Source of the DNA: Flavobacteriaceae bacterium | Lineage (GTDB): Bacteria > Bacteroidota > Bacteroidia > Flavobacteriales > Flavobacteriaceae | Reading direction: 5' to 3' | Assembly: GCA_030726725.1 (NCBI GenBank) | Contig: JANRDC010000027.1 | Location: 46,601 to 96,650, forward strand | DNA: 50,050 bases | Shown: one piece after another, positions 1-50,050 of the stretch | Position numbering within the stretch: position 1 is the stretch's first letter | How the letters are laid out: every line of letters starts with the position of its first letter | Made by a program: the position numbers and the translations under genes | The notes under the pieces: model-generated | Seen by the model: the letters and a program-made list of their open reading frames with translations, nothing else | Databases searched by the model: none | Told to the model about the DNA's origin: nothing

Positions 1-2
1 AA

Positions 3-3000
3 ACCGCTTCCGGAGCAGTTTTAGATCTTCAGCTTTCTTATGAGTTATTCGGTCAGCCGATACACCGTGCACCTCTGGTGATGGTGAATCACGCCTTGAC
101 CGGCAATTCACATGTAGCTGGTCCAGATGGGTGGTGGAATAGCTTGATCGGTCCTGGTTTAGTGATCGACACAGATAAGTACACGGTGCTGGCCTTTAAT
201 ATTCCAGGCAATGGGTACGATGGATTTGTCATCGATAATTACAAAGACTTTATCGCCCAAGACATAGCCAGAATTTTTTGGTGGGGTGTAGATCAGTTGG
301 GCATACAGGAAGTATTTGCCTTGATTGGTGGTTCACTAGGTGGAGGGATTGCTTGGGAGATGGCCGCATTGGCCCCAGAGCGCATCGGTCATTTAGTTCC
401 TGTCGCTTCAGATTGGAAGTCGACGGATTGGTTGATCGCCAATTGTCAGATTCAAGAACAGTTTTTGCTGAACTCTAAACAGCCTGTGCACGACGCCCGC
501 ATGCACGCCATGTTGTGTTATCGCACACCTGAGTCGTTTAAACAACGCTTTGGACGCTCAACCAACGAAACACTCAATGTCTTTAATGTGGAGAGTTGGC
601 TAACCCACCATGGAGAAAAGCTCCAACAGCGTTTCCAGTTGTCCGCGTATAAGTTGATGAACCAGCTGTTGCGATCCATCGACATTACCCGCGGCGGCCG
701 CGATCCATTTGTGCAATTCAAAGACAGCAAAACGCACATCCATATTATCGGCGTGGACTCTGATTTATTTTTCACCGCACAGGAGAATAAAGACACGTTT
801 AAACAACTCGCCCAGGCCAACAGTCGGGTGACCTACGGAGAAATAAATTCTTTGCATGGCCACGATGCTTTTCTGATGGAATACCAACAGATGGAGCGGT
901 TGTTGGGAGATATTTTTGGGACAACCAAAAAGCTAGAAAAGATTACCGTTTTGAAGTTTGGGGGCAAATCCCTGGCCAATGGAGCAGGGTTAGACCGAGT
1001 TTTGGATATTATTCAAGAAAAGGCTCAGGCCCGTATTCCCTTTACAGCGGTATTGTCCGCTCGAGGTAAGGCGACGGACCAGTTGGAATCTTTATTGGCT
1101 GAAGCCGCTTCAGGCCAATCCGTTCAGAACGCACTGGAGGCGTTTAAACAGGAACAAGAACAGCCCTTGCCATCTGGATTCTTAAGTGAAGAGTTTGCCT
1201 CGATCCAACAAATTCTCGACGGGGTAAGATTGATCGGAGACTACAGTTTAAAAACCAAAGACCAGTTGCTGGCCTTTGGAGAATTGATGGCTGTAAAAGC
1301 GGTGGTATACCTGTTGCAACAAAGAGGGGTGCCTGCACAAGCCATCGATGCGCGCACCTTGATCAAAACCAATAGTGTTTATGGGAATGCCCAAGTGATT
1401 GAGCGTATTTCTCGACAAAATGTCGAAGCTGCTTTTGCAGCGTTGCCCCAGGACACAGTAGCCATTTTTACTGGATTTTTGGCGTCCTCTTTGGACAATG
1501 AAACCACTACTTTAGGCAGAAATGGTTCTAATTATTCCGCAGCCTTGCTTGCTAATTTTCTGGATGCTAAAGAGTTGCAGAATTTCACCCATGTAGATGG
1601 GATTTTCACAGCCAACCCCGAGTGGGTGTATGATGCACAAAAAATTGAACAGCTTTCCTACAGCGAAGCTAATGAGCTCGCCAATTTTGGTGCTCAAGTA
1701 CTTCACGCAAAAACCATTATACCGCTGATTGAGAAAAATATTCCCTTGCGCATTCTCAATACCTTTAATCCGGACAGTGACGGGACGCTAATTTCAGCAG
1801 TACAATCTGCTCAGGGAATAAAGTCTTTGTCGGTGATCGAATCAGTGACTTTGATCAACCTTGAGGGAAGGGGACTATTGGGAAAAGTAGGGGTGGATGC
1901 CCGTATTTTTAAAGCCTTAGGGGATGCTGGAGTGAGTGTGAGTATCATTTCTCAAGGATCATCGGAACGAGGTATTGGATTGGTCGTGGCTCATCAAGAT
2001 GCCACCAAAGCGATCATCGCTTTGGAAAGGGAGTTCGAGCATGACTTTTATGCCCAAGACATCAACAGCATATCCGGCGTAGATCAGGTATCCGTGTTGT
2101 CCATCATCGGACAGGATTTAAGCACATTCCACAAACCCTACAATGCATTGATAAAAAATGGGGTGATCCCTATGTTGTTTAACAATACCGTCACAGGCAA
2201 AAACGTCAGTTTGGTATTGAAAAAACAAGACTTGCACAAAGCGCTCAATGTGGTACACGGAGAGATTTTTGGTCAAGCTAAAAAAATAAACATCGCTGTT
2301 TTTGGTGTGGGTAATGTAGGAGGTACGCTTGTCGACCAGATTGTTCAAGCAGCACAAAAGATTGAGGAGCGCAAAGGGATTAAGCTGCAATTATTTGCCT
2401 TGGCCAATTCGCAAAAAATGCTCTTCAATGCGCAAGGTTTGCAAGGGGATTGGCGGAAGGCTTTGGGGGAACAAGGCGTCGCTTATGATTTAGAGGCGCT
2501 TTGCGCCTACGCCCAAAGTCATCATCTAGAGAACCTCATTCTGGTGGATAACACCGCGGATGCTCGTTTTGTGAAAAATTACCCCAAAATGATCGCGGAG
2601 GGATTTGATTTGGTCTCCTCGAACAAAATTGCCAATACGTTGGGGTTTGACTTTTATACGGAGCTCAGGTCTGTGCTGAAACTGCACCAGAAACAATACC
2701 TGTATGAAACCAATGTTGGAGCTGGTTTGCCACTGATTGACACCATCAAATTATTGCATCTTTCCGGAGAAAATATCACCAAAATACGCGGTGTGTTCTC
2801 AGGTTCTTTGAGTTATATTTTTAACCATTTTTCTATAGAGGACCGACCGTTTTCTGAAGTGGTGCGCGAAGCGTTGGAAAAAGGTTATACCGAACCAGAT
2901 CCTCGTGAGGATTTGTCTGGAAATGATGTGGGTAGAAAACTGTTGATTTTGGCACGTGAATTAGACCTGGCCAATGAGTTCTCAGACATTTCCATAGAAA

Positions 3001-3353
3001 ATTTGATACCCCTGGACTTACAACAGGTGGACAAACAGACTTTCTTGTCCAGGCTGACTGAGTTAGACCAAGCATTCCAATCGATCAAAGACCAACAAAA
3101 ACCCGGTCATGTACTGCGTTATCTAGGCCAAGTTGCGGGTGATCTGCAGCAGACTAAAGGCGAGCTCAGCGTTTCCTTGGTTTCTGTGCCCCAAGAGAGT
3201 ACATTAGGGCAGATGAAGGGTTCTGATTCCTTAATTGAGATATTTACAGAATCTTACGGAGATCAACCCTTGGTCATTCAAGGAGCAGGTGCCGGTGCTG
3301 CGGTGACCGCACGCGGTGTATTTGGAGATATTTTAAGAATTGCAGATCGATAG
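3..3353 (+). CDS. metX-thrA: Homoserine O-acyltransferase (MetX) fused to bifunctional aspartokinase / homoserine dehydrogenase (ThrA); 5' end outside window
   Basis: The reading frame is open from base 3 and MetX-like residues precede the first possible start (GTG at 78), so the true start lies outside the window. The N-terminal part is an alpha/beta hydrolase of the MetX type: nucleophile elbow GGSLGG (Ser codon at 333), a likely catalytic Asp in VDSDLF (762) and His in HGHDAF (861). An aspartokinase domain follows from about 945, with KFGGKS, LGRNGSNY and THVDGI, then ACT repeats. A homoserine dehydrogenase begins at about 2285 (FGVGNVGG) and ends with the ThrA-like GAGAGAAVTARG. Three activities of the aspartate-to-methionine/threonine route are thus on one chain. 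KFGGKS has Lys where KFGGTS has Thr. metZ begins 2 bases after the stop. I infer acetyl rather than succinyl transfer only from the family name; substrate is not provable here. Confidence 0.93.
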   Translation, partial: TASGAVLDLQLSYELFGQPIHRAPLVMVNHALTGNSHVAGPDGWWNSLIGPGLVIDTDKYTVLAFNIPGNGYDGFVIDNYKDFIAQDIARIFWWGVDQLGIQEVFALIGGSLGGGIAWEMAALAPERIGHLVPVASDWKSTDWLIANCQIQEQFLLNSKQPVHDARMHAMLCYRTPESFKQRFGRSTNETLNVFNVESWLTHHGEKLQQRFQLSAYKLMNQLLRSIDITRGGRDPFVQFKDSKTHIHIIGVDSDLFFTAQENKDTFKQLAQANSRVTYGEINSLHGHDAFLMEYQQMERLLGDIFGTTKKLEKITVLKFGGKSLANGAGLDRVLDIIQEKAQARIPFTAVLSARGKATDQLESLLAEAASGQSVQNALEAFKQEQEQPLPSGFLSEEFASIQQILDGVRLIGDYSLKTKDQLLAFGELMAVKAVVYLLQQRGVPAQAIDARTLIKTNSVYGNAQVIERISRQNVEAAFAALPQDTVAIFTGFLASSLDNETTTLGRNGSNYSAALLANFLDAKELQNFTHVDGIFTANPEWVYDAQKIEQLSYSEANELANFGAQVLHAKTIIPLIEKNIPLRILNTFNPDSDGTLISAVQSAQGIKSLSVIESVTLINLEGRGLLGKVGVDARIFKALGDAGVSVSIISQGSSERGIGLVVAHQDATKAIIALEREFEHDFYAQDINSISGVDQVSVLSIIGQDLSTFHKPYNALIKNGVIPMLFNNTVTGKNVSLVLKKQDLHKALNVVHGEIFGQAKKINIAVFGVGNVGGTLVDQIVQAAQKIEERKGIKLQLFALANSQKMLFNAQGLQGDWRKALGEQGVAYDLEALCAYAQSHHLENLILVDNTADARFVKNYPKMIAEGFDLVSSNKIANTLGFDFYTELRSVLKLHQKQYLYETNVGAGLPLIDTIKLLHLSGENITKIRGVFSGSLSYIFNHFSIEDRPFSEVVREALEKGYTEPDPREDLSGNDVGRKLLILARELDLANEFSDISIENLIPLDLQQVDKQTFLSRLTELDQAFQSIKDQQKPGHVLRYLGQVAGDLQQTKGELSVSLVSVPQESTLGQMKGSDSLIEIFTESYGDQPLVIQGAGAGAAVTARGVFGDILRIADR

Positions 3354-3355
3354 TC

Positions 3356-4534
3356 ATGAAGGATAAAGCATTTGAAACACAAGCCATAAGAACGCAAACT
3401 GAACGCTCTGCTTTTTTGGAGCATTCTACCCCCATGTACCTGACTTCGAGTTTTGTCTTTGAAGATGCAGAAGACATGAGGGCTTCATTTGCCGAGGAGA
3501 AAGACCGCAATATCTATTCGCGTTATTCCAATCCGACTACCTCTGAGTTTATCGAGAAGGTGTGTTTGATGGAGGGAGCTGAGGCGGGTTTTGCCTTTGC
3601 TTCTGGCATGGCAGCGGTGTACACTACTTTTGCAGCTCTGTTGCAATCGGGAGATCACATACTCTCGAGCGCTTCAGTTTTTGGATCTACCCATAGTTTA
3701 TATTTTAATTTTTTCCCCAAATGGGGCATAACGACCTCTTTGTTTGATGTAAATGCCTCTAAAGCGGAAATCGTCGCTAAAATACAACCCAACACCAAGG
3801 TGATTTATGCGGAATCTCCGACCAATCCCGGCGTAGATTTGATCGACTTATCTCTTTTGGGAGAAATCGCTCAAGAGCACGGTTTGATCCTGATTATCGA
3901 CAACTGCTTTGCCTCGCCTTATTTGCAAAAACCATTGGCCCACGGAGCGCATTTGGTCATTCACTCCGCGACTAAACTCATGGATGGACAAGGCCGGGTT
4001 TTGGGCGGAATTACTGTGGGTCGGGCAGACTTGATGGATCAAGTGTACCGATTTGCCCGAATCACGGGTCCCGCTATGTCCCCGTTTAACGCTTGGGTAC
4101 TGTCCAAAAGTTTGGAAACCTTGGCAGTGCGAGTGGATAGGCACTGCAGCAATGCATTGGCTTTGGCGACTTATTTGGAATCACATCCACAAGTAGCACA
4201 AGTAAAGTATCCATTTTTGCCGTCACACCCCAAATACGACATCGCTCAAAAGCAAATGAAAGCCGGTGGCGCGGTGGTGGCCTTTGAGTTAAAAGGTGGA
4301 TTGGTAGCTGGACGACAGTTTTTTGACGCCATTGAGTTGCTTTCTTTATCTGCTAACCTAGGGGATACGCGCAGTATTGTCACCCATCCCGCTTCAACGA
4401 CACACAGCAAGTTGACGCCCCAGGAGCGCGCAGCTTCAGGCATTGGAGAGGGTATGATCCGCGTGTCTGTAGGATTAGAACACATCGATGATATTCAATC
4501 GGATATCGCACAAGCATTAGACAAGATTTTATGA
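3356..4534 (+). CDS. metZ: O-acylhomoserine sulfhydrylase, PLP-dependent Cys/Met metabolism family
   Basis: 392 residues, the normal length for the trans-sulfuration enzyme family. The PLP-binding lysine is K207 in [16 protein letters not shown], a form typical of MetZ sulfhydrylases. D182 (IDNCFA) is the expected residue facing the pyridine nitrogen. YSRYSNPT near residues 54-61 is the conserved N-terminal motif. The enzyme would turn the O-acylhomoserine made by the upstream MetX domain directly into homocysteine with sulfide, so no cystathionine step is needed. It lies 2 bases after metX-thrA and overlaps the next gene by 4 bases (ATGA), so it is almost certainly co-transcribed. Assignment as MetZ rather than cystathionine gamma-synthase rests on the GQGR motif and the operon. 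Confidence 0.9.
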
Positions 4535-5532
4535 AAAAACCAGATATCAGATTATTGTTAAAAGAACGGGTGTTGGTGTTGGATGGAGCCATGGGCACCA
4601 TGATCCAAAGACACAAATTCACAGAAGCTGATTATCGAGGCGATCGATTTGCGGACTGGAAATCTCCTTTACAGGGCAACAATGATTTGTTGTCATTGAC
4701 TCAATCAGCAGCCATCAAAGACATACACGCTCAGTACGCAGCTGCTGGTGCAGATATCCTGGAGACCAACACTTTTTCTTCAACCACTATTGCGATGGCG
4801 GACTATCATATGGAGTCTTTGGTCAAGGAAATCAATATGGTTTCTGCACGGCTGGCCAAAGAGGTCGCAGATGAGTATACCGCAATGCAACCCGACAAAC
4901 CTCGTTATGTGGCAGGAAGTATAGGTCCGACCAACAAAACAGCGAGTTTATCACCTGAGGTCAACGATCCAGGGTATAGAGCTATAGATTTTGACGGATT
5001 GCGCATCGCCTACAAAGAACAAGTAGAGGCGCTGATGGATGGTGGAGTAGACTTATTGCTGGTGGAAACTGTATTTGACACCTTGAATGCAAAAGCCGCT
5101 TTGTTTGCGATTCAAGAGGTTAAAGAAGAGCGCAAGAGCGATATACCTGTGATGGTGAGTGGAACGATTACCGATGCTTCAGGCCGTACGCTCTCTGGAC
5201 AAACTGCTGAGGCATTTTTGATCTCGATCGCGCACGCTGATCTGCTGTCTGTTGGCTTTAACTGCGCCTTAGGGGCCAAACAGTTAACACCTCACTTGGA
5301 GGTGCTCGCCAAAAAAGCACCATTTGCCGTTTCTGCCCACCCCAATGCAGGTTTACCTAATGCCTTTGGTCAGTACGATGAATCTCCAGAAGACATGGCC
5401 GATCAGATTCAAGATTATTTAGACCTGAATTTGGTCAATATTATCGGTGGTTGCTGCGGAACTACCCCAGATCATATCGAAGCGATTGCTCGGATTGCTG
5501 CTCAAGCCAAACCCAGAAGCACCCAAATCTAG
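4531..5532 (+). CDS. metH: Methionine synthase, homocysteine-binding subunit (N-terminal part of split MetH)
   Basis: 333 residues that match only the homocysteine S-methyltransferase barrel of MetH. The start motif [11 protein letters not shown] lies at residues 16-26. The three zinc-binding cysteines are present: C245 in GFNCALG and C308-C309 in [10 protein letters not shown]. The domain activates the thiol of homocysteine for methyl transfer from cobalamin. The gene stops with TAG at the natural boundary before the folate domain, and the remaining domains are encoded by the next gene in a different frame, 4 bases downstream. Both pieces have intact motifs and their own starts, so this is a split enzyme and not a broken gene. 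Split MetH is known in Bacteroidota (from memory). Confidence 0.92.
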
Positions 5533-5536
5533 ATCG

Positions 5537-8221
5537 ATGAGTACAACATCCCCTAAATACCTACACTTATCTGGCTTGGAACCACTCGTGGTGACTCCAG
5601 AAACCAATTTTGTCAATGTTGGTGAACGCACCAACGTAGCAGGATCAAAACTTTTCTTGCGCCTGATCAAGGAGGAGCGCTTTGATGAAGCACTCGCCAT
5701 TGCCCGGGAACAAGTAGAAGGTGGCGCCCAAATCATCGATGTAAACATGGATGATGGATTGATCGATGGCAAGAAAGCGATGGTCAATTTCCTCAATTTG
5801 GTGGTGGCTGAACCGGATATCGCCAGGGTACCCATCATGATCGATAGCTCCAAATGGGAGATTATTGAGGCTGGTTTGCAAGTGGTTCAAGGCAAATGCG
5901 TCGTGAATTCTATCAGTCTTAAAGAAGGGGAAGAAGCGTTTTTATGGCAGGCACGCCGTATTCGACAATATGGAGCGGCTGTGATCGTTATGGCCTTCGA
6001 TGAGGTGGGGCAAGCGGATAACTACGAGAGGCGTTTAGAAATAGCAGAGCGCTCTTATCGACTGTTGGTGGATCAAGTTCATTTTCCTCCTGAAGATATT
6101 ATTTTCGACCTCAATATATTTCCAGTGGCTACCGGTATGGATGAACACCGCCGCAACGCCATTGATTTTATTGAAGCTACTCGCTGGGTGAGGCAAAATC
6201 TACCTCATTGCTCCGTGAGTGGAGGTGTGAGCAATGTTTCCTTTAGTTTTAGAGGAAACAACCCTGTGCGAGAGGCCATGCACTCCGTGTTTCTATACCA
6301 CGCCATCAAAGCGGGTATGAATATGGGTATCGTGAATCCTTCCATGTTGGAGGTCTATGACGATATTCCTAAAGACTTACTCGAACACGTAGAAGACGTA
6401 GTGCTGGATCGCAGAGAGGACGCCACTGAACGTTTACTCAATTTCGCTGAGTCCTTCGTAGGAACAGCAAAAGAAAAGGTACAAGAAAATCAATGGAGGG
6501 ATGAGCCCCTTCAAGAACGCATCACCAGAGCATTGGTCAAGGGAATTGACGCCTATATTCTGGAGGATGTGGAGGAGGCGCGTTTGGCTTCAGAAAGACC
6601 TATACACGTGATTGAAGGTCATTTGATGACAGGTATGAATGTGGTGGGTGATCTCTTTGGCAGTGGAAAAATGTTTCTTCCTCAAGTAGTCAAGTCTGCT
6701 CGAGTGATGAAAAAGGCAGTGGCTTATTTATTGCCTTTTATCGAAGAAGAAAAACAATCCCTGGCTGGTTATGATGCCACAGCTTCTCAAGCAGCGGGCA
6801 AAATATTGATGGCGACCGTTAAGGGAGATGTGCACGACATTGGAAAAAATATAGTTTCTGTGGTGCTCGCGTGCAACAATTATGAAATTATTGATTTAGG
6901 GGTCATGGTCCCCCCAGAGAAGATACTGGATACCGCCCAACAAGAGGGGGTTGATGCCATTGGCTTGAGCGGATTGATCACGCCCTCTTTGGATGAAATG
7001 GTTCATATCGCTAAAGAAATGAAGCGAAGAAATATGACGATGCCGCTTTTGATCGGCGGAGCTACGACCAGTAAGGCGCATACTGCGGTAAAGATCGCAC
7101 CAGAGTATCCCTTTACGGTAGTTCACGTCAATGATGCTTCCCGCGCAGTAACGGTAGTGGGCAACTTGCTTCAGCCAGAAACCCAAGAAACCTACAAAGA
7201 ACAAATCAAATCGGAGTATATCGATTTCGCGGAGAAATTTAATAACCGAGGCAGCCACAAAGAGTATGTTACCTTGGCCGAGGCCCGCAGTCAAAAACAG
7301 CTTTTGGATTGGTCTGCTTATGCAGTACCCGCACCCAAAAACAAAGGGGTACACGTGTTGGACATAGATTTGCAAGATTTGGTGCCTTTGATTGATTGGA
7401 CCCCATTTTTCAGGTCATGGGACCTACACGGAAGATATCCCGATTTGTTTTCGGATGAGATAGTCGGCGCACAAGCCAAAACATTGTTCGAAGATGCCCA
7501 AGGGGTACTCGAAATTTTACTCCGAGAAAAAAAGCTTAGCGTCAAAGGTATTTACGGATTGTTTGAGGCCTACAGCGATGATCAAGACGACATAGTACTG
7601 CCGCAAAACGGAGCTGCGTTCCGCACCTTGCGCCAACAAGCCAAAAAGAAGGAGGGTATTGCCTACATAGCTTTGTCTGATTTTATCGCCCCTAAAGAAA
7701 CCGGTATCACAGATTATGTGGGGTGCTTTTGTGTCAGTGCAGGATTTGGTGCAGATGAGTGGGCTCAAGAATACGAAGCCCAACTCGACGATTACAACTC
7801 GATCATGGTCAAAGCGATTGCGGACAGATTTGCCGAAGCAGCGGCAGAATGGCTGCACTTAAAAGTGCGCACTGATTTCTGGGGTTACGCCTCAGATGAA
7901 TCCTTAGAGATCAATCAAATTATCGGTGAGCAATACCGAGGCATTCGTCCAGCGCCAGGCTATCCGGCTTGTCCTGACCATTTGGAAAAGCAAACCATTT
8001 GGCAATTGCTCGACGTTGAAGGTGCGATCGGTGTGCGTTTGACCGAAAGCTTGGCTATGTGGCCAGCAGCTTCCGTATCGGGATATTATTTTGCACACCC
8101 GGATGCTCGCTATTTTGGTTTGGGCAAAATTACCCAGGATCAAGTTGCCGATTTTGCGCGCAGAAAAAACATTCCATTGGCCGAAGCTCAAAGATGGCTG
8201 TCACCTAATATTGCTGATTAA
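5537..8221 (+). CDS. metH: Methionine synthase, folate-, cobalamin- and SAM-binding subunit (C-terminal part of split MetH)
   Basis: 894 residues from the ATG at 5537. An upstream in-frame start at 5447 would overlap the previous gene and add a non-homologous tail, so it is rejected. Domains in order are a pterin-binding barrel ([14 protein letters not shown] near residues 16-29), a cobalamin-binding cap, the B12 Rossmann domain with DVHDIG (lower axial ligand His433), and the reactivation domain with [12 protein letters not shown] near residues 804-815. It moves the methyl group from methyl-tetrahydrofolate through cobalamin to the homocysteine held by the partner subunit, and it is repaired with SAM. 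The cell therefore needs B12. metF, which supplies the methyl-folate, is the next gene. Confidence 0.93.
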
Positions 8222-8231
8222 TCGTTTTGTT

Positions 8232-9185
8232 ATGAAAATCACAGACCACATTAAAAACGCACAGGGAAAAACGCTTTTTTCCTTTGAAATCGTCCCGCCT
8301 GTCAAGGGAAAAAGCATCGATGAACTATATGCCAATATAGACCCATTGATGGAGTTTAAGCCCCCATTTATCGATGTGACCACCTCCAGGGAAGAAGTGG
8401 TCTACACGCAAAAATCGGGCTTATACGAAAAGAAAATCACCCGCATGCGTCCAGGAACTGTGGGTATATGTGCTTCGATCAAACACAGGTACAACGTGGA
8501 TACTGTGCCACACGTATTGTGCGGTGGGTTTACTCAAGAGGAAACAGAATACATGTTGATCGATCTTCAATACTTGGGCATTGACAATTTGATGGCACTC
8601 CGCGGGGATTCTATGCGCGATGAGGCTTATTTCGTCCCTACCAATGGCGGACATCCCTATGCGGTGGATTTGGTGCGGCAAATCGATCAGCTCAATCGCG
8701 GTCAGTTTTTGCACGACCAGCCTCAATCTCCGCTCGCCACTCCATTTTGTATTGGGGTAGCTGGATATCCTGAAAAGCACATGGAAGCGCCTTCTATGGC
8801 TTCTGATTTAAAAAGGTTGAAAGAAAAGGTGGATGCTGGAGCGGATTACGTGGTCACACAGATGTTCTTTGACAACAGCAAATATTTTGCCTTTGTGGAG
8901 AGCGCCCGGGCTATGGGTATCGATGTGCCCATTATTCCAGGGATCAAGCCGCTTGCCGTGCAAAGACACCTAAGTATTCTTCCTCAGGTATTTAAAATCG
9001 ATCTCCCCCAGGATTTAGTAGATGCTGTAGAATCTGCCAAAGACAATGCAGGAATCAAGCAGGTAGGTATCGAGTGGGCTATTGCCCAATCCAAAGAACT
9101 AAAGGAAGCAGGAGTACCTGTATTGCATTACTATTCGATGGGTAAAAGCGAAAATATCGCACAAATCGCAAGTGCTTTGTTTTAA
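8232..9185 (+). CDS. metF: 5,10-methylenetetrahydrofolate reductase
   Basis: 317 residues from the ATG at 8232. The longer in-frame start at 8091 lies inside metH and is rejected. The N-terminal FSFEIVPP is the family's opening strand with its catalytic Glu. The barrel continues with DVTTSREE, LMALRGD, and GADYVVTQMFFDN, which are typical of MetF. It reduces methylene-THF to methyl-THF with an FAD cofactor and feeds the MetH subunit encoded 10 bases upstream. It closes the methionine operon: no gene follows on this transcript before the promoter and attenuator of the aromatic operon. No clear terminator hairpin was seen directly after it. Confidence 0.94.
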   Translation: MKITDHIKNAQGKTLFSFEIVPPVKGKSIDELYANIDPLMEFKPPFIDVTTSREEVVYTQKSGLYEKKITRMRPGTVGICASIKHRYNVDTVPHVLCGGFTQEETEYMLIDLQYLGIDNLMALRGDSMRDEAYFVPTNGGHPYAVDLVRQIDQLNRGQFLHDQPQSPLATPFCIGVAGYPEKHMEAPSMASDLKRLKEKVDAGADYVVTQMFFDNSKYFAFVESARAMGIDVPIIPGIKPLAVQRHLSILPQVFKIDLPQDLVDAVESAKDNAGIKQVGIEWAIAQSKELKEAGVPVLHYYSMGKSENIAQIASALF

Positions 9186-9208
9186 TTGAGCTATTTTTTT
9201 ACCGGAAG

Positions 9209-9239
9209 TTTGGCAGTGTCGATATAAATGATAATTTAG
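9209..9239 (+). promoter_or_regulatory. Promoter of the aromatic amino acid operon
   Basis: TTTG at 9209-9212 is followed after 19 bases by TAATTTAG at 9232-9239. This fits the Bacteroidota consensus TTTG-N19-TAnnTTTG with one mismatch (A for T at the seventh base of the -7 box). A start site around 9246 would give a leader RNA of about 130 bases ending in the terminator at 9354-9378. Confidence 0.6.
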
Positions 9240-9261
9240 CCGCTTAATTGCAAACAACATC

Positions 9262-9327
9262 ATGAACAACACTTTCTTTTACAGCTATTTTTACTTCTAT
9301 GCAGATAGAAGCAAGGGGCTGTTGTAA
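9262..9327 (+). CDS. Phe/Tyr-rich leader peptide of the pheA operon attenuator
   Basis: A 21-residue open frame, ATG at 9262 and TAA at 9325, encodes a peptide whose residues 5-13 read FFYSYFYFY: four Phe and four Tyr in nine residues. It sits about 16 bases after the predicted transcription start and 58 bases before pheA. The products of the downstream operon lead to exactly these two amino acids. This is the signature of a leader peptide whose translation senses charged tRNA-Phe and tRNA-Tyr. A stable cellular function for the peptide itself is not expected. Confidence 0.85.
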   Translation: MNNTFFYSYFYFYADRSKGLL

Positions 9328-9378
9328 AGTGATTACTCAATCAAAATACTAAGTCCCGCTGATGCGGGATTTTTTTTT
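9294..9378 (+). promoter_or_regulatory. Attenuator RNA with alternative hairpins controlled by leader-peptide translation
   Basis: Three mutually exclusive pairings can be drawn. Region 1, CTTCTAT (9294-9300), covers the last Phe/Tyr codons and pairs perfectly with ATAGAAG (9305-9311). Region 2, GGGGCT (9315-9320), lies in the last codons of the peptide and pairs with AGTCCC (9352-9357, one G-U pair), extended by GC 9311-9312 with GC 9358-9359 around a two-base bulge. Region 3:4 is the terminator. Stalling at Phe/Tyr codons would free region 2 to form the antiterminator; finishing the peptide would cover region 2 and allow termination. The layout is like the enterobacterial trp and pheA attenuators. 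Pairings were drawn by eye; no energies were computed. Confidence 0.75.
9354..9378 (+). terminator. Intrinsic terminator of the pheA leader
   Basis: TCCCGC (9354-9359), loop TGAT, GCGGGA (9364-9369), then nine T (9370-9378). It ends only 7 bases before the pheA start codon, so it can only make sense as a regulated terminator. Confidence 0.9.
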
Positions 9379-9385
9379 AGCCCTG

Positions 9386-10213
9386 ATGAAAACCAAAATT
9401 GCCATTCAAGGAATTAAAGGATCCAACCATTATCAAGTAGCCCTTGATTATTTTGGCACGGACATAGCATTGGTAGACTGCGCTTCTTTTGATGCTTTGG
9501 TCCACAGCTTAGTCGATAAGCGCGCTGATTATGGCGTGATGGCCATCGAAAATTCAATCGCTGGTTCCATCATACCCAACTACGCTTTGATGGATAAATA
9601 TCAATTGTCGATTGTTGGAGAGTATTACCTCTCGATCCACCACCATTTAATGGCTTTGCCAGGACAGATCTTGGATGAAATCTCCGAGGTGCATTCTCAC
9701 CCCATGGCTTTGTTGCAATGCAATCAGTTTTTTTATGACTATCCGCAGATCAAATTGGTGGAAAGCGAAGACACGGCAGCCTCCGCCTTAGCGATTCAAC
9801 GCCATGGCTGGAAAGGGATCGCGGCTATCGCACCCAAGAGTTCAGCCGAATTATACGGTTTGGAAGTATTGGCAGATGATATTCAGACCATAAAAAATAA
9901 TGCAACCAGGTTTGTGGTGGTCACTGCCCAACAAAATGAATCGTCGATCGAGGGGGCCAATAAAGCTTCACTTCGTTTCGTTCTAGACCACAAAAGAGGG
10001 AGTTTGGCAGCGGTGTTAAATGCCCTGAGCGATTGTTCGATGAACTTGACAAAAATCCAGTCACTACCCGTCATTGATGTGCCCTGGAAATACGCATTTT
10101 TTGTGGACATCACTTTTGAAGAAACAGCAGATTTTGAGAAAGCAAAAGCTTTATTATCTATTATGGCTCACGAGTTTAAGGTATTAGGGGCCTATAAAAA
10201 TGCGCGATTATGA
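9386..10213 (+). CDS. pheA: Prephenate dehydratase
   Basis: 275 residues from the ATG at 9386. The in-frame ATG at 9362 lies inside the leader terminator and is rejected. The catalytic part opens with KIAIQGIKGSNH and has the conserved GVMAIENS. NNATRF carries the catalytic Thr (T174) with R175 and F176. An ACT domain follows from about residue 193 (ASLRFVLDHKRGSLAAVL), where Phe feedback binding is expected. The usual GALV and ESRP allosteric motifs read GSLA and QSLP here. It converts prephenate to phenylpyruvate and carries no chorismate mutase domain; that activity is on the fourth gene of the operon. Expression is predicted to be controlled by the Phe/Tyr attenuator immediately upstream. 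Confidence 0.93.
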   Translation: MKTKIAIQGIKGSNHYQVALDYFGTDIALVDCASFDALVHSLVDKRADYGVMAIENSIAGSIIPNYALMDKYQLSIVGEYYLSIHHHLMALPGQILDEISEVHSHPMALLQCNQFFYDYPQIKLVESEDTAASALAIQRHGWKGIAAIAPKSSAELYGLEVLADDIQTIKNNATRFVVVTAQQNESSIEGANKASLRFVLDHKRGSLAAVLNALSDCSMNLTKIQSLPVIDVPWKYAFFVDITFEETADFEKAKALLSIMAHEFKVLGAYKNARL

Positions 10214-11361
10214 GACAGACTGCTCGGAGATTAGCTCAGGTTTCGGAATATTATTTCTCTCAAAAATTGCGGGAGGTTCGCGCTTTAATTCAGCAAGGAC
10301 ACCCCGTGATTCAAATGGGAATCGGCAGTCCTGATTTAGCACCTGCCCCTGAGGTGATCCAGGCGATCAAAGAATCGCTTTCCGATCCAATGGCGCATCA
10401 GTACCAGAGTTATCAGGGGTTACCTGCGCTGAGGTCGGCCATCAGCGAATTTTACCAGACCCAATACGGTGTTTCGTTGGATCCTGAATCAGAGGTGCTG
10501 CCTTTAATGGGTTCCAAAGAAGGAATCATGCACCTGTCCATGGCCTATTTAAACGAAGGAGACCAGGTTTTGATCCCCAATCCGGGGTATCCTACCTACA
10601 CCTCTGTCACCCGTTTGTTGGGTGCAGAACCGGTTTATTACGACTTGACCGCCCAAAATAATTGGCTGCCAGATGTCAACGCCATAGCCGCTATGGACTT
10701 ATCTCGGGTTAAAATCATGTGGTTGTCTTACCCCCACATGCCTACCGGTGCCCATGCCACGGCAGCTGACTTACAGCCATTGATCGATTTGGCCAAGTCC
10801 CGTGGATTTTTATTGGCGATGGATAATCCCTACAGCTTTATCTTGAACAATCATCCGATGAGTATTTTATCTCTTCAAGGGGCTATGGAGGTCGCTGTGG
10901 AGTTAAATTCTCTGAGTAAAACGGCCAATATGGCCGGTTGGCGCGTGGGTATGATTTGTGGAAACCAGGAGCATCTGAAGGCAGTGCTCCAAGTGAAAAG
11001 CAATATGGATTCAGGTATGTTTTACGGGATTCAGCGGGGTGCCATCCAGGCGCTGAAGGCGCCCGCTTCCTGGTATGCTTCATTAAATGAGATTTACGCC
11101 TTGCGCAGAGATAAGGTTTGGGCTTTTGCTGAGGCCTTGGGTTGTGCGTTCGACAGAAACGCTGTGGGGATGTTTGTTTGGGCGCGACTGCCTGAAGGCA
11201 TCACAGACGAATGCGCATTTGTCGATCAGCTGTTGTATCAGCACCATATATTTATCACACCTGGCTCTATTTTTGGCAGCAACGGAGCTGGTTATGTGCG
11301 TTTTTCACTTTGTTTGGAAGCAGATTTAATCGACCAAGCAATTCAAAGAGTTAAGTCATGA
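10210..11361 (+). CDS. Class I/II PLP-dependent aminotransferase, probably acting on prephenate or phenylpyruvate/hydroxyphenylpyruvate
   Basis: 383 residues, fold type I aminotransferase. The PLP lysine is K237 in SLSKTANMAGWRVG; D205 (MDNPYS) should bind the pyridine nitrogen; RFSLC near the C-terminus holds the usual carboxylate-binding Arg. The motif that normally reads NPTG reads MPTG (M177), so the Asn that contacts the PLP oxygen is replaced. The gene overlaps pheA and tyrA by 4 bases on each side, so the product most likely performs the final transamination to Phe and Tyr. Substrate choice cannot be read from sequence, and an aspartate- or LL-DAP-aminotransferase-like activity is an alternative. 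Confidence 0.85.
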   Translation: MRQTARRLAQVSEYYFSQKLREVRALIQQGHPVIQMGIGSPDLAPAPEVIQAIKESLSDPMAHQYQSYQGLPALRSAISEFYQTQYGVSLDPESEVLPLMGSKEGIMHLSMAYLNEGDQVLIPNPGYPTYTSVTRLLGAEPVYYDLTAQNNWLPDVNAIAAMDLSRVKIMWLSYPHMPTGAHATAADLQPLIDLAKSRGFLLAMDNPYSFILNNHPMSILSLQGAMEVAVELNSLSKTANMAGWRVGMICGNQEHLKAVLQVKSNMDSGMFYGIQRGAIQALKAPASWYASLNEIYALRRDKVWAFAEALGCAFDRNAVGMFVWARLPEGITDECAFVDQLLYQHHIFITPGSIFGSNGAGYVRFSLCLEADLIDQAIQRVKS

Positions 11362-12215
11362 AGGTATTTTTTATCGGTATTGGATTGATCGGAGGGTCTA
11401 TGGCCCTTGAAATCAAACACAGAAATCCTCAGGCAATTTGTTATGGAATCAGCCGCAGTGAGCAAACATTGGACAAGGCTTTGGCCTTGGGTTTGATTGA
11501 TCACAAAGCGAGTTGGGCAGATTTGGCTCATGCGGATCTTGTTTTTTTGAGCATTCCAGTCGACGCTTCAGTCGATGCATTGCCCCGTATTTTGGATGTA
11601 ATTTCCGATCAGGCTCTGGTGGTCGATGCAGGTTCCACCAAACAAGCCTTGTGCGATGCTGTAGCCACCCATCCTAAGAGAAGAAACTATTTAGCGGCTC
11701 ACCCGATTGCAGGTACTGAGTTTTCAGGGCCTGAGGCGGCATTTTTGGGGTTATTTGCCCAGAAAACAATGATTGTATGTGAAGTGGAAAAAACCGCCTT
11801 TAAACTGCAAGAGAAAGCCATGGCGCTTTTCGCTGCTTGGGGTATGCGCATCCGCTACATGGATGCCGCAGCACACGACAAACACATCGCTTACGTGTCT
11901 CATTTATCACACATCAGCTCCTTTATGTTAGGGAAGACGGTGATTGAAAAAGAGAAGAATGAAAGCGATATTTTTGACATGGCTGGATCAGGTTTCGAGA
12001 GCACGGTGCGTTTAGCAAAAAGTTCTCCTGCGATGTGGACCCCAATTTTTGATCAAAACAAACAACATGTGGTGGTTGCACTACAAGAATATATTGCCAA
12101 TCTGGAAGCATTTAAATCCTTGCTCGAACAATCGGATTGCGACGCTATATATCAGCAAATGAGCGACACCAATAAAATCAAAGAAATACTCAACGGAATA
12201 CCCCTCAACAAATAG
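11358..12215 (+). CDS. tyrA: Prephenate dehydrogenase
   Basis: 285 residues. The NAD-binding Rossmann motif GIGLIGGS is at residues 6-13. AAHPIAGTEFSGP near residues 114-126 and SHLSHISSFML are typical of TyrA, with the conserved active-site His in each. It oxidatively decarboxylates prephenate to 4-hydroxyphenylpyruvate, the branch parallel to PheA. There is no fused chorismate mutase and no clear ACT domain in the short C-terminal part, so feedback control probably acts at the attenuator and the DAHP synthase instead. It overlaps the aminotransferase by ATGA and is followed 3 bases later by aroG. Confidence 0.92.
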   Translation: MKVFFIGIGLIGGSMALEIKHRNPQAICYGISRSEQTLDKALALGLIDHKASWADLAHADLVFLSIPVDASVDALPRILDVISDQALVVDAGSTKQALCDAVATHPKRRNYLAAHPIAGTEFSGPEAAFLGLFAQKTMIVCEVEKTAFKLQEKAMALFAAWGMRIRYMDAAAHDKHIAYVSHLSHISSFMLGKTVIEKEKNESDIFDMAGSGFESTVRLAKSSPAMWTPIFDQNKQHVVVALQEYIANLEAFKSLLEQSDCDAIYQQMSDTNKIKEILNGIPLNK

Positions 12216-12218
12216 ATT

Positions 12219-13301
12219 ATGGAAAATTCAAAGAAAATGAGAACCTGGCTCGACGAGATGAACCTGACCCACCCATTGGTGATCGCAGGACCTTGTAGTG
12301 CTGAAACTGAAGATCAAGTGCTTAAAATTGCACATGCGTTAAAAGACACGGATGTCAATTACTACCGCGCTGGTATCTGGAAACCGAGAACACGTCCTGG
12401 AAATTTTGAGGGTGTGGGCGCACTCGGCTTGAAGTGGCTCCAAAAGGTGCAAAAAGAAACTGGGATGAAAACAGCCACCGAGGTGGCCAACAGGGCTCAT
12501 GTTGAACTCGCTTTGGAGCACGATGTAGATTTGTTGTGGATCGGGGCTCGTTCCACGGTGAGTCCATTTATCATTCAAGAAATTGCTGATGCGCTTAAAG
12601 GGACCGACAAGATTGTGTTGGTCAAAAACCCGGTAAATCCCGATTTAGCGCTGTGGTTGGGGGCAATAGAACGCCTTTATGCAGCAGATATCAAAAATCT
12701 GGGAGTCATCCACCGAGGCTTTTCTACTTTTGAAAAAACCAAGTACCGCAATATCCCTGAATGGCAAATGGCCATTGAGTTGCAGTCGAAATTTCCGGAT
12801 TTGCCGATCATCAATGATCCATCGCACATCACTGGAAAAAGAGATATGATTTTTGACGTGGCACAAACAGCCTTAGACTTGAATTTTGATGGGTTGATGA
12901 TTGAAACCCACTGCGATCCAGACAATGCTTGGAGCGATGCAGCCCAACAAGTAACGCCAGAGCGTTTGGTAGAAATCATGCGCGACTTAAAAGTGCGCAA
13001 GGAGTCTGACCCTGAGGAGAAGTACAACAAAGAGTTGAGCAATCTGCGCGCTCAGATCGATATTATTGACAACCAATTGTTGGAGACCCTCGGAAAACGC
13101 ATGAAACTCGCAGAAGGAATCGGAGCCTTAAAATCCAAACACAATGTGGCTGTTTTGCAGTCGAGCCGTTGGAACGAGATTTTAGGACGCATGATTTTGG
13201 AAGGAGAGACCAAAGGATTGAGCGAGGAATTTGTGTTGCGCATGTTTAAAGCCATTCACCAAGAGTCGATTAATCACCAGGAAAAGGTCATCAAATCATA
13301 A
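12219..13301 (+). CDS. aroG: Bifunctional DAHP synthase / chorismate mutase
   Basis: 360 residues. Residues 1 to about 265 are a type I-beta DAHP synthase barrel, with VIAGPCSAE near the start, YRAGIWKPRTRPG, LWIGARSTVSPF, and the metal/substrate motifs DPSHITG and IETHCDP. The rest (from about residue 268, ELSNLRAQIDIID) is an AroQ-type chorismate mutase helix bundle with LGKRMKLAEGIG. One chain therefore supplies the first shikimate step and the chorismate-to-prephenate step used by both PheA and TyrA in the same operon. In related fusions the mutase domain also serves as the allosteric sensor; that is family knowledge and not shown here. A strong terminator follows 6 bases after the stop. 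Confidence 0.93.
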   Translation: MENSKKMRTWLDEMNLTHPLVIAGPCSAETEDQVLKIAHALKDTDVNYYRAGIWKPRTRPGNFEGVGALGLKWLQKVQKETGMKTATEVANRAHVELALEHDVDLLWIGARSTVSPFIIQEIADALKGTDKIVLVKNPVNPDLALWLGAIERLYAADIKNLGVIHRGFSTFEKTKYRNIPEWQMAIELQSKFPDLPIINDPSHITGKRDMIFDVAQTALDLNFDGLMIETHCDPDNAWSDAAQQVTPERLVEIMRDLKVRKESDPEEKYNKELSNLRAQIDIIDNQLLETLGKRMKLAEGIGALKSKHNVAVLQSSRWNEILGRMILEGETKGLSEEFVLRMFKAIHQESINHQEKVIKS

Positions 13302-13307
13302 TAAAAA

Positions 13308-13334
13308 AAGGGGCTTAGGCCCCTTGCTTTTTTT
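13308..13334 (+). terminator. Intrinsic terminator of the aromatic operon
   Basis: AAGGGGC (13308-13314), loop TTAG, GCCCCTT (13319-13325), then GC and seven T (13328-13334). It closes the pheA-aroG transcript just before rsgA. Confidence 0.88.
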
Positions 13335-13341
13335 ATCTTAG
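13334..13341 (+). promoter_or_regulatory. Possible -7 box of the rsgA operon
   Basis: TATCTTAG matches TAnnTTTG except for one base and lies 10 bases before the rsgA ATG, overlapping the T-tract of the preceding terminator. No good -33 box is visible. If real, the mRNA would be nearly leaderless. Confidence 0.3.
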
Positions 13342-13351
13342 CATCCTGGGT

Positions 13352-14305
13352 ATGCGGGGAATAGTTTATAAATCTACGGGGAGTTGGTACGCTGTCTTGG
13401 GCCAAGACGGTCAGATGCACGAATGCCGCATCAAAGGCAAATTTCGCGTTCAAGGGATCAAGAGCACAAACCCTGTGGCTGTGGGAGATGTGGTCCAGTT
13501 TGAGCTCGAGCAAAGCGGTGACACCCCCCATGGTGTCATTTTTGATATCGTCGAAAGACGCAATTACATGATCCGCAAGTCTGTTAATTTGTCCAAACAA
13601 ACCCAGATCATTGCGGCCAATATCGATCAAGCGTTATTGCTGATCACCCTAAACAATCCGCCCACCCTTACCCCCTTTATCGATCGCTTTTTGGTGACCG
13701 CTGAAGCCTATGATATTCCTGTTGTTTTGGTCTTTAACAAGATGGACAGCTATTCGGTAGAAGAGCGTTTCGAAGTGGATTATTTGCTGAGTCTTTACCG
13801 CTCAATCGGCTATACCTGCCTGATGGTTTCTGCTTTGACCGGTGATGGCGTAGATGCCCTCAAGCGTATCATGGAGGGCAAGACCAGTTTGGTGTCTGGC
13901 CATTCAGGCGTCGGCAAATCCACCCTGATCAACACCATTTCTCCTGGTTTAGACCTGCGTACAGGCGCTATTTCACTTCAACACGCACAAGGGACGCACA
14001 CCACCACGTTTGCAGAGATGTTTGATCTGTCTTTTGGCGGTCGCATTATAGACACTCCTGGGATCAAAGGGTTTGGTGTGGTAGACATGGAGCAAGACCA
14101 AATAGGGGACTACTTTCCAGAATTTTTCGCACTCAAGTCTCAGTGCAAATACCACAATTGCACCCATATGGAAGAGCCTTTTTGTGCTGTGAAAACAGCA
14201 CTTGATCAGGACAAGCTCGCTTGGAGCAGATATAAAAGTTATGTTCAGCTGATGCAGCGCGAGGATGAACACTACAGAGTAGATCCAAAAAACAACGAGG
14301 AATGA
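13352..14305 (+). CDS. rsgA: Ribosome small subunit biogenesis GTPase A
   Basis: 317 residues. An N-terminal OB-fold is followed by the circularly permuted GTPase order seen in RsgA: NKMD near residue 129 comes before the P-loop GHSGVGKST near 183-191 and DTPG. The C-terminal zinc finger has the C-x4-C-x-H-x5-C pattern (CKYHNCTHMEEPFC). The protein assists late maturation of the 30S subunit in the cytoplasm. It starts the rsgA-dtd-mazG-like-aroA run and overlaps dtd by 4 bases. The short spacing behind the upstream terminator indicates it has its own promoter. Confidence 0.95.
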   Translation: MRGIVYKSTGSWYAVLGQDGQMHECRIKGKFRVQGIKSTNPVAVGDVVQFELEQSGDTPHGVIFDIVERRNYMIRKSVNLSKQTQIIAANIDQALLLITLNNPPTLTPFIDRFLVTAEAYDIPVVLVFNKMDSYSVEERFEVDYLLSLYRSIGYTCLMVSALTGDGVDALKRIMEGKTSLVSGHSGVGKSTLINTISPGLDLRTGAISLQHAQGTHTTTFAEMFDLSFGGRIIDTPGIKGFGVVDMEQDQIGDYFPEFFALKSQCKYHNCTHMEEPFCAVKTALDQDKLAWSRYKSYVQLMQREDEHYRVDPKNNEE

Positions 14306-14754
14306 GGGCCTTAATTCAGCGGGTTCAAAACGCCTCAGTTGAGGTGGAACAAAAGGTGGTTGGATCTATCGGCCCAGGTTTTTTGATTTTGCTCGGGGTA
14401 ACCCACGAGGACAACCACGAGGACATCACCTATCTGAGTAAAAAAATAGCCCAACTTCGGCTTTTTGCTGATGATCAAGGTATGATGAATCGCTCCCTGT
14501 TGGATACACAAGGCGAAGTGCTGGTGGTCAGTCAGTTCACCCTGTACGGATCTACCAAAAAAGGCAACAGACCTTCTTTTATAGATGCGGCTCCAGGGCC
14601 AGTCGCTCAAAAACACTACGAAGATTTTGTAGCTCAGCTGGAAAAATTGCTTGAAAAACCGGTAGCCACAGGTGTCTTTGGTGCCGACATGCAGGTTCGC
14701 CTAGTCAACGACGGACCGGTTACCCTAATGATTGATACCCGTCAAAAAAATTAA
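14302..14754 (+). CDS. dtd: D-aminoacyl-tRNA deacylase
   Basis: 150 residues, the full usual length. It opens with MRALIQRVQNASVEV and has the two motifs that define the active site of this family: SQFTLYG near residues 78-84 and NDGPVT near 137-142. It removes wrongly attached D-amino acids (and glycine) from tRNAs. ATGA overlap with rsgA and a 3-base gap to the next gene place it in the same transcript. Confidence 0.95.
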   Translation: MRALIQRVQNASVEVEQKVVGSIGPGFLILLGVTHEDNHEDITYLSKKIAQLRLFADDQGMMNRSLLDTQGEVLVVSQFTLYGSTKKGNRPSFIDAAPGPVAQKHYEDFVAQLEKLLEKPVATGVFGADMQVRLVNDGPVTLMIDTRQKN

Positions 14755-14757
14755 ATT

Positions 14758-15087
14758 ATGGATTTACAAAACGCACAACGAGCTGTGGATGAGTGGATTA
14801 AAGACCATGGTGTCCGTTATTTTAACGAATTGACCAATATGGCACAACTCACCGAAGAGGTGGGCGAAGTAGCCCGCATTATCGCACGCCGATATGGGGA
14901 ACAGAGTGAAAAACCATCGGATCAAGCTAAAGACTTGGGGGAGGAACTCGCCGATGTGGTTTTTGTCGTTTTGTGCTTGGCCAATCAGTGCGGTATCGAT
15001 CTCCAGTCCTCCTTCGATAAAAAGCTAGCCTACAAAACACAAAGAGATCACGACAGGCACCAAAACAACGATAAACTCAAGCAGTAG
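14758..15087 (+). CDS. MazG-like nucleotide pyrophosphohydrolase
   Basis: 109 residues, one all-alpha NTP-PPase domain. The metal-binding EExxE/ExxD pattern is visible as EEVGEVAR near residues 29-36 and GEELADVVF near 61-69. Such small proteins hydrolyse nucleoside triphosphates to monophosphates, often to clean non-canonical nucleotides. The exact nucleotide is not predictable. It sits between dtd and aroA with 3-base gaps on both sides. Confidence 0.85.
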   Translation: MDLQNAQRAVDEWIKDHGVRYFNELTNMAQLTEEVGEVARIIARRYGEQSEKPSDQAKDLGEELADVVFVVLCLANQCGIDLQSSFDKKLAYKTQRDHDRHQNNDKLKQ

Positions 15088-15090
15088 TTC

Positions 15091-16332
15091 ATGGAGTTAA
15101 AACACCTACAAGGTCCCATCAATCAACAATTTAAGGCCTCATTATCCATCACTGGTTCCAAAAGTGAAACCAACAGATTGTTGTTGTTGCAATCATTGTT
15201 TCCGCAGATAAACTTGGTCAACACCTCTAATTCTGAAGATGCCCAAGCCATGGCCCGTGGCATTGGGGTGCGCAGTGGTACTATTGATGTACATCATGCG
15301 GGAACGGCTATGCGCTTTTTAACCGCTTTTATGGCTACAACACCTGGTGTCGATGTGGTGCTTACGGGATCTGCTAGAATGCAACAAAGACCCATCGGAC
15401 TTTTGGTGGACGCACTGCGTCTGTTGGGTGCCGAAATCAATTACCTGGGGGAAGAGGGATATCCACCTTTGCGCATCCAAGGTAAAGAAATCACGCAGCG
15501 GCATGCAGAGATTCCGGCCCATGTCAGCAGCCAATATATCTCTGCTTTATTGTTGGTTGCTCCTCGTTTAGCATCCGGGATGTCTTTGACTTTAAAGGGC
15601 GCCATCACTTCGATCCCCTACATCAAAATGACCTGCGCCTTGCTGGAGTCACTGGGGATCAACACCCGAATGGAGGGATCGGTGATTCAGGTAGATCACG
15701 CCCTTGATGTTGCTTCAAAGACCTTGGTGGTCGAATCTGATTGGAGTTCTGCATCTTATCATTACAGCATGGTCGCATTGGCCCCCATGGGATCAGAAAT
15801 CAGGTTGTACTCCTATAAATCGGACTCGCTTCAAGGAGACGCTGTACTCGCTCAATTGTACAGTGCTTTGGGTGTCGAAAGCGTTTTTGTCGATCACCAA
15901 TTGGTGATCACCAAGAAGCAAGAAGTCAGCGCAACTGTTCGTGAACAAGGATTGATTGTGGACTTTACTGAGTGTCCTGACATCGCTCAGACGCTAGCGG
16001 TTACTTGTTTTGCCCTAGGCATCGGCGCACATTTTACGGGACTTCACACCTTAAAGATCAAAGAAACAGATCGGTTGGTCGCCTTACAGCAGGAGCTCAC
16101 CAAGTTTGGTGCGCAATTATCGATTACCGAAGACTCACTCACCTTGCATCCTTTTCAAGGTGTGATGAATTCTGGGGTAGTCGTGGCCACTTACCACGAT
16201 CACAGAATGGCTATGGCATTTGCCCCGCTAGCCATGAAGGTTCCGTTTGCCATAGAAGATCCAGCGGTTGTAGCTAAGTCTTACCCGGACTTTTGGAACG
16301 ACCTAGCTGCCTTGGGTTTTCGGTATTCCTAA
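15091..16332 (+). CDS. aroA: 3-phosphoshikimate 1-carboxyvinyltransferase (EPSP synthase)
   Basis: 413 residues, slightly shorter than the common 427-435. Key motifs are present: GSKSETNRLLLL near the start, HAGTAMRFLTAFMA (residues 70-83), SSQYISALLL, KETDRLVALQQEL and DHRMAMAFAPLA. It joins PEP to shikimate-3-phosphate, two steps before chorismate, and so feeds the nearby aroG-pheA-tyrA operon although it is on a different transcript. The canonical SxxSNR substrate loop reads SKSETNR. Sensitivity class to glyphosate cannot be told. Confidence 0.93.
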   Translation: MELKHLQGPINQQFKASLSITGSKSETNRLLLLQSLFPQINLVNTSNSEDAQAMARGIGVRSGTIDVHHAGTAMRFLTAFMATTPGVDVVLTGSARMQQRPIGLLVDALRLLGAEINYLGEEGYPPLRIQGKEITQRHAEIPAHVSSQYISALLLVAPRLASGMSLTLKGAITSIPYIKMTCALLESLGINTRMEGSVIQVDHALDVASKTLVVESDWSSASYHYSMVALAPMGSEIRLYSYKSDSLQGDAVLAQLYSALGVESVFVDHQLVITKKQEVSATVREQGLIVDFTECPDIAQTLAVTCFALGIGAHFTGLHTLKIKETDRLVALQQELTKFGAQLSITEDSLTLHPFQGVMNSGVVVATYHDHRMAMAFAPLAMKVPFAIEDPAVVAKSYPDFWNDLAALGFRYS

Positions 16333-16351
16333 TAAATAAACCCCTAAATCC

Positions 16352-16383
16352 TTGACAAGCCCCCTGTTGGGGTCGTATATTTG
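16352..16383 (+). promoter_or_regulatory. Promoter of queA-rlmN with a palindromic spacer
   Basis: TTG at 16352-16354 and a perfect TAnnTTTG box, TATATTTG, at 16376-16383, separated by 21 bases. The spacer holds a CCCC-TGTT-GGGG inverted repeat (16361-16372) without a T-tract, so it may be a protein-binding site or a chance repeat. The queA ATG is 38 bases downstream. Confidence 0.65.
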
Positions 16384-16421
16384 CGGGATGTGTTTTCATT
16401 AAACCTAATTATCTGAATTTC

Positions 16422-17471
16422 ATGAAGTTATCTCATTTCAACTTTGATTTACCCCCGCATTTAGTCGCTGAATATCCCGCAGAGAATCGCGATGAATCCA
16501 AATTGATGGTCATCGATCGCGCTAAAGGAACTATTGAGCACAAATTGTTTAAGGATTTGATCGATTATTTCGACGATCAGGACGTCATGATTCTCAACAA
16601 TACCAAAGTATTTCCAGCGCGCTTATATGGAAATAAAGAAAAAACAGGTGCCCGTATCGAGGTGTTTTTGCTCAGAGAACTCAATGAAGAGCAAAGACTT
16701 TGGGATGTTTTGGTCGATCCAGCCCGTAAAATCAGAATTGGCAACAAGCTTTATTTTGGGGATGACGATTCTTTAGTGGCTGAAGTAATTGACAACACTA
16801 CTTCAAGAGGTAGAACGCTTCGATTTTTATACGATGGGTCCTACACAGAGTTTCGCAAGAAATTGCGCGACCTGGGGGAAACCCCATTGCCTAAGTACAT
16901 ACACAGAGATGTTGAGGCTGAAGACGAAGAGCGTTACCAAACGATATACGCCAAGCACGAAGGTGCTGTGGCTGCGCCAACCGCTGGATTACACTTTTCA
17001 AAACACTTGCTTAAGCGTCTTGAAATTAAAGGCGTAAATTTTGCTGAATTGACCTTACATGTCGGTTTGGGTACCTTTAACCCAGTTGAGGTTGAGGACT
17101 TGTCCAAACACAAAATGGACAGTGAGGAGTTGATCATTGATGAGCATGCGGTTACTGTAGTCAACCAAGCCAAAGCCCAAAAAAGAAGAATTTGTGCTGT
17201 GGGAACTACCGTTATGCGCGGACTGGAAAGTTCTGTGTCCTCTCAACACACCCTAAACGAGTATGAAGGATGGACCAATAAGTTTATTTTCCCTCCGTAT
17301 GAGTTTAGTATTGCCAATTGCATGATCACTAATTTTCACCTGCCCAAGTCTACTTTATTGATGATGGTTTCTGCTTTTATGGGCCATGATTTGATGAAAC
17401 GCGCTTACAAAGAAGCGGTTGAAAATGAATATCGTTTCTATTCGTACGGCGATGCGATGTTGATCATCTAA
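16422..17471 (+). CDS. queA: S-adenosylmethionine:tRNA ribosyltransferase-isomerase
   Basis: 349 residues, normal length. It opens with [17 protein letters not shown] and contains the family motifs [10 protein letters not shown] near residue 59, AAPTAGLHF near 184, LHVGLGTF near 208, and [17 protein letters not shown]. It builds epoxyqueuosine from 7-aminomethyl-7-deazaguanine in tRNA by donating the ribosyl part of SAM. rlmN, another RNA-modification gene, starts 2 bases after its stop and shares its promoter. Confidence 0.96.
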
Positions 17472-17473
17472 TA

Positions 17474-18523
17474 TTGGAACCCATAGAAAAAAAGGACATC
17501 AGGTCCCTTGATTTGTCAGCCTTGAGCGCTTTTTTTGTCGCTCAAGGCGACCAGTCTTTTAGGGGCAAACAAGTGTACGAATGGTTGTGGAAAAAGGGGG
17601 CGCACCGTTTTGAAGACATGACCAATCTGTCTAAAGACACCCGCGCTTTGCTCGAGCAGCATTTTGTGATCAACCACATCCACGTGGATGCGATGCAAAA
17701 GAGCAAAGATGGCACGATTAAAAATGCGATTAAACTACACGATGGACTGATTGTAGAGTCAGTGCTTATCCCCACGTCAAAAAGAACAACGGCTTGTGTT
17801 TCCAGTCAGGTAGGCTGCAGTCTCAATTGTACTTTTTGCGCTACCGCCAAGCTGAAAAGGATGCGTAACCTCCAGGCTGATGAAATTGTGGATCAAGTGG
17901 TCGCCATAGACCGCCAGAGCAGGCTATATCATCAAAAGCCTTTGACCAATATCGTGTTTATGGGTATGGGCGAACCCCTGATGAATTATCCTCAAGTATT
18001 GGCTGCCATCGAAAAAATAACCGCTCCAGAGGGGTTGGGCATGTCACCGCGCAGAATCACTTTATCCACCTCTGGTATCCCCAAAATGATCAAGAAAATG
18101 GCTGATGAGGGGGTGAAATTTAAGCTAGCCGTTTCCTTGCACAGTGCAGTGGAAGAAACCCGCAAAAGAATCATGCCTTTTACCGAACATTTTCCTTTGT
18201 CGGACTTGAGGGAAGCACTGGAGTATTGGTATGCCAAAACCAAGAGCAGAATGACTTATGAGTACGTGGTGTGGAAGGGGGTAAACGACCAGCAAGCAGA
18301 TATTGATGCTTTGGTTGAATTTTGTCGATTTGCCCCGTCCAAGGTGAACCTGATCGAATACAACGCCATAGGGGATGACGCATTTAGACAAGCAGCACCC
18401 GAGGTGATTGATCGCTATATCCATGTGTTAGAGCGCCATGGCATCACGGTTACTGTACGCCGCTCTCGAGGCAAAGACATCGATGCGGCATGTGGACAGC
18501 TGGCCAACAAGTCTCAAGCCTAG
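17474..18523 (+). CDS. rlmN: 23S rRNA (adenine-2503-C2)-methyltransferase, dual-specificity radical SAM enzyme
   Basis: 349 residues starting at TTG 17474. The next in-frame ATG is 48 codons later and would remove the conserved FRGKQVYEWLWKKG region, so the TTG two bases after queA is preferred. The [4Fe-4S] motif C-x3-C-x2-C is CSLNCTFC (C115, C119, C122). GEPLMN, the SAM-binding motif, is near residue 160. The second catalytic Cys is C340 in DAACGQL. It methylates A2503 of 23S rRNA and A37 of some tRNAs. Confidence 0.95.
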   Translation: MEPIEKKDIRSLDLSALSAFFVAQGDQSFRGKQVYEWLWKKGAHRFEDMTNLSKDTRALLEQHFVINHIHVDAMQKSKDGTIKNAIKLHDGLIVESVLIPTSKRTTACVSSQVGCSLNCTFCATAKLKRMRNLQADEIVDQVVAIDRQSRLYHQKPLTNIVFMGMGEPLMNYPQVLAAIEKITAPEGLGMSPRRITLSTSGIPKMIKKMADEGVKFKLAVSLHSAVEETRKRIMPFTEHFPLSDLREALEYWYAKTKSRMTYEYVVWKGVNDQQADIDALVEFCRFAPSKVNLIEYNAIGDDAFRQAAPEVIDRYIHVLERHGITVTVRRSRGKDIDAACGQLANKSQA

Positions 18524-18527
18524 CGCA

Positions 18528-19124
18528 TTACACCGGCTTGATCAGTACATGAGGTGGAAAAAGATAGATTTTACCGCTAGACAATTCCATACACCGGTAG
18601 CGCTTCACAACACGCTGTCCTTTTTCAAAAATCCGCGTATCTCTATATATAAATCGCGTACCTACAGCGACATCGCTCAGATGTGCGTGTTGGTCGTTTT
18701 TTGGACTATACGCACTTAATGCTTTTGAAAGCCTAGCGTCTGTATCAGAGCTTGCCTTGGGATTTTTGAAATAGGCAGCGAGATAGGGCAACAAAGCCTC
18801 TGGAAATACACTGGGCCTGATTAAAGGGAGCATGAGGTGTTGAAAAGTGTATTTCCACTCTTTTCCATGTGGCGCTACCGCCCTCCCGTATTTTTCGTAA
18901 GTGACTAAGTGTGCTATTTCGTGCACCAAAGTGATCAGGAACTGATAGGTGTTTAGAGAATCGTTGACCGTTATCTGCTGTCTGCCGTCGGGATACCTGC
19001 GGTAATCTCCATGTCTGGTTTGTCGTTCGTGAACAATTTTAAGCACTACCTGATGCGCCTCCATCAATTGTTGGATCCAGGGCACCGCAGCTGGCGGTAT
19101 GTAGTGTTCGAACGAGGAATTCAT
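18528..19124 (-). CDS. SprT-like zinc metalloprotease-domain protein
   Basis: 198 residues. The zinc motif HEIAH is at residues 68-72, with a likely third ligand H86 in APHGKEW, which is the SprT/Spartan pattern. The C-terminal third contains VGTRFIYRDTRIFEKG and a short basic stretch. Eukaryotic relatives cut proteins crosslinked to DNA; the bacterial role is not settled. It is convergent with rlmN, with stop codons 4 bases apart, and divergent from the pirin gene. Confidence 0.8.
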   Translation of the reverse strand: MNSSFEHYIPPAAVPWIQQLMEAHQVVLKIVHERQTRHGDYRRYPDGRQQITVNDSLNTYQFLITLVHEIAHLVTYEKYGRAVAPHGKEWKYTFQHLMLPLIRPSVFPEALLPYLAAYFKNPKASSDTDARLSKALSAYSPKNDQHAHLSDVAVGTRFIYRDTRIFEKGQRVVKRYRCMELSSGKIYLFPPHVLIKPV

Positions 19125-19147
19125 GCCCCTAAATTTAGGCTTTTTTG

Positions 19148-19155
19148 TACATTTG
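19148..19155 (+). promoter_or_regulatory. -7 box of the pirin gene
   Basis: TACATTTG is a perfect TAnnTTTG match, 25 bases before the ATG at 19181, in the short gap between two divergent genes. No convincing -33 element is seen. Confidence 0.5.
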
Positions 19156-19180
19156 ACCCAGGTAACTCCTCAAAAATAGG

Positions 19181-20059
19181 ATGATGAAAAGAAGTATTGA
19201 ACGCGTGATTTCACCACGGCCCATCCACTTTGTAGGGGACGGTTTTAGGGTGCAAAATTTTATTCCATCTACTCATGGATTAGACATGAAGCGCATGGAT
19301 CCATTTATTTTTTTGGATTACAACGAGCCCCATTTTTTTGAACCTACCGCGACACCCAGGGGTGTAGATGTCCACCCGCACCGCGGATTTGAAACAGTTA
19401 CTGTCGCTTTTCAAGGCAAAGTCGCTCACCACGACTCTGCAGGAAACAGCGGGATTGTGTCCCCAGGTGGTGTGCAGTGGATGACGGCAGCGTCTGGAGT
19501 ACTGCACAAAGAGTACCACGAAGAGGGATTTGCCCGTGCAGGTGGTATTTTTCACATGGCTCAATTATGGGTTAACCTACCTGCTAAAAACAAAATGGAT
19601 CCACCCAGCTACCAAGGTTTGGACGCAGACGACATACCCTCGGTTTCTTTGTCCCAGGGGGGGCAATTACACGTGATAGCTGGTGAGTTTCAAGGGGTAA
19701 AAGGCGGAGCTACTACCCATAGCCCCATGCATTTATACCGCCTTGAGTTACCTCAAGGAGCATCGGTAGACCTACAGCTACCCAGGCACTACAACACAGC
19801 TTTTTTGGTGTTGAGCGGTTCGGTTCACGTACTTGACTTGGAGGAGGCACATGCACCTGAAGGTCATTTTGTGCTGATGGATAACGATGGCACTGATTTC
19901 AGTATTCAAGCAGAGCAAAACGCGCATATTTTGTTGCTCAGCGGTGAACCGCTCAATGAGCCTATCGCTGCTTCAGGTCCTTTTGTGATGAATCACAGGC
20001 ATGAACTCCAAGAAGCCATGCAGGATTTTTACGCCGGAAAGTTTGGGCAGTTAGATTAG
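19181..20059 (+). CDS. Pirin family protein
   Basis: 292 residues with a bicupin fold. The N-terminal cupin has the metal ligands expected from human pirin: H65 and H67 in VHPHRGFETVT, and H109 and E111 in GVLHKEYHE. Bacterial pirins may act as quercetinases or bind regulatory proteins; neither can be decided here. An alternative ATG lies 3 bases further in. It stands alone on its strand with its own -7 box and overlaps the convergent SDR gene by 4 bases. Confidence 0.88.
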   Translation: MMKRSIERVISPRPIHFVGDGFRVQNFIPSTHGLDMKRMDPFIFLDYNEPHFFEPTATPRGVDVHPHRGFETVTVAFQGKVAHHDSAGNSGIVSPGGVQWMTAASGVLHKEYHEEGFARAGGIFHMAQLWVNLPAKNKMDPPSYQGLDADDIPSVSLSQGGQLHVIAGEFQGVKGGATTHSPMHLYRLELPQGASVDLQLPRHYNTAFLVLSGSVHVLDLEEAHAPEGHFVLMDNDGTDFSIQAEQNAHILLLSGEPLNEPIAASGPFVMNHRHELQEAMQDFYAGKFGQLD

Positions 20060-20739
20060 GGGGTTGAGTTTGACACTTGGATGACTTTGCCGTTGAGCAA
20101 AGCGCCCCGGTGCAGCGCAAAATCCAAGATATAGGCAGCCATTTCCTCTGAAGTAGTGGTGGCTTTGTATCCGGGAAAAGCCTGTTGCAACATTTCAGTA
20201 TCTACCGCACCCAGTGCCAGCGCATTAAAATGAGGGCCTGTTTCTTTGTATTCCTCAGCCAGTAATTCGGTCAACGTGATCAGTGCACCCTTGCTCGAAC
20301 TGTAGGCTGCTAATCCAGCAAACTTAGCGCTGCCTTGTATGCCTCCCATGGAACTGATGTTGACTACATGTCCTTTTTTTCCCATTTTTGGCGCCCAAAG
20401 TCCCATCAACAGGGCAGGTCCAAAAACATTGACGGCATAGACAGATTGAAAGTCCTCTAGCGTGGTTTGGGCCAAAGGTTTATGGGCCAATACCCCCGCG
20501 TTGTTGATCAGTACGTCGATCTGCCCACCCCAGTTTTGATCGATCCACGCATCAGCTTCTCGAATATTTTCCTGATGGGTGATGTCAAAGGCTAAGGCGG
20601 TTAAGTTGCTTTTTCCCCAATGGCTGAGGGTATCGGTATTTCTTGAAAGCGCCAATACTTGATGACCTTCATTTGCGGCCTGTTGGGCTAAGGCCAACCC
20701 GATACCTCGACTGCTGCCTGTGATGATGATGTGCGCCAT
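20056..20739 (-). CDS. Short-chain dehydrogenase/reductase
   Basis: 227 residues from the ATG whose complement is at 20737-20739. A longer start at 20871 lies within the ABC gene and is rejected. The NAD(P) motif TGSSRGIG is at residues 7-14, NNAG near 80, the catalytic Ser in NISSMGG near 130, and Y146-x3-K150 in YSSSK. This is a classical SDR; the substrate is unknown. It follows the MlaF-like gene by 1 base, so it is probably co-transcribed with the MlaFE pair. Confidence 0.88.
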   Translation of the reverse strand: MAHIIITGSSRGIGLALAQQAANEGHQVLALSRNTDTLSHWGKSNLTALAFDITHQENIREADAWIDQNWGGQIDVLINNAGVLAHKPLAQTTLEDFQSVYAVNVFGPALLMGLWAPKMGKKGHVVNISSMGGIQGSAKFAGLAAYSSSKGALITLTELLAEEYKETGPHFNALALGAVDTEMLQQAFPGYKATTTSEEMAAYILDFALHRGALLNGKVIQVSNSTP

Positions 20740-20740
20740 A

Positions 20741-21508
20741 TTATTTGGATTGTGCTCGGGTAGCTTCCCGTACTTTTTTAAACAGTTCAGAGGAATAGAC
20801 AAATTCTGTGACCGCTTCGTTATCCGTGCGAAACACCAAATCGCTGTTGCCTTCCCAAGCCAATACACCATTCTTTAAAAAAATGATTTTATCGCCTATT
20901 TCCATCACCGAATTCATGTCGTGGGTATTGATCACCGTGGTGATATTGTACTCTTGGGTGATCTCTTGAATCAGGTTGTCGATAAGAATGGCTGTTTTTG
21001 GGTCTAATCCCGAGTTGGGTTCGTCGCAAAACAGGTACCTGGGATTCATGACGATGGCACGAGCAATGGCCACCCTTTTTTGCATACCTCCAGATATTTC
21101 TGCCGGCATTTTGTGGTGTGCATCCAAAAGATTTACGCGCTTGAGCACCTGATCTGCTCGGTCCTCCATTTCAGAGCGCGACATGTTTCGGAGCATGGAC
21201 AAAGGAAACAGTACATTTTCCAGCACATCCATAGAGTCAAAAAGAGCTGACCCTTGAAACACCATGCCGATTTGTTTTCTGATTTCGTTTTGTTCTGCAA
21301 TCCCCAAATGTTGGTATTCCAAACCGTCATAACAAATACAACCCTGGTCTACCTCGTAGAGTCCGAGCATGCATTTCATCAACACCGTTTTTCCCGATCC
21401 GCTTTGTCCAATAATTAGGCTAGTCTGACCATCTTCAAAAACGGCGCTGATATCATTCAACACGTTTTTGCCTGAAAACTGTTTGACTAAATTTTTTACT
21501 TCAATCAT
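20741..21508 (-). CDS. MlaF-like ABC transporter ATP-binding protein
   Basis: 255 residues from MIEVKNLV; the earlier start at 21565 lies within the permease gene. Walker A is GQSGSGKT at residues 34-41, the signature is SGGMQKR near 140, and Walker B is YLFCDEPNSGLDP. The signature with M-x-KR and the partner permease point to the Mla/MCE phospholipid transport family, which moves lipids between the inner and outer membranes. It overlaps the permease gene by 4 bases. No MCE (MlaD) subunit gene lies within the window. Confidence 0.88.
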   Translation of the reverse strand: MIEVKNLVKQFSGKNVLNDISAVFEDGQTSLIIGQSGSGKTVLMKCMLGLYEVDQGCICYDGLEYQHLGIAEQNEIRKQIGMVFQGSALFDSMDVLENVLFPLSMLRNMSRSEMEDRADQVLKRVNLLDAHHKMPAEISGGMQKRVAIARAIVMNPRYLFCDEPNSGLDPKTAILIDNLIQEITQEYNITTVINTHDMNSVMEIGDKIIFLKNGVLAWEGNSDLVFRTDNEAVTEFVYSSELFKKVREATRAQSK

Positions 21509-22242
21509 CCCAGTATCAGTTGAGTGAGTACATAGTTGGTCAGGATAATGACTACAGAAGTCCACACAAAAGAGGTGGTGCTGGCTTTGCCTACCTCAAG
21601 AGCTCCTCCATTCATATAAAATCCGTGAAATGAGGGGACTGTGGCTAAAATAAAAGCAAATGCCATAGACTTGATAAAGGCATAAGCCACGTGAAACGAA
21701 TCAAAATCCAACCGCAAACCTTCGATAAAATCTCCAGAGGTGGTCAATCCTCCCAAAACGCCTGCAGCCCATCCGCCAAAAATTCCAATATACATAGCGA
21801 TGGAGATCAAAAAAGGATACATCAACAAAGCGATGATTTTGGGAAACACCAAGTAGTTTAGGGCGTTTATCCCCATCACTTCCAAGGCGTCTATTTGTTC
21901 GGTAACCCGCATAGATCCAATGCTTGACGTGATGTATGATCCGATTTTTCCCGCCATGATGATGGAGGTAAAAGTCGGGGCAAATTCAAGAATCACTGAT
22001 TGGCGGGCGGCAAATCCGATCATGTTTTTGGGTATCAGCGGACTTTCCAGGTTGAGCGCAGTCTGAATAGTAACTACCGCTCCGATAAAAAAGGAGATAA
22101 AGAGTACCATTCCCAAGGAGCCTACAATCAAATCGTCGATCTCTTTATTGATCAGTGATTTCATGATGCGCCATTTAACAGGTTTTTTAAATACCTCTTT
22201 GAGCATGATGAAATAAAGTCCGATAGCCTCGATGTGTTTCAT
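21505..22242 (-). CDS. MlaE-like ABC transporter permease
   Basis: 245 residues from the ATG at 22242 (9 codons after the longest possible start). It is a multi-pass membrane protein of the MlaE/YrbE family, with GSLGMVLFISFFIGAVV as the first strong hydrophobic segment and the conserved EQIDALEVMGINALNYLV near the middle. It would form the inner-membrane part of an MCE-type lipid transporter with the ATPase downstream. Divergent from the phosphatase gene. Confidence 0.88.
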   Translation of the reverse strand: MKHIEAIGLYFIMLKEVFKKPVKWRIMKSLINKEIDDLIVGSLGMVLFISFFIGAVVTIQTALNLESPLIPKNMIGFAARQSVILEFAPTFTSIIMAGKIGSYITSSIGSMRVTEQIDALEVMGINALNYLVFPKIIALLMYPFLISIAMYIGIFGGWAAGVLGGLTTSGDFIEGLRLDFDSFHVAYAFIKSMAFAFILATVPSFHGFYMNGGALEVGKASTTSFVWTSVVIILTNYVLTQLILG

Positions 22243-22312
22243 AGTCAACCCTGAGGGGTAAAAATACAAAACTTAACCATGATTTGACTTCAATCAAGGG
22301 GTAAACTCCTGA

Positions 22313-22320
22313 TAGATTTG
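22313..22320 (+). promoter_or_regulatory. -7 box of the alkaline phosphatase gene
   Basis: TAGATTTG is a perfect TAnnTTTG match, 27 bases before the ATG at 22348. A TTTG at 22283-22286 is 26 bases upstream, longer than the usual 19-21, so the -33 element is uncertain. Confidence 0.5.
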
Positions 22321-22347
22321 GTATTTTTGACCAAACAAACTATAGCG

Positions 22348-24009
22348 ATGCGCCCCATGAACCGATTCAATTCCGCTGCTCTTTATTTATTCCTGTTGGT
22401 TTCCTCAACCGTATTGGCTCAGACTTCAAATGCTTCCCCAGAGATCAAAGCACCTACAAAATTGGTGGTCGGTATTGTGGTGGATCAGATGAGATACGAT
22501 TATCTGACTCGTTTCTGGGACCAGTATTCAGACCGAGGATTCAAACGGCTGGTATCCGAGGGCTTTATCGCCAAAAACAACCATTTCAATTACGCACCTA
22601 CTTCTACAGGTCCAGGACACGCTTCGGTATACACGGGAACAACACCCGCGACACACGGCATTATCGGCAATGATTTTTTTGATTTGGCCTCGGGCAGCAT
22701 GGTTTACTGTGCCGGAGATGATCAATACGCATCAGTAGGTGTTTCTGGTCGTGAAGGCCAAATGTCTCCGCACCGCCTTTTGACCAATACAGTGACCGAT
22801 CAATTGAGGATTCACTACAAAAACAAGGCAAAAGTAATTTCTATTTCCGTAAAAGACCGAGGGGCTGTGCTTCCTGGTGGTCACACGGCCAATGCTGCTT
22901 ATTGGTTTGTTGGCGGCGCACAAGGTCTTTGGGTGACTTCATCTTATTATATGCCTGAATTACCCGCTTGGGTTGCTGACTTTAACGCCAAACAGAGCAT
23001 CGCACAATACAAAAAACCCTGGGATTTAATGCTCAAAGAGAAAGAGTACACCCAATCTGTGGCTGACGACAACCCCTATGAAGGTGCGTTTAAAGGAGAA
23101 GAAAAGCCCGTTTTTCCCCACGATCTGCCGGCACTTTGGGAGCAAAATGGCGGTTTCGGAATTTTGCGCGCCACACCTTACGGTAACAGTATGTTGACAG
23201 ATTTTGCTTTAGAGGCCTTAAAGCAAGAGTCCTTGGGTCAGGATAAGATCCCTGATTTTCTGGCGATTAGTTACTCCTCAACCGATTACGTAGGACACCA
23301 ATTCGGTGTTGATTCCAGAGAGATTCAAGACACTTATCTTCGCTTGGATCTAGAAATTGCGCGTCTGTTAAAGTCTTTGGACAAACAAGTGGGCGTGGGT
23401 CAGTACACCTTATTTTTAACTGCTGATCACGCGGCAATCCCCGTGCCTGCCTATTTGAAGGACCAGAAAATACCTGCAGGTTATGTCGATGCCAGTGCGA
23501 TGAAAAAAGAGATCAATCAGTTTGTCCAGGCGCGTTTTGGAGCGGATTTGGTAGCTAATATCTCCAACAATCAGGTGTTTTTCAACCGCCAAGCGATCAG
23601 AGATTTAGGTCTTGATTTGGATGAGGTGCAGGGCGCATTGGCCGATTACTTACAAGACCATACAGATGTGGCGCATGCCTATACCGCACGCACCCTTAAA
23701 TCTACAGAGTTTGTATCAGGTATTCCCGCAATTTTACAGATGGGCTATCACAAAGACAGGTCTGGTGACGTTTTGTTTGTGTACAAGCCTGGCTACATCA
23801 GTTACTCAAAAACAGGATCTACGCACGGTTCTCCTGAGGTCTACGACACGCATACACCCTTGTTGATGTTTGGTGCAGGTATCCAGCCTGGAGCTACGGC
23901 AGAGCGCACCGAGATTTCGGATATAGCACCTACCATCTCTGTTTTATTGGGTATCGCATTCCCCAATGGAAGCATAGGCCAGCCTATTTCAAAAGCTTTA
24001 AAGCCCTGA
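22348..24009 (+). CDS. Secreted PafA-type alkaline phosphatase
   Basis: 553 residues from the ATG at 22348. The TTG at 22318 lies inside the -7 box and is rejected. A signal peptide ends at about LAQ (residue 25), so the protein is periplasmic or exported. The active site resembles Elizabethkingia PafA: Thr nucleophile T87 in TGPGHAS, N108 in IIGNDF, the Lys/Arg pair in SVKDRGAV, and metal ligands in DQMRYDY, STDYVGHQFG and TADHAAIPV. PafA enzymes cleave phosphomonoesters and are important for organic phosphate use in marine Bacteroidota. No Pho-type regulator is adjacent. The last 26 bases overlap the convergent glycosyltransferase gene. Confidence 0.9.
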   Translation: MRPMNRFNSAALYLFLLVSSTVLAQTSNASPEIKAPTKLVVGIVVDQMRYDYLTRFWDQYSDRGFKRLVSEGFIAKNNHFNYAPTSTGPGHASVYTGTTPATHGIIGNDFFDLASGSMVYCAGDDQYASVGVSGREGQMSPHRLLTNTVTDQLRIHYKNKAKVISISVKDRGAVLPGGHTANAAYWFVGGAQGLWVTSSYYMPELPAWVADFNAKQSIAQYKKPWDLMLKEKEYTQSVADDNPYEGAFKGEEKPVFPHDLPALWEQNGGFGILRATPYGNSMLTDFALEALKQESLGQDKIPDFLAISYSSTDYVGHQFGVDSREIQDTYLRLDLEIARLLKSLDKQVGVGQYTLFLTADHAAIPVPAYLKDQKIPAGYVDASAMKKEINQFVQARFGADLVANISNNQVFFNRQAIRDLGLDLDEVQGALADYLQDHTDVAHAYTARTLKSTEFVSGIPAILQMGYHKDRSGDVLFVYKPGYISYSKTGSTHGSPEVYDTHTPLLMFGAGIQPGATAERTEISDIAPTISVLLGIAFPNGSIGQPISKALKP

Positions 24010-24847
24010 GTATTCCGCGTATTCTATAACGTCGGATAAAATGTGCTTGTTCCGGGGTAACGATGGGGGTGAGCTTCTTTCTTCCTGCCCGGTAAAACCC
24101 GTTTAGGTGTTCCCAAAAGGTAAAAAAGTTGCCCTGTTTTGCGGCGAGTTTTGCGCTGGCAAATAACACAATGGGCCAGGAGTAACCCATCAGATACATC
24201 GCTTGGCCTTGTAGGCCTTTGGCTTTCTTGTGGTAAGCAGCCCCAATGGGTCTTCGGTGCTTGACTTGAAGCGATTCAAAGCTCTGGGTTTCAAAACCGT
24301 AAAATTTGGCCAGGAGTTCATCTACCGTATCCCATCCCATGGAAGTTTTTAATCCTCCAATTGCGGCAAAGCAAGCTTTGCTATACGTCTTAAACGATCC
24401 CCTGACATGGTCTGCATGCATGGGGTGAAACCGCTGCCATAGGCCAGAGTTGTCCTGTTCGTAGGCGATTCCCCCGGCAATTCCCAGCTGCGGATTCTGT
24501 TTAAATGCGGCTGCCAAAACCGAAAAATAATCAGGCGGAATTAAGGTATCAGCGTCTAGTTTGACGATGAGTTCCCAAGGTTTGTCCACTAATTGAAAGC
24601 CTTGGTAAAAACAGCGCACTACCTTGCCTCCAGGCAGGTGTTCTTGAGCGGAGTGCGCGGTTTGGGTGACTTGAATCCACGGGTATTTTTTTGCCCATGT
24701 GCCAGCGATTACTGCAGTCTGATCCGTAGATTGATCATCCACCACAATTACTTGGGTAGGGAGATGAGTTTGCTGGACAATACACGCCAAGCAGTCGCTG
24801 ATCATTTCAGCTTCATTGTGCGCTGGTATGACGATGGAATACTCCAT
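23984..24847 (-). CDS. Family 2 glycosyltransferase
   Basis: 287 residues. GT-A fold with YSIVIPAHNEAEMI at the start, VVDDQSTDQT near residues 35-44, and the metal-binding D-x-D as KLDADTLIP near 94-102. No clear transmembrane tail is seen, though hydrophobic YLMGYSWPIVLFASA near residue 222 could lie at the membrane. It is the third gene of a minus-strand trio with a methyltransferase and a FabH-like protein; the gap to the methyltransferase gene is 3 bases. Sugar donor and acceptor are unknown. Confidence 0.85.
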   Translation of the reverse strand: MEYSIVIPAHNEAEMISDCLACIVQQTHLPTQVIVVDDQSTDQTAVIAGTWAKKYPWIQVTQTAHSAQEHLPGGKVVRCFYQGFQLVDKPWELIVKLDADTLIPPDYFSVLAAAFKQNPQLGIAGGIAYEQDNSGLWQRFHPMHADHVRGSFKTYSKACFAAIGGLKTSMGWDTVDELLAKFYGFETQSFESLQVKHRRPIGAAYHKKAKGLQGQAMYLMGYSWPIVLFASAKLAAKQGNFFTFWEHLNGFYRAGRKKLTPIVTPEQAHFIRRYRIRGILRALKLLK

Positions 24848-24850
24848 AAA

Positions 24851-25384
24851 TCAGGGATTGGGGTCTGTGTTGCGCACAGCGTATACCCAGTAATAGCGAG
24901 GTGTGAATAAGCGCAGCAGCGGTCTAATGCCCCATTTTTTCACTGGATGTGTCCCGTATAGGCGATCGACGATGGTCCATCCCGACTTTTCCAGCAACCA
25001 ATCAAATTGCCAGTCTTCGAATTCGTGGTAATGACGGTCCCAAGGATCGGTTTTTGATCGATAAGCTGAAGAAAACCAAAGCCTTAGGGGAATGCTGACC
25101 ATCAATTTATCAGCTTGAATCCCTTGCAATACGCCCATAGGGTTGATCAAATGCTCTAAGATTTCAAAGCCGGTCACGGCGTCAAATCCGGTTTGGTGCG
25201 CTTCCTTAGGGTTGAGGTCTAGGTCTTGTCCTGAAGTATTCTGAACCTGGTACCCCAAAGCGCGCAAACGCTGGCTCAGTGGATTATCCACCCCCAGGTC
25301 TAGCAGGGTACAGGGTGATGGCAGGTGTTTGGCCATAAAGGCCTCAGTCATTCTGTAACGTTTGTGGGGGTATACGCGGTACAT
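24851..25384 (-). CDS. Class I SAM-dependent methyltransferase-like protein
   Basis: 177 residues, short for the class. The SAM loop, usually DxGxGxG, reads LLDLGVDNPLS (residues 28-38) and keeps only one Gly. The later motif TGFEILEHLINP (residues 71-82) is typical of the methyltransferase 23/11 group. The gene shares one base with the preceding FabH-like gene and lies 3 bases before the GT2 gene, so the three are probably one transcript. The target is unknown, and the degenerate SAM loop leaves room for a non-catalytic role. Confidence 0.7.
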   Translation of the reverse strand: MYRVYPHKRYRMTEAFMAKHLPSPCTLLDLGVDNPLSQRLRALGYQVQNTSGQDLDLNPKEAHQTGFDAVTGFEILEHLINPMGVLQGIQADKLMVSIPLRLWFSSAYRSKTDPWDRHYHEFEDWQFDWLLEKSGWTIVDRLYGTHPVKKWGIRPLLRLFTPRYYWVYAVRNTDPNP

Positions 25385-26442
25385 CAGTATCTGTAGGCAA
25401 ATGCGTTGATGTTCATACCCGCGCCTACACTGGCAAACAAGTACACCTTCCCTTTTTCAAGGCGGTGACCTTCGAGTTGTCCCCTTTTGACCATATCAAA
25501 TAGGGTGGGGACGGTGGCCACAGAGCTGTTGCCAAAAGATTGGATATTCATCGGCATAATACCTTCTGGCATGGATCGGCCATACAGCTTATAGAATCTT
25601 TTGACGATGGCTTCATCCATTTTCTCATTGGCCTGGTGGATAAAGATTTTGTGTATCTCGTCTATGGAAACACCTGCTTTGTCCACGCATTTTTGAAGTG
25701 CCACCGGCACGTGGGTAACGGCAAATTCATAAATTTTGCGCCCGTACATTTTGATGTATCGGTCTACAGGGGTCAAATCTTGTTTGTAAGAGGCCCCAAA
25801 AAATAAATAGCCCGCTTCTTCAACAGCAAAGGTCGCGGACTGATGGGCCAGGATTTCTCCACCGTCTTGGGTGGTTTCCAACACGACAGCACCAGCGCCA
25901 TCGGCATAGATCATAGAATCCCTATCGTGTGGGTCCAATACCCTTGATAGTGTTTCTCCTCCGATCACCAAACACTTTTGCGCCATACCTGCTTTGATAT
26001 AGGCGGTTGCTTGAATCACACCTTCTACCCAACCTGGGCATCCGAACAATACATCATAAGCCACACAGTTTGGATTGATGATCCCCAAGGCTTGTTTGAC
26101 CCTGCTGGCCAAACTGGGCAGCATATCGCTTTGGGCTTGTCCATGAGCCACGTCTCCAAAGTTGTGGGCAAAAATGATATAGTCTAATGTTTCGGCATCG
26201 ATACGGGCATCAGCGATGGCAGCGCGTGCAGCAGAGGCACCTAAGTCTGAAGTGTTTTCTGAATCCAAAGCATATCTTCTGGATTCTATCCCTGTAATTG
26301 AAGTAAATTTTTCGATGATCACCTCGTTGGTAGCGCCAAAAGGGCTCCCATCCATCTCTAAAAATTCGTGGTTGAGAAAGGAAGAGTTGGCTACGCTTTG
26401 GGCGGGCAGGTGACTCCCGGTTCCTGTAATGGTAATGCGCAT
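25384..26442 (-). CDS. 3-oxoacyl-ACP synthase III (FabH-like)
   Basis: 352 residues from MRITITGTGSHLP; a longer start at 26508 adds 22 non-homologous residues. The condensing triad is C135 (LFGCPGW), H269 (FIHQANEK) and N305 (SFGNSSVAT). It would start acyl chain building by joining an acyl-CoA with malonyl-ACP. GCPG replaces the usual ACAG around the Cys, so this may be a specialised paralogue and not the main FabH. Its partners here are a methyltransferase and a glycosyltransferase, which hints at a lipid or polyene product; that is inference. Confidence 0.85.
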   Translation of the reverse strand: MRITITGTGSHLPAQSVANSSFLNHEFLEMDGSPFGATNEVIIEKFTSITGIESRRYALDSENTSDLGASAARAAIADARIDAETLDYIIFAHNFGDVAHGQAQSDMLPSLASRVKQALGIINPNCVAYDVLFGCPGWVEGVIQATAYIKAGMAQKCLVIGGETLSRVLDPHDRDSMIYADGAGAVVLETTQDGGEILAHQSATFAVEEAGYLFFGASYKQDLTPVDRYIKMYGRKIYEFAVTHVPVALQKCVDKAGVSIDEIHKIFIHQANEKMDEAIVKRFYKLYGRSMPEGIMPMNIQSFGNSSVATVPTLFDMVKRGQLEGHRLEKGKVYLFASVGAGMNINAFAYRY

Positions 26443-26524
26443 GGTGTTGGTTTGGTTATGGGTGCAAAGTACAAAATTGATTTCAAAATGCACCGCTTTC
26501 AAATCCACTACCCCCAGGGGAGTC

Positions 26525-29365
26525 CTATGCTTCTACATAGGACTCTATTGGGGCGCAAGTACAAATCAGGTTGCGGTCACCGTAAGCGTCATCAACCCTG
26601 CGCACACTCGGCCAGAATTTGTGTTCGCTGACATAAGGCAATGGAAATGCCGCTTTTTGTCGGCTGTACGGCAAGGACCAATCATCGCTCGTCACCATAC
26701 CCATGGTGTGCGGTGCGTTTTTAAGCGGATTGTTAGGCTGGTCAGCGCTGGCTTCAGCAATTTCATGTCTGATGGAGATCATCGCGTCACAGAAACGATC
26801 TAATTCTTCTTTGGATTCGCTTTCGGTGGGTTCCACCATCATCGTTCCACCCACTGGGAAGGAAACCGTTGGTGCGTGGAATCCGTAATCCATCAAGCGT
26901 TTAGCGATATCGGTCACTTCGATGCCATGTGCTTTAAAGCTTCTGCAGTCCAAGATCATCTCGTGAGCTGCTCTGCCCAGTTCACCGGTATACAGGATGG
27001 GGTAGTGGGCTTCCAACCTTGCTTTGATATAGTTTGCGTTTAAAATCGCAAATTCTGTCGATTTTTTGAGTCCCTCAAAGCCCAACATGCGTATGTAGCC
27101 ATAGGAGATCAAACAGGCCAAGGCTGAACCCCAGGGAGCAGCAGAAATAGCCGTAGTCGCTTGACTTCCTCCGGTGGGAATCACTGGGTTGCTCGGCAGG
27201 AATGGCGCCAATTGAGGAGCCACACAGATCGGTCCTACTCCTGGGCCACCTCCTCCGTGAGGAATGGCAAATGTTTTGTGCAGGTTGAGGTGACATACAT
27301 CAGCGCCAATAGTCGCTGGATTGGTCAATCCTACTTGAGCGTTCATGTTGGCGCCGTCCATATAGACTTGGCCACCACAAGCGTGGATCAGTTCGGTGAT
27401 TTTTCTGATCGAAGATTCAAACACTCCGTGTGTAGAGGGATAGGTAACCATCAAAGCGGCCAACTGATCTTTGTGGGCCAATGCTTTTTCTTCCAGGTCA
27501 GCTAAATCAATATTTCCGCGCTCATCGGTTTTGGTCACCACCACCTGCATGCCTGCCATCACAGCGGAGGCAGGGTTGGTTCCGTGGGCCGAAGCCGGAA
27601 TCAAACAGATGTTTCTGTGGTGATCGCCGCGCGAAGCGTGGTAAGCCCGGATGACCATCAATCCGGCGTATTCGCCTTGAGCCCCTGAATTGGGCTGAAG
27701 TGAGGTATCTGCAAATCCTGTAATCTCAGTTAAGTAGTCCGCCAACAAACCGAGCATTTCCTGATATCCTTGAACCTGGTCAAGGGGGGCAAATGGGTGC
27801 ATATCCGCCCAAAGCGTCCATCCCAATGGAATCATTTCCGTGGCCGCATTGAGTTTCATGGTACAAGATCCCAAAGAAATCATCGAGGTGTTCAACGCTA
27901 AATCCTTGGTTTCAAGCCTTTTGATATAACGCATCAATTCAGTTTCGCTGTGGTAGGTATTAAATACCGCCTCTTGCATAAATTCTGAAGTTCTGCTGAT
28001 TGAACCGGAAATAGTAGCTTGGGTAGGCTCAGTCCAAGAAATAGATTTCCCTAGGGCCTGAGCTAAAATCTGTAAAATCTCTTGAATGTCGCTGTCAGCG
28101 GTGGTCTCATTCACGGCAATACCCACACCTTGAGGGGTGTAATAGAAATTGACGCCGGATTGCTCAGCGATAGGCCGCACATGATCAGCGGGGATTTCCA
28201 ACCAAACTGTGTCAAAAAACGCTTGGTGTTTTACTTGAATGCCCGCATTTGCCGCACTTTGGGCCAATACCTGAGCTTTGTGGTGTATCAAGCGAGCAAT
28301 GGCTTTTAAACCATTGGGTCCGTGGTACACCCCGTACATACCCGCCATGACGGATAGCAACACTTGTGCCGTGCATATGTTTGAGGTGGCTTTGTCTCTT
28401 TTGATGTGCTGTTCCCTGGTTTGCAATGCCATGCGCAATGCTCTGTTCCCATCGGTATCCTTGGTCACGCCGATAATTCGTCCAGGGATATTTCTTTTGT
28501 AGGCATCTTTGGTGGCCAAAAATGCGGCGTGTGGTCCTCCGTATCCCATGGGCACACCAAAACGCTGTGAGGTACCCACTACGGCGTCTACGCCCCAGTC
28601 ACCCGGAGGTGTCAACAGGGTAAGCGCCATAAGATCAGCTGCCACCACAGTCATGATGCTGTTGGCTTGGCAACGCTCTGCCCAAGAGGCACCGTCTACC
28701 ACAACACCTTCTTGTCCAGGGTATTGAAGGAGTGCACCAAAGTAATCATCCCCATAGCTAAAGTTGTCGATGGGTCCTACTTCTAAGATGATTCCAATGG
28801 GTGTTGCTCGAGTGGTCAGCACTGAAAGTGTTTGGGGAAGCACTTGTTGGTCCACGTAAAACTTAACAGCGTTTCTCGTTTTTAATGTTTTGTCTCTAAG
28901 CCCAAAAAGCATGGTCATGGCCTCTGCTGCTGCTGTTCCTTCATCGAGCAGCGAAGCGTTGGCAATTTCCATATGGGTCAGTGAAGTGACCATGGTTTGG
29001 TAGTTGAGCAATGCCTCCAATCGCCCTTGGGCAATTTCGGCTTGGTATGGGGTGTAGGCAGTGTACCAGCCTGGATTTTCAAAAATATTTCGCTTGATCG
29101 GCGAAGGGGTGATGGTCGGGTGGTACCCCAAACCGATATAGTTTTTAAATCGTTTATTCTTTTGCGACAACCCTTCAATGTGGTTGAGGTATTCGTATTC
29201 CGAGAGCGGTTCAGGCAAAACCAAAGGTTTTTTTAAGCGAATATCCGCTGGAATGGTCTCTTGAATCAGTTGTTCCACCGAAGTGGCGCCCACTGTTTGC
29301 AATAGCTCATCGAGTTGTTCAGCCCTTGGGCCAACATGTCTGTCAACAAAAGAATATGGTTTCAT
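26525..29365 (-). CDS. gcvP: Glycine dehydrogenase (decarboxylating), P-protein of the glycine cleavage system
   Basis: 946 residues, the single-chain form. It opens with FVDRHVGPR, and both halves of the fold are present. The PLP lysine is in NLHKTFAIPHGGGGPG. The C-terminal half includes SLGSCTMKLN and PFAPLDQVQGY. It decarboxylates glycine and passes the aminomethyl group to the lipoyl H-protein; gcvT and gcvH are not in the window. It stands as a single minus-strand unit with its own -7 box, divergent from a membrane-protein gene. Confidence 0.96.
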   Translation of the reverse strand: MKPYSFVDRHVGPRAEQLDELLQTVGATSVEQLIQETIPADIRLKKPLVLPEPLSEYEYLNHIEGLSQKNKRFKNYIGLGYHPTITPSPIKRNIFENPGWYTAYTPYQAEIAQGRLEALLNYQTMVTSLTHMEIANASLLDEGTAAAEAMTMLFGLRDKTLKTRNAVKFYVDQQVLPQTLSVLTTRATPIGIILEVGPIDNFSYGDDYFGALLQYPGQEGVVVDGASWAERCQANSIMTVVAADLMALTLLTPPGDWGVDAVVGTSQRFGVPMGYGGPHAAFLATKDAYKRNIPGRIIGVTKDTDGNRALRMALQTREQHIKRDKATSNICTAQVLLSVMAGMYGVYHGPNGLKAIARLIHHKAQVLAQSAANAGIQVKHQAFFDTVWLEIPADHVRPIAEQSGVNFYYTPQGVGIAVNETTADSDIQEILQILAQALGKSISWTEPTQATISGSISRTSEFMQEAVFNTYHSETELMRYIKRLETKDLALNTSMISLGSCTMKLNAATEMIPLGWTLWADMHPFAPLDQVQGYQEMLGLLADYLTEITGFADTSLQPNSGAQGEYAGLMVIRAYHASRGDHHRNICLIPASAHGTNPASAVMAGMQVVVTKTDERGNIDLADLEEKALAHKDQLAALMVTYPSTHGVFESSIRKITELIHACGGQVYMDGANMNAQVGLTNPATIGADVCHLNLHKTFAIPHGGGGPGVGPICVAPQLAPFLPSNPVIPTGGSQATTAISAAPWGSALACLISYGYIRMLGFEGLKKSTEFAILNANYIKARLEAHYPILYTGELGRAAHEMILDCRSFKAHGIEVTDIAKRLMDYGFHAPTVSFPVGGTMMVEPTESESKEELDRFCDAMISIRHEIAEASADQPNNPLKNAPHTMGMVTSDDWSLPYSRQKAAFPLPYVSEHKFWPSVRRVDDAYGDRNLICTCAPIESYVEA

Positions 29366-29387
29366 AGAGTGCGCTTAAAATGCCCCA

Positions 29388-29395
29388 CAAAATTA
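29388..29395 (-). promoter_or_regulatory. -7 box of gcvP
   Basis: On the minus strand TAATTTTG is a perfect TAnnTTTG match, 22 bases before the gcvP ATG. No clear -33 box was found. No glycine riboswitch fold was recognised in the short 5' region. Confidence 0.5.
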
Positions 29396-29456
29396 CTAAG
29401 TTTTGACACAATCGGCGGGATAATTGTTTAGTGAAACACAATTATTTTTAAACAAG

Positions 29457-30278
29457 ATGTTCACTCCTGTTCAGGCTGCTATCTTTGCCTTGATGAAATG
29501 GTTTACCCGTGTTTTGGCCGTTTATATGGGAAGTCAGTGGCATGTGGCATTGGCCTTCTGTGCTTTGGCCTGGACGGGTGCGCGTTTACAGGGATTTTCC
29601 CTAGCTCCGGCATGGATAGGTACAGCATTTTTGGGAACTGCCCTGGGCTATTGGGTCCTTAAACACGGGATTGGCGATCAAAAACTTTGGTTTTGGTTGT
29701 TGTTTTTGGGTACAGCGGTTGCGGGGATTCAGCTTAATTGGGCGCAACAGTGGGGTGGATTAGTCGGTGTGTTGATGGTGTTGGTGTACGGAGTCCCTCT
29801 GGGTAAAAACCGCTCAAATCTGCGCAATGCTGTGGGACGTTGGAAGGTCTATTGGGTGGCCTTAGCTTGGTCTTGGGGCACGGCCATTTGGCCGGTGCTT
29901 GGGGATCGGATAGACTTAGGATTAACGCTAGCTGTTTTTGCGCTTCATTTCCTTTGGGTGCTTGTTTTGATGATACCTTTTGAAGTGGCTGACCTGTCTA
30001 CTGATCCCGCTGACCTGAGTACTTGGCCCAGGTATTGGGGGTGGCGTCCTTTGCGCTGGGCAGGTGTGGTGGGCTCAGTGATTTGGTGTTTAGGTATGTG
30101 CGTATTAGCGCCTGAGGCTTTCCCGGTATTTGTCCTCACCGCGCTGGTGTTGATCGGTGTGCTGTTGCGCACCAATCCAGATCGGCCTCGAATTTGGGTG
30201 GATTTTTGGGTAGAGGGATTGCCTGTGTTACCTATGTTGCTTTGGATGATCTGGGATTACCTATCTTTACCTTTATAA
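29457..30278 (+). CDS. Multi-pass membrane protein, possibly UbiA-like
   Basis: 273 residues from the ATG at 29457; a TTG at 29426 would add only 11 residues near the promoter region. About eight hydrophobic segments cover most of the chain, and Trp is frequent. The loop IPFEVADLSTDPADLSTW (residues 168-185) resembles the second Asp-rich motif of UbiA prenyltransferases, but the first motif (NDxxDxxxD) is not visible. It might be a degenerate UbiA-fold protein. The function is unknown. A rhodanese gene follows 10 bases later, so the two may be co-transcribed. Confidence 0.6.
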   Translation: MFTPVQAAIFALMKWFTRVLAVYMGSQWHVALAFCALAWTGARLQGFSLAPAWIGTAFLGTALGYWVLKHGIGDQKLWFWLLFLGTAVAGIQLNWAQQWGGLVGVLMVLVYGVPLGKNRSNLRNAVGRWKVYWVALAWSWGTAIWPVLGDRIDLGLTLAVFALHFLWVLVLMIPFEVADLSTDPADLSTWPRYWGWRPLRWAGVVGSVIWCLGMCVLAPEAFPVFVLTALVLIGVLLRTNPDRPRIWVDFWVEGLPVLPMLLWMIWDYLSLPL

Positions 30279-30288
30279 CCTTTTTTCA

Positions 30289-30651
30289 ATGAAACGAGTT
30301 TTTTCTCTTTTTGCCTTGTTGTTTGGATTCGGTGCACAGGCACAGATCAACAGTTTACCCATTCGCGACTTTGCTGCGGATCCTCCAAAAAAAATGGTTT
30401 TGCTCGATGTGCGCACGGCTCAGGAATACCGTGAAGGGCATTTGCCTAAATCGATGAATATCGATTGGTTGCAGTCAAGCTTTGCCACCAAAGCAGCTAA
30501 ACTCCCCAAGAATCAGCCTATTTATGTGTATTGCAGATCAGGTAAACGAAGTGCATCAGCGGCAAAATGGCTGATGGATCAGGGGTTTGAGCAGGTGATT
30601 AACCTGAGTGGAGGGGTGATGGATTTATCAGCGCGCCAACTCGTCAAGTAA
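30289..30651 (+). CDS. Secreted rhodanese-like protein
   Basis: 120 residues. A signal peptide (residues 1-19, ending AQAQ) is followed by one rhodanese domain with LLDVRTAQEYREGHLPKSMNI and the active-site loop CRSGKRSAS (C82). It likely transfers sulfur or acts in thiol redox chemistry in the periplasm. The last 24 bases overlap the convergent M3 peptidase gene. Confidence 0.9.
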   Translation: MKRVFSLFALLFGFGAQAQINSLPIRDFAADPPKKMVLLDVRTAQEYREGHLPKSMNIDWLQSSFATKAAKLPKNQPIYVYCRSGKRSASAAKWLMDQGFEQVINLSGGVMDLSARQLVK

Positions 30652-32655
30652 TCCAGCCCGGCGCAACAAAGCTTCTGGCTTGGGGTCATGCCCCCTAAAT
30701 TTCCGGTATAACAACGCTGCTTTTTTTGTGCCTCCTTGAGAGAGGATGTGCTGTTGAAAGCGTTGAGCGGTTGCTTTATCCAGTCCGCCTGCTTCTAAAA
30801 ACGCCTCAAAGGCATCAGCATCGAGGACCTCAGCCCATTTATAGGAGTAGTATCCTGCGGCATATCCTCCCTGAAAAATATGAGCAAATGAGGTACTCAT
30901 CGCTGTTCCAGGAACCTCTGGTGTAAATTGGGTCTGGGCAAATATGCCTTTTTCTACTCCCTCAATACTTTTCCCGCTGGGATCTGATCCGTGCCAAGCT
31001 AAGTCGAGTAATCCAAATGATATCTGCCGGACTGTAGCCCAACCCTCCATAAACTGTTTGGCTTTTTGCAAGGCGTCGATCTGAGTTTGGGGCAAGGGCG
31101 CATTGGTGCGGTAATCCTTGGCCCAAAGTTGCAGTGCCTCAGGATGGTAGCACCAGTTTTCCATCCATTGGCTGGGCAGTTCTACAAAATCCCAAGCCAC
31201 AGATGTTCCGGATAAGCTGGGGTATTGGGTGTCGGCCAACATGCCGTGCAATGCGTGTCCAAACTCGTGAAACAAGGTGGTTACCTCGTTAAAACTCAAA
31301 AGCGCTGGCTTGTCCGCAGTGGGGCGTGTAAAATTGCACACAATAGACACATGTGGTCGTTGGTTCTCTGTCCCTTTTTTGAATTGAGATTGGTAGGAGG
31401 TCATCCAGGCACCGTCTCTTTTGCCTGGTCTTGGGAAGAAATCTAAATATAGATAGGCGACAAATACGTCCTTTTCATCAAAAACTTCGTAGACCTCAAC
31501 CTCAGGATGATAAACGGCTACTTGGGCTGTTTTTTTATAGCTGAGCCCAAAGAGTTGTTGGGTGATTTGAAATACTCCGTTGAGCGCATTGGTCAGTGAA
31601 AAATAAGGCTTGAGCGATTCATCGTCCAAGGCTATTTGTTCTTTCTTGAGGAGTTCTGTATAAAATGATATGTCCCAAGCTTGTAAGTCAAAGATTCCGT
31701 CTTGGGCGGCTCGGTCAGTGAGCTGATTAAACTCTCTGGCTGCCGCAGGTTTAGCTTTGTCGAGCAAATCCCGCAAAAACCCGTCAACAGTCTCGAGGTT
31801 TTGCGCCATGCGTTCCTTCAGGGTGTATTCAGCGTGGTTTTGTTCCCCCAACAACACCGCCCTGCGGTGTCTCAGCTCAGCTATGGCAGATACTAACGCA
31901 TCGTTGTTGTTTTCGTTTTTCGCATGTCCTCGCAGTGCGTAAGCGCGGTAAAGCTCTTCCCTCAAGGTTCTGTTTTGGGCGTATTTCATAAAAGGCACAT
32001 AGCTGGGGTAAGATAAGGTGATGAGCCAGCCTTCTTTTCCTTGTGCTTCGGCCTGTGCTTTTGCCTGTGCCAAATAGTCTTCGTCCAAACCAATCACTTC
32101 CTCTGGTTGGGTGAGCAGCCGTGAAAATGACTGGGAGTCCGCCAGGAGGTTTTGGCCAAATTGAAGTTGGCTAGTAGCTAGTTCGCTGTCGATTTTTCTC
32201 AATACTTCTTGAGATGATGGGTCGAGATAAGCTCCTTGTCGCACAAAAGATTTGTGGGTTTCTTCCAAGAGCATCGTTTGTTCTTCGCTGAGGTGTTTGG
32301 GCGGATGACTAAACACCGCATCTACTCGTTGAAAAAGTGTTTTGTTGAGAAATAGATCGTTTTTAAATGCGCTTAACTCCGGAGCTATTTCTTGAGCTAT
32401 GGATTGAATCTCTGGATTGGTCTCGGCAGCGTTTAAGTTAAACAACGCCCCGGAAATTCTTTCGAGCAATTGACCGGACCATGCTAATGCCTCAATCGTA
32501 TTTTCGAAACTAGGAGCCTCAGTGCATTGTTCGATTTCCTTGAGTTCTTCCCGAGCCAGGTTTAAGGCAATAGGTAGCGCTTCTTGAAAATCTTGAGGTT
32601 TTATTTGATCCCAAGGGAGGGTGTCAAAAGGTTGCAATAGAGGGTTGAGTCGCAT
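30628..32655 (-). CDS. M3 family oligopeptidase / dipeptidyl carboxypeptidase
   Basis: 675 residues, the length of E. coli PrlC/Dcp proteins. The zinc motif HEFGH lies near residue 460 (LFHEFGHALHGML), with the third ligand Glu in AWDFVELPSQWMENW some 26 residues later. No signal peptide is seen, so it is probably cytoplasmic and degrades short peptides. PrlC- versus Dcp-type specificity cannot be told. It follows purE by about 30 bases on the same strand and may be read from the purK promoter. Confidence 0.92.
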   Translation of the reverse strand: MRLNPLLQPFDTLPWDQIKPQDFQEALPIALNLAREELKEIEQCTEAPSFENTIEALAWSGQLLERISGALFNLNAAETNPEIQSIAQEIAPELSAFKNDLFLNKTLFQRVDAVFSHPPKHLSEEQTMLLEETHKSFVRQGAYLDPSSQEVLRKIDSELATSQLQFGQNLLADSQSFSRLLTQPEEVIGLDEDYLAQAKAQAEAQGKEGWLITLSYPSYVPFMKYAQNRTLREELYRAYALRGHAKNENNNDALVSAIAELRHRRAVLLGEQNHAEYTLKERMAQNLETVDGFLRDLLDKAKPAAAREFNQLTDRAAQDGIFDLQAWDISFYTELLKKEQIALDDESLKPYFSLTNALNGVFQITQQLFGLSYKKTAQVAVYHPEVEVYEVFDEKDVFVAYLYLDFFPRPGKRDGAWMTSYQSQFKKGTENQRPHVSIVCNFTRPTADKPALLSFNEVTTLFHEFGHALHGMLADTQYPSLSGTSVAWDFVELPSQWMENWCYHPEALQLWAKDYRTNAPLPQTQIDALQKAKQFMEGWATVRQISFGLLDLAWHGSDPSGKSIEGVEKGIFAQTQFTPEVPGTAMSTSFAHIFQGGYAAGYYSYKWAEVLDADAFEAFLEAGGLDKATAQRFQQHILSQGGTKKAALLYRKFRGHDPKPEALLRRAGLLDELAR

Positions 32656-32686
32656 AGCGTCTGACCTGAAATTAATGTAGGGTGAA

Positions 32687-33172
32687 TTATTTGTTGAGCT
32701 GGGCGGATTTGTCTAAAACTGCTTGTTTTAAGCCAGACTTGTACGCTGAAATTTTTTCCAAAAGTTCGGGTTGTTGGGCGCCCAGAATTTGAGCGGCCAA
32801 TATACCTGCGTTTTTTGCTCCGTTAAGCGCTACGGTGGCTACTGGGACGCCGCCAGGCATCTGTAGTATAGACAATACTGAGTCCCAACCATCGATGGAG
32901 TTGCTGCTTTTGATGGGCACGCCAATGACGGGAAGTGGACTCATCGAGGCGACCATGCCGGGTAGGTGTGCAGCACCCCCAGCTCCAGCGATAATCACTC
33001 TGATGCCCCTGAGGTGTGCATTTTGACTAAAATCTACTAGTTTTTCTGGTGTTCTGTGGGCCGAAACAATATCGATTTCATAGCCGACACCAAATGATTC
33101 AAGCATGAGCGCTGCCTCGCGCATTACTGGAAGGTCGCTATCGCTGCCCATAACGATGGATACTTGTGTCAT
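32687..33172 (-). CDS. purE: N5-carboxyaminoimidazole ribonucleotide mutase
   Basis: 161 residues. MGSDSDLPVM near the start, SAHRTPEKL, GAGGAAHLPGMVAS and VPIKSS are the family's substrate-binding motifs. It converts N5-CAIR, the PurK product, into CAIR in purine synthesis. It lies 1 base after purK and must be co-transcribed with it. Confidence 0.96.
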   Translation of the reverse strand: MTQVSIVMGSDSDLPVMREAALMLESFGVGYEIDIVSAHRTPEKLVDFSQNAHLRGIRVIIAGAGGAAHLPGMVASMSPLPVIGVPIKSSNSIDGWDSVLSILQMPGGVPVATVALNGAKNAGILAAQILGAQQPELLEKISAYKSGLKQAVLDKSAQLNK

Positions 33173-33173
33173 A

Positions 33174-34358
33174 TCAAGAAGATTTTATGTGTTGAGAAAT
33201 CGTTTGGGTACCCACGACGCGAATGAGTTCCTTGACTTGCTGCGCTACTGCGCGTGCTTTCATGGGGTCTCGGTCGGTAATGGTCACGTGTCCCATTTTG
33301 CGAAAGGGCCTGGTGATTCGCTTGCCGTAAATGTGTGGGGTTACTCCGGGCAAGTCCAATATTTTTTCTATGTTTTCATAGACTACCGGTCCTTCGCTGC
33401 CTTCAGCCCCTACCAAATTTACCATCACAGCTGAGGTTTTAGAGCTGGTGTCCCCCAAGGGTAGATTTAATACTGCTCTGAGGTGTTGTTCAAATTGATT
33501 GGTCACACTGGCCTCGATGGTAAAGTGTCCGCTGTTGTGCGGTCTGGGCGCTATCTCATTGACTAAAATCTCTCCCTCTTGGGTTAAAAACAGCTCCACA
33601 GCTAATAGACCGATGTGGTTGATTTTTCTGGCCACTTCTATGGCGATTTGCGCTGCTTGCTCGCTGATGCTCGGTGCTATTTGGGCTGGGCAGATGACGT
33701 ATTCCACCTGATTGGCCTCAGGATGAAATTCCATTTCTACCGCTGGGTAAGCGACTTCTTGTCCTGATTGATTTCTGCACACAATCACAGCCAGCTCTTT
33801 GGCAAAGGGTACCAGCGTTTCCGCGATGCATTCTACTTCCGGTAATCCTCTGAGGTCCTCGGCTTGGCGCACAATTTTAACCCCTTGACCGTCATAGCCG
33901 AATTGGGTGCTTTTCCATACAAAGGGGAAGGAAAGCGCTCCGCGGTCTATGGATTCTTGAATTTCAGCCGTGAAGGCATAGGTGGAGAAATCTGCAGTGG
34001 GAATTTGATGGTCTCTGTAAAAGAGTTTTTGACGGCCCTTGTTGGCGATGATTTCCAGGGATTTGGGGGATGGAATTACCGGAACTCCTTCTGCTTCTAA
34101 TCGGTACAGCGCACGGAGATTGACGTGTTCAATTTCAATGGTGAGCACATCGACAGACCGTCCAAACTGATATACAGTTTCTTCATCCATGAGTGCCCCG
34201 GTTTCAAACCTGTTGGCGGACAAACGGCAGGGTGCATCCACGCTGGGATCGAGCACCGCGGTGGTCACATCCCATTTTCGGGTTTCTTGCAGGAGCATCT
34301 TGCCCAATTGTCCCCCGCCCAAGATGCCTATCGTAAAGTCTGAAGAAAAGTAGTTCAT
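33174..34358 (-). CDS. purK: N5-carboxyaminoimidazole ribonucleotide synthetase
   Basis: 394 residues from MNYFSSDFTIGI; a start at 34391 would run into the promoter box. An ATP-grasp enzyme with GILGGGQLGKML at residues 8-19, FVWKSTQFGYDGQGV for ATP binding, and VNEIAPRPHNSGHFTIEAS near the C-terminus. It carboxylates AIR with ATP and bicarbonate. It forms the purKE unit and is divergent from adk. Confidence 0.95.
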   Translation of the reverse strand: MNYFSSDFTIGILGGGQLGKMLLQETRKWDVTTAVLDPSVDAPCRLSANRFETGALMDEETVYQFGRSVDVLTIEIEHVNLRALYRLEAEGVPVIPSPKSLEIIANKGRQKLFYRDHQIPTADFSTYAFTAEIQESIDRGALSFPFVWKSTQFGYDGQGVKIVRQAEDLRGLPEVECIAETLVPFAKELAVIVCRNQSGQEVAYPAVEMEFHPEANQVEYVICPAQIAPSISEQAAQIAIEVARKINHIGLLAVELFLTQEGEILVNEIAPRPHNSGHFTIEASVTNQFEQHLRAVLNLPLGDTSSKTSAVMVNLVGAEGSEGPVVYENIEKILDLPGVTPHIYGKRITRPFRKMGHVTITDRDPMKARAVAQQVKELIRVVGTQTISQHIKSS

Positions 34359-34377
34359 GAGTTCGGTGATCTCTGAG

Positions 34378-34385
34378 CAAAAATA
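34378..34385 (-). promoter_or_regulatory. -7 box of purKE
   Basis: On the minus strand TATTTTTG is a perfect TAnnTTTG match, 19 bases before the purK ATG, so the 5' UTR would be very short. No PurR-like site was recognised. Confidence 0.5.
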
Positions 34386-34438
34386 CAACATAAACCGAGA
34401 TTGGCCGAGTCATACCGGTAAATCACCTGTCAAAATTG

Positions 34439-34446
34439 TATATTTG
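34439..34446 (+). promoter_or_regulatory. -7 box of the adk-obg-mpl operon
   Basis: TATATTTG is a perfect TAnnTTTG match followed by CC, 39 bases before the adk ATG. A TTG at the expected -33 distance is not obvious. Confidence 0.55.
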
Positions 34447-34485
34447 CCCCCAGTTAATAGAGGCTTTAGGCCTAATGCACACCCC

Positions 34486-35061
34486 ATGATTCAACTTGTA
34501 CTATTTGGAAAACCCGGCGCAGGCAAAGGGACCCAAGCAGAATTCCTCAAAGAAACCTACGGATTAAGACATTTATCTACCGGGGATTTATTTCGCCACC
34601 ACATGAAAAACGGTACACCACTGGGTCTATTGGCTCAGTCTTATATGGATCAAGGCGCCCTAGTGCCCGACCAAGTGACCATCGATATGTTGGAAGAAGC
34701 GGTGGAGCAAAGTCCAGAGGCGCAAGGCTTTATTTTTGATGGCTTTCCCAGAACAGCTGCACAAGCACAGGCGCTCGATGCTTTTTTGGCGGGAAAAAAC
34801 CTTTCAGTAAGCGCCACGATTGCGCTGGAAGCCAACGACGAAGAATTGTTGGTTCGCTTGTTGGAGCGCGGTAAAGTCAGTGGACGTGCCGATGACCAAG
34901 ACGCAGAAAAAATTCAAATCCGATTTGACGAATACAATCAAAAAACTGCACCGCTCCGGGAATATTACCAAGCGCAAAACAAATTTTATTCCGTAGATGG
35001 CATCGGTGCTATCGAGGATGTAAAACAGCGTATTGCCGAGGTGATCGCCAACCTTAAATAG
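34486..35061 (+). CDS. adk: Adenylate kinase
   Basis: 191 residues from MIQLVLFG; the in-frame start at 34357 lies beyond the promoter box and overlaps purK. The P-loop is GKPGAGKGT at residues 8-16. LSTGDLFR, FDGFPRT and GRADD are the AMP and ATP contacts. The LID is the short form without zinc cysteines, as in other Bacteroidota. It balances ATP, ADP and AMP. The stop codon directly abuts the obg ATG. Confidence 0.96.
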   Translation: MIQLVLFGKPGAGKGTQAEFLKETYGLRHLSTGDLFRHHMKNGTPLGLLAQSYMDQGALVPDQVTIDMLEEAVEQSPEAQGFIFDGFPRTAAQAQALDAFLAGKNLSVSATIALEANDEELLVRLLERGKVSGRADDQDAEKIQIRFDEYNQKTAPLREYYQAQNKFYSVDGIGAIEDVKQRIAEVIANLK

Positions 35062-36075
35062 ATGACGGACGGAAATTTTGTCGATTACGTAAAAGTGTAC
35101 ATGTCTTCTGGAAACGGAGGAAAAGGGTCAATGCACCTACACCGGGAGAAATTTGTCGCCAAAGGCGGCCCTGACGGTGGAGATGGTGGACGTGGAGGAC
35201 ACGTGATCCTCAGGGGGGATAAAAACCTTTGGACGTTACTGCACTACAAATACACCAAACACATGAGTGCTACTCATGGGGAACACGGAAGTAAAAACAG
35301 AAGTTTTGGTGCAGATGGCAAAGATGTCTACGTAGATGTCCCCTTGGGAACGGTGATCAAAGATGCTGAAACCGGTGAGTTTGTTTGTGAAATCACTGAT
35401 CACGGCCAGGAAATTATCCTTTTAGAGGGAGGTATGGGCGGTTTGGGGAACTGGCATTTTCGCACGTCTACCAACCAAACACCCCGATATGCCCAGCCGG
35501 GTATTCCTGGGAAAGAAGGTTATTATACTTTAGAGCTTAAAATATTGGCCGATGTTGGTTTGGTGGGCTATCCCAACGCGGGCAAATCCACCCTGCTTTC
35601 AGTCATCACCGCAGCCAAACCCAAGATTGCCGATTACGAATTCACCACCCTAAAGCCTAACCTAGGCATTGTGGGGTACCGCGATTTTCAGAGTTTTGTC
35701 ATGGCAGATATTCCTGGCATCATTGAGGGTGCAGCTGAAGGCAAGGGTTTGGGGCATTACTTTTTGCGCCACATCGAACGCAACGCTACGCTGTTGTTTT
35801 TGATCCCCGCCGATGCCAAAGACATCGCTAAAGACTATCATATTTTACTCGACGAGCTGAGGCGATACAACCCAGAGCTTTTGGACAAAGACCGAGTGGT
35901 CGGAATTTCCAAGGCTGATATGTTGGATCAAGAGCTTCAAGATGCCCTAGCCGCGGAATTAGACGGCGTATTTGGCGATATTCCTTATGTATTTTTCTCT
36001 TCCGTAGCTGAAACGGGGCTGATGGCCTTAAAAGATCTGCTGTGGAAGACCATTCACCTAAGTAAGCACCAGTGA
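35062..36075 (+). CDS. obg: Obg/CgtA family GTPase
   Basis: 337 residues. A glycine-rich Obg fold ([14 protein letters not shown] near residues 35-48) covers about the first 157 residues. The G domain has GYPNAGKST near 169-177, DIPGIIEGA, and SKAD. The C-terminal OCT domain found in many Obg proteins is absent, so this is the short form. It acts in late 50S ribosome maturation and stress control. It overlaps the next gene by 4 bases. Confidence 0.95.
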
Positions 36076-37427
36076 GAAAAGTCCATTTTATTGCCATCGG
36101 AGGCAGTGCAATGCACAATTTGGCCTTGGCCTTGGCCCATCAGGGTATTGAAGTAACCGGAAGCGATGACGTGATTTTTGAACCTTCCAAAACGCGTTTG
36201 GCGCAGCAAGGCATCCTTCCCGCGGAAATGGGTTGGTTTCCCGAGCGCTTGTCACCTGACCTAGATGCGGTGATTTTGGGGATGCACGCCAAACCCGATA
36301 ACCCTGAACTATTGCGCGCCCAGGAAATGGGTCTTCAGGTGCTTTCCTACCCGGAATACATTTACGAACACGCCCAACATAAAACACGTGTAGTGATTGC
36401 AGGAAGTCACGGAAAAACCACCATCACCTCCATGGTGCTCCACGTATTGCATCAGTGCGGTATGGAGGTCGACTATTTGGTAGGTGCCCAGCTGCCAGGT
36501 TTTGACCGCATGGTACACCTGACTACAGACAACGCATTTATGCTGATCGAAGGGGATGAGTACCTTTCTTCGCCGATTGATCGCAGACCTAAATTCCATT
36601 GGTACCAGGCCAATATTGCCCTGATCAGCGGCATCGCCTGGGACCACATCAATGTTTTTCCCACCCAAGACTCCTACGACGATCAGTTTAGGCAGTTTAT
36701 CGATTTAATGGTGCCTGGCGGTAGCTTGGTCTACTGTCAAGAGGATACTAAGGTGGCTACCATGGTGGAACAGACAGAGCGCCATCTCAAAAAAATTCCC
36801 TATACCTTGCCCAACCACGAAGTTGTGAATGGGGTGACTTATCTGGAAACTCCTGAAGGCATGATGCCCCTTTCGGTTTTTGGCCCCCATAACTTGAGCA
36901 ATTTGGCGGGAGCGCGATGGGTGTGCCAATTGATGGGTGTCGATGAACTAGATTTCTACAATGCCATAGCCAGTTTTAAGGGTGCAGCCAAACGGTTGGA
37001 GTTGGTCAAAAGACAAGGTACAGGTTTTGTGTACAAAGATTTTGCCCATGCGCCCAGTAAGGTTTTGGCTACTACAGCTGCAGTTCGGGCACAATTTCCC
37101 AACCATAGATTGGTGGTTGCTTTGGAGTTACATACCTACAGCAGTTTAAATCCTGCGTTTTTACCACAGTACCGCGATTCTCTGGCAGGTGCTGATCAAG
37201 CGGTGGTTTTTTACGACCCGGAAGCATTGGCCATAAAACGCATGGACGAGGTGGCGCCTCAAGCGGTTGCTGACGCATTTGGTCACCCAGGTCTGTTGGT
37301 GTTTACCACGCCCAAACAAGTCGCCGAGCTATTTTATTCGATCAATATCGAAAACACCGTGGTGTTGATGATGAGTTCAGGGCATTTTGGCGGATTAGAC
37401 CTGTCTTTGATCGGTTCAAACCACTAG
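36072..37427 (+). CDS. mpl: Mur ligase family protein, probably UDP-MurNAc:tripeptide ligase (Mpl)
   Basis: 451 residues starting at GTG 36072 in a GTGA overlap with obg. An N-terminal UDP-binding domain ([17 protein letters not shown]) precedes the central ATPase domain with GSHGKTT near residues 110-116, and a C-terminal Mur domain begins near 300 ([18 protein letters not shown]). The GGSAMHNLA opening is typical of Mpl and MurC; with one of each expected, Mpl is favoured because the ligase lies outside any mur cluster. Mpl recycles the tripeptide from old peptidoglycan. MurC cannot be fully excluded. Confidence 0.82.
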
Positions 37428-37455
37428 GTATATCCAGGGTTCTTATTTTTAGGGG

Positions 37456-38139
37456 ATGAGCCAAGCTATGTCCCACTGGTCTGCAGAAGATCAACCGCGT
37501 GAACGACTGATGTCCCAAACCCCTCAAGCCTTGAGCAACGCGGAGTTGATCGCTTTGATTTTGGGCACAGGGGTGCAACACCAATCCGCATTGGCTGTCG
37601 CCCAATCCATACTGGCTTCAGCGGATCACCAACTCGCTAAACTTTCCGTACTACCGTGGAATCATTGGGTGCGCCTCAAAGGTGTGGGAACCGTTAAGGC
37701 TGTGCGTTTAGCTGCTGCCATGGAGCTTTGTCGCAGGATCCCCTTGGATCAGTCAGTCACTCGCGCGGCCTTGAACAGCAGCGAGGCCGTGTACCAATTG
37801 CTCAAGCCTAAAATAGCGCACTTACCCCACGAGGAGTTTTGGGTGATCTACCTCAACAACGCCCACAAGTTATTGTATATGCACCGACTGAGTCAGGGGG
37901 GCATTACCGCTACTTATGTGGATATCCGATTGTTGCTTAAGGAGGCGCTTCAGAGGCACGCAGTAGCCATTGTGGTGGCCCACAACCATCCCTCAGGTCA
38001 GTTGCAGCCTTCGATTCAGGATAGAGAGCTCACAGAAAAAATTAAAAAGGCTGCGGAGTTAGTCGACATCAAGTTGTTGGATCATTTGGTGATTACCCAA
38101 GAGGAATACTTGAGTTTTGCCGATCAGCATTGGGTGTAA
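37456..38139 (+). CDS. radC: RadC/YsxA family JAB-domain protein
   Basis: 227 residues. An N-terminal helix-hairpin-helix-like part (LSNAELIALILGTG, LKGVGTVKA) is followed by a JAB domain whose metal motif reads HNHPSGQLQPSIQD near residues 176-189. The old name implies DNA repair, but the function is unproven. It begins 28 bases after mpl and may share its transcript. Confidence 0.9.
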   Translation: MSQAMSHWSAEDQPRERLMSQTPQALSNAELIALILGTGVQHQSALAVAQSILASADHQLAKLSVLPWNHWVRLKGVGTVKAVRLAAAMELCRRIPLDQSVTRAALNSSEAVYQLLKPKIAHLPHEEFWVIYLNNAHKLLYMHRLSQGGITATYVDIRLLLKEALQRHAVAIVVAHNHPSGQLQPSIQDRELTEKIKKAAELVDIKLLDHLVITQEEYLSFADQHWV

Positions 38140-38157
38140 ATCCCTAATTTTGGATCC

Positions 38158-39468
38158 ATGGCTGAGGATCTACTCATTTACACCCCAGAAATCACCATCA
38201 GGCTTCGCTATGTTGCCCAACAGTTCTTTAGCCGTATACTCGGGCTTAAATTCACCCTGACTACAGATCGCAGCGCATTTTTAGCTTATTCCGGACCTAA
38301 ACTCGCCTATGCCAAGCAGTCTTTGGGTGTGGGCTTGTGGATGAAATCCCATGATTTGCTATTTGATGGGGGTATTGAAGACTATCCGATCGGGGTAGTG
38401 GAATGGTCTGGGATTCCGTGTTTCTTCCAAACAGCAGAGCATGAACCCATCGCTTGTGACCTGTTGGCGGCTTCTTTTTATTTGTTGACTAGATATGAAG
38501 AGTATTTGCCCCATGTCAGTGATGAACACGGGCGTTTTCCTGCAGCCCAAAGTCTCGGTGCCCGCCATGGTTTTTTAACGCTACCCGTCGTGGATCTTTG
38601 GGCCCAGCGCTTGCTCGGTTTGCTCACGGAACAATTCGGAGACTTAAAGGCGCAAAAGAACGTTTATCACTATTGTTCAATGCTTAATGTGTCCGCTTCT
38701 CATGAGTTTTTGTACCGCGGTTTCCTGCGCCAGATTTCTGGAGTATTGATGGACATATTGGGTTTTAAACTCCGCAGACTTGGCTATAGAGCTTTGGTGG
38801 GCATGGGTATGAAAAGGGATCCTTATGATTTGTATGAGGAAGTGCTCAAGGCCCACAAAAAATTGGGTCAGGTGCCTAAGGTGTTTTTTCAGTTGGCCCA
38901 ATACGGTCCGTTTGATAAAAATGTTTCTCCCTATAACCGTCATTTTCAGCATTTGATCAAGTCAGTAGGGGATTATGCTCAAATCGCATTGGCCGCATCC
39001 TATGCTTCTTTTGATGACCCTGAACTCTTGTTGGAGGAGAAAAAAGTACTTTCAGATATAGTGCACAGGCCCATCGATTCCTGTAAGACGAGATATAACC
39101 GCCTCAATATTCCATTGACCTACCGCGATATGGTTGACGCAGGATTCACCCAAGACTATTCCATGGGCTACACCCATGATTTAGGGTTTCGCGCGGGTAC
39201 CTGTACGCCTTTTTACTTTTACGATTTGTATCTGGAGATGCAACAACCCATCATGGTTTATCCTTTCGCAGTTCAGGATTACGCCTTGCTCAAGGAAAAA
39301 AGTGTGGCGGATGCCCTGCGAAAAATGCAGGCGATGTATGACCAGGTACACCAATTAGGTGGGTGGATGGGCGTTATTTTTTCCATGGAGCTTTTGGGAA
39401 GCCCCCAGAAATACGATTGGAAGAAATTGTATGTAGCACAACTAAAAGCTTTTTATGCTGCGCCCTAA
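38158..39468 (+). CDS. Polysaccharide deacetylase-like protein with a degenerate metal site
   Basis: 436 residues. The N-terminal part (RYEEYLPHVSDEHGRF near residues 112-127) and the later TQDYSMGYTHDLGFRAG (332-348) are recognisable from a Bacteroidota family annotated as polysaccharide deacetylase with a DUF7033-type N-terminus. Relatives, as I remember them, carry an Asp-x-Asp at the position that here reads LNVSAS (N177, S179), and a His where this protein has LAASYAS (A279-A280). The NodB-type metal site therefore looks lost. No signal peptide is seen. It overlaps the HAD gene by 14 bases. Confidence 0.65.
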   Translation: MAEDLLIYTPEITIRLRYVAQQFFSRILGLKFTLTTDRSAFLAYSGPKLAYAKQSLGVGLWMKSHDLLFDGGIEDYPIGVVEWSGIPCFFQTAEHEPIACDLLAASFYLLTRYEEYLPHVSDEHGRFPAAQSLGARHGFLTLPVVDLWAQRLLGLLTEQFGDLKAQKNVYHYCSMLNVSASHEFLYRGFLRQISGVLMDILGFKLRRLGYRALVGMGMKRDPYDLYEEVLKAHKKLGQVPKVFFQLAQYGPFDKNVSPYNRHFQHLIKSVGDYAQIALAASYASFDDPELLLEEKKVLSDIVHRPIDSCKTRYNRLNIPLTYRDMVDAGFTQDYSMGYTHDLGFRAGTCTPFYFYDLYLEMQQPIMVYPFAVQDYALLKEKSVADALRKMQAMYDQVHQLGGWMGVIFSMELLGSPQKYDWKKLYVAQLKAFYAAP

Positions 39469-40144
39469 AGTCGAACATATATTTTTTGATTTAGACCATA
39501 CCCTATGGGACTTTGAACGCAACTCTGCAGCGGCGTTTCAGGTGCTGCTGGGCCAGTTGGCAATTCCTGTGGATGTTGAAGTTTTTCACAGGGTTTATTC
39601 TCCGATTAACGAAGCTTATTGGGAGTTGTATCGCAAAGGTTTGATCAGCCAAGAAGCGCTTCGTCTAGGCCGGTTAAGGGATAGTTTTCAGCAACTTAAT
39701 ATTGCTGTAGGCGAATCACTCATCCAACAGGCTTCGGAGGCCTATATCGACCTTTTAACTACGTTTACTCATTTGATGCCGGGTACTTTGGAGTTGTTGG
39801 ACTACCTAAAGCCCAATTATACATTACATATTATTACCAATGGGTTTCGGGAGGCGCAAGCCAGAAAGTTGGCTCATTCATCTTTGGTGACTTATTTTGA
39901 TCAGGTGATCGATTCTGAAAGTGTAGGCGTAAAAAAACCACATCCCCTTATTTTTGAAAGCGCTTTGCAGCGGGCTTCTGCCCAAAAAGAAACGGCCTTG
40001 ATGGTGGGGGATCACCTGGAGGCAGATGTGTTAGGTGCCCTGGCTTTGGGCTGGCAAGCGGTTCATTATGATCCCTTTGGGATTCAGAATCACACGCATT
40101 GTCCGATCATCGACGATTTGCGCACGCTGAAAAACTGGCTTTAG
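39455..40144 (+). CDS. YjjG-type HAD hydrolase (noncanonical pyrimidine nucleotidase)
   Basis: 229 residues. All four HAD motifs are present: FFDLDHTLWDF with nucleophile D12 and D14, TNGFREAQ, VKKPHP and MVGDHLEADVLG. The opening DLDHTLWDFE and the helical cap resemble E. coli YjjG, which dephosphorylates non-canonical pyrimidine nucleotides. The ATG lies inside the end of the previous gene. It converges on rarA, whose stop is 1 base away. Confidence 0.85.
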   Translation: MLRPKVEHIFFDLDHTLWDFERNSAAAFQVLLGQLAIPVDVEVFHRVYSPINEAYWELYRKGLISQEALRLGRLRDSFQQLNIAVGESLIQQASEAYIDLLTTFTHLMPGTLELLDYLKPNYTLHIITNGFREAQARKLAHSSLVTYFDQVIDSESVGVKKPHPLIFESALQRASAQKETALMVGDHLEADVLGALALGWQAVHYDPFGIQNHTHCPIIDDLRTLKNWL

Positions 40145-40172
40145 GTTATTGATCTCCCCAAAGCTTTTTCAG
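40127..40172. terminator. Inverted repeat across the yjjG/rarA convergent ends, possible bidirectional terminator
   Basis: CTGAAAAA (40127-40134) plus GCTTT (40138-40142) pairs with AAAGC plus TTTTTCAG (40160-40172); a CTG bulge and a 17-base loop remain. The T-run is inside the stem, so termination strength is uncertain. The arms lie within the last codons of both genes. Confidence 0.4.
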
Positions 40173-41417
40173 CTGTTGGTCAATTTGTTGCTCCTTGGTA
40201 TTATCCCTTGGGGTGTAGAGTTGGGTTCCTTTAATTTCTTCTGGCATAAAATCCATACGGGCAAATGACTCAGGATTGTTGTGCGCATAATGATACTCTT
40301 TTCCATATCCCAGCTCTTTCATCAGTTTAGTCGGTGCATTGCGCAAGGCTAAAGGAACAGGGAGGTCTCCTGTTTTTCGCACCAGTTCCTGGGCATCGTT
40401 GATCGCTTGATACGCACTGTTGCTCTTGGGTGATGTGGCTAGGTAAAGCACGCATTGACTCAGGATGATCCTGGATTCTGGATATCCAATTGATTTGACC
40501 GCTTCAAAGGTAGTTTGTGCCATCACCAAGGCAGTGGGTTGTGCCAGTCCAATATCTTCTGCAGCCAAGATGACTAATCTGCGCGCAATAAATTTCAGGT
40601 CCTCTCCGGACTCAATCATTCTGGCTAGCCAGTATACCGAGGCATGGGGATCGGAACCCCGGATGGATTTAATCAATGCTGAGGCCACATCGTAATGCTG
40701 TTCGCCAGATTTGTCGTAGTGGAGTGGCATGGCCTTGAGCTGTTCGGCCACATACGCGTCGGTCAACTCGAGTCCTGACTGGCCATAGCTTTGAACCAAA
40801 AGCTCCAATAAGTTGAGCAGTTTTCTTCCATCGCCTGAACTAGCTCGGTACAGGGTTTTCTTTTCTTTGATCACCACTTGTTGGCTTTTGAGCCAGTCGT
40901 CCTTGGTCAAAGCCCGCTCTACCAATGCATCCAGGTCGGCTACACCTAAAGTTTCCAATACGTACACTTGACAGCGCGATAATAGCGCGCTATTGACCTC
41001 AAAACTGGGGTTTTCTGTAGTAGCCCCAATCAAGGTAACTGTGCCTTTTTCTACAGCCTGTAGTAAGGAATCCTGTTGTGATTTACTGAAACGGTGAATC
41101 TCGTCGATAAAAAGAATAGGATTTTTGGCCGTAAATAGCCCGGGACTCTTTTGCGCGCGGTCAATGACTTCACGCACTTCTTTAACACCGCTGTGTATGG
41201 CGCTTAAAGCAAAGAACGAACGTTTAGTCGTTTGAGCTATGATCTGTGCGATACTGGTTTTTCCCGTACCCGGAGGTCCCCATAAAATCATGGAGGGAAT
41301 ATGATCCCTTTGAATATGTCCTGTTAAGGCGCCTCCGGTGCCTAGCAAATGGCCCTGACCCACCAAATCATCTATATTTTGGGGTCTGAGTCTTTCTGCT
41401 AGGGGTGTGGTATTCAT
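40146..41417 (-). CDS. rarA: Replication-associated recombination protein A, AAA ATPase
   Basis: 423 residues. [18 protein letters not shown] at the start, Walker A GPPGTGKT at residues 47-54, Walker [11 protein letters not shown] near 100, and sensor [12 protein letters not shown] are those of the RarA/MgsA/WRNIP1 family. The C-terminal part has [15 protein letters not shown], which is specific for this family. It acts at stalled replication forks. It overlaps rlmB by 4 bases and is downstream of it. Confidence 0.94.
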
Positions 41418-42160
41418 CCTTTTGGTGTTCTTTGGCGTACTACTTCATATAAAATGACCCCACAAGCTACCGAAACATTCAAAGAGGCTATTTCACCCAG
41501 AATAGGCAGTGAAGCCTGGTGGTCTGTTATTTTCAATACAGTAGGGGAGATGCCGGTATCTTCAGCGCCCATGACTAAGGCTGTTCCAGGGGTTAAATCT
41601 GTCTCGTAAATGGTTTTTGTCGCTTTTTCTGTGGCGGATACTACTTGAATGCCTGAAGACTGAAGGTAGTACACGGCATCTTTGATATGATCCACCTTAG
41701 CGATAGGTACGGTATACACGGCTCCAGCTGAGGTTTTTACGGTGTCTGCATTGACAGGTGCTGCTCCTTTGGACTGTATAATGATTCCATCCACTCCTGT
41801 GCAAGAGGCGGTGCGTATCATAGCGCCGAAGTTGCGCACATCAGATACCTGATCGAGTACCAAAAACAACGGAGATTCTTTTGCAGCACAAACTCCATCC
41901 ACCAATGCTTCCATGGAGACAAATCCAATAGGCGCTACTGTAGCAATGGCTCCTTGATGATTGCCTTGCCCTAATTTATTGAGCTTCTCAATTGGAACAA
42001 ACACAGTGCTTATGCCTTTCTGAGCAGCTAGTTTTTTTAAGGAGATCATCAATGGACCTTCTGCTCCATTTTGTAGGTAGATCTTGTCGATGGATTGGCC
42101 TGCCTCAATAGCTTCAATGATGGCGCGAATGCCGTATACGGAGTTTTGTTTGGTTTCGAT
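41414..42160 (-). CDS. rlmB: 23S rRNA 2'-O-ribose methyltransferase RlmB (SpoU family), apparent ATC start
   Basis: SPOUT motifs are intact: NFGAMIRTAS, LVMGAEDTG and SLNVSVACGVILYE. Homology requires an N-terminal GIRAIIEAIEAG segment, which is present in the same frame upstream of the first canonical starts (ATG at 42049, TTG at 42052). Between that segment and the susD stop at 42233, which is in the same frame, there is no ATG, GTG or TTG. The codon at the expected place is ATC (42160), giving 248 residues, a normal length. So either a rare non-AUG start is used, or the start was mutated or mis-sequenced, or a shorter protein without part of the substrate-binding domain is made. Confidence 0.8.
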   Translation of the reverse strand: METKQNSVYGIRAIIEAIEAGQSIDKIYLQNGAEGPLMISLKKLAAQKGISTVFVPIEKLNKLGQGNHQGAIATVAPIGFVSMEALVDGVCAAKESPLFLVLDQVSDVRNFGAMIRTASCTGVDGIIIQSKGAAPVNADTVKTSAGAVYTVPIAKVDHIKDAVYYLQSSGIQVVSATEKATKTIYETDLTPGTALVMGAEDTGISPTVLKITDHQASLPILGEIASLNVSVACGVILYEVVRQRTPKG

Positions 42161-42184
42161 GGCTTTATTCTTTGGGGCGAAGGT

Positions 42185-42210
42185 AAAAAAAAACCACCCA
42201 ATTGGGTGGT
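42185..42210 (-). terminator. Intrinsic terminator of susCD
   Basis: ACCACCC and GGGTGGT (42193-42199 and 42204-42210) form a 7-bp stem around AATT. On the minus strand it is followed by nine T (42193-42185). It lies 23 bases after the susD stop and only 25 bases before the presumed rlmB start. Confidence 0.88.
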
Positions 42211-42232
42211 TTTCTCTTCTGTAGCGTACAGA

Positions 42233-43747
42233 TTAGTTTTGGTCAGTGATGTTTGGGTTGAACAACAACTCGTTGGTAGGTAGTTCATAAGTCAAACGCT
42301 CATCGTTGTGGCTAAAGGTTTCTCCTTTGTAGTCTAACCAGTTAGCACCACGAGTTCTGCTTTGTCTTTGTCTCTTCATCAAGAAATAAGATTTGCCCTC
42401 TCCAAATAGCTCTAAACGAGTTTGGATAGAAATCTCTTCTTGTAAAGCTGCGCCACTCAAAGCATCGATAAACGATACATCAGTGATGCGGTCAGACAAA
42501 TAGTTTTTCAAAGTTGCTTTTGCAGTGGCCTCATCGCCTAATTCTGCAGCAGCTTCCGCTTTCAACAAGTGGAATTCATCTGCACGCATATAGTGCGCAT
42601 CTGAATCAACATTTACCTGAGGTCCACTGAAAAATCTGAAACCTTTTTCGATTGCTGTAGTGTTGTAGAATTTATAAGCAGGTGCCAATCCTCTTCCTAG
42701 ATTAGGAAACTGAGTTTTTCTGATGTCGTCAGCTCTAAATTTACTGAACAAACCAGCATCCATACCTTTGTGGTTTCCTACAGCTGCGTAGCTATAGCTA
42801 AATACATCGATGAATCCCCACCATGTATACAATGAAGCTAGTTCTTGAGAAGATGTAACGGTAACCCCCCACATAATGGCTTGGTGTGCGTTCACATCGT
42901 TAAAACCTCCAACGGTGTCATCTGGTCCCAATACAGTAATCTCCGCTGGGCTCATTTTTCCATAACCAGCATTGACCACTTTATCAGCGTATTCATAAGT
43001 TTTTGTCCAGTTGTTCATGGCACCATATGTATAGGCCAATACCCCGCGAACTACATCTTGGTTGAATTCAATTTTATCTGAACGAACAAATCCGTCCAAC
43101 AAAACTTCTGCTTTCTCCAAGTCGGCAATAGCTTGGTTAAATACCTCGCCAACGGTGCTCTTTGGCTGCTCTAATTGATCAGAGGCAGTGTAAATAGGCA
43201 CTGAAGGACCAGTAAGGTTGGAGATATCGTTCACAAATAAATGGTTCAAATAGAAGTAAGCCCATCCACGTGCAGCTAAAGCTTGACCCATGGTGTGTTT
43301 TTGCACGTTGGTAGTCAATTCAGCTTGATCACCACCCAAACCATCGATCACGAGGTTTGATAGGTTGATGATGCGGTATAAGAACCTCCAAGGCATGTAG
43401 TTAAAGTTATCATCAGGGTTAAGCGTTGTAGTCATTTCTGAAATAGAGCGCTGTCTGTTGTAACTTTTACCCAGGTGAGCCATATCCTGAGATAGGATAT
43501 CTAGGTTCATGTGTTGCAAGTGTACGCCAAAATCTTCTTGGGCAGAGGTACCACCGCTACCTCTTGCATACAATTGTTGATAGATTCCTAAAAGGGTTCC
43601 TTTTGCTGCATCAGGGTTTACTGCAACAGCTGCGGAAACCTGCTCTTGTGAAAGAGAAGCGGTAGGGTAGGTCTCCAAAAATTCTTCTTGACATGATGCC
43701 AACAGCACCAAAGAAGAAACTAAGCCAAATATTTTTATGTTTTTCAT
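42233..43747 (-). CDS. SusD/RagB family outer-membrane lipoprotein
   Basis: 504 residues from MKNIKIFG; a start 6 codons earlier would overlap susC. A lipoprotein signal ends in LLASC (C19), followed by acidic QEEFLE, in line with surface export in Bacteroidota. FLETYPTASLS and later tetratricopeptide-like helices are typical of SusD. The protein would form the lid of the SusC channel and bind a glycan or peptide substrate outside the cell. No glycoside hydrolase, lyase or peptidase lies beside the pair, so the substrate is unknown. It starts 4 bases after susC. Confidence 0.93.
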   Translation of the reverse strand: MKNIKIFGLVSSLVLLASCQEEFLETYPTASLSQEQVSAAVAVNPDAAKGTLLGIYQQLYARGSGGTSAQEDFGVHLQHMNLDILSQDMAHLGKSYNRQRSISEMTTTLNPDDNFNYMPWRFLYRIINLSNLVIDGLGGDQAELTTNVQKHTMGQALAARGWAYFYLNHLFVNDISNLTGPSVPIYTASDQLEQPKSTVGEVFNQAIADLEKAEVLLDGFVRSDKIEFNQDVVRGVLAYTYGAMNNWTKTYEYADKVVNAGYGKMSPAEITVLGPDDTVGGFNDVNAHQAIMWGVTVTSSQELASLYTWWGFIDVFSYSYAAVGNHKGMDAGLFSKFRADDIRKTQFPNLGRGLAPAYKFYNTTAIEKGFRFFSGPQVNVDSDAHYMRADEFHLLKAEAAAELGDEATAKATLKNYLSDRITDVSFIDALSGAALQEEISIQTRLELFGEGKSYFLMKRQRQSRTRGANWLDYKGETFSHNDERLTYELPTNELLFNPNITDQN

Positions 43748-43751
43748 TGGA

Positions 43752-46700
43752 TTATAATTTAACATTTAAACCAAATACAAGTGTAGATAGTGGGTTGTAG
43801 GTATAGATACCTGTTCCTCCCGTGATCGAAGTAGAAGGATTGAATCCTTTTCTTTTTGAGGCCAACCAAAGGTTGTCACCCGTGATGTATAAATCAGCTG
43901 TATCCAATCCTAGTTTGTTAGCTAGTGATTTTGGTACATTATACCCAAGACGTACGTTGTTTAGGGCGATAAAGTCTGATCTGGTCAAGAATCTTGAAGA
44001 TGAAGCGTTTTGTTGTATTTGCAAAGCAGCATCTTGTCTTGGAACATCAGTTACATCACCTTCTTGTCTCCAACGGTTTCTGATGTCTACGTGGAAGTTG
44101 TTTGTTCCAGCGTATCCATTACCCATCAAAGTTGCATAGGCACTGTCGTAGGCCCATCCACCCAATTGATAGTTGAATAGGGTAGACAAATTGAAGTTTT
44201 TGTAAGATGCATTCAATCTAAATGCTCCGCGAACGTCAGGAATGATGCTCTTGTTTAAGAACTTGTTGGTAGCGTTAGCATACACATCAGTTTTTTCAGA
44301 CTGAATGTTAGCTTCAGGATTGTCATTTACATAGGGTGACAAAGAGTTGATACGCACATCACCTGTGTTGAATTTGCCATCGTTGTTTTTGTCTTCAAAA
44401 TAGGCAGTCCATTCAGCAGCACCAGTGGTTGGGTTCACTCCGGTGTATTCTTTAGTGTAATAGTCGTAGAGAGATCTACCTGACTCGTTTCCGTAAATTC
44501 CACTTACACTGAATTTTTGTTGTTCACCAGTAACTGGATCGATAGGAAGAGCCATCAGCTTGTTGCTGAATTTTTCCCCGTTGATGCCGGCACTTAATTT
44601 GAAATCACCTTTGTTCAAAATCTTGAAGTCAAAGTCAAATTCAATCCCTTCGTTGATCAACTCACCATCGTTTACTTTAAGTGAAGCGTAACCTACAGAT
44701 GGTCCAACTTGTCTGTCGTAGAACATATCGTTGGTTACTTTTTTGTAAGCTTCTAGAGATCCAGAGAAGAATCCACCGATTTCAAACTCCACACCAGCAC
44801 TGAACTGGTTTGATTTTTCCCAAGTCAAATCTTTATTTCCTTTAGTAGAAAAGGCCAAAGAAATGTTGTCAGAAAGGTTGTTGATAGAATACAAGTTGTA
44901 TCCTGGATATAATCCAATACCTCCCGAGTTACCAATGGTTCCATAACTCGCTCTAACTTTCAAGAAGTCAAAGAATTTTGAGTCTTTCAAGAAATCCTCT
45001 TCTGTCAAAGCCCAAGCTGCACCTACAGAGTAGAAATCACCCCAACGGTTGTTGATGAATCTAGAAGAAGCATCTTTGTTGTAAGATACGGTTAGGAAAT
45101 ATTTGTTTTGGTAGTCGGTGTTCACATTGGCAATGTAGCTTTCAGTGCGCTCATTGTCTGTATAACCAAATCCTGGAGCATTAACCACACCATTGGCGAT
45201 ATCAATACCGTCAGGCAATACCAATTTGCTTCTTTCTGCAGATAGGTAGTTGTATTCGTAAGCAGTAGCTACGTGAGATAAGAATGCTGAAATGTTAAAC
45301 TCGTCGATTTGCTTTTTAAAACGCAAACCAGTTCTGATCGAGTAGTTTTTAGTCTCAGCGCGATCTCTAGACACCAAACCACCTTGACCTTTAGCAGGGC
45401 TGTAGAATGGCTCGTTCAAGCTGATTCCATCATTCATGAAATATTGGTAAGCAAAGTTGTTCTCCAAAGTCAACCCATCAGTGATGTTCATGGTGGTGTT
45501 ATTGTTGAAGTTGACAGAGTTCGATTTAGAACGGCTTACATTGATTTTTGCATCAGCAACACCATTGGTAGCAAATCCAAATCCTCTTCCTTGCTCTAAA
45601 CCGTAGTCGTAAAGATAACCACCATAGATAGGATCGTCAATTTTGTTTCCATCCGCGTCTCTTCTAAACAATGGATACACGGTAGGAATGTTGTCAACCC
45701 ACCAGAATTGTGAAGAAGATGATGATCCTGTTCCGTTGTTGTTAGACTCACTTTGGGTGTAGTTCAATGTGGTGTTTACATCGATGAAGTCCTTGATTTT
45801 GTGGGTAGCAGCTACACGTCCGTTTAAACGGTTATAGTCAGTGTTGGTTGCATATCCGATATCATCGATAAATCCAAAAGAGGTATACACTGATGAGTTT
45901 TCACTGACGTTAGAAATGGTCATAATCACCTCATTTCTGTTGGCATCTTGGAAGGTGTAGTCTCCCCAGCTTTCAGGAGTGTATTTTCTAGTAACCCCTG
46001 GACGAACAGTTCCAGTAGCTGGATCAATCAATGCAGCTACGTCAACGTTTCCGTTGGCTAGTGATGGAACATTCCACATATTGTAGATGGTAGGTAAATC
46101 AGATACGGCACCTCCACCTGGAATTTCAAATAAGTTGGCGTTGGCATAGGCAGTAGCAGTGGCAGTCGTTGCGTTAGCAGCTCTTAAACCTCTTTGGTAA
46201 ACACCGTCCCATGCGATTCCGATATACTCCTCTGGAGAGCGGATGGTCTCATAGCGAGCAACACCTTGGTAGTTGGTACCCGTTTTTACTTGAACGTTAA
46301 TGCTGTTACCTGAATCTTTACCTCTTTTGGTAGTGATTACAATAACCCCATTAGCACCACGAGCACCGTATAGTGAAGTTGCAGAAGCATCTTTAAGTAC
46401 AGTAATCGATTTGATGTCATTTGGGTTAATGTCATTCAAACTCCCGCCGAAAGGAGCATCATCAACAATGTACAAAGGAGCTTGGCTTCCACTTACGGAA
46501 CCAAAACCTCTAATACGCACAGTAGATGTAGATCCTGGCTGACCAGAAGTGTTGAATACAGCCACACCAGCAACCTCACCGGCTAGTGCCTGAGATACGT
46601 TGGTAAATGATTTTTGAGATACGTTTTCTCCAGCAACCACTTTAGCTGATCCGGCAAATGATTTCTTGGAAACATCACCAAAACCTGTAACGATCACCTC

Positions 46701-47009
46701 TTCAAGCGCTTGTGCATCTTGAGCCAGAGATACATTGAGTTGGCTAGAGTTTCCTACAGACACCTCTTTGGCCACATAACCGATAAAGCTAAACACCAAA
46801 ACATCGCCTTGGGCTGCGCTAATCGAGAAGTTACCATCGAAATCTGTAGTAGTTCCCTTATTGGTTCCTTTTACCAATACAGTAGCACCTGGTAGGGGAG
46901 CACCATCTTGGTCAGACACCAATCCGGAAACCGTTTTGGTTTGTGCAAACGCTATTTGCACAGCAAATACCAGCAAAAACGCCAGCAATCCTTTAACTTT
47001 TGTTTTCAT
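43752..47009 (-). CDS. SusC/RagA family TonB-dependent outer-membrane transporter
   Basis: 1085 residues. A signal peptide ends at about AFAQT (residue 24). A carboxypeptidase-regulatory-like domain covers residues 25-105 (VSGLVSDQDGAPLPGATVLVKGT). The TonB box region ALEEVIVTGFG (101-111) leads into the plug with YGARGANGVIVITTKRG, and a 22-strand barrel follows. The usual KNG/GRG SusC motifs around LYIVDDAPF are intact. It imports a large nutrient together with the SusD partner. A perfect -7 box lies 30 bases upstream; no sigma/anti-sigma pair is adjacent. Confidence 0.95.
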   Translation of the reverse strand: MKTKVKGLLAFLLVFAVQIAFAQTKTVSGLVSDQDGAPLPGATVLVKGTNKGTTTDFDGNFSISAAQGDVLVFSFIGYVAKEVSVGNSSQLNVSLAQDAQALEEVIVTGFGDVSKKSFAGSAKVVAGENVSQKSFTNVSQALAGEVAGVAVFNTSGQPGSTSTVRIRGFGSVSGSQAPLYIVDDAPFGGSLNDINPNDIKSITVLKDASATSLYGARGANGVIVITTKRGKDSGNSINVQVKTGTNYQGVARYETIRSPEEYIGIAWDGVYQRGLRAANATTATATAYANANLFEIPGGGAVSDLPTIYNMWNVPSLANGNVDVAALIDPATGTVRPGVTRKYTPESWGDYTFQDANRNEVIMTISNVSENSSVYTSFGFIDDIGYATNTDYNRLNGRVAATHKIKDFIDVNTTLNYTQSESNNNGTGSSSSSQFWWVDNIPTVYPLFRRDADGNKIDDPIYGGYLYDYGLEQGRGFGFATNGVADAKINVSRSKSNSVNFNNNTTMNITDGLTLENNFAYQYFMNDGISLNEPFYSPAKGQGGLVSRDRAETKNYSIRTGLRFKKQIDEFNISAFLSHVATAYEYNYLSAERSKLVLPDGIDIANGVVNAPGFGYTDNERTESYIANVNTDYQNKYFLTVSYNKDASSRFINNRWGDFYSVGAAWALTEEDFLKDSKFFDFLKVRASYGTIGNSGGIGLYPGYNLYSINNLSDNISLAFSTKGNKDLTWEKSNQFSAGVEFEIGGFFSGSLEAYKKVTNDMFYDRQVGPSVGYASLKVNDGELINEGIEFDFDFKILNKGDFKLSAGINGEKFSNKLMALPIDPVTGEQQKFSVSGIYGNESGRSLYDYYTKEYTGVNPTTGAAEWTAYFEDKNNDGKFNTGDVRINSLSPYVNDNPEANIQSEKTDVYANATNKFLNKSIIPDVRGAFRLNASYKNFNLSTLFNYQLGGWAYDSAYATLMGNGYAGTNNFHVDIRNRWRQEGDVTDVPRQDAALQIQQNASSSRFLTRSDFIALNNVRLGYNVPKSLANKLGLDTADLYITGDNLWLASKRKGFNPSTSITGGTGIYTYNPLSTLVFGLNVKL

Positions 47010-47039
47010 TTGAGTGGGTTTAGTTAAACAAAATCAACG

Positions 47040-47047
47040 CAAACTTA
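47040..47047 (-). promoter_or_regulatory. -7 box of susCD
   Basis: On the minus strand TAAGTTTG followed by C is a perfect TAnnTTTG match, about 30 bases before the susC ATG. A TTTG is 26 bases further upstream, longer than usual. The region is strongly AT-rich. Confidence 0.55.
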
Positions 47048-47125
47048 ACATATTTTATGATAATTATTGTAGTCAAAGCTTACATTTCAGCAATTAAATC
47101 AAACTTCTACTCAAATCTTAATTTT

Positions 47126-47155
47126 TTTGATACTTTCATTTTTCAAATAGTTTTG
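47126..47155 (+). promoter_or_regulatory. Promoter of the redoxin / cytochrome-monooxygenase unit
   Basis: TTTG (47126-47129), an 18-base spacer, and a perfect TAGTTTTG (47148-47155). The start codon is 38 bases downstream, preceded by AGGAG 7 bases before the ATG. This is the only pair of perfect boxes at near-ideal distance in the right part of the window. Confidence 0.65.
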
Positions 47156-47193
47156 ATTATTGTTTTAAATAATGAAGTTGTTTTAGGAGCATT

Positions 47194-47730
47194 ATGAATT
47201 TATTTTTTTTTATTTTTTTTTACATCGTTACAGGTTTTACGACTTATTCTTCTAGTTTAAACAATGATGAAGTTGCTGATCCGTTTAAAACATATATTTT
47301 TATGGCAGTTGAGTGTCCTATTTCTCAGAAGTACGTCTACAGATTAAACGAGATGAATAAACTCTATCCCGACATGAATATTGTAGGGATATTTCAAGAT
47401 AACACTTCAGAAGCAGATCTATCTGATTTTAAACAGCGGTTCGGTGTTGATTTCCCACTAGTCTTGGACAAAGATCATCGATGGGCACTTCAATTTAAGG
47501 CGGAGATTACTCCTGAAGTTTTTTTAGTGGATCGCTTTGATAGAGTATTATACTCAGGTGCCATAGATAACTGGTTTATTAGTTTAGGTAGAAATAGAAG
47601 TTTTCCAAGTGAGCACTATCTCTTGGACGCCTTTTTAGCGATTAAACAAGGAGAGGAAGTCAAGAAAAAGAAAACCAAAGCCGTTGGTTGCTTCCTTGAA
47701 CTTAATACTTCACACCATCATGGTCAATAG
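47194..47730 (+). CDS. Secreted redoxin-like thioredoxin-fold protein
   Basis: 178 residues. The N-terminus (residues 1-18) is a signal peptide or anchor rich in Phe. The thioredoxin fold has a single Cys at the active-site position, C41 in VECPISQKY, instead of CxxC, then PLVLDKDHRWALQF and the cis-Pro-type TPEVFLVDR. A C-terminal TKAVGC (C166) is shared, from memory, with redoxins encoded beside cytochrome c-monooxygenase proteins in other phyla. It may reduce or deliver to a periplasmic partner; the obvious candidate is the next gene, which it overlaps by 11 bases. The biochemical role is unknown. Base composition is more AT-rich than the left part of the window. Confidence 0.78.
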   Translation: MNLFFFIFFYIVTGFTTYSSSLNNDEVADPFKTYIFMAVECPISQKYVYRLNEMNKLYPDMNIVGIFQDNTSEADLSDFKQRFGVDFPLVLDKDHRWALQFKAEITPEVFLVDRFDRVLYSGAIDNWFISLGRNRSFPSEHYLLDAFLAIKQGEEVKKKKTKAVGCFLELNTSHHHGQ

Positions 47731-48943
47731 ATACTTACCAGCTTTTTTCTTCTGTTTTTTTCTGAGTTATTCTCATGCTCAGGAGGTGACCTATGAACAA
47801 CACATCGCACCCATTATTCAGAAAAACTGTGTTTCCTGTCACCGCAGTGGTGGATACGGTCCTTTTCCGCTCACCACATATGCTGATGTTCAGAAAAGAG
47901 GAAAGTTTATTGCCCATGTGACCAAAACAAAATACATGCCGCCCTGGAAGGCAGATCCGTCCTTTAGTCATTTTAAGAATGAGCGAATTCTTACAGATCT
48001 GGAGATAGATCAAATACAACTTTGGGTGGCGCAAGGAATGAAAAGGGGAGAGGTGTCCTCCCAGAGCCCTGTTGATAGTCATTCAGTATCGTTTACAAAA
48101 CCGGATCTAGTACTTAGCATGAACAGTACTTTTCAGTTATCTACTAAGGGTATTGAGGATTACCGTTTTTTTCATGTACCTACACATTTAGATCGTGATG
48201 TTTATGTCTCTGCGATTGGTTTTATGGCAGGTAACAAACGATATGTCCACCACAGTCGAATTATGGTGGATACTTCAGGGCAAACATCTGGTATCGATGG
48301 ACTTTCCGAGTTTGATCCCAGATCATTAGCTTTTCAGAATAAACCGCTCATGGATGAGTTTTTATATGGTTGGGTTCCGGGAAATATCCCTGTTGCTTAT
48401 CCATCAGGAACAGCAAAGTTAATTCCCAAAGGTGCGGATCTAATTTTCAACATACATTACGCTCCTTCCTCAGAATCAGCTACAGATCTCTCTGAGGTAC
48501 ATCTATATTTTTCTGATGTTCCTGTAAAACATTTGATTAAGAGTCTGTCTATTCGCGAAGAGGACATAGCCAATCAACCTTTTGTAATTCGCTCCGAAAC
48601 TTCTCCTACTTTTTATGTCAGTAAAGTTTTAGAAGAAGATATGAATGTTGTTTCACTTTTGCCGCACATGCATTTTTTGGGTAAGAGCATGACTGCATTG
48701 GCCATATTACCGGATCAAACCCAGGTGCCGTTAATTAGTATCCCTGAATGGGATTACAATTGGCAAAGCACTTATATGTTTGAATCTCCTGTTTTTTTGC
48801 CTAAAGGTACATTGTTGTTGATGACGGCTACTTTTGATAACACCTCAAACAATCCGTTAAATCCGACAATACCCCCCAAAGACGTTACCTATGGTTGGAA
48901 TTCAACAGATGAAATGATGAACTTGGTGATGTACTATTATTGA
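47720..48943 (+). CDS. Secreted c-type cytochrome fused to a copper type II (PHM-like) monooxygenase module
   Basis: 407 residues from the ATG at 47720. A signal peptide ends at about SHAQ (residue 21). A small cytochrome c domain follows with heme motif CVSCH (C37, C40, H41) and a likely axial Met in KYMPPW (M73). The rest resembles the two copper domains of peptidylglycine alpha-hydroxylating monooxygenase. The first copper would have H177-H178 (VHHS) and H246 (FNIHYA). The second would have H316 and H318 (PHMHFLGK) and M399 (TDEMMN, matching the SDEMCN end of PHM). All six ligands are present. The heme could pass electrons to copper, a job done by ascorbate in animals. The substrate is unknown. 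Confidence 0.82.
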   Translation: MVNRYLPAFFFCFFLSYSHAQEVTYEQHIAPIIQKNCVSCHRSGGYGPFPLTTYADVQKRGKFIAHVTKTKYMPPWKADPSFSHFKNERILTDLEIDQIQLWVAQGMKRGEVSSQSPVDSHSVSFTKPDLVLSMNSTFQLSTKGIEDYRFFHVPTHLDRDVYVSAIGFMAGNKRYVHHSRIMVDTSGQTSGIDGLSEFDPRSLAFQNKPLMDEFLYGWVPGNIPVAYPSGTAKLIPKGADLIFNIHYAPSSESATDLSEVHLYFSDVPVKHLIKSLSIREEDIANQPFVIRSETSPTFYVSKVLEEDMNVVSLLPHMHFLGKSMTALAILPDQTQVPLISIPEWDYNWQSTYMFESPVFLPKGTLLLMTATFDNTSNNPLNPTIPPKDVTYGWNSTDEMMNLVMYYY

Positions 48944-48962
48944 TGAACTTTTGATGTAAAAT

Positions 48963-48991
48963 AAAAAGGCCACCCATAGGGTGGCCTTTTT
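48963..48991. terminator. Bidirectional intrinsic terminator
   Basis: AAAAAGGCCACCC (48963-48975), loop ATA, GGGTGGCCTTTTT (48979-48991). The A-run and T-run make it work on both strands, between the convergent cytochrome-monooxygenase gene and the lipoprotein gene. Confidence 0.92.
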
Positions 48992-49009
48992 GTATTCAAA
49001 TTGTTTTGC

Positions 49010-49966
49010 TTATTCGTTGCAAAGGTCAAGTTTGATTTCACCATTTGATTTCACATCGGAAGCAACTACGTTGGCCAATGTGTTTCCATTTGGATTTTTG
49101 ATTTGGTAGATAACTTCGCTATCCCAAGCACCTTTGGTGTAGCTGAAATACATACTAGATGATCCAGCAGGAACTGTAAATGTCTGGGTGACTGGACCAG
49201 CACCATCTTCTAATTCAAATGTTCCAATTACTGCTCCATCAACGATCACGTCAATTGAAGCTCCATTCCATCCATCACCGTAGTCATCAGAACCAATGAT
49301 AGTCCAAACACCAGTTCTTTGCTCGATAGTTTTAGCACAAACCACTGTCCAATCTTTTTGACAGTTGGCCTCAGGGAATTCTGTGCATACAGATGGAGAC
49401 CAAGAATCAAACACGCGACCATCTTCAGTGGTGAAAATCCATTTAAGGGTAAATGTGTCACCAGGGATGAATTTGTTGGTAGTTGCGTTTCTTGAAGGTT
49501 TTAATGGGTTAGCAAATACAGAAACTGTACCACTTCCAAAACCGTAATCATAACTAGCACTGGAGTAAGCACCATACACATCCTCTTGTGTGATTGAGAA
49601 TGTTTTCACAGTGTTCTCTGCAGGTACATCTCCACCAGTAAAGGTTTTTACCAATTTTCCTGCATCACCACCGTGTTTCACGGTCTTGTTGTTTCCATCA
49701 ATGTCTTTATAGCTTTCGTTGAAAAGCACATAAAGATCAATTTTAGTCACTGTGTTCTTTTGATCGATGGATTTCCATTTAAGATCAAAATTCACATTTA
49801 CTGTTGCGTCTCCTCTCTTAAAGTCTGTGGTTTCTCCATTGACAACAGCGTAACCGTGTACTGCTGATTCCCATTCTGGTAGGATCACCAAATCTTCGTC
49901 CTTACACGATTGAAAGGTAATTCCAACCGCCATTAAGGATAATAGATATTTAGTATATTTTTTCAT
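49010..49966 (-). CDS. Surface lipoprotein with a DxYGDGWNG motif
   Basis: 318 residues. The lipoprotein signal ends in FQSC (C21), followed by KDED, an acidic sequence that fits the surface-export signal of Bacteroidota. The middle part is beta-rich without a recognised domain. Residues from about 225 read TIIGSDDYGDGWNGAS, a calcium-loop-like motif seen, from memory, in repeated domains of Bacteroidota and marine eukaryote surface proteins. The position after another gene whose product ends in Phe suggests an accessory lipoprotein of an outer-membrane uptake complex, as SusE is for SusCD. The function is unknown. Confidence 0.75.
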   Translation of the reverse strand: MKKYTKYLLSLMAVGITFQSCKDEDLVILPEWESAVHGYAVVNGETTDFKRGDATVNVNFDLKWKSIDQKNTVTKIDLYVLFNESYKDIDGNNKTVKHGGDAGKLVKTFTGGDVPAENTVKTFSITQEDVYGAYSSASYDYGFGSGTVSVFANPLKPSRNATTNKFIPGDTFTLKWIFTTEDGRVFDSWSPSVCTEFPEANCQKDWTVVCAKTIEQRTGVWTIIGSDDYGDGWNGASIDVIVDGAVIGTFELEDGAGPVTQTFTVPAGSSSMYFSYTKGAWDSEVIYQIKNPNGNTLANVVASDVKSNGEIKLDLCNE

Positions 49967-49987
49967 GTCTATTAGCTTTTAGTATAA

Positions 49988-50050
49988 TTAAAATTGGAAT
50001 TTAAGTGTATCCCAGAAAATGGCAGCACTTGGTGAGTCATACACTTTAGA
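49988..50050 (-). CDS. C-terminal 20 residues of a gene continuing outside the window
   Basis: The frame is open to the window edge and stops at TAA (complement of 49988-49990). The last residues are FWDTLKFQF, ending in Phe as many outer-membrane beta-barrels do. It lies 21 bases upstream of the lipoprotein gene on the same strand and is probably in its operon. A SusC/TonB-receptor or SusD-type protein would be natural here, but 20 residues are too few to say. Confidence 0.55.
   Translation of the reverse strand, partial: SKVYDSPSAAIFWDTLKFQF

Follow-up and report, generated by a model that had tools for sequence, protein, structure and literature searches.

What governs transcription of the aromatic operon that begins with pheA in this flavobacterial genome? 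The window, by which we mean the whole 50,050-nucleotide stretch of DNA analyzed, comes from contig JANRDC010000027.1 of a 1.73-Mb genome that is 98% complete. Its metF frame ends at position 9185, on the same strand as pheA, leaving an intergenic gap of 200 bases between the two genes. Enterobacteria provide the best-documented cases of leader-peptide attenuation, the trp/pheA-type logic among them, and the original prediction, made from the letters of the window, placed an attenuator of this type in the gap, sensing phenylalanine and tyrosine.

The genes downstream of the gap all lie on the forward strand. pheA (9386 to 10213) encodes a prephenate dehydratase (PF00800, 189.7 bits) whose nearest named relatives, among the 80 matches listed, are mostly from Flavobacteriaceae. 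It is followed by a gene for a class I/II aminotransferase (10210 to 11361; PF00155, 203.6 bits), by tyrA, encoding prephenate dehydrogenase (11358 to 12215; NF006307, 370.6 bits against a cut-off of 295), and by an aroG-like gene in which DAHP synthase is fused to a type II chorismate mutase (12219 to 13301; PF00793 and PF01817). Gene order was checked at 95 of the 124 family loci described below. It was pheA-aminotransferase-tyrA-aroG at 82, pheA-aroG at 10, pheA-aminotransferase-aroG at two and pheA-aminotransferase at one, the last being a short stretch; the homologues in these counts came from tblastn with the window's proteins, which may have missed diverged genes.

A probable Bacteroidota-type promoter could be read from the sequence at 9209 to 9239 on the forward strand. 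It consists of TTTG at 9209 to 9212, a 19-nt spacer and TAATTTAG at 9232 to 9239, the last close to TAnnTTTG, which we take to be the consensus of such promoters. The position of this box predicts a transcription start near 9246. At 115 of the 124 loci, a TA..TT[TA]G motif lay no more than 45 nt from the leader start, against 9.0 expected from shuffled sequences.

Between this promoter and pheA there is a short open reading frame (9262 to 9327, forward strand) that encodes the peptide MNNTFFYSYFYFYADRSKGLL, 21 residues long, and a stop codon. Its aromatic codons occupy positions 5 to 7 and 9 to 13, giving eight within nine residues (9274 to 9300), exactly as first described. None of 5,000 dinucleotide shuffles of the intergenic region (9186 to 9385) yielded a frame with eight aromatics in 10 residues. 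Bacteria of this group start translation largely without Shine-Dalgarno pairing. When the RNA from 9246 to 9386 was compared with 200 shuffles, two of them folded equally well or better (z, −3.1).

Two hairpins follow from the same stretch. A perfect 7-bp hairpin on the forward strand, CTTCTAT/ATAGAAG (9294 to 9300 with 9305 to 9311), spans the last aromatic codons, where it had been predicted; it belongs to the minimum free energy fold and may act as a region 1:2 hairpin or a pause hairpin. An intrinsic terminator, also on the forward strand, extends from 9351 to 9378, with a 9-bp stem (9351 to 9372), a 4-nt loop and a T-run that ends at 9378, seven bases before pheA starts at 9386, so that the clean terminator claimed at this distance is indeed present. 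Region 2, the 5′ arm of the proposed antiterminator (GGGGCU, 9315 to 9320, forward strand), was located by covariation and nascent folding and lies within the leader frame. The core of region 3 (AGUCCC, 9352 to 9357, forward strand), located by covariation and folding, could partner either region 2 in the antiterminator or region 4 in the terminator. The antiterminator had originally been drawn as 9311 to 9320 with 9352 to 9359; its 6-bp core was recovered and its full extent was not. The 2:3 helix of the window is thus short, with one of its six pairs a G-U. An A/T-rich stem (9332 to 9343) stands between regions 2 and 3; judged by eye, it seems to recur in relatives with other sequence, and it may extend the antiterminator.

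We then asked how widely this arrangement is kept in the family. The sample comprised 149 genomes, one per genus, of which 130 had a pheA homologue, the window included, and the upstream stretch was read for all 130. An aromatic leader with a terminator was found within 350 nt of pheA in 124 genera, and an aromatic leader anywhere upstream in 126. The leader lies farther than 350 nt upstream in relatives L037 and L141 (at −646 in L141). No aromatic leader was found within the 373 to 900 nt upstream of pheA in L148, L205 and L220, and in L219 a contig end leaves an upstream region too short for the leader to be judged, with a terminator-like hairpin kept. By eye, short GC-rich hairpin repeats separate the aromatic leader from pheA in L141, and repeated stretches fill the region upstream of pheA in the leaderless L205.

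Upstream frames with at least six aromatic residues (F, Y, W) occurred in 124 of the 130 real regions versus 135 of 2,600 shuffles of the relatives' upstream regions (up to 350 nt each), and those with at least eight occurred in 102 versus 5. As a further control, we examined the stretches upstream of other long frames in loci L043 to L122. Here 25 of 597 had a frame with at least six aromatics, and 10 of these 25 were internal pheA starts with the leader itself inside the stretch. All 124 leaders contain at least two Phe and at least two Tyr codons, the means being 5.3 Phe, 3.5 Tyr and 0.7 Trp. This fits the proposal that one peptide would sense Phe and Tyr jointly, ahead of the operon described above, with its pheA, aminotransferase, tyrA and aroG-like genes. 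Among single-base differences at the F/Y codons of similar leaders, 289 were synonymous, 233 exchanged F and Y, and 205 led to other residues, counts in which the leader pairs are nonindependent. By codon position, changes in the leaders were distributed 26/34/40%, with the third position modestly in excess; exchanging F for Y alters the second position.

Evidence for the antiterminator came from covariation. We treated a permutation test on the 2:3 duplex as the main test because it requires no alignment. Regions 2 and 3 from the same locus gave a mean of −11.2 kcal/mol, compared with −8.5 when they were cross-paired and −5.1 in shuffled sequence windows, and none of 5,000 permutations matched the true pairing. 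Region-3 GTCCC was accompanied by region-2 GGG in 26 of 27 loci, GTCTC by GAG in 66 of 69, GTCCT by AGG in 9 of 13 (three more had GGG, possible by G-U pairing) and GTTCC by GGG, via G-U, in two of three, a tabulation that omits 12 of the 124 loci with other region-3 cores. The region-3 core has undergone at least 11 changes on the pheA tree. A comparison of the region 2 and 3 cores over independent pairs yielded two pairs only and had no power.

We set aside a MAFFT alignment of the full set of 124 segments. Region 2 seemed to be one base out of register between subtypes in it, and for this reason we aligned a subset of 42 loci, picked by eye for diversity, most rows of which were cut before region 4, the 3′ arm of the terminator. 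The sole helix that RNAalifold predicted for this subset was 2:3, with double changes at four of its five pairs; one middle pair was G-C in 22 sequences and A-U in 20. In an eight-pair version of the helix, 82.1% of cells were paired, compared with 75.2% for shuffles and no more than 45.5% for slid arms, and 39 cells carried double changes versus 14.8 in shuffles, a number that none of 500 shuffles reached. Two of the five measures taken on this version resembled the shuffles: six pairs had changes in both arms, a value that 81 of 500 shuffles also reached, and there were 15 further pair types, which 143 of 500 shuffles reached. Its outer pairs were frequently unpaired. The hairpin formed by the aromatic codons and the purine stretch that follows them also paired better within loci, at −5.8 versus −4.7 kcal/mol when permuted (0 of 5,000), and had at least five pairs at 123 of the 124 loci versus 65% of shuffles. 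Conserved aromatic codons and compensatory pairs, which the original prediction had proposed looking for upstream of pheA in related genomes, were therefore both found. The outcome that it had named beforehand as contrary, a terminator kept where aromatic codons or region-2 pairing are lost, was not borne out across the 130 genera, with leaders in 126 and a 2:3 pairing that covaries.

Is the switch spaced so that a ribosome could operate it? Region 2 lies wholly upstream of the leader stop codon at 99 of the 124 loci, straddles it at 16 and comes after it at nine. Because region 2 sits inside the frame, the peptide tail (KRGTGLL, KRNETLYV, etc.) appears to be written by the RNA switch in most relatives. 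We assumed a ribosome footprint extending 15 nt in either direction from the first P-site base. A ribosome of this size whose A site holds the stop codon would wholly cover region 2 at 117 of the 124 loci; one whose A site holds the last aromatic codon would leave region 2 wholly free at 108 and at least half free at all 124.

We also folded nascent chains of the window. Whichever of the eight aromatic codons held the stalled ribosome, predicted antiterminator formation was 0.82 to 0.99 at 3′ ends from 9356 to 9368; with the ribosome at the stop codon, it was 0.00 over the same range. The hairpin at 9294 to 9311, though conserved as a pairing, left region 2 unblocked in these folds. Without a ribosome, the antiterminator still formed at 0.50 to 0.99 (3′ ends 9358 to 9366), so that the folds do not predict strong termination when translation is absent. 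By 3′ end 9370, the values for the stalled states had dropped to 0.09 to 0.61. Equilibrium folding of the full-length RNA with the ribosome-covered segments masked showed no switch, the terminator having a P of at least 0.93 in every ribosome state. Folding with and without the ribosome, as originally suggested, thus reveals the switch in nascent chains, between stalled and stop states, but not in full-length equilibrium folds. Because equilibrium favors the terminator everywhere and the stalled-state antiterminator falls at 9370, the switch must be kinetic.

A short frame dense in aromatic codons, an intrinsic terminator between the leader and the first gene, a covarying and mutually exclusive antiterminator and a ribosome-compatible spacing were all found. 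With high confidence, we therefore read this element as a ribosome-mediated transcription attenuator that controls the pheA-aminotransferase-tyrA-aroG operon, and conservation of the leader in 126 of 130 genera together with 2:3 covariation supports the earlier reading of it as attenuation of the trp/pheA type. Translation of the leader would very probably decide whether the operon is transcribed. We observed the parts, their conservation, their covariation and their spacing in the sequences, and from them we infer a response to stalling and a termination event that would run as follows. RNA polymerase would start near 9246, and a ribosome would start translating the leader. A shortage of charged tRNA-Phe or tRNA-Tyr would stall the ribosome among the aromatic codons (9274 to 9300), leaving region 2 (9315 to 9320) free to capture region 3 (9352 to 9357) on its emergence; this pairing would delay or prevent the terminator, and the operon would be transcribed. 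If both charged tRNAs were plentiful, the ribosome would reach the stop codon (9325) and cover region 2, regions 3 and 4 would form the terminator, and transcription would end before pheA.

Other explanations of the same parts have to be weighed against this one. The terminator could be no more than the ordinary end of metF transcription, with the aromatic frame arising incidentally from T-rich spacer sequence; metF does end at 9185 on the same strand, and the region is T-rich. However, the interval from metF to the leader contains a promoter-like motif, the aromatic frame stands far above shuffles, and the leader-terminator pair is kept before pheA in relatives. We consider this origin highly unlikely, already contradicted as it is by the covariation of region 2 with the terminator arm. 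Control of pheA translation, by occlusion of the start site or by re-initiation, rather than of transcription termination, also seems to us very unlikely. It would suit the closeness of terminator and start codon in the window, where seven bases separate the T-run from pheA. The available text of PMC4833913 also puts forward re-initiation at leader peptides as a mechanism in bacteria, Bacteroidetes among them. Yet the distance from the terminator stem to the ATG varies from 5 to 132 nt among relatives (10th to 90th percentile, 8 to 65), the leader stop and the pheA start are 58 nt apart in the window, and a T-rich tail was present at 124 of 124 loci, this tail being a condition of the scan.

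A leader that binds a metabolite or a tRNA, as a riboswitch or T-box does, with the frame incidental to it, would explain why the leader RNA folds better than its shuffles. Against this, a search of the whole window with Rfam 15 returned no match at the gathering score to a T-box, a riboswitch or any other family, and what is conserved is a set of codons and a single covarying switch helix, with no binding core. We find such a leader scarcely credible here, and we continue with the ribosome-mediated attenuator.

Does the attenuator extend beyond the family? We scanned loci from outside it with a threshold of five aromatics, with gene starts chosen by rule and with only the loci that the searches returned, all of which makes the counts rough: in other families of Flavobacteriales, 8 of 23 loci had a leader with a terminator, as did 13 of 20 in other orders of Bacteroidia. 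Seven of the 15 order-level negatives fall in one family (f4) and six in 0.6-Mb genomes (f15). In other classes of the phylum, 1 of 26 loci cleared the filter; its duplex was weak (−4.7 kcal/mol), and we judged the case unconvincing. For the 22 outside-family loci, the 2:3 pairing energy was −14.2 for own pairs versus a permuted mean of −9.3, and none of 5,000 permutations matched it.

A Trp codon occurs in 84 of the 124 family leaders versus 20% of shuffled leaders; the window's leader is without one. Trp accounts for 3.0% of leader residues versus 0.39% of pheA residues, and Cys shows the opposite bias, at 0.39% versus 1.2%. Most of the Trp codons (80 of 85) are found 4 to 10 codons ahead of where the aromatic run ends, and the presence of Trp in the leader has switched state at least 24 times across the tree. 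This pattern suggests that Trp may be a third input of the leader. We are evenly divided over a broader scenario, in which an aromatic attenuator ancestral to Bacteroidia and class-wide would have read Phe, Tyr and, usually, one early Trp codon, ahead of an operon with both branch enzymes and DAHP synthase, the entry enzyme; the antiterminator arm inside the peptide would dictate its tail, and the lineage of the window would have been reduced to a Phe/Tyr sensor.

The E. coli pheL-pheA system (RF01859, Phe_leader) likewise has a short leader rich in Phe codons followed by a terminator and pheA, and its attenuator has an alternative antiterminator. pheL has Phe codons and none for Tyr or Trp, whereas the window's leader has Phe and Tyr codons and its relatives often have Trp as well. 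By eye, the GGGAGGC arm of pheL follows the stop codon, unlike the region 2 found here, which in 99 of 124 loci is wholly upstream of it. The RF01859 model scored 25.9 bits (E, 0.02) on the window, below its 55-bit gathering score, compared with 132.3 bits for the E. coli control. Multivalent leaders are known in enterobacteria from ilvGMEDA (Leu/Ile/Val) and thrABC (Thr/Ile), where likewise one peptide carries codons for several products of the operon; the set here is Phe and Tyr, with Trp in 84 of the 124 relatives. The Bacteroid-trp motif (RF01692) lies upstream of trp genes. It too is a cis-regulatory RNA of Bacteroidetes (PMC2864571), and it had no gathering-level match in the window. Leader-like short open reading frames have likewise been reported in Bacteroides thetaiotaomicron, with no aromatic operon named in the available text (PMC7366714).

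In Flavobacterium psychrophilum, a 2021 study described structured 5′ regions before pheA and hisG that are present in other Flavobacteriaceae genera and lack Rfam hits, and it found strong hints of leader-peptide attenuation upstream of amino-acid operons in general (PMC9723704). Its pheA element, which concerns the same gene and family and is presumably the one analyzed here, is given without a peptide, codons, an antiterminator or a wider spread in the text available. Because of that study, the mechanism class and the existence of something before pheA in Flavobacteriaceae are already in print. The attenuator is known in kind; the additions made here are the Phe/Tyr specificity, the breadth and the covariation. 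Our literature search found no description of the Phe/Tyr/Trp codons, of covariation or of a wider spread, and no experimental proof of an aromatic pheA leader in Bacteroidota; the supplements of PMC9723704 and a 2010 comparative paper by Lopatovskaya and colleagues lay outside that search, and an earlier prediction in the latter is possible. The comparison makes a strong case that a large, less studied group shares the attenuation logic with a multi-aromatic peptide of its own. The roughly 124 natural variants offer material on the coevolution of codon choice, ribosome footprint and switch helices and bear on whether a lone Trp codon supplies a third input.

Two other genes of the same genome are preceded by leaders of this kind. 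The His-rich MNFKQHHHHTTILLQTR, with HHHH, precedes a HisG-family gene (L299), and the Trp-rich MNNKNKFSWWWNNLQQNL, with WWW, precedes a chorismate-binding enzyme (L300, a 508-codon frame) that is probably trpE-like. By eye, each is followed by a hairpin and a T-run that resemble a terminator. Neither locus had an Rfam match at an E value of 1 or better, and two other chorismate-binding genes of the genome have no such leader upstream. Because leaders are present before these HisG-family and chorismate-binding genes too, peptide attenuation looks habitual in the source organism.

We also made some minor observations on the methionine genes near the locus. A 1,091-residue frame at 78 to 3353, whose start is uncertain, joins a MetX-like homoserine acyltransferase (residues 2 to 278) to a bifunctional aspartokinase-homoserine dehydrogenase I (290 to 1090). 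MetH, methionine synthase, is split between adjacent frames at 4531 to 5532 and 5447 to 8221, which cover profile positions 11 to 337 and 338 to 1230. Just 5′ of the window, on the same contig, a SAM-II riboswitch (RF01726; 54.9 bits, gathering score 44) lies at positions 167 to 266 of L303, and the frame downstream of it resembles, by eye, SAM synthetase.
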